Below are positions 1-64,000 of a stretch of 64,000 nucleotides of DNA, in pieces; positions within the stretch are counted from its first letter, which is position 1, and the number at the start of each line of letters is the position of its first letter. This DNA is from Cyclobacteriaceae bacterium (GTDB lineage: Bacteria > Bacteroidota > Bacteroidia > Cytophagales > Cyclobacteriaceae). Location: assembly GCA_020436085.1 (NCBI GenBank), contig JAGQYM010000009.1:57697-121696 (forward strand). The letters are read 5' to 3'. Under the pieces are notes generated by a model. It did not search any database. It worked only from the letters and a program-made list of their open reading frames with translations, and had not been told where the DNA came from. Position numbers and translations under genes: made by a program.

Positions 1-459
1 GTCGTAAGTCGACTCAAGTGTAAATGCCAATTCAAAATCTATAGCAGCAAGAATCCCGGTTCGATGCGTAGTAACCCAGGCCACCTCTGAAAGTTGGAAA
101 AGTTCGAGATTGATTTTCACACCGGTTCCGTCTGAAGTAAGATATTCTCCGTACTGCGCCAACAGAGGGTTCAATCTCTCTTTTGACACTCGTACCTCCA
201 TGTCTTCATCGATGTATTTAAGATATTCTTCCAGCATATCACGCTGACGCTTATTTTTTGTAATGATAGAATCCATCCCGCCCTGGTTCTTCTCGATTTC
301 AATTCTAATGTTCTGAAGGGCTGTTTCAATGCTGTCACTTTCCTTTCTCGATTCGTTCCAACTATTCAGCCAAAAAGCCATCAGCACCCCAAGTACTACA
401 CTTACAAAACCAACAAAATGGTTCAGCCACTCTATTTTGTTCCTTTTTTCCGCGCTCAT
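1..459 (-). CDS. Partial membrane-anchored protein, DUF6090-like
   Basis: The reading frame starts with ATG at 459 and runs off the left edge of the window, leaving 153 residues. After a short charged start there is one hydrophobic segment at about residues 13-30 (NHFVGFVSVVLGVLMAFWLN) followed by SWNESRK. A hydrophobic helix ending in a N-x-W-N-E type motif is typical of the single-pass DUF6090-like proteins that are common in Bacteroidota. The rest is predicted to be soluble and largely helical. The function is unknown. The gene is divergent from the TPR protein at 521 with about 60 bp between the starts. The family call is from resemblance only. Confidence 0.6.
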   Translation of the reverse strand, partial: MSAEKRNKIEWLNHFVGFVSVVLGVLMAFWLNSWNESRKESDSIETALQNIRIEIEKNQGGMDSIITKNKRQRDMLEEYLKYIDEDMEVRVSKERLNPLLAQYGEYLTSDGTGVKINLELFQLSEVAWVTTHRTGILAAIDFELAFTLESTYD

Positions 460-520
460 AGAAATCTAATTTATTTGATTTTACTCTTTGATCAGCCAGT
501 TTAATCTCAGAATTTTGAAA

Positions 521-1330
521 ATGCACGTGTTTCGTATAGGTTTCATGGTTTGGATAGCTGTACTATCCTGTTCTGCTAACGCTCAACATCTTTCTCTTTC
601 TACTCCTTCGGACTCAGCTCTGCATTATTATTATGAAGGTTGGCGACAGGTGATGGATGAAGGAAACTACACTGCCTCTGAAAATGCCTATCGCACGATG
701 ATGAACTTTGATCCGGAGTTCTTAGTGGGACTGAGCCTGCTTGGTCGAATTACCCGTGATTTAAACGAACGGCAGAAGATTGAAGCAACATTGTTAGAAA
801 GGCGAGATGAGATTTCCGGTGACGAACGACTTTTGCTTGACAACTATATCGCCCTGGTAAAACTCACCAATCTAAGGGAGACCGACCCTGACGCAGCCAA
901 ACAACAGTTGACATCTATTTTCCAGTCGAATGAAAAGAATCTTAGAAAACTCGTTCACGATTATCCCGATGAAATCTATTACAAATCAGAATACATTGAA
1001 GTACTTCATCGCAATTATGGAGCTGCCGCAGCTCTTGACTCTTTGAATCAAATCGCATCTGCAAAACAAAAGAGAATGCCTTTTTTGCTTGGGTATGCCG
1101 CACACATGGAGGCTGAACTTGGCAAGTTTGATCCCGCATTGAAAAAAGCGAATCAACTTTCTAAACTATTTAAATACCGTTCTGCCAAACCTCTTGTAGT
1201 GTTTGGTGACATCTATTTTCAAAAAGGTGATAAGAAGAAAGCGTCAGACTACATTAACAAAGCTTTGGAAATCGACCCGGGGAACATTGATGCGCAGCGG
1301 CTAAAAAAGCGATTGGAGGAGCTGAATTAG
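521..1330 (+). CDS. Secreted tetratricopeptide-repeat protein
   Basis: This 269-residue protein begins with a signal peptide (MHVFRIGFMVWIAVLSCSANAQ), so it is exported. An upstream in-frame TTG at 488 would put 11 polar residues before the signal, so ATG 521 is the better start. The mature part contains TPR-like helical pairs near residues 30-90 and a clear C-terminal TPR around 220-265 (GDIYFQKGDKKKASDYINKALEIDPGN). TPR proteins act as protein-protein scaffolds, and here it is probably periplasmic. The partner is unknown. It converges on the membrane protein at 1333 with two bases between the stops. Confidence 0.75.
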   Translation: MHVFRIGFMVWIAVLSCSANAQHLSLSTPSDSALHYYYEGWRQVMDEGNYTASENAYRTMMNFDPEFLVGLSLLGRITRDLNERQKIEATLLERRDEISGDERLLLDNYIALVKLTNLRETDPDAAKQQLTSIFQSNEKNLRKLVHDYPDEIYYKSEYIEVLHRNYGAAAALDSLNQIASAKQKRMPFLLGYAAHMEAELGKFDPALKKANQLSKLFKYRSAKPLVVFGDIYFQKGDKKKASDYINKALEIDPGNIDAQRLKKRLEELN

Positions 1331-1332
1331 TT

Positions 1333-1917
1333 TCAGTCGCGGCTGTTCATCTCGTCCAACATGCCTTTAATTTTTTTTAGCTTGCTGCTGTAGACTAGGT
1401 GAACAATCAGAAAGCAAGCTGCCAGTGACGCCAAGTACACTCCGCCAATGCGAGCATAAAAAAGAGGATCGTCCAGTTTATCCCTAATAGGCTTGTCTTT
1501 CAACCCCAAGTACAATCCGAGACCAAATGCAATTGTAAATAATAGAGAGAGTGATATTTGATATTTCCTCACAAAATCTCGCAGTTCTTTATGTACCTCT
1601 ATCAAGTATTCCCGTACATCAGAAGTTGGTTGAATAGCGTGAAGCTTGTTGTATAGTCTCTTATAGTACAGCACGATAATTGTCATAAACAATATAAGAA
1701 CGCCACTAAATGCATAGTCACCTTTGTACAAGAAATAGCCAATCATCAAAATGCTTACTACAATGTTGGCAATATGTTCCACGCGCGTAAAAGTCTTTAA
1801 CTTCTCAACAATTGATTGAGACCGCTTTCGCAGCATGGCTTCGAGCTCTCCTTCCTTCAGCTCAGGCGTTGACAGCCTTTGAGTCTGCCATATCTCCTTG
1901 ATGTCCAACTCTTGCAT
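1333..1917 (-). CDS. Four-helix membrane protein, probable anti-sigma partner
   Basis: This 194-residue protein has an N-terminal cytoplasmic stretch with helical character (residues 1-48) and four predicted membrane segments in two pairs, near 50-66, 70-84, 122-138 and 157-176. It is translated from inside the end of the ECF sigma gene (56-nt overlap in another frame), which ties the two together as one transcript. A membrane protein cotranscribed directly after an ECF sigma factor is usually its anti-sigma factor, but no ZAS or FecR motif is visible, so this role is inferred from context. Bacteroidota encode many such sigma plus small membrane protein pairs. Confidence 0.65.
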   Translation of the reverse strand: MQELDIKEIWQTQRLSTPELKEGELEAMLRKRSQSIVEKLKTFTRVEHIANIVVSILMIGYFLYKGDYAFSGVLILFMTIIVLYYKRLYNKLHAIQPTSDVREYLIEVHKELRDFVRKYQISLSLLFTIAFGLGLYLGLKDKPIRDKLDDPLFYARIGGVYLASLAACFLIVHLVYSSKLKKIKGMLDEMNSRD

Positions 1918-2395
1918 CGATGTATTTCTTTAGTTGACTTTTTATCCTGTTGATTCTCACTCCCACATTAGTTCTTGTCATTCCCAGTATATCTGCGATT
2001 TCATTGTATTGTTTGTCCTCGAGGTACAGCAGAATGATTGCGCGCTCTATGTCCTTTAGTTGTTTGATCGCATCGTACAACAATGCGACCTGTTCATGCA
2101 CAGGATCAATCCCCTCCTGCGCAGGCTCTTTCAACATATTGTCAATTGAGCTGGTCTGCGGTTTCCGTTTTCTTCTTTTAAAATGTGTAAGGCATACGTT
2201 AAGCGCTACGCGATATACCCAGGTGGATACCTTGGACTCACTTCTGAAAGATTCATAACCGCGCCACAGTTGCAGTGCCACCTCCTGAAAAAGATCCTGG
2301 AAATCCTCTTCGTTATCCGAATAGGAGCGGCATATTTTGGTAATTATGGCCTTCTGATCCCTAACAAATGTGTTGAAGAATTCTTTAGAGCTCAT
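1862..2395 (-). CDS. ECF-subfamily RNA polymerase sigma factor
   Basis: This 177-residue protein contains sigma region 2 (about residues 10-80: DLFQEVALQLWRGYESF, then STWVYRVALNVCLTHFKRR) and region 4 with a helix-turn-helix near 115-165 (LLYLEDKQYNEIADILGMTRTNVGVRINR). It lacks regions 1 and 3, as ECF sigmas do. It should direct RNA polymerase to a small regulon in response to an envelope signal. The start is ATG at 2395. The following membrane gene overlaps its 3' end by 56 nt and is the likely regulator of its activity. The target promoters cannot be seen from this window. Confidence 0.9.
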   Translation of the reverse strand: MSSKEFFNTFVRDQKAIITKICRSYSDNEEDFQDLFQEVALQLWRGYESFRSESKVSTWVYRVALNVCLTHFKRRKRKPQTSSIDNMLKEPAQEGIDPVHEQVALLYDAIKQLKDIERAIILLYLEDKQYNEIADILGMTRTNVGVRINRIKSQLKKYIDARVGHQGDMADSKAVNA

Positions 2396-2538
2396 CCAAT
2401 CTGTGTAGTCGGCCAGTTAGTCGTCAATCGCCTGTTTTTATTACATGCCGAAGGTCGTTATTGGCCTATGGAATGTATCGATATTAAATTAATTTGAACG
2501 AGAAACCTGAACTCAATTCACTTTAAATCTTCAACGAT

Positions 2539-3824
2539 ATGCGATTAGCGATACTTAGCCTTATGCTATTTCTCTCGACCGGTCTGTTTGCTCAGAAAAC
2601 GATTAGAGCCAATGCCGAGCGTATGGAAACAAGGATAAAAGAGCTCTCTAAGTTTGGGACTAATCCAGAAGGAGGCGTTAGTCGTGTGGCCTATAGCGAT
2701 GCTGACATTGCCGGAAGGAAGTATGTCATCGAGCTGATGAAAAACGCTGGACTCGAAGTAACAATTGATTTTGCTGGAAATATCGTTGGCAAACGTGCTG
2801 GAAAAAATAACAACCTCCCTCCTATTGCCTTCGGATCACACATTGACAGCGTGCTCGGTGGCGGCAACTACGATGGAGATGTGGGTTCGCTTGGCGCAAT
2901 TGAATGCATTGAGCTGATGAAGGAAAATAATATTACCACCAATCATCCGCTGGAGGTTTTCATATTTCAAAATGAAGAGGGCGGACTTGTGGGAAGTGAG
3001 GCAATTGCTGGCATCTTGCACGATGAGCAACTAAGTCTTCTCAGCAGCAGTGGAAAAACACTCCGTCAGGGAATGATCGATATTGGTGGTGATCCACAAC
3101 GATACAAAGAGGTGGCAAGAAAGAAGGGAGCATTCAAGGCATTTCTGGAGCTACACATCGAGCAGGGTGGCTTTCTCGATCAGGAAGGAATTAATATCGG
3201 AGTGGTAGAAGGAATTGTTGGCATCAAGCAATGGATGGTAACTTTTGAAGGAAAAGCAAATCATGCAGGCACTACGCCAATGAATCAACGACAGGATGCG
3301 ATGGTGGCTGCGGCCAAATATGTATTGGAGACAAACAGAATTGCACTCACTACACCAGGACGCCAGGTGGCAACCAACGGTAAAATAAATGCTGAGCCTG
3401 GTGCCCCCAATGTGATCCCCGGCAAAGTCGACATGACCTTGGAGATACGTGATCTTGACTTCGACAAAATGATGAGTGTGTTTGAAGCAATCAAAATATC
3501 AGGCGAGAAAATTGAAAAGGAAACAGGTGTAAAAATTTCGTATCAGCCATTGAATGAAAATATTCCAGCCATCACAGATAAAAGAGTGCAAGAAGCAATT
3601 GCTGCATCCGCCAAAGACCTTGGCTTTCATCGAAGTTTATGCCGAGTGGCGCTGGACATGACACCCAGGATATGGCTCGACTGGCTCCTACAGGAATGAT
3701 ATTCGTGCCTAGTAAGGACGGCATAAGTCATTCACCAAAAGAATATACTTCTCCTCAGGATATGGCAAACGGTGCGAGTGTGTTGCTTCAAACGATCATC
3801 AAACTGGATAAGGCCAAGATGTAA
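2539..3824 (+). pseudogene. Zn-dependent amidohydrolase (AllC/HyuC carbamoylase family), frameshifted
   Basis: The family is M20-like allantoate/N-carbamoyl-L-amino-acid amidohydrolase, which removes carbamoyl groups from ureido acids. The protein starts with a signal peptide (MRLAILSLMLFLSTGLFAQ) and shows the metal-site motifs FGSHIDSV, GGNYDGDVG, NEEGG and ELHIEQG. The first frame stays homologous to about base 3623 (KDLG) and then runs into unrelated residues to a stop at 3699. The family C-terminus (SSKFMPSGAGHDTQDMARL, later SHSPKEYTS) continues in the next frame from about 3627 to 3824. One extra base in the T run at 3625-3627 would restore a 428-residue protein of normal length. So this is either a recent 1-bp deletion or a homopolymer error. 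Confidence 0.85.
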
Positions 3825-3874
3825 AAATTTCCTTTCGGCTAAACCCTTGATCAGGTGGTGCCGTAAACCTGAGG

Positions 3875-4363
3875 ATGACACGTATACTCCTCAGTACCAC
3901 GTTTTTTATTTCATTGACGTTTGCCACCCATGGTCAGAGCCACACACATTTGGCCAAAGATCTCCTTCTATCTCTTAACGGAAATTTCAAATGGCAAATT
4001 CTCAAACCTTCAGAGAACAAAGTTGTTCGCGAAGGATTTCGGCATAGTCGCTTGAAGATGGATAGTTTGATTGTAGAAATCGAAGAAACATTCAACAACT
4101 CCGATGTGCAGATGACAGGTCTAATGGGTTATAATTCTTCAACCAAAAAATATTTTTCTATCAATTGCTACAACGTGGACATGGGGCCACATGTCCTCTT
4201 TGGTGAGGCCGTTGATGAAAACACTATTGAATTTACAGATACACAAGAGGTCTCTACACTACGAATAGTCAGCCCTGACAAACATGAGTGGTCATACCAA
4301 AATCTGATTGGTAATAAATGGGTGCCTCGAGATCTAAAAATCACCTTTACGCGAATACCATAA
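3875..4363 (+). CDS. Secreted DUF1579-like protein
   Basis: This 162-residue protein begins with a signal peptide ending near ATHGQ at residue 21. The mature part resembles DUF1579-type beta-barrel proteins: a first segment about measured activity (LNGNFKWQILKPSENKVVREGF), a long run of alternating strands with MTGLMGYNSSTKKYFSINCYNVDMG, and a final strand with WVPRDLKITFTR. The function of the family is unknown. It lies 50 bp after the frameshifted amidohydrolase and could share its transcript. The resemblance is from memory and should be treated as tentative. Confidence 0.6.
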   Translation: MTRILLSTTFFISLTFATHGQSHTHLAKDLLLSLNGNFKWQILKPSENKVVREGFRHSRLKMDSLIVEIEETFNNSDVQMTGLMGYNSSTKKYFSINCYNVDMGPHVLFGEAVDENTIEFTDTQEVSTLRIVSPDKHEWSYQNLIGNKWVPRDLKITFTRIP

Positions 4364-4443
4364 TCTAACGTTTGAAATCGTTGATTTTGTCCGCTCAACA
4401 AAAATCTTCACTCATCCCTGACAATTTTCTATAGATTGTTAGT

Positions 4444-5901
4444 ATGTCGTTTTCGTTGGGAGAGATGTTCAAGACCCGTATTGCGTGGGTTAGTTTTGTC
4501 ACCTTCTTTAGCCTGCAAGCCATCGTGGCGTGCAAGTCTGACAGGGAAGTTATTACTTATTGCGACTGCGCCACATGGGAAAATTGGGAAAATGCAAGGG
4601 AGGCGCAGTGCGGGTTTATCGAAGTGCCTGAGGACCACGATAAGCCGATGGGCAAGTCAATCAAAGTGGCATTCGCCATCTTCCCATCTCGAAACAAAAA
4701 TCCAGACACAGCCCCCGTCTTGATTCTCTCTGCCGGCCCTGGAGGGTCGTTGAGTTCTCCCAACAGGTGGATAAATCACGAATCGAGAAATGTGGGAGAT
4801 CTGATTGTTGCCGAGCAAAGAGGAATTGGTCGGTCAGCTCCGTTACCCGATATCAGTGAAACCTTTATCGACATCATGGCTGCGGATGCTTCTTCCGAAG
4901 AAGAGAAGCAGATCACGTTGAAAGCCATGCAGGAAAAAGTAGCAGAAATTAAATCCAAAGGCATTGACCTGTCGAAGTACAACTCAACCCAAAACGCTAA
5001 AGACATGGGTGCGTTGATGGATGCCCTGCCTTACGAAAAATACAATATCTACGGAACGTCATACGGTACCAAGCTTGGCATTATGACGATGAAATATTTT
5101 TCTCCAAAAGTGAGGGCTGCTATTCTGGACGGACCAGCTATTTTGAACAATACTGCGCTTGAGTCTCGCTTTCCAGATTTGATCCGGGCATTCAACAAGC
5201 TCTACGAAAGTTGCGCAAAGGATTCGACTTGCAAAAATGATCATCCTGACCTTCGTGGTGAAACCATTCACGCTATTCAATCGCTTCGTGAGAATCCCAT
5301 CACGGTTCGTCTACTAGATCGCGACTTCACACTCAATCCACAAGACGCGGTGTTTTTTATTCGTTATTTGTTTTATCGCTCCGATGCTTTTTACACTGCT
5401 CCTCGATTCGTGAAGGCCATCAACGAGAGAGACACACTGGCAATTCAGGAGCTGGGAGAATTTCCAGCGAAGCTGCTAAAGGGAGCAAATGCTTCAGCAT
5501 TTTTTAGTTACACGACCTACGAAGAATACTCGGAAAACACCCCTTCAAATGTTCAGGCATTCATGAGTTCGAATCCTGAGCTGGCGGAAGGCGTGGCGTG
5601 GTTTCAGGCGTTTATTCCCGCATTGGTACAGTGGCATGATGGGCGTGTGTCACAAGAAGAAAATAAATTTGAAAACATCTCTGTGCCAACACTGATCATT
5701 ACCAACGATGCGGATCCTGTAACGCCTCCGCATAACACGCAGTTATTCGAAGATGCACTTTTGAATGAGCGTGTGCTTCGGCTCAATCGATTTGGACATG
5801 GTGCTGGTGGTAAATGTATCGCTCAAATCAGAACTTCTTTTCTGCTCGATCCATCAAAACCTCTGGATACGTTTTGTCTTGAGAAGGACGACCGAAAATA
5901 G
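4444..5901 (+). CDS. Alpha/beta hydrolase, TAP-like lipoprotein (peptidase S33 type)
   Basis: This 485-residue protein has an N-terminal hydrophobic signal with a lipobox ending at Cys30 (AIVAC), so it is probably an outer-membrane or periplasmic lipoprotein. The alpha/beta hydrolase fold shows an oxyanion segment (LSAGPGGSL, about 95-104), AEQRGIGRS, the nucleophile elbow YGTSYGT (Ser206), Asp in TNDADPVTPP (about 423) and the catalytic His in NRFGHG near the end. The C-terminal part matches the TAP-like domain of tripeptidyl aminopeptidases and proline iminopeptidases. It likely cleaves small peptides or esters. A second ATG at 4465 would give a more usual lipoprotein signal length, so the start may be there. 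It converges with ispH. Confidence 0.8.
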   Translation: MSFSLGEMFKTRIAWVSFVTFFSLQAIVACKSDREVITYCDCATWENWENAREAQCGFIEVPEDHDKPMGKSIKVAFAIFPSRNKNPDTAPVLILSAGPGGSLSSPNRWINHESRNVGDLIVAEQRGIGRSAPLPDISETFIDIMAADASSEEEKQITLKAMQEKVAEIKSKGIDLSKYNSTQNAKDMGALMDALPYEKYNIYGTSYGTKLGIMTMKYFSPKVRAAILDGPAILNNTALESRFPDLIRAFNKLYESCAKDSTCKNDHPDLRGETIHAIQSLRENPITVRLLDRDFTLNPQDAVFFIRYLFYRSDAFYTAPRFVKAINERDTLAIQELGEFPAKLLKGANASAFFSYTTYEEYSENTPSNVQAFMSSNPELAEGVAWFQAFIPALVQWHDGRVSQEENKFENISVPTLIITNDADPVTPPHNTQLFEDALLNERVLRLNRFGHGAGGKCIAQIRTSFLLDPSKPLDTFCLEKDDRK

Positions 5902-5902
5902 A

Positions 5903-7012
5903 TCAATAGGCCTCCAATATTTCCGCCACAGATTTGTGCTCTTTAAAGAAGTCTAAGAGTCGAAGCATGACGCGATCAACCAAAGTGTCTGGGCATGACG
6001 CGCCACTTGTTAACACAATCTTTACCGGGCGATCACTTGGAAGATAGTTTTCCGTGGTCTTTAACTTTTTACTGTGATAGTCAAAATGCCTGATCTCTTT
6101 GTCAGAGACAATTTCACTTTCGGAATTGATAAAATAGGTTGGAAATTTTCGCTCACACAACTCGACAATGTGGGAGGTATTAGAACTGTTGTAGCCTCCT
6201 ACCACTATGGCAAGATCTGCATCTGTATCTAAAAGCTTGTACGTAGCATCCTGATTATCATTGGTAGCATAGCAAAGCGTATCGCGCGTATCCGCAAAAT
6301 GATTTTTGATACTGCCTTCGCCATACTTCTGAACCATTATTTTTCGGAAGTAGTCTGCGATAGCTTGTGTTTCTGTAGCAAGCATTGTCGTCTGATTAAC
6401 GACACCGACTTTCTGCAAATGCGCAGCAGGGTCGAATCCCGGTGAACACTTGTTTTTAAACTTTTCATTGAACTCCGCTATCGACTTAGTTCCAATAATG
6501 AATTCGCCTAGCAGCTTTGCATCCTCCATGTCCCGCACAATAATTGAGGGTCCGCTTTGTAAGCTATGAGAAAATGTGGCCCTGGTTTCCTCATGTTTGG
6601 GTTTGCCGTGAATGATTACTGTGAACTCATCGTTCCCAAGTTTCCCCGCACGGTTCCATACCTTTTCCACAAAAGGGCAAGTGGTGTTGTATTTCTGGAC
6701 CTCGATCCCTAAGTCAAGCAACTGATGTTCAATCTCAACAGTTGTACCGAACGCGGGAATAATGACAATGTCATCTTTTGATAAAGATTCAAATGGGATT
6801 ATTTGGGTTCCATCTGTATCCATGATGAACTTAATGCCTCGACTTTCCAGATCATTGTTCACCTCCTGGTTGTGAATCATTTGACTGAGGAGATACACCC
6901 TCTTACTTGGGTTGTCCTCCAGCGCTTTGTAGCTAATCTCTATCGCGTTCTCCACACCGTAGCAGAACCCAAAGTGGCGAGCGATGTAGAAAATCACGGG
7001 ACCGAAATCCAA
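5903..7012 (-). CDS. ispH: 4-hydroxy-3-methylbut-2-enyl diphosphate reductase
   Basis: IspH (LytB) makes the last step of the MEP isoprenoid pathway, reducing HMBPP to IPP and DMAPP with a [4Fe-4S] cluster. The three cluster cysteines are visible in HFGFCYGVENA, NTTCPFVEKV and RDTLCYATNDNQ. The conserved MIHNQEV, HGKPKHEET and SSNTSHIVELC motifs are also present. The first usual start codon in frame is a TTG at 7012. However, the frame stays open upstream and encodes the N-terminal extension typical of Bacteroidota IspH (KKFDIPAYYRSS, then QDFSPARLDFGP) as far as 7120, where the expected Met codon reads ATC. The natural protein is therefore probably about 405 residues starting near 7120. Confidence 0.93.
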   Translation of the reverse strand: MDFGPVIFYIARHFGFCYGVENAIEISYKALEDNPSKRVYLLSQMIHNQEVNNDLESRGIKFIMDTDGTQIIPFESLSKDDIVIIPAFGTTVEIEHQLLDLGIEVQKYNTTCPFVEKVWNRAGKLGNDEFTVIIHGKPKHEETRATFSHSLQSGPSIIVRDMEDAKLLGEFIIGTKSIAEFNEKFKNKCSPGFDPAAHLQKVGVVNQTTMLATETQAIADYFRKIMVQKYGEGSIKNHFADTRDTLCYATNDNQDATYKLLDTDADLAIVVGGYNSSNTSHIVELCERKFPTYFINSESEIVSDKEIRHFDYHSKKLKTTENYLPSDRPVKIVLTSGASCPDTLVDRVMLRLLDFFKEHKSVAEILEAY

Positions 7013-7148
7013 ACGTGCCGGTGAAAAATCCTGCTTGCGTTGATCCTTTTGTCTTCTGGACTCCTTTATTCGACCTGTTATGGAAGAACGGTAGTACGCA
7101 GGTATGTCAAACTTTTTGATATCAGAGTATTTTAAACTGTTAACCTCT

Positions 7149-7185
7149 TAAGTTTCAAAATTGTTTCAGTGTCGCGGCAATCCAA
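7149..7185 (-). promoter_or_regulatory. Possible Bacteroidota-type promoter for ispH
   Basis: On the minus strand a TTG (7085 of the complement region 7183-7185) is followed after 19 nt by CAATTTTG at 7163-7156. This matches the Bacteroidota sigma-ABfr pattern (TTG, 17-23 nt, TANNTTTG) with one mismatch. Transcription would begin near 7149, leaving a leader of about 29 nt to the conserved N-terminus of IspH at 7120. The match is weak and could be chance. Confidence 0.3.
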
Positions 7186-7207
7186 AATGTTATTAGCATA
7201 ATTTTAC

Positions 7208-8560
7208 TTACCAGTCAAGAACAACCTGTGTTCCTTCTCCTTCCTTTGATTTGATGGTTAAGCTTCCCCCGTGGAGACGCATAATCTGCCTGGAGAAGCT
7301 GAGGCCAATGCCTGATCCTTTTTTCTTTGTAGTAAAAAAGGGAATGAACGCCTTTTCGAGTGTCTCTTCGTCCATGCCAGATCCGTTGTCTATAATGCTT
7401 ACAAAGGTCCTGTGGTTATGCATATATGCTGCCACCTTGATCACGGGGTTGACCGTATCGCTGAGTGCATCTATCGAGTTTCTAAATAAATTTATCAACA
7501 CTTGCTCCAGCCACTCCGCATCAGCTTTTGCCATCGTCTTCGGGCTTACGTCAGTCGTGTCTATCGCGATACTCTTTGATTCAAACTCCTGATGAAATAA
7601 AGTGATTACTCGTCCGATGGTCACAGAGACATCAATTGTTTCTAACGTCAACTCTGGTGTCTTTGTAAAATCTTTGTACGCATTTACAAAACGGAGTAAT
7701 CCTTTTGATCTGTTTTCTATGGTCTGCAGGCTTCCATAAAGATCTTCCTTGTCCTCTTCGTCCAGAGATTGAAGAGGTTTACGATTCCCATCAGGCAACG
7801 TGAGCAAAACATTTAGCGATTCTGTAAGCGATACGATTGGCGTCACGGAGTTCATAATTTCATGCGTAAGCACACGAATTAGTTTTTGCCATGCGTCCAC
7901 TTCCTGTTCCTCTAACTCCGCATTTAGATCTTGCAACAGCACAATTCTAAACGGTTTCTCATCCAGAATTAATTCTTTCACTTGAAGCGAAAGTCGAACC
8001 TCGCGATCGGCAATTATTACCCGAAGCAATTGTCGCTGACCCGGCTCCAGCTCAATTATTGTCTTATGAAGTTTCGGATACACCGATTTAATGTCCCGCG
8101 TGTGGCTCAGCTGAAATACATTTAAGAGTTGCCTTGCCGCTGGATTAACCGACATCACATTCCCCTCCAAATCAAAACTGATTATTCCGGCCTGGATGTT
8201 TTCTGTCAGTATTTGCAGATACTGATAGTGAGTTTCACGCTGCAAATTGATTTTGCGAAACTCTTCAATAACATCGTTAAATGCCTCCGAGAGTTTGCGA
8301 TGAATGTCTCCGCGCTTACCGGCCGGAAATGATGATGTAAAGCCACCTTGCTTGATGGATAAGATAAAATGCGTGAGGTCCTTGTTGGTTCTTTCGATAT
8401 AATAGATCAAACTCCAAACCGCTATCAACAAAAGAATACTCAACACCAATGGCGTGAAGAACCAGCTTCTATTAGTAAGCACATAGGCGAGCATCAGCGC
8501 GATCGTGGTAATAATCGCAACGCGTAAAATGACATTGACTCTGAACTCTCTTGCGAACAC
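7208..8560 (-). CDS. Membrane sensor histidine kinase, NtrY-like
   Basis: This 450-residue protein has two membrane helices near residues 10-28 and 35-55 with almost no periplasmic loop, then a PAS-like domain (about 112-212: LTENIQAGIISFDLEGNVMSVNPAA). The HisKA box is VLTHEIMNSVTPIVSL with phospho-acceptor His233. The HATPase part has the N box NLFRNSIDAL and the G boxes DNGSGMDEE and GSGIGLSFSR. It should sense a membrane or cytoplasmic signal and phosphorylate the regulator encoded five bases upstream. The gene order regulator then kinase, with divergent FtsX permeases, suggests that the pair controls those permeases. Confidence 0.92.
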   Translation of the reverse strand: MFAREFRVNVILRVAIITTIALMLAYVLTNRSWFFTPLVLSILLLIAVWSLIYYIERTNKDLTHFILSIKQGGFTSSFPAGKRGDIHRKLSEAFNDVIEEFRKINLQRETHYQYLQILTENIQAGIISFDLEGNVMSVNPAARQLLNVFQLSHTRDIKSVYPKLHKTIIELEPGQRQLLRVIIADREVRLSLQVKELILDEKPFRIVLLQDLNAELEEQEVDAWQKLIRVLTHEIMNSVTPIVSLTESLNVLLTLPDGNRKPLQSLDEEDKEDLYGSLQTIENRSKGLLRFVNAYKDFTKTPELTLETIDVSVTIGRVITLFHQEFESKSIAIDTTDVSPKTMAKADAEWLEQVLINLFRNSIDALSDTVNPVIKVAAYMHNHRTFVSIIDNGSGMDEETLEKAFIPFFTTKKKGSGIGLSFSRQIMRLHGGSLTIKSKEGEGTQVVLDW

Positions 8561-8565
8561 CTGAG

Positions 8566-9930
8566 CTATATGTTGATGTTGTATTTCATAATCTTGCGAT
8601 ACAATGTGGTGCGACCGAGCCCTAGTTCGCGTGCTGCCTTGCTAAGGTTGCCATCATTTTTTCTTATCGTTTCTTCAATCGTTTTTCTTTCCATTTCATT
8701 AAGATTAGTAAGAATGCCCGATCTTTGACTGCTTTCCGAAAACTGAAAATCTCCTTTCGAGATTTTTTTTCCTTCGCATAGAATCACGGCCCTCTCAACA
8801 GCGTGTTGAAACTCGCGGATATTTCCAGGCCAGTGGTATGCCTGAAGAATTTGTTCGAGACCTCTTTCTGCCTCAATCGTCTTGCCGTATTTACGGTTAA
8901 AGGCTTGAAGGAAATACTCCAGCAAGCGAGGGATGTCATCAATCCGGTTTCGCAGTGCGGGCATTTGAATCTCAACTGTGTTAATTCGATACAGCAGATC
9001 TTCGCGGAAACTTCCTTCTTCTTTTTGTTGATGAATCGGTCTATTCGTAGCACTTACCAATCGTATATCAATCGGCACCGATCTGTTTGATCCTAGAGGG
9101 ATTATTTCCCGGTTCTGTAAGACCGATAAAAGTTTACTTTGTTGGTCCAACGGCAGGTTTCCAATTTCATCCAGAAACAAAGTGCCTCCTGAAGCCAGCT
9201 CAAAACGGCCGACTCTATCCTGCTTTGCATCAGTGAATGCTCCTTTTGCATGACCAAAAAGTTCTGATTCAAAAAGGTGAAATGGGATCGTTCCCAAATC
9301 AACTTTAATGAATGGTCCCTTGTTTCTGTTCGACTGGCGATGAATTTCTTTTGCAATCAACTCCTTCCCGGTTCCATTTTCGCCAAGCAAAAGTACATTA
9401 GCATCGGTAGCCGCTACGCGCTTCACCATGGAAAACACTTTTGCCATTTCCTTCGAGGTTCCGACAATCTCAAAGTCAGGTTGAGTATAAACCTCCGCCA
9501 TTCTGGATTGGTGCGATCGAAGTTTAGCCACTTCTTGTTTTGATTTCGCTAATTGGTATGCCGCATTTACGGTTGCAATCAGTTTTTCATTGTCCCAGGG
9601 TTTCACCACAAAGTCAACTGCTCCGATTTTCATTGCCTCCACGGCAAGCTTCACATCGCCAAAGGCTGTCACCATAATTACACTAAGAGAAGGATGATCC
9701 TCCAAAATTTTTCCCAGCCAGTAGAGCCCTTCTCTTCCCTTGGTAACATCGGCCGTAAAATTCATGTCGAGCAATACTACCTCAGGTGATTTCTGGTTTA
9801 GCAGGTACGGCAACTGTGCAGGATTAGATTCTGTGCTCACCTGATCAAAGTGTTGCCGGAGGGCGACCCGGGCGCTCTGTATTATATCCGGGTCGTCATC
9901 TACTACCAAAACATGAGCGGGGCTCCTCAT
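8566..9930 (-). CDS. Sigma-54-dependent response regulator, NtrC family
   Basis: This 454-residue protein has a receiver domain (acidic DDD at 11-13, phospho-acceptor Asp55 in VVLLDMNF, Lys in VVKPWDN), an AAA+ sigma-54 interaction domain and a C-terminal Fis-type helix-turn-helix (LSKAARELGLGRTTLYRKI). The AAA+ part has Walker A (GENGTGKE), the loop ELFGHAKGAFTDA in which the usual GAFTGA reads GAFTDA, and Walker B (GGTLFLDEIGNL). ATG at 9930 is chosen over an upstream TTG at 9948 because MRSPAHVLVVDDDPD is the normal receiver N-terminus. The probable target is the divergent sigma-54 promoter at 10043. Confidence 0.93.
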   Translation of the reverse strand: MRSPAHVLVVDDDPDIIQSARVALRQHFDQVSTESNPAQLPYLLNQKSPEVVLLDMNFTADVTKGREGLYWLGKILEDHPSLSVIMVTAFGDVKLAVEAMKIGAVDFVVKPWDNEKLIATVNAAYQLAKSKQEVAKLRSHQSRMAEVYTQPDFEIVGTSKEMAKVFSMVKRVAATDANVLLLGENGTGKELIAKEIHRQSNRNKGPFIKVDLGTIPFHLFESELFGHAKGAFTDAKQDRVGRFELASGGTLFLDEIGNLPLDQQSKLLSVLQNREIIPLGSNRSVPIDIRLVSATNRPIHQQKEEGSFREDLLYRINTVEIQMPALRNRIDDIPRLLEYFLQAFNRKYGKTIEAERGLEQILQAYHWPGNIREFQHAVERAVILCEGKKISKGDFQFSESSQRSGILTNLNEMERKTIEETIRKNDGNLSKAARELGLGRTTLYRKIMKYNINI

Positions 9931-9950
9931 ACAATCAAAAGTATCCAAAT

Positions 9951-9988
9951 TGTTTCATTATGGAACACTAAATCGTTTCACTTTGAAC
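9951..9988. promoter_or_regulatory. Two phased palindromes, candidate enhancer (UAS) for the NtrC-type regulator
   Basis: Two imperfect inverted repeats lie in the divergent region: TGTTTCATTATGGAACA at 9951-9967 and GTTTCACTTTGAAC at 9975-9988. Both share GTTTCA with a GAAC arm. Their centres are about 22 bp apart, close to two helical turns. They sit roughly 65-90 bp upstream of the sigma-54 -24 element, where NtrC-type activators normally bind. Binding by the regulator at 8566 is inferred. Confidence 0.45.
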
Positions 9989-10042
9989 CACTTTGTGTTG
10001 TATTTTTATTTCAATTGATTGTAAATCAAGCCATTATAATGG

Positions 10043-10058
10043 TGGCATCTTTCTGGCA
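10043..10058 (+). promoter_or_regulatory. Sigma-54 (-24/-12) promoter
   Basis: TGGCATCTTTCTGGCA matches the sigma-54 consensus TGGCACG-N4-TTGCA. The invariant GG and GC are present and exactly 12 bp apart, and TGGCA is intact at -24. Transcription would start about 12 bases downstream of the GC, near 10069, about 16 nt before the ATG at 10085. A sigma-54 activator gene lies directly divergent, which strongly supports the call. Confidence 0.65.
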
Positions 10059-10084
10059 TCTTTGGCCTGCAAACACAGCTTCGT

Positions 10085-12508
10085 ATGATCCGCAACTACC
10101 TGATCGTCTCGCTTAGAAACCTTCTGAAAAACAGGGGCTATACACTTATCAATGTCTTTGGGCTTACTGTAGGGCTTGCTTCTGTAATTCTGATCTCTCT
10201 TTATGTAACCGATGAAATTGGGTACGATCGATACGACCCCGAGACTGCCAACATCTACCGCATCTATTGGCAGTCTGGCAATCCGCAGACGCGCACTCCT
10301 CACCCGATGGCACAAGCGTTGGTTCATGATTTTCCGGAAGTTGAAAGCGCGGTAACATTGTCACCTATCTGGGGACCAGGACTTACCAAGCAAAGTTTCT
10401 CAGTGCGAAATCTTGAAAAAGATATTCGTTACAATGAAAGAGATATCCTCTCTGTAGACAGCACCTTCTTTGATGTCTTCCCTGTGAAAATCATTAAAGG
10501 CAATCGGAACACTGTATTAAGAACTCCGGGAAAACTGATGCTATCTGAATCGGCTGCAAAAAAATATTTTGGAGATGAAGATCCCATCGGAAAGTTTCTC
10601 GCTGTCAATGACGATGAAAATTCAATCGAGATAGAAGGTGTATACGAAGATATGCCTCGCCAATCTCACTTTCATGCTTCTGCATTGGTTAGCTATGTTC
10701 ACATGAAAGCCAATTCTGATCCGGAAAGTCCATATTACACATGGAAAGACTTTGGCCATTTCAATTACATTAAACTCACACCAGGGGCAGACCCTGACAA
10801 ATTGGAAAGTCAATTGTTGGCCTGGGCAGGTAACTACATCAATGCCAGTGATGAAATGATTCGCCAAATCATTCAAAACAAAGAAGGGTTTAAACTTCAG
10901 AACATTCGTGATATACACCTTAAGTCACATCTGCTTTGGGAGCTTGAGGCAAATAGCGACATCGAGTATGTATACATCATGACAGCTGCCGCTATTCTCA
11001 TTTTAATAATTGGAACGATCAATTTTCTCAATCTCACTACAGCGAAATCTTCTGAGCGAGCCAAAGAAATCGGAATAAGAAGAACACTTGGAGCAATTAA
11101 GCGTCAACTGTCCTTCCAGTTTATCGGAGAGTCATTGTTGGTGGCTTTGTTCGCAGTGATTCTTGCGGGCCTGGCAGCAGAAGTGCTGATGCCTTATTTC
11201 AATGATCTTAGTGGAAAACCACTTGAACTCACCTTTGCACACAACTGGGACATCATTTTGGGTATCCTCTTTATCGGATTAGTAATTGGAGTAATTGGCG
11301 GGCTTTATCCCTCGTTCATTCTCTCTTCAATTTATCCTGTAAAAATCCTCAAGGGAAAATTTACCTCCAGCAAAACCGGAAACCTCGTTTCGCGCATCAT
11401 GGTACTTTTTCAATTCTCAATGGCGATCGTCCTGATCTCCGGAACGATTATTATCATGAATCAGATGAGCTTTATTCAAAACAAGAATCTCGGTTTTTCG
11501 AAAGAATCTACACTGATGGTCCCCATTCGTCAGTGGGATATGAGGCTAAACTTCGAAACGCTTCAAACCGAACTAAAAAATGTGAATGGAGTAGAGATGG
11601 TGGCTGCTTCTTCAAATGTTCCCGGAACTCAGATCAACCAGGAACCCATTTTCAGAATTGACGACCCGGATCATGAAGTCAATGCATCTCAGATGTATGT
11701 TGACTACGATCTGATCAAAACATTGGGATTAGAAATAGTAGAAGGTCGCGGGTTTGAGCGTGAATTTCCTGGAGACACAGCTAACGCATACATCATAAAT
11801 CAAGCGGCAGCACGCGAACTTCAGTTGACACCACCTTATGTTGGCAAAGAAATTTTACTTGAGATTGATGACGATCGATATCGTGGACCGATCGTGGGCG
11901 TAGTGAAAGACTTTAACTATCAATCGCTTCATCAGCCTGTCCGTCCCATAGTCATGCAAAGAAGACCGTGGTATAACACTGTACTCTTGAAACTTAACAC
12001 AAGTGATATTCAACAAACCATTGCCGATGTAGAAACGGTATGGAACAAGTTTGACGATAACTTCGGATTTGAGTATTCATTTCTCGAGGATACTATTGAC
12101 TCACAATACAATGCTGAGAACAAAATGGGCATGGTCTTCGGGCTATTTGCTTCAGTGGCCATTATTATATCTTGTATGGGATTATTCGGCCTGGCCTCTC
12201 TCAATTTTGCTCAACGCAAAAAAGAAGTTGGTATCAGAAAAGTTCTAGGTGCTCCGTTAATGTCCCTTTTGATCAACCTGGTAACAGATTACTCAAGGCT
12301 AATAATTTTTGCGACACTCCTGGCGGTGCCCGTAGCCTGGTGGTCGATGCACGACTGGCTAAACCACTTCGTCTTCAAAACAGATATTAGCATTTGGACT
12401 TTTGTCTTGACAGGATTGGGCACACTTATTATCGCGTGGACAACCATCGCATACCTTACAGTTCATACTGCTTCCCTGAATCCTGTAGAGACACTAAAAG
12501 AAGAATAA
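10085..12508 (+). CDS. FtsX/MacB-type ABC transporter permease
   Basis: This 807-residue permease has the duplicated architecture of large Bacteroidota FtsX proteins. An N-terminal helix (about 20-40: LINVFGLTVGLASVILISLYV) is followed by a MacB periplasmic core domain, then three helices near 295-430 with the motif SSERAKEIGIRRTLGA. A second helix and periplasmic domain follow, and a last three-helix block has KKEVGIRKVLGAPL near 700. No ATPase is encoded beside it, so it must use a distant partner or act as a mechanotransmission subunit. The sigma-54 promoter at 10043 drives it, and the next permease starts 10 bases downstream, forming an operon. Confidence 0.9.
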   Translation: MIRNYLIVSLRNLLKNRGYTLINVFGLTVGLASVILISLYVTDEIGYDRYDPETANIYRIYWQSGNPQTRTPHPMAQALVHDFPEVESAVTLSPIWGPGLTKQSFSVRNLEKDIRYNERDILSVDSTFFDVFPVKIIKGNRNTVLRTPGKLMLSESAAKKYFGDEDPIGKFLAVNDDENSIEIEGVYEDMPRQSHFHASALVSYVHMKANSDPESPYYTWKDFGHFNYIKLTPGADPDKLESQLLAWAGNYINASDEMIRQIIQNKEGFKLQNIRDIHLKSHLLWELEANSDIEYVYIMTAAAILILIIGTINFLNLTTAKSSERAKEIGIRRTLGAIKRQLSFQFIGESLLVALFAVILAGLAAEVLMPYFNDLSGKPLELTFAHNWDIILGILFIGLVIGVIGGLYPSFILSSIYPVKILKGKFTSSKTGNLVSRIMVLFQFSMAIVLISGTIIIMNQMSFIQNKNLGFSKESTLMVPIRQWDMRLNFETLQTELKNVNGVEMVAASSNVPGTQINQEPIFRIDDPDHEVNASQMYVDYDLIKTLGLEIVEGRGFEREFPGDTANAYIINQAAARELQLTPPYVGKEILLEIDDDRYRGPIVGVVKDFNYQSLHQPVRPIVMQRRPWYNTVLLKLNTSDIQQTIADVETVWNKFDDNFGFEYSFLEDTIDSQYNAENKMGMVFGLFASVAIIISCMGLFGLASLNFAQRKKEVGIRKVLGAPLMSLLINLVTDYSRLIIFATLLAVPVAWWSMHDWLNHFVFKTDISIWTFVLTGLGTLIIAWTTIAYLTVHTASLNPVETLKEE

Positions 12509-12518
12509 CAAATATCTC

Positions 12519-14891
12519 ATGCTAAAGAACTATCTAAAGGTTGCTCTACGCGCCATCGTCAAAAACAAATCATACTCAAGTATTAATGTAATTGGTCTTG
12601 CAGGTAGCGCTGCCATCACGATGTTGATCATCTTCTATGCCATCAGCGTTCTTACCTACGATCAGTTTCACGAAGACTCTGAGAGGATCTACTTCATGTA
12701 TCGAGATCGTGCAACTGAAGATGGTACTGTACCTGTGTATGACACATGGTTTCCCATGACTGAAGTTGCCGTTGACGAGTTTCCAGTGGTGGAGAGTGGA
12801 ACGCGCATCGTGCCCGCTGGCATTACCTGGGTGAGGGCTGGTGAAAAGAGGTTTGAACATGCCATTACCTATGCTGATTCTGCCCTGTTCAAAATATTTT
12901 CCTTTCCTCTGATAGAGGGAGACAGAAACACATTGTTGAATGACCCTAATTCTGTTGTGATTTCTGAAGAGGTGGCAAAAAAGTTTTTCGGAGAAGAAGA
13001 AGCACTTGGAAAAACATTGAACTTCGGTCTGGTTAATGATCGCACAGTTACTGGCGTGATTGGCAAACTTCCCGGCAACTCCACGTTTACGTTTGAAGTG
13101 ATCTTCCCTATCAACACTGCCATCGCGCGCCAGTTTGTTGGTGACGATTTGTGGCAGGGCTCCTTCTGCAATTCTTTTATCAAACTAAGAAATGAGAAAG
13201 ACATTGACAATTTGCGAAGCCAGGCCAACGCGATTATGGAAAAGTATGTAGAGGGCTCCGAGCGTGGTAATGTTCTGTTCCTTCCGCTAAAAGATTACAA
13301 CGATGAGTTTACTGATCAAAGAAAGTATGCATACACATTGCTGATTGTTGCTTTTGGTATTCTGGTGATCGCGTCAATCAACTTCACCAATCTTGCTACA
13401 GCACAATCATTGATGAGAACCAAAGAGGTAGGCGTAAGAAAAGTAATGGGTGCCACACGGTCGGCCCTCATCAATCAATTTCTAGGCGAGTCTGTCTTGC
13501 TTACGCTTCTTGCTTTAATTCTTGGAGGCTTCCTTGCTGAAATATCTCTGCCATCATTTAGTCAACTTATCGATCTCGATATCCCGGTCAACTTTCTTAG
13601 TGAACCATCCATGATTGGATTGATTCTGGGACTTGGCCTATTGGTAGGAATTATTTCCGGCAGCTACCCGTCTCTCTATATGTCAAAATTTAAGCCCAGT
13701 GAAATACTGAAGGGTTCGCAATCAAAAGGTGGTAGCATGTTAATACGCAATGGTCTGGTAGTGGTTCAATTCACTCTTGCTATCACATTGTTATGTGCTG
13801 TTTCGATTATCAGCAAGCAGGTGAACTTCATGAGGGGCTACGATGTAAAGTTTGATCGAGATAACGTGGTGGTGATTCCCATCGGTCTTCGCGATTTTGA
13901 AGATAGAGACAACGCTGTATCAAGACTTGTCACTTTCAAAGAACAACTAAAAACCTTGCCGGGAGTAGTTTCGGTAACAGCTTCTAATAGTATTCCGGGG
14001 AATTACGCTGGAAATTTTATGCTGTTCCTTGCCGAAGGTGATGAAGATGCCAGCCCGCTTGACTACAGAATTGCCAGCACAGAGGAAGATTTTTTTGATA
14101 CGTATAAAATCAAATTTGTCGCTGGCAGAAACTTCCTGCCCAACTCAATTCATGACAGGGAAAACTCAGTCATTCTTAATGAAGCCGCTGTTCGTGATAT
14201 CGGCTGGGACGATCCGATTGGAAAGAAATTAATTTACCCAAGATCAAGAAACCAGGTTGAAGTGATTGGTGTGGTCGAAGACTTCAATTACGCATCATTG
14301 AAGCAGCCGATTCTGCCAGTAGTACATTACTTTGGCGGAGACAGTGCCAGAAACTACCGATTCATTTCGGTGCAACTTGACGCTAAGTCCCGAGACGCAG
14401 CCTTGGAGCAAGTCGGACGTACATGGGAATCGATGCAGTTTGACAGGAATTATGAATATTTTTTCCCTGCTGAACGCATGGATGAACTCTATGAATCAGA
14501 AGACAACCTTATCAAAATTCTAACCTACGCTACAGTGTTTGCCATTTTCATTGCGTGCCTTGGGCTTTATGCGCTCGCCTCGTTTACTGTAATGTTGAGA
14601 ACAAAAGAAATTGCCATAAGGCGCGTATTGGGTGCTTCAGTAGGCAGCATTGTTGGTCTTTTTTCAAAATCCTATGCGAGAATGGTATTGATCGCAATTG
14701 TTGTTGCCATCCCTCTCGCGTGGTTTGGCATGAGCGAGTGGTTAGAAGGTTTCGCCTTCAGAACCAACATTGGCTGGGCTATTTTTGTATTCACAGGCTC
14801 CGTTGCCTTGGCCATCTCCTTTCTCACGGTGAGCATTCACAGCATTAGAGCCGGATATCGTGATCCTGTCAAATCATTACGTGTGGACTAG
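12519..14891 (+). CDS. FtsX/MacB-type ABC transporter permease
   Basis: This 790-residue permease is built like its upstream neighbour: an N-terminal helix (SSINVIGLAGSAAITMLIIFYA), a MacB-PCD domain (YDQFHEDSERIYFMYRD), a first FtsX block with MRTKEVGVRKVMGATR near 305, and a second near 690 with LRTKEIAIRRVLGASVG. It starts 10 bases after the previous stop and is probably cotranscribed from the sigma-54 promoter. The two could form a heterodimer. The substrate is unknown; related proteins export lipoproteins, peptides or drugs. Its TAG stop directly abuts the stop of the convergent third permease. Confidence 0.9.
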   Translation: MLKNYLKVALRAIVKNKSYSSINVIGLAGSAAITMLIIFYAISVLTYDQFHEDSERIYFMYRDRATEDGTVPVYDTWFPMTEVAVDEFPVVESGTRIVPAGITWVRAGEKRFEHAITYADSALFKIFSFPLIEGDRNTLLNDPNSVVISEEVAKKFFGEEEALGKTLNFGLVNDRTVTGVIGKLPGNSTFTFEVIFPINTAIARQFVGDDLWQGSFCNSFIKLRNEKDIDNLRSQANAIMEKYVEGSERGNVLFLPLKDYNDEFTDQRKYAYTLLIVAFGILVIASINFTNLATAQSLMRTKEVGVRKVMGATRSALINQFLGESVLLTLLALILGGFLAEISLPSFSQLIDLDIPVNFLSEPSMIGLILGLGLLVGIISGSYPSLYMSKFKPSEILKGSQSKGGSMLIRNGLVVVQFTLAITLLCAVSIISKQVNFMRGYDVKFDRDNVVVIPIGLRDFEDRDNAVSRLVTFKEQLKTLPGVVSVTASNSIPGNYAGNFMLFLAEGDEDASPLDYRIASTEEDFFDTYKIKFVAGRNFLPNSIHDRENSVILNEAAVRDIGWDDPIGKKLIYPRSRNQVEVIGVVEDFNYASLKQPILPVVHYFGGDSARNYRFISVQLDAKSRDAALEQVGRTWESMQFDRNYEYFFPAERMDELYESEDNLIKILTYATVFAIFIACLGLYALASFTVMLRTKEIAIRRVLGASVGSIVGLFSKSYARMVLIAIVVAIPLAWFGMSEWLEGFAFRTNIGWAIFVFTGSVALAISFLTVSIHSIRAGYRDPVKSLRVD

Positions 14892-17387
14892 CTATTCGTG
14901 GCGCAGTGAGTTAATGGGATTTACCATAGAAGCTTTAAGTGTTTCATAACCCACCGTTATCAAGGTGATCAGCGTTATCGCACCCACCGATCCGATAAAT
15001 AACCAGGGCGAAAGTGGTGTTTGATACACGAAGGACTCAAGCCATTTGTTTGCGAGGAAGTAGGTAAGTGGTATCGCCACGATGCAGGCAATCAAAAGTA
15101 AAATACCAAACACCTTCAACAGCAGCAATACAATCTGGACGTTTGAGCTACCCATAGCCTTGCGAATCCCGATTTCTTTAGTCCGCTGTTGTGACATAAA
15201 AGAAGCTAAGCCGTAGAGTCCGATACAGGCGATGAGTATCGCCAGCACTGAAAATTTTTCGGTCAGCTCTGCTACTTTTACTTCGTTCTCATACATCCTT
15301 CCAAATTCATCATCCAGAAACCAGTAGTCAAATCCAAGATCCGGGAATTGTTCCTTCCACTTCGATTCCAGGTACGCAATTTTTTGGCCCATCCCACTTG
15401 CTGGCAATTTTACGTGAATGATGCGGTCATCAAAGTGAGGCTTGGAGCTAATGCCTAATGGATCAATCTTGTTGTGCATAGATCGATATGGAAAATCCTC
15501 AACCACGCCTATGACATTGCCGGTAACCGGTACACTAAGAGAGTCGGGGCCACCGTAGTAACTTGCGGCTGGTCTAATCACTGACTTTCCGATCACTTCC
15601 TGAGGAGTCAGTCCTAAAGTCTTTACGGCTGATTCATTCAGAATAATGTTTACAGAGTCAGTTACGTTTTGATGATCGAAATCCCTACCAGCTATAAACT
15701 TTAAACCGAAAGTTTTCGGGAAGTCGTAATCGCCATTGAGTTGAAACCACTGCTGCTCTTCCTCCAGTATCTCCGGAAACTGGAATCGCATATTAATCGG
15801 ACCAAAGTAATCGAGACGAGGCAGGTGATTACCCAGTGTCATGTATTTGATTTCAGGATCGTCTAGCACACGGTTTTTAAATGTTTGATATTTTAAGTTA
15901 TCAGCTACCGCTCCAAAGCCACCATAGCGAATCGACACAATCTGATCGCCCGCTTCATTGAGTTTGGAGTTCTTCATCAGGTTCATCTGTCTCAATATCA
16001 CCACGGTGCCAACCAACAGCGAAACGGCCACCGCAAACTGCAAAGTGGTGAGTACTTGTCTCAGCCTATTGCTACCTTTTCCAAAGGCAAACTTACCTTT
16101 CAATACAGCCACAGGTTGAAATCCCGAAATGAAAAAAGAGGGGTAACCGCCAGCAAGCAGTGTCACAAAAAAGATTACTGCCAATAGCACCAGCATCATA
16201 TCCCACTGAAATACGTGACCAATGCCTATTGTTTTTTGAGTCATCGAATTAAACTGCGGCAGGAAAATAAAAACCAGAAGCAAGGCCAACAGCACAGACA
16301 ACAATACAAGTAGAAAAGACTCGATCATAAACTGAGCGAATATCTGCCCTCGAAACCCTCCAAAAGTCTTTCTCAAGCCAATCTCCTTTGCCCGCGTAGC
16401 AGAACGAGCCGTAGATAAATTGATGTAATTAATCGAGGCCACGACCAGAATGAGTATCGCTACCGAAAGGAAAAGATAGATATATTTTACTTCTGCTGAC
16501 TTATGTGTTATCGACCAGTTGATTTCCTTGTCAAAGTGAACATCAGTGATTTTTCGCACCAACGGCTTAAACTTGATATTGAGATTATAGCGTTCGATTA
16601 TTTCATTTGCTCTTTTTGTAAAATCTTCAAGTATTGTTGGAATCACATTCTCATTTGTGCAGACGAAAATTGATTGAGTCCATTGTCCGTTGGGTCCATC
16701 TCCCATGTATGTATCCAGCGAGTTCTCAAGGTTTTCATTAAATGGCTTCAGCGCCAGAATATTGGCAATGTACTTTGGTTCCAGGTGTGAGTTTGAAGGA
16801 AAGTCTTTATAGGTCGCGGTCACCATCAAGTCTATCTTTTCATTATTTGTTAGCCACATGTGAGACACGCTAACTGACTTATTGATTGGGTCCTCATCCC
16901 CAAAAAGCTGCCTGGCTGTACTTTCCGACAGCATGATGCTGTTTAGCTCCTTCAGTGGATTCTCGAAGTCACCCCTGGTCACCAGTACTGCTATTACATC
17001 GCTGATATTGTCCTCCGCCCAAATGATATCCTCTGAAAGTAAAATCTTATCCGTTGGTTCGTAGTGAATGCTGGTCGGCATGCCAGCGTATGTGTAACTA
17101 GTGATATGAGTAATCCCCTCATAGTTCTCTTTGATATAGTTATCCCAACCTGCAGGTGCAAATGGCCATGCCTGCACCTCTCCATTTTCATCTTGAATCC
17201 AATAGCCAATTCGATAAGTATCCTTTGCATAAGGATGCATCGTGTCAAACGTCAACTCATCGCGTACGTAGAGGAGAATGAAAATAGCCGCGGCTAACCC
17301 AATAGATAGTCCCGCAGTATTGATGATTGTATATCCTCTTTGCTTGAATATGTTCCTGATGGACAGGAGCAGGTAGTTAAGAAACAT
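14892..17387 (-). CDS. FtsX/MacB-type ABC transporter permease
   Basis: This 831-residue permease has the same layout as the other two: an N-terminal helix (INTAGLSIGLAAAIFILLYVRD), a periplasmic domain starting at LTFDTMHPYAKDTYRIGY, then FtsX blocks with TRAKEIGLRKTFGGFRG near 350 and QRTKEIGIRKAMGSSN near 740. It is convergent with the sigma-54-driven pair and its stop codon touches theirs, so it is not part of that operon. I saw no sigma-54 site upstream of its start. It is likely another partnerless exporter subunit of this expanded family. Confidence 0.9.
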   Translation of the reverse strand: MFLNYLLLSIRNIFKQRGYTIINTAGLSIGLAAAIFILLYVRDELTFDTMHPYAKDTYRIGYWIQDENGEVQAWPFAPAGWDNYIKENYEGITHITSYTYAGMPTSIHYEPTDKILLSEDIIWAEDNISDVIAVLVTRGDFENPLKELNSIMLSESTARQLFGDEDPINKSVSVSHMWLTNNEKIDLMVTATYKDFPSNSHLEPKYIANILALKPFNENLENSLDTYMGDGPNGQWTQSIFVCTNENVIPTILEDFTKRANEIIERYNLNIKFKPLVRKITDVHFDKEINWSITHKSAEVKYIYLFLSVAILILVVASINYINLSTARSATRAKEIGLRKTFGGFRGQIFAQFMIESFLLVLLSVLLALLLVFIFLPQFNSMTQKTIGIGHVFQWDMMLVLLAVIFFVTLLAGGYPSFFISGFQPVAVLKGKFAFGKGSNRLRQVLTTLQFAVAVSLLVGTVVILRQMNLMKNSKLNEAGDQIVSIRYGGFGAVADNLKYQTFKNRVLDDPEIKYMTLGNHLPRLDYFGPINMRFQFPEILEEEQQWFQLNGDYDFPKTFGLKFIAGRDFDHQNVTDSVNIILNESAVKTLGLTPQEVIGKSVIRPAASYYGGPDSLSVPVTGNVIGVVEDFPYRSMHNKIDPLGISSKPHFDDRIIHVKLPASGMGQKIAYLESKWKEQFPDLGFDYWFLDDEFGRMYENEVKVAELTEKFSVLAILIACIGLYGLASFMSQQRTKEIGIRKAMGSSNVQIVLLLLKVFGILLLIACIVAIPLTYFLANKWLESFVYQTPLSPWLFIGSVGAITLITLITVGYETLKASMVNPINSLRHE

Positions 17388-17556
17388 GTCGGTTATCTTT
17401 GAGGTTGAGCATTTGAATATACTCTACCCTGCCTTTAAAGTTTCCGACACGAGGGATTTTAGATGTAAAAAGATGTCACAGCGATAAACGCATAGCGCAA
17501 ATCACGGTAAATACAGTAACTATTGAATGTTGTTGTAACGATTAAAGGATATTAAA

Positions 17557-17580
17557 AAAGGCTGCCTTGGGGCAGCCTTT
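17557..17580 (-). terminator. Rho-independent terminator of the small gene at 17590
   Basis: A perfect 10-bp stem (AAAGGCTGCC with GGCAGCCTTT) closes a four-base loop TTGG. On the minus strand the stem is followed by a run of six T, directly downstream of the stop of the 57-residue protein. It may also weakly stop rightward transcripts. Confidence 0.85.
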
Positions 17581-17589
17581 GAAATTCAA

Positions 17590-17763
17590 TTAAGCGGCTT
17601 TCGAGAGTTTATCCTCAGGGAGCTTGTTTGTTCTAATCTCCTTCTTCTCCAAATCAAACCACCTTACTTCAACGAGATTTGCCTTCAGGTACTTCAATAC
17701 CTCCATCACTTTTCCATCAATCTTACTCCTCACTCTTTCGCCTCTTCTAAATAATCGTCTCAT
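17590..17763 (-). CDS. Small basic protein, YodC/DUF2158-like
   Basis: This 57-residue frame starts with ATG 17763 and ends just before a strong terminator. The sequence has a compact beta pattern (RGERVRSKIDGKVMEVLKYL, then VEVRWFDLEKKEIRTNKLPEDKLSK). It resembles the small YodC/DUF2158 proteins, in which a G-x-x-V-x-x-K-x-G strand precedes a Trp-Phe-Asp strand. It is strongly basic and cytoplasmic. The function is unknown. The terminator directly behind the stop and the dense charged coding pattern support a real gene. It precedes degP on the same strand order but is upstream of nothing else, so it is probably monocistronic. Confidence 0.7.
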   Translation of the reverse strand: MRRLFRRGERVRSKIDGKVMEVLKYLKANLVEVRWFDLEKKEIRTNKLPEDKLSKAA

Positions 17764-17786
17764 ATCATTTAAAATTAAAACAGTGC

Positions 17787-19274
17787 CTACATTCTAATCG
17801 CGTAGATATACTCGCGAGGGAAGTCCTCATAAATACCCGAAAACGTGACAAGGTCACCTTCTTGCTTCTTCTTCAAAATTTCTGTGATTTCTTTCACACT
17901 CTTCACTTCCTTGTCATCCACGCGCGTGATGATGAAGCCTTCGCGCATATCTGTATAGCGGGATAGTTTTCCGTTATCAAGTTTACTCACTCTCACGCCA
18001 TTTTTCAACTCTAAACGGTTCAAAACTTTATTATCAACATCCTCTAAATTCAACCCAAGGGCCGCTACAGCTCCTTTTTCTTCTCTTCTTACCGTTTTTA
18101 CATCTCCATTCCTGTTTTTCAATACCACCGGCAGGGTCATGATTTTTCCTTTCCGGTCTACTTTCACACTTACTTTATCACCCGGACGTTTCCTTCCAAT
18201 GTACTCTATTAGAGCAGTGCTTGATTTTACCTCTGTGTCATCCAACTGAATAACGATATCTCCTTTTGCAAGGCCAGCTTCCTTAGCTGAACTGTTTTCT
18301 GCGAAGTCTACAACGAATGCCCCTTCGTTTCGATCAAGGTTTTCCTGCTTGGCTAGATCGCTAGTCATATTCTGAACAGTCACTCCCAACCAACCTCGCT
18401 GTACGGTACCGTAAGTGATTAAGTCCTCAACGACTTTGCTCACAATATTTGATGGCACTGCAAATCCATATCCCGAGTAAGATCCGGTAGGGCTTGCAAT
18501 GGCTGTGTTAATTCCCAACAAACCACCATCAAGCGTAACCAACGCGCCTCCACTGTTGCCAGGGTTGATGGCTGCGTCCGTTTGAATAAACGATTCGATC
18601 GCAGTGTTCCCGATCTGCTCGTTGCTTTGCGAATTGTTGTTGATGATATTAATGTTCCTCCCCTTCGCGCTGATAATCCCCGCAGTTACCGTAGAGTTCA
18701 GATTAAAAGGATTTCCTACTGCCAGTACCCACTGACCAACTTTTGATTGGTCTGAATCAACAAATGATAAATGAGGAAGCCCTTTCTGGTTAATCTTGAT
18801 CAATGCAATATCCGTGTCTGGGTCTGTTCCAATTACCTCAGCTTTGTATGTACTGTTATCTGACATTGTCACTTCCACAATGTCTGCGCCTTGCACTACG
18901 TGATTGTTGGTGACTACGTAACCATTTTCATTAACGATCACACCTGATCCGGTACTTTGGCTAGGGCCACGATACTGGGGTGACGGGCCATAAAAGAAAT
19001 CTCTTAGCGGGTCACGATCTCGGGTGACCTGACTCGTTTCCTGTGTTGACCGGATGTGTACAACGGCAGGTGTAACTTTGTCTGCTGTTCCAGTAAAATC
19101 AAGGGGCACCGCTTCACCATCCTCGTTGACAGTGTACGCAACAGACGAAGCCGGAATACCCGAGATGTGTTCAATCTTGACACTTGCGTTGTCTTTCCCA
19201 TACCACTGGCTTGCTGCAATTGTGATAGCACTCCCTACAATACCTGCCATTACAAGTTGAAAGAACCTATTCAT
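17787..19274 (-). CDS. degP: DegP/HtrA-type periplasmic serine endoprotease
   Basis: This 495-residue protease degrades or refolds damaged envelope proteins. An N-terminal helix (MNRFFQLVMAGIVGSAITIAA) is a signal or anchor. The trypsin-like triad is His125 (TNNHVV), Asp155 (DPDTDIALI) and Ser241 (INPGNSGGALV). Two PDZ domains follow: about 300-390 (RGWLGVTVQNM, then ENSSAKEAGLAKGDIVIQLD) and 400-490 (DMREGFIITRVDDKEV). Length and order match DegP/DegQ. The 180-bp upstream region contains two palindromes (19387-19434) that may regulate it. It stands alone as a transcription unit. Confidence 0.93.
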   Translation of the reverse strand: MNRFFQLVMAGIVGSAITIAASQWYGKDNASVKIEHISGIPASSVAYTVNEDGEAVPLDFTGTADKVTPAVVHIRSTQETSQVTRDRDPLRDFFYGPSPQYRGPSQSTGSGVIVNENGYVVTNNHVVQGADIVEVTMSDNSTYKAEVIGTDPDTDIALIKINQKGLPHLSFVDSDQSKVGQWVLAVGNPFNLNSTVTAGIISAKGRNINIINNNSQSNEQIGNTAIESFIQTDAAINPGNSGGALVTLDGGLLGINTAIASPTGSYSGYGFAVPSNIVSKVVEDLITYGTVQRGWLGVTVQNMTSDLAKQENLDRNEGAFVVDFAENSSAKEAGLAKGDIVIQLDDTEVKSSTALIEYIGRKRPGDKVSVKVDRKGKIMTLPVVLKNRNGDVKTVRREEKGAVAALGLNLEDVDNKVLNRLELKNGVRVSKLDNGKLSRYTDMREGFIITRVDDKEVKSVKEITEILKKKQEGDLVTFSGIYEDFPREYIYAIRM

Positions 19275-19386
19275 AACTCTTTTAAAAATTTAAGTGTAAC
19301 ATCTAATGGGAAGGTGAGTCCCTTCCGTTTCAAATCAGCTCTAAATCTTTTCAATTTTTCTGCGCTACTTTTTCAACGCCATCTGA

Positions 19387-19434
19387 TACCATTTGCATAT
19401 GGTAATCCTAAATACGAATTATTTCGGATTTAGG
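19387..19434. promoter_or_regulatory. Two adjacent palindromes upstream of degP
   Basis: At 19387-19404 TACCAT and ATGGTA arms flank a six-base centre. At 19407-19434 CCTAAAT and ATTTAGG arms, extended by CG on each side, enclose an AATTATTT loop. The second lies about 22 bp after the stop of the MORN lipoprotein, so it could be a 3' hairpin of that gene, but it has no T tract. The first is about 115 bp before the degP start and could be an operator. Confidence 0.35.
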
Positions 19435-19455
19435 TTCAACTTTGGTCAAAAACCT

Positions 19456-20037
19456 TTATTTTTTCACCAATTCGCCATTTTTGTACTCATATTCGATCGT
19501 TACGTTACCTTCTTGATCATACCATTTTGACACCCCGTCCCGCGTGCCGTTTTTGTAGGCTCCTTCCTCCATCACTTTGCCGTTGTCATAGTAAATTTTG
19601 GTCGTCCCTTCCAGCTTGCCTCCCACATAGTATCGCTCCTCCTTCAAAGTTGAATATCTGAACTCTTTGTATTCGCCATCAAGCTGTCCAAGATGGTAAT
19701 TCATCCTTTTCTCTAACTGTCCGCTGTTGCTCAATTCCATTTTCACTCCCTCAAGCTGTCCCTCGACATATGAGGAGGCGGATTTAATCAAACCATTGGG
19801 GTGATATTCTATCCAATTGCCTTCTCGCTTTCCATTCCTCAATACACCAGACTCAGATAAGTTACCAGCCACATCATTTACGGTCACCTTTGTTAACCCT
19901 GAACCATCGTTGAACTGTTCTGTGACTGCCCCAGTAGGAAGGGAAGCATCAGCTGTTGTACCCGCATTGTCAGAAACACTTGTAGAGTCACAAGCAGCTA
20001 GCACTACAACTATCAAGAAGATTATTTTTCCTTTCAT
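19456..20037 (-). CDS. MORN-repeat lipoprotein (YwqK-like)
   Basis: This 193-residue protein has a lipoprotein signal with lipobox VLAAC (Cys16). The rest is a chain of about five MORN/YwqK-type repeats of roughly 22 residues (for example SGVLRNGKREGNWIEYHPNG, then SSYVEGQLEGVKMELSNSG, DGEYKEFRYS, GKLEGTTKIYYDNGK, GTRDGVSKWYDQEGN). Such repeats form an elongated beta sheet. Proteins of this kind are often labelled YwqK antitoxins, but here the lipid anchor and lack of a toxin neighbour argue for a surface or periplasmic structural role. The function is unknown. Confidence 0.85.
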   Translation of the reverse strand: MKGKIIFLIVVVLAACDSTSVSDNAGTTADASLPTGAVTEQFNDGSGLTKVTVNDVAGNLSESGVLRNGKREGNWIEYHPNGLIKSASSYVEGQLEGVKMELSNSGQLEKRMNYHLGQLDGEYKEFRYSTLKEERYYVGGKLEGTTKIYYDNGKVMEEGAYKNGTRDGVSKWYDQEGNVTIEYEYKNGELVKK

Positions 20038-20164
20038 ATTTCAAAGCATTAATGACTAACTCAAATATAAAAACGATAAAAAATAACCCGCAAGTCCCGG
20101 CCTTCGAAATGACCGCAACATCATTTTATCAAAAAGCAATTACCTTGCTGATGAAAGTAAAGTC

Positions 20165-21340
20165 ATGATTCTGGTTAAAGGCTCTGTCACCCTCAAAAAA
20201 GGAAAAGATCAATCCATCAAAAGGTTTCACCCCTGGGTTTTCTCCGGTGCCATTCACTCCTCTGCAGCAGCGGAAGAAGGTCAATGGGTGCGGGTAGAGG
20301 ATGCCGGAGGCAAGACACTTGGATTCGGCCACTATCACCAAGGCACTATCGCGGTAAGGATTTTACATTTTAGTGATGTTCCGCCATCCGCGGATTTTTG
20401 GCAGAATAAATTAACAGCAGCACGTTCGCTACGCCTCAGCTCCTCAATTCCTACTCATGATATCAACGCCTATAGACTTATTCACGGTGAGGCGGATGGA
20501 CTATCCGGGCTAATCATAGACGTTTATAATGGAGTTGCCATCATTCAGGCTCACACTCCAGGGATGTTCAATGATCGGGAAGCCGTCACCCAAGCAATTC
20601 GAGACGTCCTGGGACAAAAGATAACTGCTATATATTTCAAAAGTCCACCCTCTCACCAGCAGAAATCCGAGGATGGATACCTGTATGGTATGAGCGCTGT
20701 GCCCCACATCATTACTGAATACGGAAACAAATTTTATGTGGATTGGGAGACAGGCCAAAAAACTGGCTTCTTTTTAGATCAAAGAGAGAACAGAAGACTT
20801 CTTTCAAATTATTCCTTAGGGAAATCGGTGCTTAACACCTTTTGCTATACTGGGGGGTTTTCTATTTATGCCCTGCAAGCCGGGGCCACCTTAGTCCACT
20901 CGGTTGACGCCTCCGAAAAAGCAATTGCACTAACCAAAGAAAATATTTCACTGAATGGATTTTCTCCAGAAAAGCATGCCGTTTATTGCATTGACACTTT
21001 TGAATTTCTAAAAGATAAGAAGGATGTCTATGATGTAATTGTTTTGGATCCTCCTGCTTTCGCAAAACATAAAAGTGCGAAGCATCAGGCGATGAAGGGA
21101 TATCAGCGACTCAACGCAGAGGCCTTCAGAGTCGTCAAGTCTGGTGGTATTGTCTTCACCTTTTCTTGTTCGCAGGTTGTCGACCGGCAGCTATTCTATG
21201 ATACGATTGTTTCCGCGGCTATACAATCGGGCAGGGAAATCAAGGTGCTGCACCACATGGCGCAGCCACCCGATCATCCTGTTTCTATTTATCACCCCGA
21301 AGGAGAGTACTTAAAGGGATTGGTTCTTTACGTGCATTAG
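20165..21340 (+). CDS. rlmI: Class I rRNA large-subunit methyltransferase, RlmI family
   Basis: This 391-residue protein is organised like RlmI (m5C1962 of 23S rRNA). An N-terminal PUA domain (about 1-75: VTLKKGKDQSIKRFHPWVFSGAI) is followed by an EEHEE-type linker and a Rossmann SAM domain. The motifs are DQRENRR (about 205), the SAM loop LNTFCYTGGFSIYAL, DASEKAI, DTFEFLKDK and the catalytic-region DPPAFAKHK. The cytosine nucleophile is probably the Cys in TFSCSQ. It would modify rRNA in the cytoplasm. Its last four bases overlap the convergent S9 peptidase stop. Confidence 0.88.
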   Translation: MILVKGSVTLKKGKDQSIKRFHPWVFSGAIHSSAAAEEGQWVRVEDAGGKTLGFGHYHQGTIAVRILHFSDVPPSADFWQNKLTAARSLRLSSSIPTHDINAYRLIHGEADGLSGLIIDVYNGVAIIQAHTPGMFNDREAVTQAIRDVLGQKITAIYFKSPPSHQQKSEDGYLYGMSAVPHIITEYGNKFYVDWETGQKTGFFLDQRENRRLLSNYSLGKSVLNTFCYTGGFSIYALQAGATLVHSVDASEKAIALTKENISLNGFSPEKHAVYCIDTFEFLKDKKDVYDVIVLDPPAFAKHKSAKHQAMKGYQRLNAEAFRVVKSGGIVFTFSCSQVVDRQLFYDTIVSAAIQSGREIKVLHHMAQPPDHPVSIYHPEGEYLKGLVLYVH

Positions 21341-23520
21341 TTTGACCCTAATGCAGGCGGAGTCTCCGGATGCTTCACATAACGTTCGAAGAATTCGATG
21401 ATTCGGATTAGCCGATCCATCATGCGCAATGGATTACCACTACGTGATAGTTCGTGGCCTTCGTCAGGGTAACGAATGTATTCAACTGGTTTGCCCAACA
21501 CCTTCAGACTTTTATACAACATTTCCGACTGAATTACTCCTGTGCGAAGATCTTTGTCACTATGCATAATCAACAGTGGTGTGTTGATCTTATCTACAAA
21601 CGCGTAAGGTGAATTTTCATCCAACAACTTTTGTACTCCCGGTTCCCATGGATAACCGAAATAATCAGGAACCAATCGCCACGCATTTCCTTCGCCCATA
21701 AAAGTGGTAAGATCATATACTCCGCGTTGAGCATTAGCAGCCTTAAATCTCTGATCATGGCCAACAAGCCAGGCCACCATATAGCCAGCATAGCTTCCAC
21801 CAGTGACAAAGTACTGATCCTTGTCTATCCAGTTGTGCTTCGCTGCAGCATCATCAAGTGCAGCAAGAATGTCGTTGGCAGGGCTTGTTCCCCAGTCCTT
21901 AAAGTTTCCTCGTTTGAAATCCTCACCGTAACCTCCACTTCCTCTCGGATTGCAAAATACAAGACCGTAACCCCACCCCACCTGCATTTGAAATTCATGC
22001 CACATGGAAAATCCTGAAGGGCCCCACATAGCTGTTGGGCCGCCATGAATGTTCAAAATTGTTGGATACTTAACACCATCTTTACGGTTCACCGGCTCCA
22101 TTACCCAGTATTGAACTTTCACACCATCCGGTCGAGTGATCCAATATTCTTTTGGTGTAATCACTTTCTTTTCTTTCAGCCACGACTCATTCAATCTCGT
22201 AAGTTGAGTTGTCTTTTTATCTTTTGTATTTAGAGTATACACATCCCATGGGTTGATAATCTCTGTTTGCGCAAACACGATTTTATCTCCACTCACATCA
22301 TAATCCATCACACCTTTATCGTTGCCGATAACAACAGTCGGCTTACCACCTTTAGTAGAAATGTTGTACAACGGAACATCTCCATCTGCTGAGGCAGTAA
22401 AATAAATTGACTTGCCGTCCACAGCCCAGATCGGTGATGAAACGTCTCGGTCAAAATCTTCAGTGAGCATTGTATGTTTTCCTCCTGTAGCAGGCATCAC
22501 TGCCAGTTCGAACTGTCCTCTCAAAAAATCCTGACCACTTCTGGTTAGAAAAAGAATCGATTTTCCGTCAGGTGAATACTGCGCTCCCAATGCAGGATAC
22601 TCTGGAAATGAAATAAATTCTTTCAAATCACTTCCGTCCGCGTTCATCAACCACACTGAATTCTTCCTGTTGGCATCGGGCTCAACGGAAGGCAACTCGG
22701 AGGTACAAATAATTTTTGCGCCATCGGGTGACCATGCTGCTCCACCAAAACTTTGAAATCCGTTTGTGATTTGCTTGGCCTCTGCTCCTTCCGTAAATGG
22801 CACTACAAACAAATGCGTGAAGCGCATCTCGGGCTGTAAATCATTCTCACCCTGAAATTGAAGGCGGTTTAGTACTCGCGGATTCTTCTCACTGGCATTC
22901 TTTGCAAGCCAGGCACGAATCTCTTCCAGGGAGCCATCAGGAGAACTCTTCACATTTTTCTTTTCATCATCTTTCATCCCGAGCCAGTTCGGCTCATCGT
23001 TGTAGGCGCGACCTGGCCTTTCGTTTGTCCAACCTGGAGATCCTGTGATATCGTGAGCGGGAATGCTTGATGAAAACAAAATCTTTTTACCGTCCGGTGA
23101 CCATACAGGCTGTGATGCTCCGCTTTTCACTTTGGTAAATGCATAAGCCTCGCCTCCTGCCACAGGCAAAATCCAAATCTGTGAGGCATCTCCATCTCTT
23201 CTTACAAAAGCAATGTTCTTCCCATCAGGCGACCAGGTAGGCTGTCCATCATTTCTGTCACCAAAAGTTAACTGCACTGGTTCTCCTCCACCAAGATTGA
23301 CAGTGTAGAGATGACGAGTGTAGTAATATTCCTTTTCCTTGCGAACTGCTTTTCGCGTCACCACCATCACAGCGCGTGTGCCATCAGGTGAGATATCAAT
23401 CTGGTTGGCCGTAGCCAGTTTCATCACATCGGAGGTGACAATAGGCTTCGTGCCATTTTGCGCAAAGCAAGTAGCCGGTATGGCCAGAACGATTAAGAGT
23501 TTTTGAAGAAACCTTCTCAT
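21337..23520 (-). CDS. S9-family prolyl oligopeptidase-type peptidase
   Basis: This 727-residue protein is secreted (signal peptide MRRFLQKLLIVLAIPATCFAQ). Residues 25-450 form a WD40-like/TolB beta propeller with repeated SPDGKKI and WSPDG motifs. The C-terminal alpha/beta hydrolase carries the nucleophile in VTGGSYAGYMVAW, Asp in MHSDKDLRTG and His in PDEGHELSRSG. It belongs to the DPP/acylaminoacyl-peptidase group and probably trims peptides in the periplasm. The M20 amidohydrolase starts 20 bp upstream on the same strand, so the two may share a transcript in peptide use. Confidence 0.92.
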   Translation of the reverse strand: MRRFLQKLLIVLAIPATCFAQNGTKPIVTSDVMKLATANQIDISPDGTRAVMVVTRKAVRKEKEYYYTRHLYTVNLGGGEPVQLTFGDRNDGQPTWSPDGKNIAFVRRDGDASQIWILPVAGGEAYAFTKVKSGASQPVWSPDGKKILFSSSIPAHDITGSPGWTNERPGRAYNDEPNWLGMKDDEKKNVKSSPDGSLEEIRAWLAKNASEKNPRVLNRLQFQGENDLQPEMRFTHLFVVPFTEGAEAKQITNGFQSFGGAAWSPDGAKIICTSELPSVEPDANRKNSVWLMNADGSDLKEFISFPEYPALGAQYSPDGKSILFLTRSGQDFLRGQFELAVMPATGGKHTMLTEDFDRDVSSPIWAVDGKSIYFTASADGDVPLYNISTKGGKPTVVIGNDKGVMDYDVSGDKIVFAQTEIINPWDVYTLNTKDKKTTQLTRLNESWLKEKKVITPKEYWITRPDGVKVQYWVMEPVNRKDGVKYPTILNIHGGPTAMWGPSGFSMWHEFQMQVGWGYGLVFCNPRGSGGYGEDFKRGNFKDWGTSPANDILAALDDAAAKHNWIDKDQYFVTGGSYAGYMVAWLVGHDQRFKAANAQRGVYDLTTFMGEGNAWRLVPDYFGYPWEPGVQKLLDENSPYAFVDKINTPLLIMHSDKDLRTGVIQSEMLYKSLKVLGKPVEYIRYPDEGHELSRSGNPLRMMDRLIRIIEFFERYVKHPETPPALGSN

Positions 23521-23540
23521 AATATTTATGTCGTTGTTTT

Positions 23541-24983
23541 TTATTTACCTGATTTAATCGGTGGAGGCCCGTCTGATAAGTAAGCTTTGTAAGTGTGACC
23601 CTTCCTTCTCTCGTCAAATTCAGCGCGAGCGTCCGTGCGAAGTTTTTCATTTTCGAATGCATCCACAATGGTCATCCCCATTGCCTTTGCAGCTTGCAAC
23701 ATGCCCTTGTGGCCAATGGACATTCCTGCACACGCAACCTCCGCCCATGAATGCCATGGCGCATTTAGGGCTCCGGTTGTTGCTGTCATTCTGATAGTAG
23801 GAACAACCCAACTGACATCTCCTGTATCGGTGGAGCCTCCACCTGTGAGGTCGGAAGTTTCGCGCAAGCGTCCTATTGACCCGTCCAAGCCATCTTGCGG
23901 CACTCCACTGATCTCCTGAATCTTTTTGGCAAACGCAATCTCCTGATCAGTGTACGTTATCGGCCCGATCGCTTCAAGGTTTCGGTGCATGTATTCTGCT
24001 CCAGTTCGGTTTACCAGAATCTCGTAGGTTCCACTAAGTAGTGTAGCTTTAGATTCAACACCCGCCATTAGCGCAGCGCCTTTTGCAATGTCCTTCATGC
24101 GCTCAACTATTTTGTCCATCTCTTCTCTTTTCGAGTCGCGAATCCAAATCCAGGCTTTTGCATATTCGGGCACTACATTTGGCACATCACCACCATTCTG
24201 AATGACGTAGTGCATTCGGGAAGAAGGCTTGATGTGCTCACGCAACATGTTGATTCCGTCTGTAAACAGTTCAAGTCCATCGAGAGCACTTCTTCCGTTC
24301 CATGGGTCACCAGCAGCATGCGATGCTTTTCCAAAGAACTCGATATGATACTCTACCAACGCTGTTGAGCTTTGTGTAGCAGCCTCAGTGTGTGTGCCCG
24401 GATGCCAGTCGAAACATAAATCCAGATCATTGAACAATCCGGCACGTGCCATATACACCTTGCCATTTCCTGATTCTTCTGCCGGAGTACCAAAAAACTT
24501 AATCGTGCCTTTCAGCTTTCCCTGTTCGATAAGCTCCTTAATAGATAATGCGGCTCCAAGACTTCCGACTCCAAATAGGTTATGACCACAACCGTGACCT
24601 GCTCCCCCCTCTTGATAAGCCTCTTTTGTAGGCTGAGCTTTTTGCGAAATACCTGGCAGTGCATCAAATTCTCCTAACACTCCGATGACAGGCTGCCCCG
24701 AACCGTAGCTCGCAACAAATGCTGTTGGTATTTCCGCTACTCCTCTCTCCACTTTAAAACCTTTTGACTCCGCATAATCAGCCAGTGCTTTTGAAGATTT
24801 TGTTTCTTGAAAAGCGACTTCAGCATGGCGCCAAACTTCATCACTGAGATTAGTGAGTTCACTTTTCTTATTGTCAACCGACTGGATGACGGCCTGTTTG
24901 TTGGCACTGAGCTTCGGTTTCTTCTGGGCAAATGCGCTGTTCAAAATCAAAAGCGCAGCGAAAAAGACTAATAATTTTTTCAT
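23541..24983 (-). CDS. Secreted M20-family amidohydrolase, AbgB-like
   Basis: This 480-residue protein has a signal peptide (MKKLLVFFAALLILNSAFAQ). The metal site motifs are GEFDALPG, GHGCGHNLFG, PAEESGNGK and a late His in MTATTGALNAPWHSWAE. The GHGCGHN form is characteristic of p-aminobenzoyl-glutamate hydrolase B (AbgB) and related M20D proteins. It would hydrolyse an amide of an aminoacyl or acyl-amino acid substrate in the periplasm. It lies upstream of the S9 peptidase by 20 bp on the same strand, suggesting joint expression. The exact substrate cannot be inferred. Confidence 0.88.
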   Translation of the reverse strand: MKKLLVFFAALLILNSAFAQKKPKLSANKQAVIQSVDNKKSELTNLSDEVWRHAEVAFQETKSSKALADYAESKGFKVERGVAEIPTAFVASYGSGQPVIGVLGEFDALPGISQKAQPTKEAYQEGGAGHGCGHNLFGVGSLGAALSIKELIEQGKLKGTIKFFGTPAEESGNGKVYMARAGLFNDLDLCFDWHPGTHTEAATQSSTALVEYHIEFFGKASHAAGDPWNGRSALDGLELFTDGINMLREHIKPSSRMHYVIQNGGDVPNVVPEYAKAWIWIRDSKREEMDKIVERMKDIAKGAALMAGVESKATLLSGTYEILVNRTGAEYMHRNLEAIGPITYTDQEIAFAKKIQEISGVPQDGLDGSIGRLRETSDLTGGGSTDTGDVSWVVPTIRMTATTGALNAPWHSWAEVACAGMSIGHKGMLQAAKAMGMTIVDAFENEKLRTDARAEFDERRKGHTYKAYLSDGPPPIKSGK

Positions 24984-25108
24984 AGGTCGATGGGGATTTT
25001 CTTGAACTTCGCGACCGTAAAAAGGTAAGGTCGATGGAAATTTTAAATCAATTTAAATCATTTCCAACCATTTGGCATGAGTATGTGTCAAAGTGTAAAA
25101 TACAATGT

Positions 25109-25459
25109 ATGAAAGGGTTAATTGCATTTGTTCTGTTGACCAGCCTGTTCCAATGCGGACGTCAATCTGATACCGAAATTTGCAAGGGATGTGGCACGAA
25201 GGCAACGGTGGTTGACATGACGGGGTTAGACGGTTGTGGTTTGATGTTTGAACTTGAAGACGGAACTCGTCTTGAGCCTGAATTAAGGACTTATGTCAAA
25301 GCACCATCCAGAGAGGAAGACCCGATGTACTATTTTGATTTTGTAGCCGGAAAGAAAGTGACAATAAGTTGGGAAGAGTCACTTGCATTGAGCGCTTGCA
25401 TGGGGGGAAGGATCGTGTTTATTACTTGCATCGCTGAATGCGAAGAGCCAGCTGAATAG
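25109..25459 (+). CDS. Small cysteine-rich lipoprotein of unknown function
   Basis: The 116-residue protein starts at ATG 25109 with a lipoprotein signal (MKGLIAFVLLTSLFQCGRQ, lipobox Cys16). A longer frame from 25034 lacks signal-like sequence before this Met. The mature part has a CKGCG pair, DGCGLMFELEDGTRLEP and C-terminal cysteines (LSACMGGRI, FITCIAECEE), so it may be disulfide bonded in the periplasm. I do not recognise a family with certainty. Its stop lies inside the stem of a terminator, which supports the reading frame. Confidence 0.7.
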   Translation: MKGLIAFVLLTSLFQCGRQSDTEICKGCGTKATVVDMTGLDGCGLMFELEDGTRLEPELRTYVKAPSREEDPMYYFDFVAGKKVTISWEESLALSACMGGRIVFITCIAECEEPAE

Positions 25460-25474
25460 CTGGCTCTTATTTTT
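25445..25474 (+). terminator. Rho-independent terminator
   Basis: GAGCCAGCT and AGCTGGCTC form a perfect 9-bp stem around GAAT and are followed by TTATTTTT. The stop codon of the small lipoprotein gene (25457-25459) lies in the hairpin. Confidence 0.8.
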
Positions 25475-25491
25475 GGCTCAGCTTCTTGAAG

Positions 25492-26826
25492 CTACCTCTT
25501 CTGCCCGAGGCTTGGGTTTTTCATCGGGCTGTTCATATAATCAACAGTGAGGTTGAGCATGGCACGCAGTCCCGTAATCATGCCGCTTTCGTCTATATAA
25601 AAATCGGGAGTGTGGTGTGATGGCACCTTGGTTGGATCAGCATCTTTTGGCATTCCTCCAACGAAAAAAAAGAATCCAGGCACCTTCTGTGAGAAGAAAG
25701 AAAAATCCTCCGCTCCAGTCACCGCTTTAATCACTTTGGCATTCTCTTTACCAGCCACTCTCTCCATTACTGGTTTTGCCCAGTCTGTCAATTCAGGTGA
25801 GTTGTATGTTACAGGATAGCCTCTGATAATTTCCACCTCAGCAGTGGCACCCATGCTCTCTGCAATGTTGGTCGCTGTTCTTCTGATTCTTTCATGCAAT
25901 TCATCCTGCATGCGATTGTCAAGTGTGCGTAAAGTACCTGTCATCTCTACTTCTTCAGGGATGATATTGTTTCTCACTCCTCCATGAATTGTTGCCACGG
26001 TCAGCGCAACACCTGCCTCAGTGAGATCAAGTTGGCGGCTCACGATTGTTTGCAATCCGTTGATGATTTGTGCCGATACAACAATAGGATCTACCCCCGC
26101 CCAAGGTGCTGATCCATGCGCTTGTACTCCCTTTACCTTGATCTTCAACATGTCAGCTGCCGCGAGCATTCCCTCTGGTTTGAAAGTCACAGTGCCTACC
26201 GGTGTCTGTGAACTGATATGTAATCCGAAAGCCGCATCCACTTTTGGACTATCAAGTACCCCCTCTTTTATCATGAGTGCAGCGCCACCCTCTTCACCTT
26301 GAGGTGCGCCTTCCTCAGCAGGTTGGAACAGAAACACTATTGTGCCTTTCAGTTCAGATTTCATCTCCGACAAAATCTGAGCAACGCCCATCAAAATGGC
26401 AATGTGTGTATCATGACCACAGGCGTGCATCACGCCCACATCCTGTCCGAGATATGTTGACTTCTCTTTTGATGCAAATGGAAGGTCGACACGTTCAACT
26501 ACCGGCAAACCATCAATGTCTGCCCGAAGCGCTATCGTAGGTCCGGGTTTGCCAGTTCTTAATATCCCTACGGCTCCTGTTTTCGCGACAGGATATTTTA
26601 CCTCCATGCCAAGTGACTTCAAATGATCCGCAATCATTTTACCAGTCTTGAATTCACGATTGGACAATTCCGGATATTGGTGAAAGTGCCTTCTCCATTC
26701 AATTACTTTTGATTCCAGTTCTTTTGCTTTTTGATCAAGCTTCGCCTGTGTCTTTGCACTGCTTTGGCCAAAGACCATTGCACCACTCACCAAAGACAAG
26801 ACTACTAGCGTTATTAAGTTCTTCAT
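25492..26826 (-). CDS. Secreted M20D amidohydrolase (hippurate/IAA-amino acid hydrolase type)
   Basis: This 444-residue protein starts with a signal peptide (MKNLITLVVLSLVSGAMVFGQ). ATG 26826 is preferred to the upstream ATG at 26880, which would add 18 polar residues before the signal. Motifs are RADIDGLPV, MHACGHDTHI, FLFQPAEEGAPQGEEGG and the late VTGAEDFSFFSQKVPG. These match M20D peptidases that hydrolyse N-acyl amino acids. A dimerisation domain lies around residues 200-320. It is convergent with the small lipoprotein gene and divergent from the Rieske protein, whose ATG is only about 55 bp away. Confidence 0.9.
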   Translation of the reverse strand: MKNLITLVVLSLVSGAMVFGQSSAKTQAKLDQKAKELESKVIEWRRHFHQYPELSNREFKTGKMIADHLKSLGMEVKYPVAKTGAVGILRTGKPGPTIALRADIDGLPVVERVDLPFASKEKSTYLGQDVGVMHACGHDTHIAILMGVAQILSEMKSELKGTIVFLFQPAEEGAPQGEEGGAALMIKEGVLDSPKVDAAFGLHISSQTPVGTVTFKPEGMLAAADMLKIKVKGVQAHGSAPWAGVDPIVVSAQIINGLQTIVSRQLDLTEAGVALTVATIHGGVRNNIIPEEVEMTGTLRTLDNRMQDELHERIRRTATNIAESMGATAEVEIIRGYPVTYNSPELTDWAKPVMERVAGKENAKVIKAVTGAEDFSFFSQKVPGFFFFVGGMPKDADPTKVPSHHTPDFYIDESGMITGLRAMLNLTVDYMNSPMKNPSLGQKR

Positions 26827-26882
26827 TGTATTGGTAATTTTGATCAAGATATTAAAAACACCAACCGGTCGAAAACACATTT

Positions 26883-27203
26883 ATGCAGTGGGTAAAAATT
26901 TTATCGGGCAAAGATGAGGCGCTGAAAAGGATAAAACCAGGAACAACTCAGCTACTGGTGGTGCATGAGCAACGCATTTGTCTTGCACGAATAGAAAACG
27001 AATTCTTCGCAATTGAAGACAAGTGTTCTCACAATGGTGAATCATTAAGTAAAGGCAAAACCAACTACGTTGGCGAGGTCGTTTGTCCGTGGCATGGGTA
27101 TCGGTTTAATTTGAGAACGGGACGCGAGTCGGGTGAACGATCAAGGGATTTAGAAACCTATCCTGTGAAAGTTGATGAATCCGGTTTCTATATCGGTCTC
27201 TAG
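26883..27203 (+). CDS. Small Rieske [2Fe-2S] ferredoxin
   Basis: This 106-residue protein is a single Rieske domain. The cluster ligands are CSHNGESLSKG (Cys-x-His) and CPWHGYRFNLRTG (Cys-x2-His), with 17 residues between. This arrangement is that of NirD/BphF-type soluble ferredoxins. It has no signal peptide and is cytoplasmic. It would carry electrons to an oxygenase or reductase, but none is encoded nearby. It is divergent from the M20D gene. Confidence 0.9.
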   Translation: MQWVKILSGKDEALKRIKPGTTQLLVVHEQRICLARIENEFFAIEDKCSHNGESLSKGKTNYVGEVVCPWHGYRFNLRTGRESGERSRDLETYPVKVDESGFYIGL

Positions 27204-27243
27204 CATAACAATACTATCTTAGCAAATTCGTTTGTTAAACCTG

Positions 27244-28227
27244 ATGCGATTTTCTTTCTCTCTCTTCCTTTTGATAAGTGCCCATTGGGCTGGCGCGCAG
27301 GATTTTAATAATCCAATTCCTTCGCGCATTAAGGAAAGTTTCGATGTACCTGCCGATCTGCTAGCGAAACGCACCTGCGTTTTCTATGCATCTGATATGA
27401 AAGTCGAGCAGTTAGAGAAAATTCAAAAATCATTTCAGAACTCTGGCATTGATGCCGTGGCCTACTTTAAAACTGAGTTGGTTTTTGCAGGTCGTGAGGT
27501 AACTCAAAAAATTACCGACTTCCTCAACAAAAGAGAAATTTCTTTCATCGCCCTGATTTCAAAAGGCAGCAAAGGATTTTCATTTCTCATCACGCCTTTC
27601 AATGGAAACTCAACTTTCGTAGATGAGGGTCAAAAAGCCTGGGCTGTAAATTTTCCAGACCTTTCCGAGGCATTGCAAATAATATATCGCACTGCTATCA
27701 ACAATCAACCGAATAAAAATTTATTGATCAACTCTTATCCTGAGACGAATTTTCCAATCAGTGTAATTGACGGCAGGCGTTCTGACTTCTTTGCGATCGA
27801 TTTGAAAGTTGATCACCTGGCAGTTCCGTGGTTTCAAAACGCAGAAAGTGATTCTCTACTTGTCAAGTTATTCAAAGATTATTATCCCTTTACCTATGCA
27901 ATGACAGAGCCCGGTCAAGACAAAAAGGAATTACGATCGAAAGGGTTTCACTACGAACTTTGCCTGGTGCACACTGAAGGAGCGATCGCAAGAGAAATTT
28001 TGGGTTATCCACCCTCGGGTGAAAGTGCTATTACCTCGGTAACTTATCCCAATGGGGATGTCAAACTAAAAACGATTCCTTCTGAAACCCCTGTTTACAA
28101 ATTCTACTTCAAGCACCTTGAATCCGGAAATGTGTTTTTAGGAACGAAGTGGGATGCCGATGTGACCTGGGACAGCGCCCTTCGCAATCATATCAAAGGG
28201 TTTAGGGCAGAACTAAAAATACCCTAA
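27244..28227 (+). CDS. Secreted protein of unknown function
   Basis: This 327-residue protein begins with a signal peptide (MRFSFSLFLLISAHWAGAQ) at ATG 27244; an in-frame TTG at 27232 is less likely. The sequence is a soluble mixed alpha/beta protein with no motif I recognise. It contains an N-terminal segment with KRTCVFYASDMKVEQLEKIQKS and a C-terminal strand-rich part (PVYKFYFKHLESGNVFLGTKWD). It lies 40 bp after the Rieske gene, possibly in the same transcript. The function is unknown. Confidence 0.75.
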   Translation: MRFSFSLFLLISAHWAGAQDFNNPIPSRIKESFDVPADLLAKRTCVFYASDMKVEQLEKIQKSFQNSGIDAVAYFKTELVFAGREVTQKITDFLNKREISFIALISKGSKGFSFLITPFNGNSTFVDEGQKAWAVNFPDLSEALQIIYRTAINNQPNKNLLINSYPETNFPISVIDGRRSDFFAIDLKVDHLAVPWFQNAESDSLLVKLFKDYYPFTYAMTEPGQDKKELRSKGFHYELCLVHTEGAIAREILGYPPSGESAITSVTYPNGDVKLKTIPSETPVYKFYFKHLESGNVFLGTKWDADVTWDSALRNHIKGFRAELKIP

Positions 28228-28229
28228 GG

Positions 28230-28553
28230 TTATTCTGATTTCTTGCGATTTGAGATCACGAGAGCCACAACGATGATCAACGCTGCCCAAGCGTATCCGT
28301 TCATGTGAATTCTTGGGAAGTGAATATGCGCGTCAGGCCAGCTTCCGCTAAATATGCCGCCAAAAATGGCCTCGATAATGGCACCGATAATGCCGAAGAT
28401 AACGCCAAACACGGCTGCGATCACTCCGAAAATTGCTCCAAATAAACCTACAATTAATCCAAACCCTCCTGCCAACAATCCAATCCAAACGGGAAAGGTG
28501 ATGAGAACAATAAAAGCAACTAAAAGTGTGGACAGACCCTTTGCCATGAGCAT
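28230..28553 (-). CDS. Small glycine-rich membrane protein
   Basis: This 107-residue protein is dominated by two or three hydrophobic segments rich in Gly, Ile, Phe and Ala, with repeated GxIxGxxGxxxG spacing at about residues 25-70 (LAGGFGLIVGLFGAIFGVIA and following). A short His-rich loop (PDAHIHFPRIHMNGY) precedes a last helix at 90-101 and a basic tail. Translation may begin at Met3 (28547) rather than Met1. Such proteins occur in Bacteroidota without known function. It converges with the gene at 27244 with two bases between the stops. Confidence 0.7.
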   Translation of the reverse strand: MLMAKGLSTLLVAFIVLITFPVWIGLLAGGFGLIVGLFGAIFGVIAAVFGVIFGIIGAIIEAIFGGIFSGSWPDAHIHFPRIHMNGYAWAALIIVVALVISNRKKSE

Positions 28554-28582
28554 CGATGAGTTGGTTGGGTCAATCGAACATC

Positions 28583-28712
28583 AAAAACTGTTCATTTCCT
28601 TTCCGATTTTCAAAATCGTTCAAAACAGCCCGTAACCGTCACTTTTTGCTGTCCGGAAAAATTATCAGTGTCGAATAATGAACACTTCAGGCGACAAAAC
28701 TGAACAGTTTTT
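28583..28712. repeat. Widely spaced 12-bp inverted repeat
   Basis: AAAAACTGTTCA at 28583-28594 and TGAACAGTTTTT at 28701-28712 are perfect complements separated by 106 bp. The right copy also forms a small palindrome by itself (AAAACTG, AA, CAGTTTT) and touches the stop of the permease at 28711. The rest of the 157-bp gap holds nothing that I recognise. It could be an operator pair or a weak 3' end structure. Confidence 0.4.
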
Positions 28713-29829
28713 AAGTCCTCTTGCGATAATTAATGACTGCCCAAGTATTCAGAAAGACTCCAAAGGCGGCAACGATTAGTAGATGATATCTGATATCGTA
28801 AAGAGTACTTCCTTTCAACACCACCATTCTCATTACTTCAATAAAGTAAGAAACTGGATTGAATTTGGTAAACGTTTGTGCCCAAGCTGGCATGCTGTCA
28901 ATTGATGTATAGAGTCCCCCAAGCAAAATGAAAATCATCATCATAAAAAATGAAATCAACATTGCCTGCTGTTGTGTTTCGGTATAGGTAGAAATCAACA
29001 ACCCAAGACCGAGCACCGATAGAAGATAAATTACTGCAAAGAGATAAATCGTAAGAAGACTTCCATCTGGAACGATTCCATAAAACAACCTTGCGAGGAT
29101 CATTCCGATTGTGAGCACTACAATTCCCAACACCCAAAACGGAATCAATTTCCCGAGAATAAATTGATGCTTGCGAATAGGCGTTACGTTGATTTGCTCT
29201 ATCGTGCCAACTTCTTTTTCTCTTACAATGTTTAATGCCGACAAAAATGATCCTACCATCGTAACCAGTATCACCAAAATACCGGGGACCATGAAGTACT
29301 GATAATTGAGCATTGGGTTGAACCAGTTAATAGAAGAAACCTGAATCATCGGTTGCGGATTGAATCGGGGCATTTGAATCCAATCCAGACGAATTTCATT
29401 GTTGAAATCGTTGATGATACTTCGCAGGTAAACGCCACCGAGGTTTGCCTTTACTCCATTGATCGCGTTTAGTGCCATGAACAAATTACTTTCATCATGC
29501 CTCACAATGTCCTTCTCAAAGTTTGCAGGGATTTGTAATACAACGTCTGCCCTATCCTTTTCAACCTCTTCAAGCGCCTCATTGTATGACGAGGTATAGG
29601 AAGCCAAATCAAAATATTTTGAGGCAGATATCTTGTTTACCAATTGACGTGAATACGAAGAGTGATCTTGATCAACTACAGCAATCTTGATATTCTTCAC
29701 CTCGTAGTCAGCAGCAAGTGGCAATACAATCAATTGTATTGATGGCATCATGAAGATCAGGCGCAGGATCGCAGGGTTTCTAAATATCTGCCTGAACTCC
29801 TTTTCCAAAAGTATCCTCAGCGTTCTCAT
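28711..29829 (-). CDS. ABC-2 type exporter permease (YbhR-like)
   Basis: This 372-residue permease has an N-terminal helix after LEKEFRQIFRNPAILR, a large periplasmic domain (about 45-175) and five C-terminal helices (from about 177) containing SALNIVREKEVGTIEQINVTPI, the conserved loop of ABC-2 exporters. It overlaps the upstream permease by ATGA, so the two are translated together and probably pair as a heterodimer. It belongs to the TetR-TolC-HlyD-ATPase operon and would form the membrane channel of a tripartite exporter. Confidence 0.92.
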   Translation of the reverse strand: MRTLRILLEKEFRQIFRNPAILRLIFMMPSIQLIVLPLAADYEVKNIKIAVVDQDHSSYSRQLVNKISASKYFDLASYTSSYNEALEEVEKDRADVVLQIPANFEKDIVRHDESNLFMALNAINGVKANLGGVYLRSIINDFNNEIRLDWIQMPRFNPQPMIQVSSINWFNPMLNYQYFMVPGILVILVTMVGSFLSALNIVREKEVGTIEQINVTPIRKHQFILGKLIPFWVLGIVVLTIGMILARLFYGIVPDGSLLTIYLFAVIYLLSVLGLGLLISTYTETQQQAMLISFFMMMIFILLGGLYTSIDSMPAWAQTFTKFNPVSYFIEVMRMVVLKGSTLYDIRYHLLIVAAFGVFLNTWAVINYRKRT

Positions 29830-30932
29830 TCCAATCTTACTTTAAATTTTTTAAGGCTCACCACGAGTAGCACAACACACATTCCGGCCAGAACAAGGGT
29901 CTCCATCCAAATGGTTTGGAATCCAGTGCCCTTTATCATTACATCTTTCACGATATAGTAAAACCACTTCGCTGGCACTACATTGGAAATTATTTGCAAT
30001 GGTATCGGCATATTTTCTACAGGAAACATAAATCCACTGAACATGACCGTAGGCAAAAACAAACCCATCAATGAAATTAACATTGCTACTTGCTGCGAGC
30101 CTGACACAGAGGAAATAAGTAGCCCTAACGAAAGTGCGGTGAGCGTAAACAACAAACATTCGAAAACAAGCAGCCAAAGACTTCCTTGTATTGGGACATC
30201 CAACACGTAAACGCTTAATAATAATATGCTGCCGATGTTAACCATTGACAGTAGCAGGTAGGGAATCATTTTAGCCACGATCACCCTGATCGGTACAATT
30301 GGAGATACCAGTATTATTTCCATTGTGCCAAGTTCCTTTTCTCTTACAATTGAAATCGAGGTCATCATCGCTCCCACTAACATCAATACCATTGCCATCA
30401 CGCCAGGCACAAAGTTGTAAGAGCCTTTCAATTGCGGATTGTACAGCATACGCAACTCTGTGTTGATGCGATAAGGAAGTTCATTCGTTTCGCGCATGCT
30501 GTTTTGATAATCCATAATAATGGCCTGAGCGTATGTAGACAGTGTATTGGCAACATTTGGATCTGTTGCATCAGCAACTAGTTGAATCGGTGAGGTGTTG
30601 GTGTGAAGCAGGTTCTCCTGGAATTGTTCAGGAAATACAATTGCCAACCTGATCTTTCCTGCTTGAAATGTCGGTTCAAGTTCCTTGTAAGAATTCAGAT
30701 TCTCAACGATATCAAAGTATCGGCTTGCCTCCAGTTCATGAATAATTGCTCGTGTCGCTTCATCTTTCGATAAGTCGAGCACTGCGATTCTGGAGTTCTT
30801 CACCTCGTTTGTCAACGCAAAACCAAAAATGAGAATTTGCGTCACAGGCATTCCAAAAAGAATAAACAGCGTTCGTCTGTCTCTTAACAGATGATAAAAT
30901 TCTTTCTGAATGAAATAAAAAAACTGCTTCAC
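29826..30932 (-). CDS. ABC-2 type exporter permease (YbhS-like)
   Basis: This 368-residue permease starts with a GTG that overlaps the TAG stop of the ATPase by one base. It has the same layout as its neighbour: a first helix after FIQKEFYHLLRDRRTLFIL, a periplasmic domain and a C-terminal five-helix block with SISIVREKELGTMEIILVSPI. It is likely the partner of the permease at 28711. Together with the ATPases, HlyD and TolC it would export a hydrophobic or toxic compound. Confidence 0.92.
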   Translation of the reverse strand: MKQFFYFIQKEFYHLLRDRRTLFILFGMPVTQILIFGFALTNEVKNSRIAVLDLSKDEATRAIIHELEASRYFDIVENLNSYKELEPTFQAGKIRLAIVFPEQFQENLLHTNTSPIQLVADATDPNVANTLSTYAQAIIMDYQNSMRETNELPYRINTELRMLYNPQLKGSYNFVPGVMAMVLMLVGAMMTSISIVREKELGTMEIILVSPIVPIRVIVAKMIPYLLLSMVNIGSILLLSVYVLDVPIQGSLWLLVFECLLFTLTALSLGLLISSVSGSQQVAMLISLMGLFLPTVMFSGFMFPVENMPIPLQIISNVVPAKWFYYIVKDVMIKGTGFQTIWMETLVLAGMCVVLLVVSLKKFKVRLE

Positions 30933-31678
30933 TAGTTATCTGATCTTTTTGCTTTCCTTGCCAATTGCACAAATACATCTGCCATACCCTGCACTTTGAA
31001 TTGTCGCGTGAGCGCGGATGGAGTATCTAAAGCTTCAATTTTCCCGTCCACCATAATGGACACTCTGTCGCAATACTCAGCCTCGTCCATGTAGTGTGTA
31101 GTTACAAACACTGTGGTTCCCCGATGCGCAGCTTCGTAGATCATCGTCCAGAATTCTCTTCTCGTTAATGGATCTACTCCCCCGGTTGGTTCATCCAGAA
31201 ATACAATTTTAGGATCATGAATCATCGACACAGAAAACGAAAGCTTCTGCTTCCAACCCAGTGGTAGTTCTTTTACCAGCGTATTTGCCTGATCTTCCAG
31301 ATGCAAGTGATGAAGCATGAACTCCGTCTTTTCGTTGATTTGCTTATCAGACAGTCCATAGATTCCTCCATAAAATCTGTTATTCTCCTTTATCGTGAGG
31401 TCTTCATACAATGAAAATTTCTGGCTCATATATCCGATGCTCTTTTTTATTTTTTCCGATTGTTTGTACAAATCGTATCCGGCAACGGTAGCTTCTCCAC
31501 TTGTCGGCATCGACAACCCGCAGAGCATTCTCATTGCTGTGGTTTTGCCAGCGCCATTCGCTCCCAAAAAACCAAAAATCTCACCTTCCTTGACGTCAAA
31601 GGATATGGCATCTACGGCTGTGAAGTGTCCGAACCGTTTAGTGAGTTTTGAAACTGATATGCTCGTGCCCTCTTTCAT
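30932..31678 (-). CDS. ABC transporter ATP-binding protein (exporter)
   Basis: This 248-residue ATPase has Walker A (GANGAGKTTAMRML), the Q loop (YMSQKFSLYEDLT), Walker B (KIVFLDEPTGGVDP) and H-loop (VFVTTHYMDEAEY). The signature region reads LPLGWKQKLSF, a variant of LSGG, seen also in the ccmA/YbhF half-domains. ATG 31678 forms an ATGA overlap with the stop of the upstream ATPase and is preferred to ATG 31702. It corresponds to the second half of the fused E. coli YbhF. Confidence 0.92.
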   Translation of the reverse strand: MKEGTSISVSKLTKRFGHFTAVDAISFDVKEGEIFGFLGANGAGKTTAMRMLCGLSMPTSGEATVAGYDLYKQSEKIKKSIGYMSQKFSLYEDLTIKENNRFYGGIYGLSDKQINEKTEFMLHHLHLEDQANTLVKELPLGWKQKLSFSVSMIHDPKIVFLDEPTGGVDPLTRREFWTMIYEAAHRGTTVFVTTHYMDEAEYCDRVSIMVDGKIEALDTPSALTRQFKVQGMADVFVQLARKAKRSDN

Positions 31679-32595
31679 TGATTCATCAGTTCCATAAAAC
31701 AATCTTCAATAGTCGGCTCAGTTCTATCAATAGTAATTGAGTGAACACCTTTCTGTTGAAATTCCTTTTTCAACGATTCAATATCGATGGTCGATTCATT
31801 GAATGTCACGTGATGGTATTGGCCAAATGGATAACAGGTATCAACACGCGAATCGTGTCTCAAGTCGTGCATGAGCTGATACATGTTGTCACCTTGTACA
31901 GCCCAAAGCGGCTTCTGAAATTGTGAAATGATTCCTCCAGGCGAGTCTATCTTCATAATCGACCCATTCTGCATCAATGCTACTCTATCACAAAGACTGG
32001 CCTCATCCATATAAGGTGTTGACACAAGAATTGTAATTCCTTGCTTTTGCAATCCTCTTAGGAGTTGCCAAAACTCTTGTCTTGAAACGGCATCTACACC
32101 TGTCGTAGGTTCATCTAAAAACAAAACACTCGGACGGTGAATGAGCGCGCAGCTTAATGCGAGCTTCTGTTTCATTCCTCCTGAAAGGGCTCCCGCTCGT
32201 CTCTTCTTGAAGGGTTCAATCTGAACGTAGATATCCTTAACCAGTTCGTAGTTTTCCTCAAGCGTAGTGTTAAAGAGTGTCGCGAAAAACGAAAGGTTCT
32301 CTTCGACCGTAAGGTCTTGATATAGTGAAAATCTTCCAGGCATATAACCCACACGTTTCCTTATCTGTTCATAGTCCTTCACCACATGGTAGCCATCAAC
32401 CCAGGCATCTCCTTTGTCCGCTAACATCAGCGTGGTGAGTATTCTGAACAGGGTGGTTTTGCCTGCTCCATCGGGACCAATCAAGCCGAACAGCTCACCT
32501 TGCTTAACATTGAAGGTAATGTTCTTCAAAGCTTCAACTGGTGACTTACCCGATTGAAAACTCTTGTCTACATGATCGACTTGAATGGATTCCAT
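31675..32595 (-). CDS. ABC transporter ATP-binding protein (exporter)
   Basis: This 306-residue ATPase has Walker A (GPDGAGKTTLFRIL), the Q loop (YMPGRFSLYQDLT), a full signature (GALSGGMKQKLAL), Walker B (SVLFLDEPTTGVDA) and the H-loop (LVSTPYMDEASLCD) in which the usual His is Pro. The C-terminal extension (about 230-306) is a regulatory or YbhF-like domain. The two ATPases of the operon probably form a heterodimer with one impaired site, as in the fused YbhF. It starts five bases after the HlyD gene stop. Confidence 0.92.
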   Translation of the reverse strand: MESIQVDHVDKSFQSGKSPVEALKNITFNVKQGELFGLIGPDGAGKTTLFRILTTLMLADKGDAWVDGYHVVKDYEQIRKRVGYMPGRFSLYQDLTVEENLSFFATLFNTTLEENYELVKDIYVQIEPFKKRRAGALSGGMKQKLALSCALIHRPSVLFLDEPTTGVDAVSRQEFWQLLRGLQKQGITILVSTPYMDEASLCDRVALMQNGSIMKIDSPGGIISQFQKPLWAVQGDNMYQLMHDLRHDSRVDTCYPFGQYHHVTFNESTIDIESLKKEFQQKGVHSITIDRTEPTIEDCFMELMNQ

Positions 32596-32600
32596 GACTT

Positions 32601-33497
32601 TTAGAAATTGACCTCTCCGTACATGCCAAGTTTCAGGTAGCCATCATTCTTCACTTTGATTTTGATAGCGTAAACCAAATTGGCCCTCTCTTCTTTTGTC
32701 TGAATTGTCTTAGGTGTAAACTCTGCTTTATCAGACACCCAGGTTATCACGCCTTTGTAAGTCTTGTATCCTCCTTCGGCATTGTCAACCAACACTTCGA
32801 CATCTTGATTTAGTTTGATTTCAGGCAACTGGGTCCCAGTGATATAGGCTCTCAGGATAATGTCGCTGAGGTTTGCAATTTTATATAATGCCTTTCCGGG
32901 TGCAGTTACTTCATTTGCTTCGGCATACTTCACCAACACAGTACCGTTCACGGGGTTTACAATCTGAGATTTTCTTATTTGATCCTGAAGTTGTTCCACC
33001 TGCACTTCAATCGGCTTCACTTCACTCTGCAAGGATGACGTTGTGGTGTTGAGAGACGATTGCAACGCATCATATTGCTTTTGCAGCAACGCCAGTTGTG
33101 CCGTCAAATCATCCACTTGCTTTTGTGTGGCTGCGTCTTCTTTCAAAAGGCTTTTAAATCTTGCCTTCTCTTTTTTTGTCGTTTCAATTTGCTCTTTAAC
33201 TGTGGCCAATTGCTTTGCTGCATCCGGTTGCTTTGCCATTACTGCTCTCGCAGACAATTGAAGTTGTTTTTTTCTCAGCCGCAACTGCAAAGTGTCAATA
33301 TATCCGACTACTTCACCCGCTTTAAGTGTCTGCCCTTCTTCGATATCGAACTGCAAAATTTTTCCTGCCGCCTCAGAGGAGATGATAGTTTCGTCTGCTT
33401 CAAAGTTGCCCGTAGCGTCAAATTGATCGTCACCGTTGCCGCATGCAGCCAGCACGATCAAGGAGATCAAAAAGAGGTATGTTTTTTTCATTGTCAT
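32601..33497 (-). CDS. HlyD/MFP-family periplasmic adaptor lipoprotein
   Basis: This 298-residue adaptor has a lipoprotein signal with lipobox (IVLAACGNGDD). A biotinyl-lipoyl strand (FEADETIISSEAAGKILQFD, EEGQTLKAGEVVGYID) flanks a long coiled-coil hairpin at about residues 75-175. The beta-barrel (ANLSDIILRAYITGTQLPEI) follows. It would link the inner-membrane ABC exporter with TolC in the next gene upstream. Its place between TolC and the ATPases is the order of ybhG-type operons. The start may be Met1 or Met3. Confidence 0.9.
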   Translation of the reverse strand: MTMKKTYLFLISLIVLAACGNGDDQFDATGNFEADETIISSEAAGKILQFDIEEGQTLKAGEVVGYIDTLQLRLRKKQLQLSARAVMAKQPDAAKQLATVKEQIETTKKEKARFKSLLKEDAATQKQVDDLTAQLALLQKQYDALQSSLNTTTSSLQSEVKPIEVQVEQLQDQIRKSQIVNPVNGTVLVKYAEANEVTAPGKALYKIANLSDIILRAYITGTQLPEIKLNQDVEVLVDNAEGGYKTYKGVITWVSDKAEFTPKTIQTKEERANLVYAIKIKVKNDGYLKLGMYGEVNF

Positions 33498-33512
33498 ATT
33501 CGTACAAAAATT

Positions 33513-34781
33513 TTAGTTCTGATTTCCAATCGTATTTTGATAAGCATACATCGACATGAGCAATTGCATTTCATGCAATAGCTTGTTTTGTTTCGCCTGA
33601 TCTTCCGCATTTAGTTCGCGCAGGTAGTCATTGGTGGTAATTACCCCGTTCTCCTGCTGCACTTCGGCTGTTTTGGCAATGCGTTCACGCAAGGCAATAA
33701 TTTGATCATCTACATCAATTAACTTCCGTAGTTTATCGAGTTCTTGCTGCTGTTGATTGGTGGCCAACGATGTGTTGAACAGGAAGTTCTGTCGCTGCAC
33801 TTCTATCTTTTGCGTGTTAAGGCTAAATAGTTCTTTATCTCTCTTTGAATTATAAAGTCCGCCAAGTGTCCAGTTCAATCTTACTCCTCCGATGTAATAT
33901 GTGTCGAAGTCATTAAGAAGTAAGTTTAACGCAGGTCTTCCGTATCCTGCCTGAAGAAATAATCCAACACGCGGACTATTCTTTGTTTTACCCAATTGAT
34001 ACTGCGATTTGTAAAGATCATTTTGGTAGTTGAGCAGCGTAAGCTCTGGCCGGACAATCTCCGGCTCATTGGGGATTACCAGCGCTTGCGGTTTCACCAA
34101 TGTTGTCGATTCAGGAAGTGACTGGTTGATAAACAAACCCAGCATTGACAAGTAGGCATGACGCGCAGCATTCATTTCAATTACGCGCTGCTCTGCTTTC
34201 AAATATTCAGCGTGCAATATGTCGAGATTGGTTTTGAATGCTGTACCATTTCGAATGGCTGATTCGGTATGGCTTATATTTCTTTGAAGATCTTTTTGCA
34301 GAAGCTTAACCTGGTCGGTCTGTTCTTCGACCAGTAGTATGCCGAAGAAGAGCTGATTGATCCGCTCACGTATCTGGTACAGTTCCACCTCTAGTTTTTG
34401 GTCTTCGATTCTTGAGCTGGTCTCGGTGAGTCGTTTTTGACTTTTGAGAGTTCCTCCATCGTAAATTGTTTGGTTTACTTCACCGTATATTTTGTATTGG
34501 TCTTTGGAGAGTGTTTCTACTTCGAACCCGGGAACGCTGATTGGCACCTGGGTTACCGCTGATTGATAGGTGGCTTGTGCATTCAGAGACACCTGCGGAA
34601 GAAACCCAGATCGAATGTTTGCAATGGAGTACTCCTTGCTCTGTTCGATCAGAGCTTTTGTCTTAATGAGTGGGTAATTGTTTCTTGCTTGTTCATAACA
34701 GCTCTCAATAGTCAACTCCTGTGCTGCGAGCGGCAGCGACAGAATTAGTAACAGTAATAATGGTATCGATCCGCGTTTCAT
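33513..34781 (-). CDS. TolC-family outer membrane factor
   Basis: This 422-residue protein has a signal peptide (MKRGSIPLLLLLILSLPLAAQ) and the doubled OEP structure: helical hairpins at about 50-210 and 240-415 with a central strand segment (YQSAVTQVPISV; GVRLNWTLGGLY). It forms the outer-membrane duct of the exporter. It is the first structural gene after the TetR regulator, three bases from it, and 15 bases before hlyD. Confidence 0.9.
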   Translation of the reverse strand: MKRGSIPLLLLLILSLPLAAQELTIESCYEQARNNYPLIKTKALIEQSKEYSIANIRSGFLPQVSLNAQATYQSAVTQVPISVPGFEVETLSKDQYKIYGEVNQTIYDGGTLKSQKRLTETSSRIEDQKLEVELYQIRERINQLFFGILLVEEQTDQVKLLQKDLQRNISHTESAIRNGTAFKTNLDILHAEYLKAEQRVIEMNAARHAYLSMLGLFINQSLPESTTLVKPQALVIPNEPEIVRPELTLLNYQNDLYKSQYQLGKTKNSPRVGLFLQAGYGRPALNLLLNDFDTYYIGGVRLNWTLGGLYNSKRDKELFSLNTQKIEVQRQNFLFNTSLATNQQQQELDKLRKLIDVDDQIIALRERIAKTAEVQQENGVITTNDYLRELNAEDQAKQNKLLHEMQLLMSMYAYQNTIGNQN

Positions 34782-34783
34782 AA

Positions 34784-35404
34784 CTATGGTGTAATCGCTT
34801 TCACAATAAAGTCGTATAAGTCTTTCTTTCTCTTCTCCATCATGCTTGTAAATGAATTCTCATCCATCTGCATCATGGTTTTGATAATGGGTTTTGCGAC
34901 AAATGGATAGATACAGGTTGACATCACGTTCATCAGCAGTTGTCGGCTGTCGATCGGAATGATCTCCTTGCTCTCAATTGCTATCTCGACCTGCTGAGTG
35001 AAGTTGGTCAACATCTGCCTCGGGTTGAATCCCATTTTTTGTCCGTATTGAATCAGTCGTTCTGGCTGACTAGCAACTTCCATAATCACAAATCGAGGAA
35101 TGTCAGGGTGCTTGGTCAGTGTATCTATTTCATGGTTGATCACTTGCCGGATTTTTTCAAAAAGTGGCAGGTCCGAACTCAAGATTCGGGCAATGCCCGA
35201 GAAGAACTCGTTGAATCTCGTTTCGAAAATGAGATTGAACATGGTCTCCTTGTCGCGGAAGTAGTAGTGTAAAAGTGCCCGGTTGATGCCAGCCTCCTTT
35301 GCGACCTCTTCCATACGCGCGCCAGCAAATCCTCTCCTGGTAAACACCTTCATGGCCGCATCCAGAATCACATCTTCAGTCGCCTTTACCTTTTCTTTAG
35401 ACAC
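34784..35404 (-). CDS. TetR/AcrR-family transcriptional repressor
   Basis: This 206-residue regulator has an N-terminal helix-turn-helix (ILDAAMKVFTRRGFAGARM, AKEAGINRALLHYYFRDKE) and a C-terminal ligand domain. No ATG is available; GTG 35404 (reading MSKEKVKATED) is preferred, because the alternative TTG 35413 lies inside a palindrome that looks like the operator. It probably represses its own operon, which encodes a YbhGFSR-type exporter, as CecR does in E. coli. The inducer is unknown. Confidence 0.88.
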   Translation of the reverse strand: MSKEKVKATEDVILDAAMKVFTRRGFAGARMEEVAKEAGINRALLHYYFRDKETMFNLIFETRFNEFFSGIARILSSDLPLFEKIRQVINHEIDTLTKHPDIPRFVIMEVASQPERLIQYGQKMGFNPRQMLTNFTQQVEIAIESKEIIPIDSRQLLMNVMSTCIYPFVAKPIIKTMMQMDENSFTSMMEKRKKDLYDFIVKAITP

Positions 35405-35405
35405 T

Positions 35406-35423
35406 TTTAACAATTTTGTTAAA
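35406..35423. promoter_or_regulatory. Probable TetR operator
   Basis: A perfect inverted repeat (TTTAACA, ATTT, TGTTAAA) lies directly before the GTG start of the TetR gene. Its size and place fit an autoregulatory operator covering the exporter promoter. Binding is inferred. Confidence 0.5.
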
Positions 35424-35527
35424 CAATTACGCTAAAGTACGTGCAAAAGAGCTTGGATGTTACCACTTGCCTGAAAAAAATTTTGAAAAGCGCTAAAATA
35501 AGACTCAAAAGGCCCTTTTTGGATAAT

Positions 35528-35556
35528 AAAAAAAGCCGGGATTGATCCGGCTTTTT
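35528..35556 (-). terminator. Terminator of the fad operon (bidirectional form)
   Basis: AAAAGCCGG and CCGGCTTTT arms enclose a GATTGAT loop. On the minus strand it ends in a run of at least seven T, about 25 bp after the fadE stop. On the plus strand the right arm also ends in five T. Confidence 0.85.
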
Positions 35557-35581
35557 GCTCTTGAAAGAAAAATCTGTGCTG

Positions 35582-37384
35582 CTAAAACGGATATTTGCCT
35601 TCCGCAATCACGTGCTCAGCCACGTTTCTCCTGGCTGCCTTGAGATTATAGGGCTCCATTTTGGTGAACCTTTTAAGTCCAAGCAACATCAACCTTTGTT
35701 CATCTCCATCAGCAAAAGCATAGATCGCTTGCTTGCCTGCGGAAGCTGCTTTCTCCACGGCATAGTGCAGATAAATCATCGCCATCTCCTTCTGGATTTC
35801 ACATGCGGCCTCTCCTTTCATACCGATTAGTTTTTCCACACGTAGCAAAGTTGACTCGGCTACATATCCTTCGATCAACATATCAGCAAGGTTCATCAAT
35901 ACTTCCTGCTCATCGGAAAGCTTCTGCATATATTTCTGTACAGCAGCTCCTGCCACCATCAAGCCAGCCTTCTTCAGATTGAGCAACGCCTTCTTCTCTT
36001 TTACAAAAATTCCTTCTTCATCAGCTGCGCCAAAATCCGGAATCGCTATCAACTCCTTTTGTACCGCCATTGCCGGATTCATAAGATCGAGATGCCCTTT
36101 CATGGCACGCTTCAGTAGCATATCGATCGTCAACATGCGATTGATTTCATTTGTGCCCTCAAATATCCGATTGATTCGAGCATCACGATAAGCACGATCC
36201 ATTGGGCCCTCCGCTGAAAATCCCATGCCCCCATAAATCTGCACGCCCTCGTCTACAACAAAATCAAGCACTTCTGATCCATGCACTTTCAGGATCGCAC
36301 ACTCAATGGCGAACTCCTCAGTTGACTTGAGTTTTGCCTTTGCTGCATCCATTCCTCCTGTCACCATAGCGGCATAGGAGTCGTCAATATTTTGTCCTGC
36401 CCGATAGTGCGCAGATTCTGATGCAAAAATCTTTGTCGCCATCTCAGCGATCTTGTGCTTGATCGCTCCGAAGTTGGCAATTGACGTGTTGAACTGCTTC
36501 CTTTCCTTGGCATAGTTAACTGCTTTGGAAAGTGCCATCTTCGATCCACCGACTGCCGCTACGCCTAACTTGATTCTGCCGATGTTGAGAATGTTAACGG
36601 CTATCTTAAAGCCGTTTTCTCTTTCACTTAACATGTTTTCCATCGGTACCTTACAATCATTAAAAAAGATTTGGCGCGTTGAAGATCCTTTGATCCCCAT
36701 CTTGCGCTCCTCTTCGTTCATGGTGATGCCACCAAATGATTTCTCTACGATAAAGGCGCTGAGATTTTTGTCGTCATCAATTTTGGCAAACACGATGTAC
36801 ACATCTGCAAAACCACCATTGGTGATCCACATCTTTTGGCCGTTGATGAGATAGTGCTTCCCATCGGAAGTTAGTTTTGCTTTAGTTTTTCCTGAGTTAG
36901 CATCCGATCCTGAATCTGGTTCAGTAAGGCAATATGCTGCTTTCCATTCACCTGTGGCTAGCTTAGGAAGATACTTTTTCTTTTGTTCGTCATTTCCATA
37001 ATAGAGAATCGGCAACGTACCAATACCCGTATGAGCAGAAAGAGCGACAGCCACCGAATGACCCGCGCCAATTCGTTCAGCAACAAGCATAGTTGTGTTA
37101 AAGTCCATACCAAACCCACCATACTCCTGTGGCACGGATGTGCCTAGTAAACCAAGCTCACCAGCTTTATCCAAAATCTCAGGCATCAATTTCGGATTGC
37201 CCTTGATATCATCAATCTGATCAAGCTTCGGATATACCTCCGCGTCCAAAAATTCATCACAAGTTTTCGCAATCATCTGTTGCTCTTCGGTCCATTCCTC
37301 AGGAATGAAAATCTCTTGAGCCATTGTTTCTTTTATCAAAAACTCGCCTCCTTTGATTGCTTCTTTATCTGTTGTTGTTTCCAT
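35582..37384 (-). CDS. fadE: Acyl-CoA dehydrogenase, FadE type
   Basis: This 600-residue flavoenzyme does the first oxidation of beta-oxidation, acyl-CoA to enoyl-CoA. The core is the usual acyl-CoA dehydrogenase fold: YCLTEPDSGSDANSGKTKA, WITNGGFADVYIVFAK, RISKLGVA-like GRIKLGVAAVGG, and the catalytic-base region YGGMGFSAEGPMDRAYRDARI with Glu at IFEGTNEINR. A C-terminal extension (about 430-600) is typical of the long B. subtilis FadE type, as is the N-terminus KGGEFLIKE. It ends the fadNA(4HB)E operon and is followed by a strong terminator. Confidence 0.92.
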   Translation of the reverse strand: METTTDKEAIKGGEFLIKETMAQEIFIPEEWTEEQQMIAKTCDEFLDAEVYPKLDQIDDIKGNPKLMPEILDKAGELGLLGTSVPQEYGGFGMDFNTTMLVAERIGAGHSVAVALSAHTGIGTLPILYYGNDEQKKKYLPKLATGEWKAAYCLTEPDSGSDANSGKTKAKLTSDGKHYLINGQKMWITNGGFADVYIVFAKIDDDKNLSAFIVEKSFGGITMNEEERKMGIKGSSTRQIFFNDCKVPMENMLSERENGFKIAVNILNIGRIKLGVAAVGGSKMALSKAVNYAKERKQFNTSIANFGAIKHKIAEMATKIFASESAHYRAGQNIDDSYAAMVTGGMDAAKAKLKSTEEFAIECAILKVHGSEVLDFVVDEGVQIYGGMGFSAEGPMDRAYRDARINRIFEGTNEINRMLTIDMLLKRAMKGHLDLMNPAMAVQKELIAIPDFGAADEEGIFVKEKKALLNLKKAGLMVAGAAVQKYMQKLSDEQEVLMNLADMLIEGYVAESTLLRVEKLIGMKGEAACEIQKEMAMIYLHYAVEKAASAGKQAIYAFADGDEQRLMLLGLKRFTKMEPYNLKAARRNVAEHVIAEGKYPF

Positions 37385-37781
37385 ATTCTTCTAGTTGTTC
37401 GTTGATTGTTGTCTGTTGTCCGTCTGATGATCGACTTTGAAAATATTTTATGAAGCCGTTAAGGAGTTTCAAACATTTAATAGTTTGATTCCTCGGCCCT
37501 TCTATCTCATCTAAAAATCCCAAATCAAGTGCTAGTAAAATCTGTGTTTCTATTTCATACAACGAAGCCCTTGCAATAAAAAAGAATCGAAGGGAGTCTT
37601 TTGCATTTCTTCTACCACAGCCTTCGGCAATATTGGAAGCAACAGAGATGGCTGCTCGTCTAATTTGAGTGGTGAGTCCATATAGTTCTTCTGGTGGAAA
37701 ACTTTTAGTTATCTGATAAACAAGCCTCACTAGTTCGCGAGCTTGTTTCCACACCTCTAAATCTTGATAAGATTTCTCCAT
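37365..37781 (-). CDS. Four-helix bundle protein (23S rRNA intervening-sequence type)
   Basis: The 138-residue protein starts at ATG 37781 (MEKSYQDLEVWKQARELV). The motifs YGLTTQIRRAAISVASNIAEG and SLYEIETQILLALDLGFL are diagnostic for the four-helix bundle family first found in intervening sequences of 23S rRNA genes. Its function is unknown. It sits between fadA and fadE and its 3' end overlaps the fadE start by 20 nt. Its C-terminal tail (DGQQTTINEQLEEYGNNNR) is encoded by an AACAAC-rich repeat-like stretch and a related stretch lies before its start, which suggests that it was inserted into the operon as a cassette. Confidence 0.9.
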   Translation of the reverse strand: MEKSYQDLEVWKQARELVRLVYQITKSFPPEELYGLTTQIRRAAISVASNIAEGCGRRNAKDSLRFFFIARASLYEIETQILLALDLGFLDEIEGPRNQTIKCLKLLNGFIKYFQSRSSDGQQTTINEQLEEYGNNNR

Positions 37782-37824
37782 TTCAAATCCTGGCAACTGT
37801 TAACAGACAACTAGCAACTGAAAA

Positions 37825-39000
37825 TCAATTCAGTAATTCGTAAATCCCCGCCACTCCCTGGCCACCGCCAACACACGCTGTCACCATTCCATATTTTTTC
37901 TTCTGCCTTCTCATTTCATTGAATAATTGTACTGACAAACGCGCGCCAGATGAGCCCAAAGGATGTCCAACTGCAATTGCTCCACCATTGACATTGAGCT
38001 TGCTCTTGTCAATGCCCAATTCTTGCACGACCGCCAGCGACTGAGCGGCAAATGCTTCATTCAACTCTATCAAGTCAATATCATTAAGTTTCATTCCGGC
38101 ATTCTTCAATGCCTTTGGTACCGCAGCAACTGGACCTATACCCATGATTCGTGGTTCAACCCCCGCAACTGCGTAGCTCAACATTCTGGCTATCGGCTTT
38201 AGGTTCAGTTCCTTCACCATCTTCTCCGACATCACTACCACGAATGCTGCCCCGTCAGAAGTTTGTGATGAATTCCCCGCAGTAACTGTTCCGCCCATTG
38301 CGAACACAGGTTTCAATTTTGCCAAACCTTCAGTTGTTGTGTCCGCGCGAATCCCCTCATCTTTCTCGACCACAAACTCCCTGGTTTTTTTCTTCATGTT
38401 CTCATCTACGTAGGTCTCCTTCACGGTGATCGGAACGACTTCATCCTTAAACTTTCCTTCTTTCCAGGCCGCCTCTGCTTTCATGTGGGACTCATAAGAA
38501 AACTGATCTTGTGCTTCTCGGGAGATGTTGTATTGCTTCGACACTTCTTCAGCAGTCAGTCCCATGCTGGTGTAGTAAGTAGGATTGTCTTTTGCGATTG
38601 CGTAGTTCAATGCCGTCTTGAATCCCATCACAGGTACCAACGACATCGACTCGGTTCCACCTGCCACAATCACATCGGCCTGCCCGGCTTGAATGCGCTG
38701 ACTGGCGATCGCAATAGTCTCAATGCCAGAGCCGCAATAGCGATTGACCATCATTCCCGGAACTTCCTCGCCAAGCGCCAACAGTGAAATCATTCTACCC
38801 ATCTGCATGCCCTGCTCTGCTTCGGGTACGGCATTACCTACGATCAAATCATCCACCATTTTATTTTCCAACCCCGGAGTTGACTTGATCAAGTGTTTGA
38901 TCACATCTGCAGCCAGGTCATCAGGGCGAGTGAATCTGAATCCACCTTTCTTCGCCTTGCCTACTGCTGTTCGAAAGCCTGATACTATATATGCATCCAT
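37825..39000 (-). CDS. fadA: 3-ketoacyl-CoA thiolase
   Basis: This 391-residue thiolase cleaves 3-ketoacyl-CoA to acetyl-CoA and a shortened acyl-CoA. The active-site Cys lies in NRYCGSGIETI (about 88), the His in GGAIAVGHPLGSSGARL and the second Cys in MVTACVGGGQG near the end. It starts with MDAYIVSGFRTAVGKAKKGG. It follows the fadN gene by 32 bp in the same direction, giving the fadN-fadA order of the B. subtilis operon. Confidence 0.93.
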   Translation of the reverse strand: MDAYIVSGFRTAVGKAKKGGFRFTRPDDLAADVIKHLIKSTPGLENKMVDDLIVGNAVPEAEQGMQMGRMISLLALGEEVPGMMVNRYCGSGIETIAIASQRIQAGQADVIVAGGTESMSLVPVMGFKTALNYAIAKDNPTYYTSMGLTAEEVSKQYNISREAQDQFSYESHMKAEAAWKEGKFKDEVVPITVKETYVDENMKKKTREFVVEKDEGIRADTTTEGLAKLKPVFAMGGTVTAGNSSQTSDGAAFVVVMSEKMVKELNLKPIARMLSYAVAGVEPRIMGIGPVAAVPKALKNAGMKLNDIDLIELNEAFAAQSLAVVQELGIDKSKLNVNGGAIAVGHPLGSSGARLSVQLFNEMRRQKKKYGMVTACVGGGQGVAGIYELLN

Positions 39001-39032
39001 CTCTTTAGTTGTTAGTTCTCAGTTATTAATTT

Positions 39033-41432
39033 TTAGTTGCGAAGTGGTTTGCCTCCGGTTAGAATTGATTGTATCCTTTCCAACGTTTTCTTCTCACCGC
39101 AAAGTGATACGAAAGCCTCGCGCTCCAGATCCAACAGGTATTGTTCGCTTACTTCCTGCGGATAACTTAAGTCACCTCCACACATTACGTTAGCGATCTT
39201 CATCGCGATCTTCATGTCATGATCGGAGATGTAGCGGCCCATTTTCATTCCGTTCACACCTGCTGCGAAAAGTGCCAAACCTGTTTTTCCTTGAACTTTG
39301 ATATTGGTGGCTTGAACTGGCATGGTGTATCCTGCATCAGCCAACTCCAGCACTGCTGCTTTTGCATCAGCTATCTGTCTGTCTTTATTCATCGAGATTC
39401 GATCGAGATTTCTCAACACTCCCATCTCTCTCGCTTCCTCAGCGGACAATGCAACCTTTGCTGTGGCAATATTCATAAACGCATTTTGCAAAGCATTCAG
39501 CTCCACATCACCTTCTTGCAGAGAATCACTTACGCGCTTTGTAAATTCTTTCGTTCCTCCACCTCCGGGAATCAATCCAACTCCTACTTCCACCAATCCG
39601 ATATAAGTTTCTGCTGCTGCCTGCGCGATGTCCGCATGCATTGTCATTTCACATCCGCCTCCCAACGTACGACCTTGAGGCGCAACAACTACGGGCACTG
39701 AAGAATATCTCAAACGCATCACCGTGTTTTGGAAAGCACGCACCATGAAGTCAATCTCATCGTAGTCTTGCTCAATGGCGTACATAAACACCAACCCGAG
39801 ATTGGCTCCCAGTGAAAAGTCTGGTCCTTGATGCCCCACGACCAATCCTCGGTAATCTTTCTCAGCGAGTCCGATCGCGTAGTTCAACCCCTCTACTACG
39901 GCACTACCGAGCGTATAGCTCTTGCTGTGCCATGAGAAGTTGATCACACCATCTCCAATGTCCGTGATTTTTGAATCTGCATTCTTCCAAACCACTTTGT
40001 CACTCAAGTTTTCCAAAATGACAAAGCCCTCCATACCGGGTACTTTCTTGTAGCTCTTCGATGGAATGTCGTAGTAGGCCCTTTGCCCATCCTGCACCAC
40101 ATAAAATGATGTCTTACCGGAGGAGAGCATGTCGTAAACCCATTGCGCGGGTTTATATCCTGCTCCTTCCATTGTCTTTACTGACTTTTCCACACCAACT
40201 GCATCCCATGTCTGAAATGGGCCAAACTCCCAACCAAATCCCGCGCAAACTGCATCGTCAATTCTAAAAAGCTCGTCACTGATTTCAGGAATTCTGTTTG
40301 AGGCGTACTGAAACAGTCCATAGAAAGCATCACGATAAAATTCACCCGCCTTATCTTTTCCAGCCAACAACACCTTGAATCTGTCTTTCAGGTTGTCGAT
40401 AGTCTTGGTAGTCTCCAACGTGGCAAACTTTGCTTTGGCTTTCGGCTTGTATTCAAGTGAGCTAAGGTCGAGCGTGAGAATTTCTGTTTTCCCCTTAGCG
40501 TCTTTGCTCTTTTTATAAAAGCCCTGACCCGTTTTATCTCCAAGCCAGTTGTTCTGCTCGAGTTTGGCGACCACCTCCGGCAATTTGAACATCTCTCTGC
40601 CTTCGTCATCAGGAAGTGCTGCGTATAAGTTGTTGGCAACTTTTACCAGCGTATCAAGGCCAACAAGGTCAGACGTTCTGAATGTTGCTGACTTCGGACG
40701 GCCAATCACTGGCCCTGTTAGCTTATCAACTTCATCCACATTCAATCCCAACTTCTGCATGGAGTCAATCACCTTCAACAAACCCCAAACGCCAACCCTG
40801 TTTCCGATAAATGCAGGCGTGTCTTTGCATAGCACAGTGGTCTTTCCCAGATAGAGGTCGCCATAGTGCATCAGGAACTTTGTTACCTCTGGATCGGTGT
40901 GAGGTGTTGGAATCACTTCAAACAACTTTAGATAGCGGGGCGGGTTGAAGAAGTGCGTGCCACAGAAGTTCTTTTTGAAATTTTCGCTTCGTCCCTCCGC
41001 CATCAGGTGAATAGGAATTCCTGAAGTATTTGAAGTTACCAGTGTTCCCGGTGTTCTGTATTTTTCTACTTCCGTGTAGACTTTCTTTTTGATATCAAGA
41101 TTCTCGACTACTACTTCAATGATCCAATCGTTATCCTTGATCTTGGGCATGTCATCGGTGAAGTTGCCCAACGTGATTCTCGAGATAAACTTTTTGGAAA
41201 AGAGGGGGCCCGGACTGGACTTCACGCTGCGGTCAAAAGACGACTGAACGATTCGGTTCTTCACTCGCTTGTCATCAAGTGAGAGTCCTTTCGTTTTCTC
41301 TTCCTCATTAAGTTCGCGCGGTGCAATGTCAAGCAACAGGACAGAACATCCAATGTTGGCAAAGTGACATGCAATTGCTGATCCCATCACGCCCGATCCC
41401 AACACTGCAACTTTTCTAATATTTCTGTTCAT
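39033..41432 (-). CDS. fadN: 3-hydroxyacyl-CoA dehydrogenase / enoyl-CoA hydratase, FadN type
   Basis: This 799-residue bifunctional enzyme performs steps two and three of beta-oxidation. The NAD-binding dehydrogenase part is N-terminal (VAVLGSGVMGSAIACHFANIG; later GTHFFNPPRYLKLFEVIP) and the hydratase part is C-terminal (about 500-720: GPDFSLGANLGLV, GRTLGGGCEMTMHADI, AETYIGLVEVGVGLIPGGGG with two catalytic Glu). This order is that of FadN, the reverse of E. coli FadB. It heads the fad genes after the MarR regulator. Confidence 0.93.
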   Translation of the reverse strand: MNRNIRKVAVLGSGVMGSAIACHFANIGCSVLLLDIAPRELNEEEKTKGLSLDDKRVKNRIVQSSFDRSVKSSPGPLFSKKFISRITLGNFTDDMPKIKDNDWIIEVVVENLDIKKKVYTEVEKYRTPGTLVTSNTSGIPIHLMAEGRSENFKKNFCGTHFFNPPRYLKLFEVIPTPHTDPEVTKFLMHYGDLYLGKTTVLCKDTPAFIGNRVGVWGLLKVIDSMQKLGLNVDEVDKLTGPVIGRPKSATFRTSDLVGLDTLVKVANNLYAALPDDEGREMFKLPEVVAKLEQNNWLGDKTGQGFYKKSKDAKGKTEILTLDLSSLEYKPKAKAKFATLETTKTIDNLKDRFKVLLAGKDKAGEFYRDAFYGLFQYASNRIPEISDELFRIDDAVCAGFGWEFGPFQTWDAVGVEKSVKTMEGAGYKPAQWVYDMLSSGKTSFYVVQDGQRAYYDIPSKSYKKVPGMEGFVILENLSDKVVWKNADSKITDIGDGVINFSWHSKSYTLGSAVVEGLNYAIGLAEKDYRGLVVGHQGPDFSLGANLGLVFMYAIEQDYDEIDFMVRAFQNTVMRLRYSSVPVVVAPQGRTLGGGCEMTMHADIAQAAAETYIGLVEVGVGLIPGGGGTKEFTKRVSDSLQEGDVELNALQNAFMNIATAKVALSAEEAREMGVLRNLDRISMNKDRQIADAKAAVLELADAGYTMPVQATNIKVQGKTGLALFAAGVNGMKMGRYISDHDMKIAMKIANVMCGGDLSYPQEVSEQYLLDLEREAFVSLCGEKKTLERIQSILTGGKPLRN

Positions 41433-41453
41433 AGCTTATAGGTTCTTAGTAAT

Positions 41454-41912
41454 TCAAGCTTTCACGCTTGAAACTGGTTCATAAATTATTTCTCGTTCGA
41501 TGGCCTGGTTCACTGATGCAAGCACATCAAAAAATGCATCCAATTTTGACTCGGGTATGATCTCTCTCATCACGTTGTTGAACTGAAGCACAGTTTCTCT
41601 CGCCCTGTTCTTCATCTGCACACCCTTGTTGGTTAAGAATATGCGTACACCTCTGCGGTCATTGGGATCGGGAGCTCTGTAAATCAACTGCTTTTCTTCC
41701 ATTGATTTTAGAAGCCTGGTGAGGCTCCTCGCTTCAAGACCCATTTGCGGAGCAATCTTCGTAGCTGACGTACCCTCCTCACTATTAATATTAAGAAGAA
41801 CATAGCCCACGGACATTGTGCCCCCAAACTTGGCCGCCTGTTGATTATACATCCGGGAGATGGCGTGCCAGGTCGCTTTTATGTGATGGTCTAAGGTTTC
41901 TTCTTTTTTCAT
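41454..41912 (-). CDS. MarR-family transcriptional regulator of the fad operon
   Basis: The 152-residue protein starts at ATG 41912 (MKKEETLDHHIKATW); a TTG at 41918 is an unlikely alternative. The winged helix is at about 30-100 (TSATKIAPQMGLEARSLTRLL, LIYRAPDPNDRRGVRIFLT). It is the first gene of the fad operon and probably represses it until an acyl-CoA or fatty acid binds. A perfect 20-bp palindrome lies 36 bp upstream of its start. Confidence 0.9.
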   Translation of the reverse strand: MKKEETLDHHIKATWHAISRMYNQQAAKFGGTMSVGYVLLNINSEEGTSATKIAPQMGLEARSLTRLLKSMEEKQLIYRAPDPNDRRGVRIFLTNKGVQMKNRARETVLQFNNVMREIIPESKLDAFFDVLASVNQAIEREIIYEPVSSVKA

Positions 41913-41947
41913 CCACAAGGGGCAAAGGGAGTCGAATATAGAGAATT

Positions 41948-41967
41948 TTAGTATGCATGCATACTAA
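41948..41967. promoter_or_regulatory. Perfect 20-bp palindrome, probable MarR operator
   Basis: The sequence reads TTAGTATGCA followed by its exact reverse complement TGCATACTAA. It lies 36 bp upstream of the MarR start in the 236-bp divergent gap before the alpha-amylase gene. Length and symmetry fit a MarR dimer site. A further TGCATGATTT partial half site follows at 41969. The rest of the gap shows no structure that I can support. Confidence 0.65.
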
Positions 41968-42148
41968 ATGCATGATTTATTTTTACTTAATCAGAACGCT
42001 ATCGGGGTTGGCCTGCACCTTCAGTTAATCCGAATTTTTGCACCCCGATCTGGAATCCACATCGCTTTTCGGTCGAATAACGCTCGCTTGTCATTCACCC
42101 CTTATTTTCTATCTTGACTTGATTTTCTGAGTTGCTTACCCAGCATGA

Positions 42149-43741
42149 ATGAGAACCCGACCCACTGAGAAGGTTCGTTTTTTTTACTCCATACTTCCCT
42201 TTCTTATTGTTATGACACTCGCAAACGGTTGCAATACATCCGACCAACATAAAGTAGTTACGTGGCCGCATGGCGTGTACTACGAAATCTTTGTTCAGTC
42301 ATTCTACGATAGCAACGGAGACGGCATTGGTGATATTAATGGGTTGACACAAAAGCTCGATTACATTCAGGATCTTGGGGTAAATGGTGTTTGGCTAATG
42401 CCAATTATGCCTTCACCTTCATATCATAAGTATGACGTAACCGACTACAAAGGCATTCATCCTGACTACGGCACTGTTGAAGACTTTAAAAAATTTGTAG
42501 ACGAAGCACACAAGCGAAATTTAAAAGTGATCATCGACTTGATCATGAATCACTGCAGCATGAGGCATCCGTGGTTTGTCGATGCTGTGAAAAATCCAAA
42601 CGGCCCGCATCGCAATTACTTTCTGTGGGCGGATAAAGACAGTATTGCCAACGAGATCGCAAAAAAAGTTACTACACTGGACTCCGATAATATTACACAG
42701 TGGCACGCGGTAGAAGGTGATGAGAAGGGAAAACACTACTACGGTTTTTTTAACCGCGACATGCCAGATCTCAATTTCGACAATCCAGCTGTGCGCGAGG
42801 AGTTCGTTGAGATCGGTCGCTATTGGTTTCAAGACATGAAAGTGGATGGTTTCCGATTGGACGCTGCCAAACATATTTATCCAGATGATCGTGCGCCCGA
42901 CAACCACGCTTTCTGGGCGTGGTTCCGTGCTGAAATGGAAAAAGTCAAACCAGACGTGTACATGGTAGGTGAAGTATGGAGTCCTGCAGAAGAGGTCGCT
43001 CCTTATCTAAAAGGAATTCCTGCGCTCTTTAATTTCGATCTTGGAGTAGCAATCATCAATGCGGTGAATGCGGTGAAGGATACCAACAACCTGGTGAAGA
43101 CTTATAAAACAATCGCAGACTACTATCATGGTGTAACTCCGGAATATCTTGACGCCACTTTCCTCACCAATCACGATCAGAATAGAATCATGAGCGTGTT
43201 GGGTAATGATCCGCAAAAGATGCGCGTGGCCATTGCGATATTGATGACACTTCCCGGCACACCTTATATATATTATGGTGAAGAATTGGGTATGCTTGGC
43301 ATGAAGCCGGATGAACATATCCGGGAGCCGTTTGTTTGGGATAATGGCAATGCAGTTGCTGGCCAGGCATCCTGGATTACACCGGAGTACAGCACAGACA
43401 AAACCATCAGTCCGCTTTCAATTCAAACAGCTGATGAGGGGTCGTTGTACAATTATTATAAAAATTGGATTCGATTAAGAAATGCGAGCCGCGCGCTTAG
43501 TTATGGTGACCTTAATTATTCCGATATTAAGAAGAAAGAAATCATCAGCTTCATTAGAGAAATGGAGAATGAATCTGACCTGGTCATTCATAATATTTCC
43601 AACAAAACAGTTAACGTGAAGTTGTCTGAACCTATGAAGAAATACGGAAGCATACATTTTCAATCTGATGCCAAGGCAACAGTGAGTGATGGTCAGTGTA
43701 CTCTTCCACCCTATTCAACTTTGATATTGCAACCCCTTTAA
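42149..43741 (+). CDS. Secreted alpha-amylase/glucosidase, GH13
   Basis: This 530-residue glycoside hydrolase has an N-terminal lipoprotein-like signal (FLIVMTLANGCNTSD, Cys28), so it is probably periplasmic or surface anchored. GH13 conserved regions are visible: DLIMNHCS (I), GFRLDAAKHI with the nucleophile Asp (II), MVGEVWS with the acid/base Glu (III) and FLTNHDQNR (IV). It should cleave alpha-1,4-glucans or malto-oligosaccharides. It is followed after 19 bp by a sugar MFS porter, suggesting a starch or maltose use operon. Confidence 0.92.
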   Translation: MRTRPTEKVRFFYSILPFLIVMTLANGCNTSDQHKVVTWPHGVYYEIFVQSFYDSNGDGIGDINGLTQKLDYIQDLGVNGVWLMPIMPSPSYHKYDVTDYKGIHPDYGTVEDFKKFVDEAHKRNLKVIIDLIMNHCSMRHPWFVDAVKNPNGPHRNYFLWADKDSIANEIAKKVTTLDSDNITQWHAVEGDEKGKHYYGFFNRDMPDLNFDNPAVREEFVEIGRYWFQDMKVDGFRLDAAKHIYPDDRAPDNHAFWAWFRAEMEKVKPDVYMVGEVWSPAEEVAPYLKGIPALFNFDLGVAIINAVNAVKDTNNLVKTYKTIADYYHGVTPEYLDATFLTNHDQNRIMSVLGNDPQKMRVAIAILMTLPGTPYIYYGEELGMLGMKPDEHIREPFVWDNGNAVAGQASWITPEYSTDKTISPLSIQTADEGSLYNYYKNWIRLRNASRALSYGDLNYSDIKKKEIISFIREMENESDLVIHNISNKTVNVKLSEPMKKYGSIHFQSDAKATVSDGQCTLPPYSTLILQPL

Positions 43742-43760
43742 GCATTTAAATCCCCTGCGA

Positions 43761-45152
43761 ATGTCTAAACAACTCTTTCTCCTTTTGGTCACCATTGTCA
43801 CCGCCATGGGCGGACTGCTATTTGGCTACGACACTGGCGTTATTAATGGCACTCAATTTTATTTCAGCAAATACTTCGAGTTGGATCCTGCGATGAAGGG
43901 CTGGGTAGTGGGAAGTGCTTTGGTGGGTTGTTTCACTGGTGCATTGGTAGCCGGCACACTTAGCAAGGCCATTGGAAGAAAATATTCCCTGATCATTTCC
44001 GCTGTTCTCTTTACGATATCAGCATGGGGATCTGGTTTACCCGCTATACTTCCCGAAAGTATTTCCCTAATGGTTTTCTTCAGAATTGTTGGCGGGCTGG
44101 GAATCGGTATCGCATCGATGAATGCTCCCATGTATATCGCTGAGATCTCGCCTGCAGATAAGCGCGGATTGATGGTAACCTATTATCAGCTGGCGGTCGT
44201 GATTGGTTTCTTCGCGGTATTTCTTGCTACCTACTTTATTGGAAATACAAAAACGGAACAGGAAAACATCGACTATGGATGGCGCGTAATGTTCTGGTCT
44301 GAGTTGGTGCCATGTTTTCTGTTTCTCATTCCCTTGTTCTTCGTGCCGAAGAGTCCGAGGTGGCTCGCACTGAAAGGAAGAAATGAAGAGTCCCTGAAAG
44401 TTTTGAATAAGATCCACGGTCCCGAGATGGCTGAAAAAGAGTACAAGGAAATTCAGGAATCATTAGCAGCTGATGCACAAAAGGCCAAAGTAAATCTCTG
44501 GGGAAAAAGTGTATTCGCTATCGTGGTGATCGGTACTATTCTCTCCATGCTTCAGCAGTTTACGGGTATCAACGCAGTGTTGTATTACGGAGCTGATATT
44601 TTTGAAAAAGCGCTCGGCTTTGGACAGGAGGATATTCTTGCGCAGCAAATCCTGTTGGCTGGTATCAACCTCGTCTTCACATTCGTAGCGATGGCCACAG
44701 TAGATAAGTTTGGTCGTAAGCCTTTGCTTTATGTAGGCTCCATCGGAATGTTCCTTGGTTTTTTGCTACTCACCGTTACGTTGATGACTAACTCCGTAGG
44801 TGTGCTTTCGCTGATTGGTGTGTTGATGTTCATCGCTTCATTTGCGATGTCAATGGGGCCGGTGGTTTGGGTCATCCTTGCAGAAATGTTCCCGAACAAT
44901 ATTCGTAGTGCAGCAATGTCTGTCGCAGTAGCAGCACAATGGGCTGCAAACTATTTTGTGTCTCAGACTTTCCCCATGGTGGCAGAAAGCCAGGCCAATG
45001 CTGGTGACTTCTGGAGCGGATCTCTCCCGTATGTTCTATTCATGTTCTTCATCTTCTTGATTTTCGTTTTCACCTACAAGTACATTCCGGAAACAAAAGG
45101 AAAGACTTTGGAACAGCTTGAGAAGATGTGGGAAGAAAGGAACAAGGCCTAA
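43761..45152 (+). CDS. Sugar:proton symporter, MFS (XylE/GLUT type)
   Basis: This 463-residue permease has twelve membrane helices. The sugar porter motifs are present: GGLLFGYDTGVINGTQ at the start, ALVAGTLSKAIGRKYSL (D-R/K-x-G-R-R-like), PMYIAEISPADKRG, PKSPRWLALKGR, QQFTGINAVLYYG, DKFGRKPLLY and YIPETKGKTLEQLE near the C-terminus. It would import a hexose or disaccharide made by the upstream amylase. Confidence 0.93.
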   Translation: MSKQLFLLLVTIVTAMGGLLFGYDTGVINGTQFYFSKYFELDPAMKGWVVGSALVGCFTGALVAGTLSKAIGRKYSLIISAVLFTISAWGSGLPAILPESISLMVFFRIVGGLGIGIASMNAPMYIAEISPADKRGLMVTYYQLAVVIGFFAVFLATYFIGNTKTEQENIDYGWRVMFWSELVPCFLFLIPLFFVPKSPRWLALKGRNEESLKVLNKIHGPEMAEKEYKEIQESLAADAQKAKVNLWGKSVFAIVVIGTILSMLQQFTGINAVLYYGADIFEKALGFGQEDILAQQILLAGINLVFTFVAMATVDKFGRKPLLYVGSIGMFLGFLLLTVTLMTNSVGVLSLIGVLMFIASFAMSMGPVVWVILAEMFPNNIRSAAMSVAVAAQWAANYFVSQTFPMVAESQANAGDFWSGSLPYVLFMFFIFLIFVFTYKYIPETKGKTLEQLEKMWEERNKA

Positions 45153-45242
45153 AATTTTCACGGTGGCGGATATGCTAATGATTTTTTCAGATCACCTATG
45201 TCGTAAATTGTCCCTCGTACTTTAGCCTAAGCACCTTCTTCT

Positions 45243-46931
45243 ATGACCAACGGCCTTCAAACCACAGATTACATTGTATTTCTGTTCTATTTCCTGATTG
45301 TCGCGAGTTACGGGTATTGGGTATATAATCGAAAGAAGAAAGCTGAGGCTGATTCGAAAGATTTCTTTCTAGCAGAGGGTTCACTGACCTGGTGGGCTAT
45401 TGGTGCTTCTTTAATTGCAAGTAACATCTCTGCTGAGCAGATGATTGGCATGAGCGGTTCCGGGTTTAAACTCGGTCTCGCCATTTCTGCCTATGAATGG
45501 ATGGCCGCTGCTTCGTTGCTTATCGTTGCCATTTTCTTCATGCCCGTTTATCTGAAGAATAAAATCTTCACCATGCCGCAGTTCCTTAGTCAGCGGTACA
45601 ACGAGAGCGTGGCGATGATCATGGCAATCTTCTGGTTGATGCTATATGTAGTAGTCAACCTGATGTCCATCCTCTATCTAGGTGCGCTAGCCATCAGCGG
45701 TATTTCGGGGTTGAGTGTAGTGGTTTGTATATTCGCGCTTGCCGTCTTTGCCATCTTCATTACGCTTGGCGGAATGAAAGTGATTGGCTATACCGATGTA
45801 ATTCAAGTCTTCTTCCTGGTATTGGGTGGGCTGGTGGCCACATACATTGCTTTGAATATGATTTCTGAAGATGGCGGCATCGGAAAAGGTTTTTCCTTAC
45901 TAACCCAGGGAGCCTCCGAACATTTTCATCTCATATTCACGAAAGACAATCCTAATTACATTGACCTGCCAGGACTTAGTGTTCTGATCGGTGGTATGTG
46001 GATTGCCAACTTAAGTTATTGGGGTTGTAATCAATACATCACACAAAGAGCGCTGGGTGCTTCGCTACCTGTAGCGCGGTCCGGTCTTTTGTTCGCTGCC
46101 TTTTTGAAAATGCTTATGCCTGTGATCGTAGTGGTCCCAGGCATTGCCGTTTATTTCATCATCAAGGAAAAAATTCCAGGAATAAGAGAAAGTGATATGC
46201 TCACTGCCTCGGGCGTACAAGATCCAAACAAAGCCTATCCAGCATTGCTGAGTTTGCTTCCTGTTGGATTAAAAGGTTTGTCCTTTGCTGCCCTCACTGC
46301 TGCTATTGTCGCGTCACTAGCAGGAAAAGCAAATAGCATCGCTACCATTTTCACACTTGATATTTACAAAAAGGTAATAAACAAAGGCGCTACCGAAGGC
46401 AAGCTTGTTGGGGTGGGCAAGGCCAGTGTGGTGATTTCCATACTCGCTGCTGTGCTGCTTTCTCTCGTACTCGGTGAGGCACTCATGGGTGAGGGGAAAC
46501 AAGGATTTCAATACATTCAGGAATACACCGGCTTTGTTTCACCTGGCATTTTTGCCATGTTCATCCTTGGCTTCTTTTGGAAAAAGACTACTTCCGATGC
46601 TGCGCTCTTTGCCACGATTGGAGGATTTGTAGCTTCTGTGTTTTTGAAATTTCTACCTCAGTGGGTTGACCTTTCGGGGCTTGCGAGCTATGGCTGGGCT
46701 ATCGCCAACAGCAGTAGCATCTATGAAATTCCCTTCATGGACAGAATGCTGATCGTATTTTTGATTGCGGCAGCAGGGATGTACATCATCAGCATCTACG
46801 AAAACAAAAAGGGTGTCATTCCAAAAGGATTGGATATCGATGTCAGTATGTTCAAAGTGTCTACTTCTTTTGCCGTAGGAACATTACTGGTTGTGGGAAT
46901 GCTGGTGGCATTGTATTCTGTTTACTGGTAG
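45243..46931 (+). CDS. Sodium:sugar symporter, SSS/SGLT family
   Basis: This 562-residue transporter has about 14 membrane helices. The motifs SLIASNISAEQMIGMSGSGF and GLSVLIGGMWIANLSYWGCNQYI are those of SGLT-like sodium/glucose or galactose cotransporters. It lies 90 bp downstream of the MFS porter, same strand, so the window offers two sugar uptake routes beside the amylase. The specific sugar cannot be told from the sequence alone. Confidence 0.9.
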   Translation: MTNGLQTTDYIVFLFYFLIVASYGYWVYNRKKKAEADSKDFFLAEGSLTWWAIGASLIASNISAEQMIGMSGSGFKLGLAISAYEWMAAASLLIVAIFFMPVYLKNKIFTMPQFLSQRYNESVAMIMAIFWLMLYVVVNLMSILYLGALAISGISGLSVVVCIFALAVFAIFITLGGMKVIGYTDVIQVFFLVLGGLVATYIALNMISEDGGIGKGFSLLTQGASEHFHLIFTKDNPNYIDLPGLSVLIGGMWIANLSYWGCNQYITQRALGASLPVARSGLLFAAFLKMLMPVIVVVPGIAVYFIIKEKIPGIRESDMLTASGVQDPNKAYPALLSLLPVGLKGLSFAALTAAIVASLAGKANSIATIFTLDIYKKVINKGATEGKLVGVGKASVVISILAAVLLSLVLGEALMGEGKQGFQYIQEYTGFVSPGIFAMFILGFFWKKTTSDAALFATIGGFVASVFLKFLPQWVDLSGLASYGWAIANSSSIYEIPFMDRMLIVFLIAAAGMYIISIYENKKGVIPKGLDIDVSMFKVSTSFAVGTLLVVGMLVALYSVYW

Positions 46932-46932
46932 T

Positions 46933-47541
46933 TCACCTCTTAAAATTCGGCAGCGCCAATTTGAACTTCACCGCTACCATGCGAATGATAAAAATAAACG
47001 CGCTCGAAATGATCAGATTGATATCCCGGGGAACATCGAATCGGTAGAGAACCAAATAAAGTACGGCTCCAGCGAGGCAAGCCGTTGCATACACTTCTTT
47101 GCGAAACAACACTGGTTGTTCGTTGATTAATGTATCGCGGATTACGCCACCCATTACCGCTGAGAACATGCCCATCATCGCAGCGATCTCAGGTCGCAAG
47201 CCAAGAGACAAAGCCTTCTCCACACCCAGGATGGTAAAAAAGGAAATCCCCAACGTATCAAAAAACATAAACGTTCTACGCAATCCCACCAACACCTTAA
47301 AAAATATGTAGGCGACCACCACGCCTAAAAAAATGGCGTAAAGAAAGTTGATATCGGAAATCCAGACGAGTGGATAAGCACCCAGCATGATATCGCGCAG
47401 TGTACCTCCACCGATGGCAGTCACAAATCCTGTGAAAGTCGCTCCGAACAAATCCGGGTTGCGATCGCGAATGGCCAACGCCCCGCTGATTGCAAAAAAC
47501 AACGTGCCGAGAATCTCCAGTATGTACTGCAACGAAGACAT
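46933..47541 (-). CDS. Trimeric intracellular cation (TRIC)-type channel, UPF0126
   Basis: This 202-residue protein has two homologous three-helix halves plus a seventh helix. The glycine motif TAIGGGTLRDIMLG near residues 40-54 and MGVIRD-like FSAVMGGVIRDTLINEQPVLF near 120-140 are diagnostic of the family. The family forms potassium channels. It converges on the symporter gene with one base between the stops. Its role here is unknown. Confidence 0.9.
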   Translation of the reverse strand: MSSLQYILEILGTLFFAISGALAIRDRNPDLFGATFTGFVTAIGGGTLRDIMLGAYPLVWISDINFLYAIFLGVVVAYIFFKVLVGLRRTFMFFDTLGISFFTILGVEKALSLGLRPEIAAMMGMFSAVMGGVIRDTLINEQPVLFRKEVYATACLAGAVLYLVLYRFDVPRDINLIISSAFIFIIRMVAVKFKLALPNFKR

Positions 47542-47608
47542 GACGCAAGGTAATCAGTTTGTATTTCAACTCCGTTACCCATACATCATGTCTCTGCGAA
47601 AATCAATT

Positions 47609-47986
47609 CTACTTCAAAGCCAACATCGGTTGGTATTTCTCAAGATTAGCGTAAGCCAAAAACAAGTTGGCAGCCATCATCACGATTGGAACCGCAACTC
47701 CTTCCGGTGCGAGAAACGCATGAAACAAGAACACATTTAGTGTGATTGGAAAAATGACCACCGTTGTCAAAGGCAAAAACCTTCCCGAAATAAGTGCAAC
47801 GCCACACGCCAGTTCAATCACCTTTACCAGTGGCATTAAATAGCCGGAAGCTGCTAAGCCTCCAACAAACGTTCCTGCGGTTTCACCCAGTTCTGCTTTG
47901 GGCATCATTCCTAAAAAGAAAAAAATTGAAGAAGAGGCATACACAAGACCCAGCACAACTCGGGCGATAATTACTGCTATTTTCAT
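47609..47986 (-). CDS. DoxX-family membrane protein
   Basis: The 125-residue protein starts at ATG 47986 (MKIAVIIARVVLGLVYASSS); a longer frame to 48091 lacks membrane sequence. Four helices are predicted with the DoxX pattern (GLVYASSSIFFFLG, LVKVIELACGVALISGRFLPL, TVVIFPITLNVFLFHAFL). Divergent neighbours are a HxlR regulator and shared palindromes, so it is probably controlled by HxlR in response to quinone or aldehyde stress. The biochemical role is unknown. Confidence 0.85.
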   Translation of the reverse strand: MKIAVIIARVVLGLVYASSSIFFFLGMMPKAELGETAGTFVGGLAASGYLMPLVKVIELACGVALISGRFLPLTTVVIFPITLNVFLFHAFLAPEGVAVPIVMMAANLFLAYANLEKYQPMLALK

Positions 47987-48044
47987 TGTTAAATAATTTT
48001 GATTCGCAGCAAAATTGGGCCTCAACGGTATCCGAATCGTATCA

Positions 48045-48079
48045 GTATACTTTTGTATACCGGTTACATCTGGTATACC
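48045..48079. promoter_or_regulatory. Three GTATAC palindromes, probable HxlR operator
   Basis: GTATAC occurs at 48045 and 48055 separated by TTTT, and GGTATACC at 48072-48079. They fill the gap between the divergent DoxX and HxlR genes. The arrangement fits a shared operator for the HxlR protein. Confidence 0.5.
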
Positions 48080-48105
48080 ATGCCTGTACATCGTAATTTT
48101 AGATC

Positions 48106-48450
48106 ATGGAAGTAAAAAGCTGTTCGAAAAGTAGCTTGGCGATTCGCGATACGCTGGACATTGTGGGTGGAAAGTGGAAACTCCCAATTCTTCATGTTCT
48201 TGTTACCGAGGGGCCGATGCGATTCAAGGAATTGCAAAAAGCATTGGATGGTATTACTGCGCGAATGCTCTCCAAAGAATTGAAGGAACTTGAACTTAAT
48301 CAGATGGTAACGCGCGATGTTTTTGATACTGCACCCATCACGGTTATTTACACAGTTACCGATCATGGAAGGTCACTTGGCCCGGTCATTCACGCTCTGT
48401 ACGCTTGGGGCACTAAGCATCGCAAACAGATCTTTGACTTGGCAGGGTAA
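48106..48450 (+). CDS. HxlR-family transcriptional regulator
   Basis: This 114-residue winged-helix regulator shows the family motifs DTLDIVGGKWKLPILHVL, RFKELQKALDGITARMLSKELKELE and a second half with DHGRSLGPVIHALYAWG. Cys5 near the N-terminus could be a redox sensor, as in related proteins. It is divergent from DoxX with three GTATAC palindromes between, and probably represses that gene. Confidence 0.9.
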   Translation: MEVKSCSKSSLAIRDTLDIVGGKWKLPILHVLVTEGPMRFKELQKALDGITARMLSKELKELELNQMVTRDVFDTAPITVIYTVTDHGRSLGPVIHALYAWGTKHRKQIFDLAG

Positions 48451-48541
48451 TTTGGAGAGGCGTTCATCCGCCTGTAAACTCCGATAGTCTCATTTCCTAT
48501 TTCACAAAGGACATTGATCTGTTTTGGTGTATCTTATCACC

Positions 48542-49693
48542 ATGACAACCATCAGCCGCAGAAAATTTGCGCAACTGGCCACCGCGCTCAGTGCCGCACC
48601 CCTGGTAGGATTTGGCAACTCATCCTTCCCAACATTTTCTTCACCGATCGATAGCCGACCTTCTCCATGGGCAGGTTACAGCAAAGCCACCGTCATCGAC
48701 TTCCTGGCAAGCCCCGGACCTTTCAACACATCTGAACGCTTCACCGAATTATCTCCAGAGATGGTAAAGAATGCTGTTGCTTCCGGCATCACCGCGGTGA
48801 ACCTGACGGTAGGTGGTGGCAGTGGCGATGTAGAAGGTTATTTCAAAAACATGGCGATGTGGGAGCGCGAGTTGCAAAAGCACCCTGACGCATTGATGAA
48901 GGTGCGCTCGATGGCAGATTTGAAAACTGCCAAAGACACAAAGCGACTCGGCATCATTTTCGGTTTTCAGGACTGCAGCGTGATCGGCATGGACTTATCG
49001 CGGGTGGAGATGTTCAGAAGTCATGGTGTGATGATCATGCAACTGACCTACAACGGCCGCAACCAGATTGCTGACGGCTGTCTCGTGCCCAAAGATGCAG
49101 GTCTTAGTCCGTATGGACACGACTTCGTTGCCGAACTGAACAAACAAAAAATTATAGTTGACCTCTCACATTGTAGTACCAAAACTACTGCTGATGGAAT
49201 TAAAGCCTCCAAAGCACCAGTAGCCATCAGTCACTCAGGCTGCAAGGCAGTAGCTGACTGCCCGCGCAGCAAACGCGATGAAGAACTAAAAGCCATGGCC
49301 GACAAGGGTGGTGTGGTTGGTGTTTACCTAATGCCCTTTCTCACCATGGGCCCGCAGCCGATGGCCGATGATGTGGTAAAACACATCGATCACGCAGTGA
49401 ATGTTTGCGGTGAAGATCATGTAGGCATCGGCAGCGACTTGTCAATCACTCCGCACAATGTGACAGAGGCATACAAAACTGCGCATGCAAAGTTTGTGCG
49501 TGAGCGCAAAGAGGCGGGACGCGCGGCACCCGGTGAAGATGAAAAGATTTTTATGTTCGTGCCCGACCTGAACTATCCCAACAGGTTGGAACTAATCGCT
49601 GACAAACTCCTAACTAAAGGCTATAAGGAGGCGCGTGTAGAAAAAATTATCGGTGGAAACTTTGCAAGGTTGATGAGGGAGGTTTGGGGATGA
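48542..49693 (+). CDS. Tat-exported M19 dipeptidase-like protein with incomplete metal site
   Basis: The 383-residue protein starts at ATG 48542 with a twin-arginine signal (MTTISRRKFAQLATALSAAP). The fold and motifs are those of membrane dipeptidase M19: VDLSHCS, VAISHSGCKAV and HVGIGSDL are retained. The first zinc site is missing: the usual H-x-D after VID reads FLA (VIDFLASPG), and the bridging Glu position reads Gln (FGFQDCS). It may have another activity, bind one metal, or be inactive. The preceding TTG 48524 is a less likely start. Confidence 0.85.
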   Translation: MTTISRRKFAQLATALSAAPLVGFGNSSFPTFSSPIDSRPSPWAGYSKATVIDFLASPGPFNTSERFTELSPEMVKNAVASGITAVNLTVGGGSGDVEGYFKNMAMWERELQKHPDALMKVRSMADLKTAKDTKRLGIIFGFQDCSVIGMDLSRVEMFRSHGVMIMQLTYNGRNQIADGCLVPKDAGLSPYGHDFVAELNKQKIIVDLSHCSTKTTADGIKASKAPVAISHSGCKAVADCPRSKRDEELKAMADKGGVVGVYLMPFLTMGPQPMADDVVKHIDHAVNVCGEDHVGIGSDLSITPHNVTEAYKTAHAKFVRERKEAGRAAPGEDEKIFMFVPDLNYPNRLELIADKLLTKGYKEARVEKIIGGNFARLMREVWG

Positions 49694-49697
49694 GGTT

Positions 49698-49907
49698 TTA
49701 CCCCTCATTACACTCCCTCGCACAGGTATAGCACCCATTGCTGAGTTCGTTGTATTTTCTTTTTGCTTCGGCCACAGCCTCGTGGCAACTGGTGTACACA
49801 CCCAGGTAGAGCGCATGCTCGGGGCTGGGAAAAAACAGACATCCCTCCTTGTGCACTTCGTGCTGCCCGTTGGCCTGCGCGCGCTTGTTGAGGTAGTATT
49901 TGTTCAT
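49698..49907 (-). CDS. Small conserved protein with C-terminal cysteines
   Basis: This 69-residue protein starts at ATG 49907 (MNKYYLNKRAQANGQHEVH). The pattern HEVHKEGC, YLGVYTSCHEAVAEAKR and NGCYTCARECNEG is a recurrent small family found in many bacteria, with four or five cysteines that may bind metal. No signal peptide is visible. Its upstream region contains a hairpin with a T run on the coding strand. The function is unknown. Confidence 0.75.
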   Translation of the reverse strand: MNKYYLNKRAQANGQHEVHKEGCLFFPSPEHALYLGVYTSCHEAVAEAKRKYNELSNGCYTCARECNEG

Positions 49908-49964
49908 CGGTCCGTTATCGGTTGCCTGTTGGCCGTTGTTCGTTTGGCTTGCCGGATGCAAAAA

Positions 49965-50005
49965 GAGCCCTGACTCCAGCTGTAACTCCGCAGGAATGAG
50001 GGCTC
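49965..50005 (-). other. Long-loop hairpin with T run before the small cysteine protein
   Basis: GAGCCCT and AGGGCTC arms enclose a 27-nt loop. On the minus strand the second arm is followed by TTTTTG, so it could work as a terminator or attenuator about 58 bp upstream of the ATG at 49907. The remaining 270-bp gap (49908-50177) holds only an AACGGCCAACAGGCAACC-like stretch and no gene. Confidence 0.4.
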
Positions 50006-50177
50006 AATGCATTCAAGATAGAAATTCACGAGTTAATAGTCAACCACGGCTCCGGTTGGTCAGGGGCCAATGCCGGTTGGGATAGAAATTCAGCCGATTC
50101 GTACGATTGCCCCCATTTGCGGGAAGGCGGAGCTCCACGAATTCCCCAATTTGTAGGTTCCAATAAAAACCCGTGCT

Positions 50178-50696
50178 ATGAAATGGTTGCTCGCTTTTAC
50201 CCTCATTTCGTTTGGTTCCACTGCCCAGATCCCCGATCAGGTGCTTCGGCATTGGGAGGAGCTCACTGCTAATGGTGGCACGTGGATAGCAGACAACAGT
50301 GCCTACATGAATGGCAGCGAAAAGGCTGATGCCTACGGCATCACGTGGACCTACGGTGTGGGAAAAACCTCAGTGATTGGCCGGCTGTTTGGACTGAAAG
50401 ATGGAAAAGACTTCGGCACCTTCTGGGAGTTTAGGGTATTCTACCACCCGGAGCAGAAGAAACTGATGTATCATCAATACGGTTGGGGTGCAGGATTGGG
50501 CATTGCAGAAATGAAATTAATAGATGACACCCGAAGCGAAGACGTGGTGACGTTGATGTATCCGGATGGAACTTCCTCGAAGGTAAAGCATGAGAACGAT
50601 ACCCGTGCGGACATTCAGTATGCGCAATCGTACGAGTGGAAGGACGGGGAGTGGAGGAAGCAGAGGTATTACGAGTGGAAGAAGAAGGTCGAGTAA
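50178..50696 (+). CDS. Secreted protein of unknown function
   Basis: This 172-residue protein has a signal peptide (MKWLLAFTLISFGSTAQ). The mature part is mostly beta strands with conserved-looking aromatic segments (ANGGTWIADNSAY, AYGITWTYGVGKTSVIGRLFGL, TFWEFRVFYHPEQKKLMYHQYGWG). The pattern resembles lipocalin-like small barrels, but I do not recognise the family. Its stop is nine bases before the first repeat block. Confidence 0.7.
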   Translation: MKWLLAFTLISFGSTAQIPDQVLRHWEELTANGGTWIADNSAYMNGSEKADAYGITWTYGVGKTSVIGRLFGLKDGKDFGTFWEFRVFYHPEQKKLMYHQYGWGAGLGIAEMKLIDDTRSEDVVTLMYPDGTSSKVKHENDTRADIQYAQSYEWKDGEWRKQRYYEWKKKVE

Positions 50697-50704
50697 ACGG
50701 TCTT

Positions 50705-50746
50705 ACCGCAAAGACGCGAACGAGCGAAGAGAATACTTAGCGTCTT
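50705..50746. repeat. Partial long inverted repeat (family R2)
   Basis: ACCGCAAAGACGCG, GCGAAGAGAAT and CTTAGCGTCTT match the left and middle part of the R2 inverted repeat described at 56656. The right end is cut off where array A begins. Confidence 0.75.
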
Positions 50747-50756
50747 CTGGGTCTGT

Positions 50757-51058
50757 GATGCTGAGAGAAACGCCTGCATGCCGGAGGCAGGAAGCATCTC
50801 CTCAATACAAACACTCAACTTATTACTAAAACTCATCCTCGAACAAAGGAGACACTTCGATTCCTCAGTGTCTCATTATTAGCTCTGTGATGCTGAGCAG
50901 AGCGCCTGCATGCCGGAGGCAGGAGGCATCTCCTATCTCGAAACATGAGTCAAGTTGCAAAACGAGTCCTACCCTAAAACTGAGTTAAGACTAAGGAGAC
51001 ACTTCGGTTCCTCTGTGTCTCAGGTAACGAGTCTGCGATGCTGAGTACAACGAAGCAT
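50757..51058. repeat. Hairpin repeat array A
   Basis: Alternating forward (f, GATGCT stem) and reverse (r, GACACT stem) copies of one hairpin element: f 50757-50801, r 50848-50874, f 50889-50933, r 50995-51021, f 51037-51058 (truncated). The first and second f copies carry a 19-bp palindromic insert in the loop. The region from about 50793 to 51023 is nearly identical to array B at an exact offset of 1826 bp. Confidence 0.85.
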
Positions 51059-51068
51059 AACGGTTCAA

Positions 51069-51128
51069 ACCGTGAAGACGCAGGGGCGCAAAGAAAATCC
51101 CCTTAGCGTCTTAGCGCCTTAGCGGTGA
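51069..51128. repeat. Long inverted repeat (family R2)
   Basis: An ACCGTGAAGACGC left arm, then GGGGCGCAAAGAAAA, are matched by CTTAGCGTCTTAGCGCC and TTAGCGGT on the right. It closes array A and is followed at 51142 by another truncated f hairpin (GATGCTGAGAGAAACGCCTG). Confidence 0.8.
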
Positions 51129-51315
51129 GTAAACAGTCTGTGATGCTGAGAGAAACGCCTGCCTGGACTTCTGAGCGATCACAATTGCCATTAAACGGGT
51201 CTTTTGCTCATTCTCACTGGGTGCTGACAATGGTCATAGCAACCGCTCGTTTACTTTATTACAATTGCATGTATAAACACGCAATTCAAACAACCGTTAA
51301 CAAAAAACGAGCAAA

Positions 51316-52431
51316 ATGAAGCAATTAAAGCTATTTATTGTCCTGGTTGGCTTTCTGGCTTTCGCCTGTTCTGAAGATGACCAGCCCGATGTCATTAACT
51401 ACACCGAAGAAAGTTTTCCAGATCTGACGGTCAGCGACCTGGAAAGTATAGAGACGCCATTTGCCTCTACGTTCAGCAGTGGCGGTCGCGTGCGACAAAC
51501 TGCAATCACCATTGATGAGGTGATCACCAAGCTGCAATCCATTTTTGCGGGCGCCACCATTATCGAAGTGGAAAAAGAAACTGAACGTGGCTTGGCAGTA
51601 TGGGAAGCAAAAGTGAAAATGAGCAGTGGCGGTATCATTAAAATCAAGGTAGTGGAAGACCTGGGCAAGATCATAAAGATCAAAGGCAAAACCGGTCCTT
51701 TTGATTACGACTTCGATCCGGAAGGAAGCTTTATCACCTTCAGTGAAGCCAGGCAGCTCGCTCTCAATGCGGCCCCCGGTGACTTGATGAGTTGGAGTTT
51801 GGAACTGGAGGAAAATAACCAGTGGGAATACGAGTTTCACATCGTAAGTGACAATAGACGCGTTGAGGTAGAGGTGCGTGGATTTACTGCAGAGGTGATC
51901 ACCGTAAAAGAAAAGCATGAAGGCGAAGACGATGACAACGATGGAGAAGAGGATGAAGGAGAAAAGGAAGACGAGATGGAACACGGTGATGATGATAACG
52001 ATCACACTGCTCCAACGAGTGACATTTCAACATTTGCTACAAACATATTCGATGGCGTGATCGCTCACAGCGAACGACACGAGTTTGAAGGCAAGGTGTA
52101 CTGGGAAGTGTATGTAAAAAATCAAGCCGGGGCAGTAGTCAAAATTAAAATCATGGAAGAGCCTCTGTCCCTTTTGAAGATTGAAGGTGAAGTTGGACCT
52201 TTTGACTATGCTGTTGAACCTGGTGGCGACTTGAAAACCTTTGGCGAAGTAGTTGACATTATCTTCAATGAAGTGCAAGCCGACATTATTCAGTGGCGAT
52301 TAGACTATGAGTTGGAGAATGGTCAGGATCGTTGGGAGTATGAATTCCGTCTTGAAGGAGACGGTGTACGATATGAATTTACCGTTGACGCACACTCTGG
52401 AGAAATCACGGAGTTCAAGGAAAACGATTAA
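51316..52431 (+). CDS. PepSY-like lipoprotein with two repeats and an acidic linker
   Basis: This 371-residue protein has a lipoprotein signal with lipobox FLAFACSED (Cys18). Two homologous halves, about 60-195 and 238-370, each show the pattern WEAKVKMSSGGIIKIKVVED / WEVYVKNQAGAVVKIKIMEE, then I-K-G-GPFDY, then WEYEFHIVSDNRRVEVEVRG / WEYEFRLEGDGVRYEFTVDA, as in PepSY domains. They are joined by an Asp/Glu-rich linker (about 205-235) that could bind cations. It is probably a periplasmic or surface protein. The gene is flanked by nearly identical repeat arrays A and B. Confidence 0.8.
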   Translation: MKQLKLFIVLVGFLAFACSEDDQPDVINYTEESFPDLTVSDLESIETPFASTFSSGGRVRQTAITIDEVITKLQSIFAGATIIEVEKETERGLAVWEAKVKMSSGGIIKIKVVEDLGKIIKIKGKTGPFDYDFDPEGSFITFSEARQLALNAAPGDLMSWSLELEENNQWEYEFHIVSDNRRVEVEVRGFTAEVITVKEKHEGEDDDNDGEEDEGEKEDEMEHGDDDNDHTAPTSDISTFATNIFDGVIAHSERHEFEGKVYWEVYVKNQAGAVVKIKIMEEPLSLLKIEGEVGPFDYAVEPGGDLKTFGEVVDIIFNEVQADIIQWRLDYELENGQDRWEYEFRLEGDGVRYEFTVDAHSGEITEFKEND

Positions 52432-52453
52432 TATCCAATAAGAAACTTTGAAG

Positions 52454-52487
52454 CCGCTGCTTGTCTCGACACAGGCAGCGGTTTTTT
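52454..52487 (+). terminator. Rho-independent terminator
   Basis: CCGCTGC and GCAGCGG arms, with an inner TGTC/GACA pair, are followed by TTTTTTATT 22 bp after the stop of the PepSY-like gene. Confidence 0.8.
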
Positions 52488-52519
52488 ATTGATCGCTTCT
52501 CCGTTTCCAAACGACAATG

Positions 52520-52569
52520 ACATGAAGGCGCAAAGAAAACCACCCTAGCGTCTTGGTGACTTAACAGTG
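52520..52569. repeat. Degenerate R2 inverted repeat
   Basis: GAAGGCGCAAAGAAAAC and CTAGCGTCTT, then CTTAACAGTG, follow the R2 pattern with several changes. It opens array B in the same way that the copy at 50705 opens array A. Confidence 0.65.
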
Positions 52570-52584
52570 CAAAAACCTGTCTGT

Positions 52585-52883
52585 GAAGCTGAGAGACGCC
52601 TGCCTGCCGGAGGCTGGAAGCATCTCCTCAATACAAACACTCAACTTATTACTAAAACTCATCCTCGAACAAATGAGACACTTCGATTCCTCAGTGTCTC
52701 ATTATTAGCTCTGTGATGCTGAGCAAAGCGCCTGCCTGCCGGAGGCAGGAGGCATCTCCTATCTCGAAACATGAGTCAAGTTGCAAAACGAGTCCTACCC
52801 TAAAACTGAGTTAAGATTAAGGAGACACTTCGGTTCCTCAGTGTCTCAGTCATAGCTCTGGGTGCTGAGTACAACAGAGCATA
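52585..52883. repeat. Hairpin repeat array B
   Basis: Copies are f 52585-52627, r 52674-52700, f 52715-52759, r 52821-52847 and a degenerate f at 52861-52883. The first two f copies carry the same 19-bp insert as in array A. From about 52619 to 52849 it matches array A without indels and with about five substitutions. Confidence 0.85.
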
Positions 52884-52891
52884 AGGGCTCA

Positions 52892-52950
52892 ACCGCAAAG
52901 GCGCGGAGGCGCAAAGAAAACAACCTTAGCGTCTTGGCGCCTTAGCGGTG
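52892..52950. repeat. Long inverted repeat (family R2)
   Basis: ACCGCAAAGGCGCGG and AGGCGCAAAGAAAAC form the left side; CTTAGCGTCTTGGCGCC and TTAGCGGT form the right. It closes array B, 14 bp before the stop of the convergent FtsX permease. Confidence 0.8.
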
Positions 52951-52963
52951 AACTTCAATCACA

Positions 52964-55375
52964 CTATTCCGTCCTCAATGAAGTTGCTGGATTAGTTCGT
53001 GCTGCTTTGAGCGTGTGAAAACTTACTGTCAACATCGCTACCAACACCACCATCAAACTAGGCGCTGCGAAGATCCACCAGCTCAGGTGGATCCTGTTCG
53101 CAAAGCCTGTGAGCCAGTGGTCCATGACCCACCAGCTCAGCGGAGTAGCCATCGCAATAGCCACGCCCAGTAACAACATGTATTCCTTACTGATCAATTG
53201 TAAAATACCCGCTACGCTTGCACCCAGCACTTTCCTCACTCCTATCTCCTTCGTGCGTTGCAACGCGGTGAGTGATGACAATCCAAACAAACCCAGGCTT
53301 GCAATAAAAATGGCCAGACCACTGAACATGCCAAACACACTTCCAAACTGCTGGTCGGCTTTGTATTGTTTTTCATAGTGTTCATCAAGGAAGAAATAAT
53401 TGAAAGGATTACCTGGAAAAAATTCCTTCCACGCTTCCTCAAACTGAGCGATCGAGGTTTTCACGTTGGCCGTATTAAAACGTACGGAATAATTACCTTG
53501 AGGCGCTTTGCTGTAGCGAAACAAAAGTTGATCAAAATCTTTTTTTAAGGATTCCTGCCTGTAATTTTTCAAAACGCCCACAATGCGAAAAGTGTCTCCC
53601 CAAAAGACAACGTAATCATTGATGGCTTGATCGGCATTTTCAAAGCCCATCATTCGCACAGCAGATTCATTCAGCATCAGACTTTTCTCCTCGTTGTTCA
53701 TTTCGTCAGAAAATCCACGGCCTGCTACAACCTCAAGTCCATAAGAAGGAATAAAATCATGATCTATAAGGAGCACCCGGTACTGATTGGATTCATCCTC
53801 TCCCTGGCTTAGCCTGCGTACGCCTCCCGCATTCCAGTCTGGTGAGGTGCCTGGCACGCTGCTGGAAGCGGTGACATAACTTACTTCAGCCTTTTGAACC
53901 AACTTATTTTTAAATCCCTGAAACGTTGCTCTGTAGGTAGAATCTATTACGTTCGGTGATTTGATTACTAGAGTCTGCTCGATGTTGACACCGAGTTGCT
54001 GACTTCTCATGTAAGTAATTTGGTTGTACACGGTGTATGTGCCTACGATCAGCATAATAGAGGCAACAAACTGCAGGACGATCATGCCCTTGCGAAAAGC
54101 AACTCCCTGATTTGTGTTTTTAAATCTGCCTTTCAAGACCTCAACAGGTTTATAGGAGGACAAAACCAGCGCGGGATAAAAACCGGAGAAAACTGCTCCC
54201 ACTACGATGAGCACTACGCTTCCGATCCAAAATGTTTTTAGTGTAAACAATTCGTATCCCAATGGCCTGCCCGTGAGATCAGCGAAATACGGTGTCAATA
54301 GAACCACTACAAAAACGGCCAGTCCGACTGCCACCGTATTGAACAATAAGGACTCCACCAGAAATTGCTGCACAAGGTGCCACCGCTGACTTCCCATTAC
54401 TTTCCTTACCCCTACCTCGCGGGCGCGCTCGATGGACTTTGCTGTGGATAGATTGATGTAGTTGATCCAGGCTATGAGAATGATTAAAAAAGCTACAACG
54501 AGTAAAAAGTTGGCGGTATCGCGGCTACCATTGGGTTTGAATTCCATGATAAAATCCGAATCGAGGTGAATATCGGTGAGGGCTTGGAGATGAAAAACCA
54601 TTCCGGCATTGAACTGCTTGAGTTCTTCCCCAGCTTGCCTGATGACAAACTCCGGAAGCTTGCTCTCTAACGAAGCAGGGCTAGTTTGCTCATCTAATAA
54701 GATATAGGTCAGGAATCCATCCCATTGCCAATAATTCATTTCCTCCTCAGTGACTCCCTGGAAATTGGCAAAAGTGGCAAAGGAGAGCATTGCGTCCAGT
54801 GCCATATGTGTTTTGGCGGGAAGATCTTCATACACTCCGGTGATCAGGTATTCCGTATCTCCATTGTTGCGCATCGTTTTCCCCAACGCTGGCTCGTTTC
54901 CAAAATATTTTTTCTCCATCGAGCGGGAGAGAATCATTTTATTCGGCCCAATCAGTGCAGTACTGTCAACTCCCTCTATCAATTTGAGGCCAAATACATC
55001 GAAAAAACCACTGCTGGTGTAATACACATTCTCTTCTTTAAAGAAGGTGTCGCCATGAGAAAGCATCGCATTACTTTTGGTCATGCGCACATACGCTTTC
55101 ACTTCTGGAAAATTTCTTTTCAGGTCTGGCCCAATGCCATTGCTTCCCGCTGCCCAACGCGTGGCCAATTCACCTTTGTCATAACGGTCTAATTGGAGCC
55201 TATAGATATTTTCTTTCGCCCTCCAGAATTGATCATAACTGAATTCATGCAAAGAATATTGAACGATAAGCAAAAAGGCAGCCGTACCGACCACCAGACC
55301 AAGCAAATTGATAAGCGCAAAAACGCTGTTGCGCGTCAAGTACCGCCAGATAGCAAGCAGGTAATTCTTAAGCAT
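52964..55375 (-). CDS. FtsX/MacB-type ABC transporter permease
   Basis: The protein has 803 residues from ATG 55375 (MLKNYLLAIWRYLTRNS); an upstream GTG at 55399 is less likely. It has the duplicated FtsX architecture: helix at LINLLGLVVGTAAFLLIV, MacB-PCD (YDQFWRAKENIYRLQLDRY), block one with ERAREVGVRKVMGSQR near 320, block two with QRTKEIGVRKVLGASV near 700. No ATPase is adjacent. Array B lies at its 3' end and the array C/GIY-YIG composite at its 5' end. Confidence 0.9.
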   Translation of the reverse strand: MLKNYLLAIWRYLTRNSVFALINLLGLVVGTAAFLLIVQYSLHEFSYDQFWRAKENIYRLQLDRYDKGELATRWAAGSNGIGPDLKRNFPEVKAYVRMTKSNAMLSHGDTFFKEENVYYTSSGFFDVFGLKLIEGVDSTALIGPNKMILSRSMEKKYFGNEPALGKTMRNNGDTEYLITGVYEDLPAKTHMALDAMLSFATFANFQGVTEEEMNYWQWDGFLTYILLDEQTSPASLESKLPEFVIRQAGEELKQFNAGMVFHLQALTDIHLDSDFIMEFKPNGSRDTANFLLVVAFLIILIAWINYINLSTAKSIERAREVGVRKVMGSQRWHLVQQFLVESLLFNTVAVGLAVFVVVLLTPYFADLTGRPLGYELFTLKTFWIGSVVLIVVGAVFSGFYPALVLSSYKPVEVLKGRFKNTNQGVAFRKGMIVLQFVASIMLIVGTYTVYNQITYMRSQQLGVNIEQTLVIKSPNVIDSTYRATFQGFKNKLVQKAEVSYVTASSSVPGTSPDWNAGGVRRLSQGEDESNQYRVLLIDHDFIPSYGLEVVAGRGFSDEMNNEEKSLMLNESAVRMMGFENADQAINDYVVFWGDTFRIVGVLKNYRQESLKKDFDQLLFRYSKAPQGNYSVRFNTANVKTSIAQFEEAWKEFFPGNPFNYFFLDEHYEKQYKADQQFGSVFGMFSGLAIFIASLGLFGLSSLTALQRTKEIGVRKVLGASVAGILQLISKEYMLLLGVAIAMATPLSWWVMDHWLTGFANRIHLSWWIFAAPSLMVVLVAMLTVSFHTLKAARTNPATSLRTE

Positions 55376-55436
55376 TGGGCAGGGGTTTAGTGTATACACC
55401 GGAATTACGGAAAAAGGTTACATGAATAAGCAGATT

Positions 55437-55472
55437 CCAACGCAGAGACGTCTTTGGCCTTGGCGGTGTCTC
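55437..55472. repeat. Degenerate R2 repeat, left edge of the GIY-YIG composite
   Basis: CAACGCAGAGACG followed by GTCTTTGGCCTTGGCGGTG matches the two ends of the R2 repeat with the middle missing. It sits just before array C. Confidence 0.6.
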
Positions 55473-55487
55473 TGTTTTCTGGCCTGT

Positions 55488-55827
55488 GATGCTGAGTGCA
55501 ACGAAGCATCTCCTTGGTAACAAACCCAATAGCGGAGGAAGAACAGCGCTTTAACATAGGAGACACTTCGATTCCTCAGTGTCTCAGGTTACGAGTCTGG
55601 GATGCTGAGCAGAGCGAAGCATCTCCAATCTCGAAACATGAGCCAAGTAGCAAAACGACTCTTAGTCTAAACCGAGTTAACCTCAAGGAGACACTTCGAT
55701 TCCTCAGTGTCTCAGGTCACTACTCTGGGATGCTGAGTGAAACGAAGCATCTCCTCAAGGCAAACACCACCTTGGTACTACACCTCACCTTAGAACAAAG
55801 GAGACTCTTCGGCTCCTCAGTATCTCC
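55488..55827. repeat. Hairpin repeat array C
   Basis: Copies are f 55488-55513, r 55559-55585, f 55601-55626, r 55687-55713, f 55729-55754 and a divergent r 55800-55827. None has the 19-bp insert seen in A and B. The r-to-r spacing of 128 bp between the first two equals the 147 bp of arrays A and B minus 19. It ends 58 bp before the ATG of the GIY-YIG gene. Confidence 0.85.
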
Positions 55828-55884
55828 GTCAGGTTGACAAAGAGCCGCAATAACAAGTATCTTGGATTGAAAAATCCTCTGTTG

Positions 55885-56229
55885 ATGCGGGACCATTCCT
55901 ACTACGTATACATTACGACCAACCCCGACAGAAAAGTCCTTTACACTGGTATGACAAACGATATTACACAGAGGATAACTGAGCATTACCTGAATCGTGG
56001 CAAGCTGAAAACTTTTGCTGGCAGGTACTACTGTTACCAATTAATCTACTTTGAAGAGTTTCAGTGGGTTCAAGATGCTCAAGCCAGGGAAAAACAAATC
56101 AAAGGATGGACTCGAAAGAAAAAGCTCGATCTTATCAAACAAAACAATCCAAACCTCAATTTTCTCAATTCGTCAATTATGGACAACTGGCCTCCGAAGG
56201 ATGGCTCAATCAGGGAGCCAATAGATTGA
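55885..56229 (+). CDS. Small GIY-YIG nuclease inside the repeat arrays
   Basis: The 114-residue protein from ATG 55885 is a stand-alone GIY-YIG domain (UPF0213/YhbQ-like). Motifs are Y7-V-Y9, Y20-T-G22-M-T-N, Arg30 and His34 in ITQRITEH, and the metal Glu69 in REKQIKGWTRKKK. All catalytic positions appear intact. It would nick or cut DNA or RNA hairpins. A TTG at 55834 could give 17 further residues. It is tightly enclosed by hairpin repeats (58 bp before, 18 bp after), and the composite is edged by R2 repeats, so a role in mobilising these repeats is a reasonable guess. Confidence 0.85.
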   Translation: MRDHSYYVYITTNPDRKVLYTGMTNDITQRITEHYLNRGKLKTFAGRYYCYQLIYFEEFQWVQDAQAREKQIKGWTRKKKLDLIKQNNPNLNFLNSSIMDNWPPKDGSIREPID

Positions 56230-56246
56230 GCCTATTTCCAAACAAA

Positions 56247-56645
56247 GGAGACACTTCGATTCCTCAGTGTCTCATGCTCGCTCTGGGATGCTGAGAGAAA
56301 CGAAGCATCTCCTCACGACCAACACCCTCCTGATACTAAATCTCAATCCTCAAACAAAGGAGACACCTCGGTTCATCAGTGTCTCAGTCCTGGCTCTGGG
56401 ATGCTGAGTGAAACGAAGTATCTCCTCTATGCAAACACCCTCTTTAGTACTAAACTCACCTTCGAACAAAGGAGACACTTCGATTCATCAGTGTCTCATG
56501 CTCGCTCTGGGATGCTGAGAGAAACGAAGCATCTCCTCACGACCAACACCCTCTTTAGTACTAAACTCACCTTCGAACAAAGGAGACACTTCGATTCATC
56601 AGTGTCTCAGGTTACGAGTCCGTAATGCTGGGAAAAACAAAGCAC
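56247..56645. repeat. Hairpin repeat array D, 112-bp tandem units
   Basis: Copies are r 56247-56273, f 56287-56312, r 56359-56385, f 56400-56425, r 56471-56497, f 56511-56536, r 56582-56608 and a decayed f at about 56621-56645. The r copies recur every 112, 112 and 111 bp. The linkers between f and r are also conserved (CAACACCCTC, TACTAAA, CTCA, AACAAA). Confidence 0.88.
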
Positions 56646-56655
56646 AAGGGCTCAC

Positions 56656-56714
56656 ACCGCAAAGACGCGGAAACGCAAAAGAGAATCAACTTAGCGTCTT
56701 TGCGCCTTAGCGGT
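56656..56714. repeat. Long inverted repeat (family R2), right edge of the GIY-YIG composite
   Basis: The left side ACCGCAAAGACGCGG and AAACGCAAAAG is complementary, imperfectly, to the right side CTTAGCGTCTTTGCGCC and TTAGCGGT. It lies 18 bp beyond the stop of the convergent gene at 56733 and could also act as a bulky 3' structure. Confidence 0.8.
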
Positions 56715-56732
56715 TAGAAACTCCTCGCATTT

Positions 56733-57005
56733 TCACTCGAATTTGATGTTCATGAAATTAGTACGATCATCATTTTTCACTGGTGTTTTAGACTCGTACT
56801 TATCCTTGACTTGCGTGGAAAGATAGGCAGCTAGCCCCTTACCTTCCTTGGCCAACAGTTTCATTACCTCCACTGAACCTTTACCAGCACTATCATGAGT
56901 GAATTTGTAATCGTACGAACCGTTGTGAAAGCTGATGATGATGTAATCTTCACCGATCTCATATGCTCTTACTCCTCTTGTGCTATTCGGATTGTAAAGT
57001 TCCAT
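56733..57005 (-). CDS. Small protein of unknown function, KTSC-like
   Basis: The 90-residue protein from ATG 57005 (MELYNPNSTRGVRAYEIGED) is followed by YIIISFHNGSYDYKFTHDSAG, VEVMKLLAKEGKGLAAYLST and VKDKYESK. This Y-x-Y strand plus a lysine/glycine-rich helix is like KTSC-type small proteins. The frame is open to 57155 but the upstream residues look non-native. It is divergent from the MATE gene. The function is unknown. Confidence 0.65.
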   Translation of the reverse strand: MELYNPNSTRGVRAYEIGEDYIIISFHNGSYDYKFTHDSAGKGSVEVMKLLAKEGKGLAAYLSTQVKDKYESKTPVKNDDRTNFMNIKFE

Positions 57006-57132
57006 TGTCCAAAGGTGACAATCCCGGTGGAAAATAAAAATCAAGAAACACATTTGTTCGACCAACTTGTCATCATGCCGAACCAATGAACGATGCACAC
57101 GAAATATGTACATTTGCTGGCCTTTTTGATTC

Positions 57133-58491
57133 ATGGCTACTGCATCTGCTCCCACTGATCTCCGACTTGATAACTCAAGTCGTCACATTCTCAAGCTGGC
57201 TATGCCCATCAGTCTGGCCATGCTCGTTCCACAGATCAACTTCATCACCAACAATATTTTTCTTGGCGGACTTGGTGAACAGGAGCTGGCAAGTGCGGGC
57301 ATCACAGGCGTGTTCTACCTGATCTTTGCAGTAATTGGCAATGGATTGAACAATGGACTGCAGGCACTCATCGCGCGCAGGGCCGGACAAAACAAACACG
57401 AAGACATTGGCAAACTCTTCTACCATGGTGCGTGGGTTGCTGTTGCCATTGCAGGCCTGGGTATTGTCATCGTTTACCTTTTTGCTCCTGCCATCCTTCG
57501 CGCTACCATACACAACCAGATCATTGCTGAACAAGTAATCGGTTTTTTACTGATTCGGATTTGGGGTTTACCGTTCCTCTATCTCTATGCAATGCGAAAT
57601 GCATTGCTGGTTGGCACCAACCAGTCGAAGTATCTGGTGTGGGGCACGTTGGTAGAAGCGGTTATTAATATTTTTCTCGACTACGGGTTGATCTACGGTC
57701 ATTTCGGTTTGCCGGCTATGGGTTTCAATGGAGCAGCATACGCTTCCATTTTCGCTGAAGCAGGCGGACTGCTGGTACTCTATGTGATCATCCATCGGAA
57801 GAATATGCATCAGCGTTTTGCATTCTTCAAGCAAAAGAAATTCGATCCTGCAGTCTTTCGTTTAATCCTTGTGCAGTCATCACCACTCATTGCGCAGTAT
57901 GCCATCAGCATTGCCACGTGGGAATTCTTTTATATCCTGGTCGAACATCATGGAGAAAGGTCCTTGGCTATTTCCAATACGATGCGCAACATCTTCGGCA
58001 TCTTTGGAATTTTCTCGTGGGCCTTTGCTGCCACCAGCAACACGATGGTGAGTAACCTGATCGGACAAGGAAGAACTGAGGAAGTCATTTACCTGATCAA
58101 GAAAATTGTGAAGATCAGCTTCGGCATTTCATTCACGATTTTTCTTTTTCTCAACTTCAAGCCTGAGTGGTTCCTCTGGTTCTACGGTCAGGAAGAAGGA
58201 TTTATGCGTGAAGCTATTCCTGTAGTGCGTGTTGTTTCCGTTGCTCTGCTGCTTATGTCGATGGGAACAGTGTGGTTGAATGCAATCACAGGAACGGGTA
58301 ACACAAAAGTTAACCTGATGGTGGAGACCGTGACTATTATTTTATACTCCGTCTACGCCTATGTGGTTCTTGAGGTACTGCAGATGGATATCACCTGGGG
58401 ATGGGCCAGCGAGTGGGTGTACTGGTCCACCATGTTTCTACTTTCTTATTTGTATCTCAAGTCAGGAAAGTGGAAGGGCAAAGAAATTTAG
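57133..58491 (+). CDS. MATE-family efflux transporter
   Basis: This 452-residue exporter has twelve helices in two homologous halves. The first has MPISLAMLVPQINFITNNIFLG and GNGLNNGLQALIARRAGQ; the second half has SNTMRNIFGIFGIFSWAFAATSNTMVSNLIGQG near 290-315. It should expel cationic drugs or metabolites in exchange for sodium or protons. It overlaps the convergent thioredoxin-like gene by four bases. Confidence 0.92.
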   Translation: MATASAPTDLRLDNSSRHILKLAMPISLAMLVPQINFITNNIFLGGLGEQELASAGITGVFYLIFAVIGNGLNNGLQALIARRAGQNKHEDIGKLFYHGAWVAVAIAGLGIVIVYLFAPAILRATIHNQIIAEQVIGFLLIRIWGLPFLYLYAMRNALLVGTNQSKYLVWGTLVEAVINIFLDYGLIYGHFGLPAMGFNGAAYASIFAEAGGLLVLYVIIHRKNMHQRFAFFKQKKFDPAVFRLILVQSSPLIAQYAISIATWEFFYILVEHHGERSLAISNTMRNIFGIFGIFSWAFAATSNTMVSNLIGQGRTEEVIYLIKKIVKISFGISFTIFLFLNFKPEWFLWFYGQEEGFMREAIPVVRVVSVALLLMSMGTVWLNAITGTGNTKVNLMVETVTIILYSVYAYVVLEVLQMDITWGWASEWVYWSTMFLLSYLYLKSGKWKGKEI

Positions 58492-59049
58492 ATCAACTTC
58501 CATTTGATATTGCACCCCAAACTCGGTTTCTGATCTTCCGATATCGGTTTACCATCAAGTAGTGAGTTCATCGCTGCTCTAAGATCTTCTCCAGTAACCG
58601 GCACATCGTTGCCGGGCCTTGAGCCATCAAGCTGACCACGATAAACTAATTTCAACTCTGCATCAAAAAGAAAAAAGTCGGGTGTACATGCACCGTCATA
58701 GGCTCGCGCAACTTGCTGCGTTTCGTCATATAGATAGGGAAACGAATACCCCAAGGATCGGGCTACTTGTGTCATCTTATCAGGGCTGTCTTCCGGATGA
58801 CTTTGCAACATCGTTGGAGTTGATGGCTACCAATGCGATGCCTTTTGATGGATATTCATCTCCCAACTTTACTAATTCACCGTTCACATGTTTTACAAAG
58901 GGACAATGATTACATATGAACATTATTAAAGTTCCCCGATCGCCTCTCACATCCTCAAGAGAGAGAATACGTCCGGATGCTGTATCTGGTAATTTGAAAT
59001 CTGGAGCTTTGATCCCCAATGGGATCATTGTAGATGGAGTTCGTGCCAA
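58488..59049 (-). pseudogene. AhpC/TSA-type thioredoxin-like protein, frameshifted
   Basis: Two frames together make one peroxiredoxin-like thioredoxin fold protein. The N-terminal part (59049 to about 58806) has MIPLGIKAPDFKLPD, MFICNHCPFVKHVNGEL (CxxC) and AINSND. The C-terminal part (from about 58804) continues with HPEDSPDKM, FPYLYDETQQVARAYDGACTPDFFLF, LDGSRPGNDVPVTG and PSLGCNIKWK. One surplus base in the segment 58800-58808 separates them; removing it gives about 186 residues of normal length. It is a recent mutation or a base error. Confidence 0.85.
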
Positions 59050-59095
59050 AACGGAAAGTTTATTCTTGGTTCAGAAAAATACCTTTTTTGATTTA

Positions 59096-59884
59096 TTAGC
59101 GGCTGTTGAGCTGTCGCGCCTGACCGACCCAATCATCGCGAAGGATGCGTTTAGGAAAATACTTAAGTGCCTTGCCTACCTGGTCGATCATCTTGTCGTC
59201 AAACTGGCTGATTTGTTTGAAGGAATAAATTCCCATCGCATACAGCTTACGCGAAATGGCTGGCCCGATACCTTGAATCTGGGTAAGGTCATTTATTTCA
59301 TCTTCTCGCGGCACGCGAAGCTCTGATTTACTTTGATTTTCAAATTCGAGTTGCTTCACTTTGAACCGCAGGTGTGAAACTTCTGCCCCAAGTTCTTCAG
59401 CTCTCGGTTTCAATTCTTCAAGTTCGTATTTCAGATTTGCCTGTAAGGCTTTTGCTTCTTCTACTTCCCTTCTCCGCGATTCAAGTTCCGCACTTGTCTG
59501 CTGTAATTGTTGCCCGCGTTGCGCCAGCTCGCTTTTGTAATGCAGTTCCAGATAGTTTTTTTCGCTCGCTAGTGCGTGGTTGTCTTGTTGCAGTGCCTTG
59601 ACTTTGAATTGAGCCTCTTTCTTTACGTGCTCTTCACCAAAGAATGCATTGCGCCATTTTTGAAGCGGCTCTTCCTGGAGATAGTAGGCCGCAAGAAATC
59701 CTATGAGGAATGCGCCCAATGTCATCAGAATAATTTCAACAATGGCAATTGAGTTGGCGAGACCGTTGAAGGACGCTGGGTCAGTAGTTAGTCCTTTTAC
59801 AGAAAACAGATACCATAGTGCACAGGTCACGCACCACACCACAAACAAGACCACTGCGAGATAGACTGTTTTCCTGCTGTTCAC
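59096..59884 (-). CDS. Membrane coiled-coil protein with helix-hairpin-helix domain
   Basis: This 262-residue protein has two N-terminal membrane helices (about 7-27 and 47-69), a coiled coil at about 85-190 (repeated Glu, Lys, Leu heptads) and a C-terminal helix-hairpin-helix domain at 195-260 (DEINDLTQIQGIGPAISRKLYAMGI and FKQISQFDDKMI). The last domain resembles DUF4332-type HhH domains found at the end of many envelope proteins. The function is unknown; a nucleic-acid or protein contact is possible. Confidence 0.82.
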   Translation of the reverse strand: MNSRKTVYLAVVLFVVWCVTCALWYLFSVKGLTTDPASFNGLANSIAIVEIILMTLGAFLIGFLAAYYLQEEPLQKWRNAFFGEEHVKKEAQFKVKALQQDNHALASEKNYLELHYKSELAQRGQQLQQTSAELESRRREVEEAKALQANLKYELEELKPRAEELGAEVSHLRFKVKQLEFENQSKSELRVPREDEINDLTQIQGIGPAISRKLYAMGIYSFKQISQFDDKMIDQVGKALKYFPKRILRDDWVGQARQLNSR

Positions 59885-59984
59885 AAAGTGAATTTACTGC
59901 ATCGAGGCCCGAAATAACAGCAAAACACGCTAAAATTCGCGCATTTTGCTGTCATACAGCTATTTTCTTCGCCCGAATGCCCGA

Positions 59985-60521
59985 TCAGATGAAGATGAAG
60001 TGTGATCCTTCACCATCAGCAAGTGCGTACATATCCGCTACTGTGATAATGTCTTTCACTTCAGGAAGGAAATCTTCTTTTTTCAATTTGAACATGTCAG
60101 CTGCAAGTTTGCACGCGTAGATCTCTCCTCCTCCTGCTTCAATCATCTCGATGAATTCAGTTACATGAGGAATATCCATCTTATCCATTTGCTTCTGCAT
60201 CATGTATGATGCAAATGCTTCAAAGCCGGGAAGTCCTCCAACCATAGTTGGCATCCCTGGCATGAACGAAGGATTTCCGACTGTGGCTGTATGCAGATGA
60301 TCTGCTTTTGATTTGGTGATCGCATCGAGTCCAAAAAAGGTAAAGAACAGTTTGGCATCTCGTCCATCAGCCAATGCGCCATTGGCCATGATGAGTGCGG
60401 CATACACATCTTCCAGTGTTCCCTTAGAACAAATGATGATCACTTTTTTTACAGTGTCATTGTCTTTCTTAACTGCCGCGCCAGCTTTGGCGGTTACGGG
60501 TGTATCTAATGTTTCGTTCAT
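59985..60521 (-). CDS. DsrE/DsrF/DrsH-like sulfur-relay protein
   Basis: This 178-residue protein matches the DsrE/F family: a core with KKVIIICSKGTLEDVYAALIMANGALADG, a flavodoxin-like fold, and the conserved Cys in EIYACKLAADMF near 138. It belongs to the group that carries persulfide or shields it from the cytoplasm. It lies 25 bp downstream of the TusE/DsrC gene and is in the operon with the sulfide:quinone oxidoreductase. Confidence 0.85.
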   Translation of the reverse strand: MNETLDTPVTAKAGAAVKKDNDTVKKVIIICSKGTLEDVYAALIMANGALADGRDAKLFFTFFGLDAITKSKADHLHTATVGNPSFMPGMPTMVGGLPGFEAFASYMMQKQMDKMDIPHVTEFIEMIEAGGGEIYACKLAADMFKLKKEDFLPEVKDIITVADMYALADGEGSHFIFI

Positions 60522-60546
60522 GGCTTTAATGTTTTGTAGTTATAAA

Positions 60547-60852
60547 CTAAACGCAGCTAACGGGCTTAGGAATTCCTGCAATCCGGCTGGATATCTTAAG
60601 AGGTCCACCCGGAAACAGTTGATAGAATTCTTTGATATCCACAAGGCCGGACTTACCTACTTTGCGAATGTTGAGTGCAACACCTTCATTATGTTTTTCG
60701 CGAAGCCACTTCAGCAAGGCGAGGTGTTTATCAGTAAGATTGATGTTGTACTCGCGGGCCACTTCGTGTGCCCATTCTTCAGTCCATTGTGCAGGGTCTT
60801 TCATATAGCCCTCTTCATTTACTTCGATGTGTTGAGCATTCATGGTTTCCAT
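60547..60852 (-). CDS. tusE: TusE/DsrC-family sulfur carrier
   Basis: This 101-residue protein has the DsrC/TusE signature: AQWTEEWAHEVAREYNINLTD, HLALLKWLREKHNEG and the C-terminal arm IAGIPKPVSCV. The penultimate Cys (Cys A) is present. The Cys 11 residues before it in true DsrC is replaced by Ser (SRIAGIPKPV), so it is of the TusE/single-cysteine kind. It is the middle gene of the sulfur operon. The start is Met1 or Met4. Confidence 0.9.
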   Translation of the reverse strand: METMNAQHIEVNEEGYMKDPAQWTEEWAHEVAREYNINLTDKHLALLKWLREKHNEGVALNIRKVGKSGLVDIKEFYQLFPGGPLKISSRIAGIPKPVSCV

Positions 60853-60873
60853 ATTTTTGGGGTTTACGTTGTT

Positions 60874-62115
60874 CTATTCAGTTGTTACTTTTCCGGCCAT
60901 TGACATGTGTGTGCTAACCGGAAGTTTCTTGCCAGTCAACAGCATGTGCCAATACACCCATTTGAACATTAGCTTGCCCAGGTGGTTGGCCCGATTGATT
61001 TTCAACAATCCCATCGGTCCGATGACTGGCCAAGGGAATACACCTGGCAGCGGTTCAGTATCATAATTGAAGTCGATCAGGGATGCTTTGCCAAATCCGG
61101 TTTCGATAAAGCAGTTGGAGTGACCATCAAAGCGTGCCTCCAGAGGCTCGCCATTGATGTAGCTTAAAATGTTCTCCAACAATATCTCACCCTCAAAGTG
61201 AGCAACGGACCCCGCCTTGGAAGCCGGAACGTTGGTAGCGTCCCCGATCACAAATACGTTGTCGTATTTTTTTGACTTCAATGTCTCTTTATCTGTAGGA
61301 ATAAAATTCAACCCATCTTCATCGCCCATGTTGCTGCGCTCGATTGCTTCGTCACCTTTATTGACAGGCACTGATACGAGCAGATCAAAAGGAACTTCAA
61401 CCTCATCATAGGAAATCAACACTTTGCGATCTTCATCCACTCTCTCGAGATAGAAGTCAGGAATTACTGTAATGCCTTTCTCCTTCAGCAAGCGACTGAG
61501 CATCGCTGTGGCTTTTGGTTTTGTAAAAGCCCCGGGCAATGGTGTCACATACGAGATATCTACTTTCTCACGGATTCCTTTTTCAGTGAAATAGGCATCG
61601 GCCAAAAAGGCAAACTCGAGTGGAGCAACCGGGCATTTGATGATCGTCTCAGCGAGATTGATTACCAACTTGCCACCCTTCCATGTTTCCAGTTTCTTCG
61701 CAAGCCGGGTAGTCCCTTCATAAGTATAGAAATCGAAGATGTCTTTATACCAAAGCTTTCCTTTCAAGCCAGGTGTTTCCTCTGGCACGGGTACGGTACC
61801 TGTTGCTATTATCAACAGGTCATAAGGAAGTGTTCTCCCATTGTCCAACAGCACTTCATTTTTCTCACCTTTGATCTTTTCGATCTCAGCTATCACAAAA
61901 TCCACATCTCTTGGTAGAAACTTAGCTTTAGGTTTTACAACATCTTCAGGTTGATAAACGCCAAAGGGAACAAAGAGAAATCCGGGTTGATAATAATGTC
62001 TATCATCGCGATCAACGATGGTGATTTTCCATGTGAGCGGATCAAGCTCTTTGTAGAGCTTGTTGGCCATCATTGTGCCTGCCGTTCCCGCTCCTAGAAT
62101 CAATAGATTTTTCAT
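60874..62115 (-). CDS. sqr: Sulfide:quinone oxidoreductase-like flavoprotein
   Basis: The 413-residue flavoprotein from ATG 62115 has FAD motifs GAGTAGTMMANKLY and VFVIGDATNVPASKAG. The catalytic Cys lies in ETIIKCPVAPLEFAFLA and another in HSNCFIETGFGKA. These match SQR of the type III/other class. It would oxidise sulfide at the membrane and pass electrons to the quinone pool, with TusE and DsrE handling persulfide. Confidence 0.88.
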   Translation of the reverse strand: MKNLLILGAGTAGTMMANKLYKELDPLTWKITIVDRDDRHYYQPGFLFVPFGVYQPEDVVKPKAKFLPRDVDFVIAEIEKIKGEKNEVLLDNGRTLPYDLLIIATGTVPVPEETPGLKGKLWYKDIFDFYTYEGTTRLAKKLETWKGGKLVINLAETIIKCPVAPLEFAFLADAYFTEKGIREKVDISYVTPLPGAFTKPKATAMLSRLLKEKGITVIPDFYLERVDEDRKVLISYDEVEVPFDLLVSVPVNKGDEAIERSNMGDEDGLNFIPTDKETLKSKKYDNVFVIGDATNVPASKAGSVAHFEGEILLENILSYINGEPLEARFDGHSNCFIETGFGKASLIDFNYDTEPLPGVFPWPVIGPMGLLKINRANHLGKLMFKWVYWHMLLTGKKLPVSTHMSMAGKVTTE

Positions 62116-62173
62116 GGCTTTAGGGGTTCGTTTGTAGGTCAAAACTATGCCTCGAACCCTCCTTTTCTAATGA

Positions 62174-62200
62174 GGATCATCAAAGGAAATGATGATCCTT
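62174..62200. other. Perfect 10-bp hairpin upstream of the sulfur operon
   Basis: AGGATCATCA and TGATGATCCT are exact complements around a seven-base loop AAGGAAA. It lies about 60 bp before the SQR start in the divergent gap with padR. It may be an operator for the sulfur operon or a leader hairpin. Confidence 0.45.
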
Positions 62201-62290
62201 CTCAGCGAATTATGTGACAATAGTTACTGAAAACGCGGTTTTTGATTAATTCTCAATGGAAAATGCAACTTCTATTAGGGGGTGGACGTC

Positions 62291-62328
62291 TTATGCATAA
62301 TTCTCTTATGTATTGATCATTTATGCAT
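62291..62328 (+). promoter_or_regulatory. Three TTATGYAT direct repeats, candidate PadR operator
   Basis: TTATGCAT at 62291, TTATGTAT at 62306 and TTATGCAT at 62321 are spaced exactly 15 bp apart; the last overlaps the PadR start codon. PadR proteins often bind ATG-rich sites in their own promoter. This suggests autoregulation. Confidence 0.5.
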
Positions 62329-62655
62329 TCACCTGAATTACTAAAAGGCACCCTCCAAACCATCCTGCTAAAAGTGCTTAAGGACAACGGCAAGATGTAT
62401 GGCTATGAAATCACGCAGCGTGTGAAGGAACTTTCCGATGGCAGAATTTTGCTCACAGAAGGCGCCCTTTATCCAGCTCTTCACAAGCTGGAGGCAGAAG
62501 GTCTGCTTCAAACCGAAACTGTGCACATGGGCAAGCGTGTGAGGAAGTATTACACCATCACACCTGCAGGTACAAATCTGGTGGGAGATCGTGTTTCTGA
62601 ATTCATGGATTTCATTAAGACAATGTCTGCCGTGCTTCAGGTAAAGTATATCTAG
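62323..62655 (+). CDS. PadR-family transcriptional regulator
   Basis: This 110-residue winged-helix regulator has the family motifs LLKVLKDNGKMYGYEITQRV, LLTEGALYPALHKLEAEGLL and RVRKYYTITPAG, followed by a short dimer helix. It is located nine bases before an FtsX permease gene with a matching prefix domain. In Bacteroidota such PadR/FtsX pairs are common, so it probably represses the permease. Confidence 0.92.
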   Translation: MHSPELLKGTLQTILLKVLKDNGKMYGYEITQRVKELSDGRILLTEGALYPALHKLEAEGLLQTETVHMGKRVRKYYTITPAGTNLVGDRVSEFMDFIKTMSAVLQVKYI

Positions 62656-62664
62656 AGAGTAACC

Positions 62665-64000
62665 GTGCAACTCACTAACGAACATATCTCCTATATCATC
62701 AAAGATCTTCACAGTCGCGGACTTGTGTACGAAGGGCTGGAGAACGAGCTGATCGATCACATTTGTACAGCCGTTGAAGACAAGATGCAGTCAGGAGAAA
62801 AGTTTATCGAAGCCTATCGCAAAGTGATTAGCACCTTCGGTAACACCGCTGGTATTCAAGCAACTCAACGTCAAAGTATTCAATCGAAAAATTCAATAGT
62901 CAAAGCCATGCTCAAAAATTATTTCACTATTGCTTTCCGCAATCTTAAGAAACAAAGCTTCTATTCGTTCATCAATGTATCAGGTCTGGCCATCGGTATC
63001 GCCAGCTGCCTGGTGATCGTACTTTATATCATTAACGAACTGAGTTACGATCGTCATCATCAATACGCAGATCGGATTTATCGCATCGACAATGAAATTC
63101 TTTTCAATGGAAATCACCTGCGCCTTGCGACATCTTCCGCTCCTATGGCTGCCGCACTGGAGGCAGACTATCCTGAAGTAGAAGTGGCAGCACGATTCTA
63201 TCAGAGCGGAGCGTTTCTGGTGAAGAGAGATATTGAGAATACAAGGGAGGAGAAGATCGCCTACGCTGATAATGATGTGTTAAAAATATTTACAATTCCC
63301 TTTGTTAGTGGGAATCCGGAAAATGCATTGACTGAACCGAACACTGTAATTATCAGTGAGCACGCTGCGAAAAAATATTTTCCGGGAGAGAATGCGCTGG
63401 ATCAAACACTGATAATGGATGATGACGCATCATACAAGATCACAGGAGTATTTAAAGACATGCCGGAGGAAAGTCATTTCCATTTTGATTTTCTCATGTC
63501 GCTGGAAACCGTGCCGATGAGCAAAGACGATCAGTGGCTTAGCAACAACCTCAACACTTACGTCCTTCTCCGCGAAGGAGCAACAGCTGCTGACCTGCAG
63601 GCAAAATTCCCTGCCATGCTGGATAAGTATGTCACTCCTTTGATAAAAATGATTTTAGGACCGGAAGCTGACATGACAAAATTTAACCAGGCTGGCAATA
63701 AAATTGAATGGACTCTTCGGCCACTCACTGACATCCACCTTCACTCAGATTTAACTGCGGAGTTCGAACCCAACAGTGACATTACCTATGTATACCTGTT
63801 TGGCGCAGTGGCGCTGTTCATTTTGCTGATCGCTTGCATCAACTTTATGAATCTTTCTACGGCTCGCTCATCCAATCGCGCCAAGGAAGTGGGTATGCGC
63901 AAGGTGATGGGATCACTGAGATCGCATCTTGTGAATCAGTTTTTGATGGAGTCAATCTTACTAAGTATTCTCTCTTTTGCGATCGCATTATTGTTCGCGA
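62665..64000 (+). CDS. PadR-associated FtsX/MacB permease, partial at the right edge
   Basis: The frame opens with GTG 62665, nine bases after padR, and runs to the window end (445 codons). About the first 75 residues are a soluble prefix (LTNEHISYIIKDLHSRGLVY, NELIDHICTAVEDKM), not found in the other FtsX genes here; then come an FtsX N-terminal helix (FINVSGLAIGIASCLVIVLY), the MacB-PCD domain (YDRHHQYADRIYRIDNEI) and the first FtsX block (SSNRAKEVGMRKVMGS). It is likely the target of PadR. Confidence 0.88.
   Translation, partial: MQLTNEHISYIIKDLHSRGLVYEGLENELIDHICTAVEDKMQSGEKFIEAYRKVISTFGNTAGIQATQRQSIQSKNSIVKAMLKNYFTIAFRNLKKQSFYSFINVSGLAIGIASCLVIVLYIINELSYDRHHQYADRIYRIDNEILFNGNHLRLATSSAPMAAALEADYPEVEVAARFYQSGAFLVKRDIENTREEKIAYADNDVLKIFTIPFVSGNPENALTEPNTVIISEHAAKKYFPGENALDQTLIMDDDASYKITGVFKDMPEESHFHFDFLMSLETVPMSKDDQWLSNNLNTYVLLREGATAADLQAKFPAMLDKYVTPLIKMILGPEADMTKFNQAGNKIEWTLRPLTDIHLHSDLTAEFEPNSDITYVYLFGAVALFILLIACINFMNLSTARSSNRAKEVGMRKVMGSLRSHLVNQFLMESILLSILSFAIALLFA

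Follow-up and report, generated by a model that had tools for sequence, protein, structure and literature searches.

According to the 2013 survey by Di Nocera and colleagues, CGTC-tagged palindromes, many of them with TGTC instead, have stems that begin with AT, occur mostly as HH dimers with heterodimers in some families, and are found in five phyla including Bacteroidetes, with dRS3 of Neisseria as a member (PMC3733652). The survey gives the super-family stems of 8-9 bp and loops of 4-5 bases, names no associated enzyme, describes the repeats as apparently without a dedicated transposase and with no tyrosine transposase flanked by copies, and does not settle what enzyme works on CGTC repeats (PMC3733652). 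In the REP/RAYT system, the tag is GTAG and the enzyme is an HUH tyrosine enzyme (PMC3733652).

In the window, as we call the whole 64,000-nucleotide stretch of Cyclobacteriaceae DNA analysed here, a small GIY-YIG nuclease gene lies amid arrays of short hairpins. Site-specific single-stranded nucleases (Ssn) belong to the GIY-YIG superfamily, and their repeat in Neisseria is NTS. The Ssn paper, by Chenal and co-authors up to Veyrier in Nature Communications in 2025, is said to have found that the Neisseria GIY-YIG enzyme cuts its repeat in single-stranded DNA. The term HH dimer presumably denotes an inverted pair, which is also the arrangement found here.

Thirteen hairpins, 11 of the exact pattern and two altered, alternate in orientation on both sides of the gene (Table 1), in the plus-strand order B A B A B A, gene, A B A B A B A, followed by a decayed B. 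The B hairpin lies around GATGCTGAGTGAAACGAAGCATC on the plus strand and has a 6 bp stem, GA facing GA, 2 bp and a 3-base loop, and the A hairpin, around GACACTGAGGAATCGAAGTGTC on the minus strand, has an 8 bp stem and a 10-base loop. The A that each B faces lies 44-66 bases beyond it, so that the unit is an inverted pair. A preliminary description of this DNA had reported alternating arrays 58 bp and 18 bp from the gene; the arrays and the first distance stand, and the second is now 17 bp. Twenty mononucleotide shuffles of the window contained no such hairpin with a stem of at least 5 bp. No transposase was seen in the array, as had been stated earlier, the other frames of at least 60 residues being small and overlapping the repeats.

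Table 1. Positions in the window of the nuclease gene, the hairpin arrays and clusters, and the R2 repeat
Feature	Position	Strand	Remarks
GIY-YIG nuclease gene	55885..56229	+	114 aa, single domain; ATG at 55885, stop at 56229
Left array	55475..55826		three inverted B-A pairs
Left array, B copies	55488-55510, 55601-55623, 55729-55751	+
Left array, A copies	55562-55583, 55690-55711, 55800-55826	-	last copy altered
Right array	56247..56645		A-B-A-B-A-B-A and decayed B
Right array, A copies	56250-56271, 56359-56385, 56474-56495, 56585-56606	-	second copy altered
Right array, B copies	56287-56309, 56400-56422, 56511-56533	+
Altered hairpin copies	55800-55826, 56359-56385
Cluster of A/B units	52580..52870		exact A at 52677-52698, 52824-52845
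Cluster of A/B units	50755..51060		exact A at 50851-50872
R2	56657..56713		inverted repeat unrelated to the hairpins; right array edge
Further R2 arms	50706-50728, 51103-51125, 52893-52915, 52926-52948

Two further clusters of these units, absent from the earlier account, lie upstream in the window, and units are also present on contigs C2, C18, C33, C55 and C104 of the source genome, a 4.4 Mb draft in 191 contigs. In each of the two clusters, two B loops (52595-52625 and 52730-52755; 50770-50800 and 50900-50930) are lengthened by a palindrome like CCTGCCTGCCGGAGGCAGG or CCTGCATGCCGGAGGCAGG, as if one repeat had entered another. Exact-pattern copies number 25 in the source genome, with 14 on the contig of the window; its 57 relatives hold 0, 1 or 2 copies each, and the window hairpin is private to its genome among the 58 searched. 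Elsewhere in the source genome there is one Y1-transposase-like frame, with no window-type hairpin in the 3.2 kb around it. R2 (CCGCAAAGACGC ... TTAGCGTCTTTGCGCCTTAGCGG) is also found next to the hairpin clusters, and its pattern matches six times in the window against 0.02 expected. It had been placed at both edges of the arrays; the right-hand copy is confirmed, whereas at the left edge a pattern search found nothing within 3 mismatches and reading revealed a decayed arm with a one-base deletion near 55447-55467.

The gene itself is as first described, a GIY-YIG frame with intact motif residues. It matches Pfam GIY-YIG (PF01541) at E 7.2e-17 on a 131-codon reading, and Y6, Y17, G19, R27, H31, E66 and N85, which we take to be the motif residues, are invariant in an alignment of 26 homologues. 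The protein has both the domain and the conserved Tyr, Arg, Glu and Asn that characterize the GIY-YIG superfamily. AlphaFold2 predicts a compact single domain (mean pLDDT 92.1), with no further folded domain in the model. The closest solved fold is the UPF0213 protein 1zg2, with Slx1 weaker, and the closest solved sequences are those of the UPF0213 proteins 1zg2 and 1ywl; we know of no repeat association for UPF0213 GIY-YIG proteins or Slx1. An NCBIfam scan of the protein returned nothing at E 0.01. Two other identities were considered and not adopted: a phage origin, for which there were two weak phage records and a PHROGs match at E 0.0044, and a defence gene, for which there was a match to part of UzuA (E 0.0026) that we judged to be due to chance. 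A MacB/FtsX permease gene lies on one side of the nuclease gene, and on the other a 140-residue frame that matches nothing in Pfam.

Homologues of the window gene at E 1e-10 are present in 38 of 96 genomes, its own included. A first motif scan covered 32 other GIY-YIG loci, 29 from the genome search and three paralogues of the source genome, and found the array of the window at none of them; a related hairpin lies near the closest relative of the window gene (L008), where it departs from TGTC by reading, and a doubtful one near L026. This absence seemed to speak against the idea, but the flanks are full of other hairpins. In these flanks, 12-mer repeats exceed shuffles at 31 of 33 loci (L008 and L018 have none), and other paired hairpins were found at most of the eleven loci whose flanks were read. 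The excess at two loci of the source genome, L003 and L004, may be due to tRNA genes. These two are further small GIY-YIG frames without a hairpin array, at G000:C116:4928-8134 near a tRNA-Arg and at G000:C180:46156-49368 near two tRNA-Leu. The paralogue L002 (G000:C139:25587-25874) lies amid different, longer, CGTC-tagged hairpins.

A profile of the 26 homologues retrieved at least 587 candidate stretches, at least 529 of them encoding a relative, and the best 80 of these at least 529 relatives served as the set of homologous loci; going by their record labels, they come from Bacteroidota, Chloroflexi, several candidate phyla, Nitrospina, Myxococcales, Desulfobulbaceae and others. A C/TGTC-tagged hairpin with an AT-first stem lies within 600 bp of the gene at 60 of the 80 loci, and two or more at 51. 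The tag is TGTC at 56 loci and CGTC at 8, while CTGT, GACA, TCTG, GTCT, TTGC, AGTC and GTAG occur at 0-5 loci each. Over all DNA, coding included, 204 such hairpins were counted within 600 bp and 56 beyond 2 kb, a 20-fold difference in density. Of the 79 loci with controls, 53 have more 12-mer repeats in the 1.2 kb surrounding the gene than in any control window from that locus. Tagged hairpins accompany the gene at loci of candidate phyla (L083, L098, L100, L106) and of Chloroflexi (L096, L097, L103, L116); at 20 of the 80 loci there is none, and two of these (L037 and L038) have untagged hairpins. With 60 of 80 loci tagged, the gene is not found mostly at repeat-free sites, the pattern that the preliminary description had named as telling against it. 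The hairpins could instead be transcription terminators or RNA stabilisers beside which the gene is a bystander, as their intergenic position and capacity to fold would allow, but this is very improbable, since the window array holds 0 terminator-like sites against 1.4 expected and no Rfam family, and such a concentration around one kind of gene would go unexplained.

Control loci indicate what the hairpins accompany. Among 30 GIY-YIG loci, mostly UvrC-sized, from 20 repeat-rich genomes without a profile match, two have one tagged hairpin each, and one of these two (L117) is a small stand-alone gene whose hairpin has the shared GA/GNA form described below. Thirty of the Y1-transposase matches listed, with about 93 kb of DNA in all, contain 14 GA...GA hairpins, which does not exceed the rate far from the nuclease gene; one of the 14 (L205) has the shared form. 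A RAYT enzyme as the spreader is thus unsupported. The association is specific to such small GIY-YIG genes and widespread, and in our view the link between gene and hairpins is beyond doubt.

In a plasmid collection, 33 records carry a homologue, and at 8 of the 13 loci read it lies amid tagged hairpins. These include Rhizobium sp. CIAT894, Shinella, Azospirillum lipoferum, N. gonorrhoeae, a record labelled Aeromonas, and Photobacterium; in Spirosoma and Planktothrix, the tagged hairpins have 5 bp stems and were found by a looser scan. The N. gonorrhoeae homologue has 13 tagged hairpins within 700 bp. The other five (Sinorhizobium sp. C101, S. meliloti, Novosphingobium, Rhizobium tumorigenes and Sphingobium) showed no tagged hairpins outside the gene, the sole loose match in Sphingobium sitting inside it. 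Loci with the gene beside hairpins are thus known from Bacteroidota, Chloroflexota, Cyanobacteria, Pseudomonadota and candidate phyla (Patescibacteria), and the homologues of Rhizobium, Shinella, Azospirillum and N. gonorrhoeae take the system beyond the Bacteroidota, to which it had been assigned at first. Chance or an assembly artefact, which a draft of 191 contigs might invite, is scarcely credible when the same arrangement is seen in named isolates and finished plasmid-collection records.

The hairpins of many loci share one form, a tag and stem topped by GA facing GA and then by one or two further pairs and a GNA loop. Within 600 bp of the gene there are 172 GA...GA hairpins with a stem of at least 5 bp, 99 of them with a Watson-Crick-closed GNA loop and 15 with GNNA, compared with 8 and 4 among 96 beyond 2 kb. 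Per kb of non-coding DNA, GNA/GNNA hairpins number 2.21 within 600 bp and 0.09 beyond 2 kb. We analysed the form on 64 distinct GNA/GNNA hairpins from 35 loci, chosen for that loop from 176, of which 114 meet the loop rule. The four bases 5' of the stem are T in 60, G in 59, T in 58 and C in 59 of the 64, and the outer stem pairs are A-T in 59 and T-A in 58. The middle pair varies (T-A 31, C-G 17, G-C 12, A-T 3, G-T 1), as does the pair adjoining GA, both in the long form (G-C 16, A-T 15, C-G 1) and in the short form (C-G 18, G-C 12, A-T 1). Since the scans required stem pairing, and selection the closing pairs, compensating changes are partly by construction, and a structure is supported only by how varied the letters are and by the proportion of hairpins that meet the loop rule.

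The GA/GNA core is present on one strand only. In DNA, a GNA loop makes a hairpin unusually stable; with the energy model used, folding energies showed no difference between the strands. The window B hairpin has the core GT-GAA-AC, and the Planktothrix hairpin also has a GA/GNA core. Window copies are tagged TGNG, where N is A, T, G or C, and not TGTC or CGTC. Across 37 loci, the loop class follows the protein tree weakly, with 9 changes compared with 12.6 in shuffles.

The natural reading of this association is that the enzyme acts on the hairpins, and by analogy the window enzyme is probably a hairpin-directed single-strand nuclease. On balance, we favour the view that the gene encodes such a hairpin-directed nuclease, which belongs with the surrounding repeats and acts as follows. 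The repeats are inverted pairs of short hairpins, each of which seems built to fold within a single DNA strand: behind a short 5' tag come the stem, a tandem GA step, one or two pairs and a GNA loop, and then the mirror image. The enzyme most likely binds the tag and hairpin where DNA is single-stranded, as at a replication fork, during DNA uptake or in repair, and would then nick beside the hairpin. Repair and recombination at nicked hairpins would then add and remove units, and may also seed new sites. We infer hairpin binding, single-strand cutting and the nick as the cause of array growth; that the enzyme spreads repeats to new sites is the part of which we are least sure.

Gain and loss of unit material is directly visible when orthologous loci of two genomes, G056 and G050, are compared: inserted unit material of about 110 bp separates one pair and of about 156 bp another, while a further locus has several units in one genome and two in the other. 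A DNA search for an empty site of one G050 unit led to a G056 counterpart almost equal in length over the unit. There was no sign of target duplication at 57 paired units, and an empty-site search with the neighbour gene, which is present in only 4 of 58 genomes, gave no site to compare. The earlier proposal that a GIY-YIG nuclease recognises and spreads the hairpins thus fares well as to association, but not as to spreading, for which there is no sign of target duplication and only local gain and loss of units.

The repeats are also dispersed. In the stretches of G069 that were read, nine dispersed units consist of a plus hairpin, 36-44 bases and a minus hairpin, and at L260 6188-6956 (G069:C11) a plus and a minus hairpin, of the kind that elsewhere make up the usual dispersed unit of G069, enclose a GIY-YIG gene that has an in-frame stop. 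G097, a single contig, holds 221 dispersed hairpins, mostly paired, with neither a small GIY-YIG nuclease nor a Y1 enzyme detected. On that contig (G097:C1, for example L261 and L262), some hairpins lie inside another hairpin pair. An orientation scan of 109 loci found hairpins at 56, on both sides of the gene at 32; the closest hairpins of these 32 run plus-gene-minus at 12, plus-plus at 7, minus-minus at 7 and minus-plus at 6, so that the first order is a tendency only.

Copy number was compared with the gene in 392 Bacteroidota genomes by a gene profile search and counts of TCATNCYGAN{5,8}GARGNATC, a pattern that covers some stem types only and thus gives a lower bound, the window's own hairpin scoring 0. 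The 156 genomes with the gene at E 1e-25 or better have a median of 3 copies and a mean of 14.2; the 160 with no match at E 1e-8 have a median of 0 and a mean of 7.1, and the 76 with weaker matches a mean of 2.5. The gene is associated with two or more copies (odds ratio 5.7, p 5e-13); with the looser gene threshold and a cut of 10 copies, significance is lost (p 0.12). Within-family permutation over the 392 genomes gave p 2e-4 for the gene at E 1e-25 and 0.003 at E 1e-8, so that copy number tracks the gene within families; 26 of the 160 gene-less genomes, however, have at least 10 copies. The preliminary description had regarded repeats equally abundant without the gene as evidence against it, and these 26 genomes, among them G097 with its 221 hairpins, bear this out in part. 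In the 20 of the 26 that were examined, GIY-YIG frames are mostly UvrC-sized. Part of the gene-less set may reflect gene loss or genes missed at contig breaks.

These observations bear on two other explanations. In full REPIN-like transposition, GIY-YIG would replace RAYT, with paired hairpins as the non-autonomous form and the gene within a pair as the autonomous one. The dispersed single units of G069 and G097, the gene between a hairpin pair in the G069 unit and at L275, L276 and L282, the plus-gene-minus order at 12 of 32 two-sided loci and the tracking of copy number with the gene within families all speak for this explanation. However, that order is just the commonest of four, the 57 units show no sign of target duplication, some repeat-rich genomes have no gene, and to our knowledge a hydrolytic nuclease has no way to join ends; we consider such transposition possible but doubtful.

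Somewhat less likely still is that the nuclease is a selfish homing-type gene, for which repeat-rich DNA between genes is a safe harbour and the hairpins are landing sites that something else spreads. Single-domain GIY-YIG enzymes are typical homing nucleases, repeats abound in some gene-less genomes, and neighbourhoods differ within a genus. The window gene and the G025 copy have the same neighbours but lie on opposite sides of the 140-residue frame, and none of these neighbours occurs in the stretches around the copies of G012, G050, G056, G048 and G053. Against the homing-type gene stand the privacy of the window hairpin to its genome, the different hairpins of the source genome's two paralogues, which are not accounted for by a gene riding in repeats already in place, and the rarity of such hairpins at the control GIY-YIG and Y1 loci. 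A nuclease directed at its own surrounding hairpins remains our preferred reading.

A widespread class of bacterial repeats lacks a partner enzyme, and the small GIY-YIG enzyme is a strong candidate for that role. The evidence ties one kind of small enzyme to the CGTC class across phyla and supplies precise test hairpins. If this is right, repeats in many bacterial genomes would be shaped by a nuclease and not by a transposase, and each genome would hold a matched pair of enzyme and target, perhaps useful for cutting single-stranded DNA. A bolder idea, which we hold tentatively and think more apt to prove wrong than right, is that the enzyme is dedicated to mobilising the entire C/TGTC-tagged super-family, which would make a second, chemically distinct REPIN-type system with the gene in a hairpin pair as its autonomous form. 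If true, a hydrolytic GIY-YIG nuclease would stand in place of an HUH tyrosine enzyme and use strand-specific DNA hairpins.

The preliminary description knew of no described system of this kind; the enzyme family (Ssn) has reportedly been described, and the repeat class is in print (PMC3733652). Our literature search found no paper on GIY-YIG genes amid such repeats; this is no evidence of novelty, because the search did not cover the Ssn paper. What may be new is the link with the CGTC/TGTC super-family, together with the GA/GNA hairpin.

Compared with the super-family as the survey presents it, the homologous loci agree in the C/TGTC tag carried by 60 of 80, and differ in having short stems with GA/GNA cores and in the GIY-YIG gene that lies amid their repeats. 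Window copies have neither the CGTC/TGTC tag nor, in A or B, an 8-9 bp stem with a 4-5 base loop, a combination present in the Rhizobium, Shinella, Neisseria and Azospirillum copies; they do form inverted dimers without a flanked tyrosine transposase. Like REP/REPIN elements with RAYT, the system has inverted hairpin pairs, a four-base 5' tag and one enzyme gene among them. Unlike those elements, it has neither a RAYT gene among the repeats nor a GTAG tag; its enzyme is a GIY-YIG nuclease, and Y1 loci hardly ever have these hairpins.

The N. gonorrhoeae homologue, which we take to be Ssn, is 37% identical to the window protein over 81 residues. The window system differs from Ssn in its Bacteroidota host, its hairpin sequence, its TGNG tag and its inverted-pair arrays around the gene. 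In both, a small single-domain GIY-YIG gene lies among its repeats, and the window locus agrees with the definition of Ssn in being a small GIY-YIG gene homologous to the Neisseria one amid its cognate repeat.
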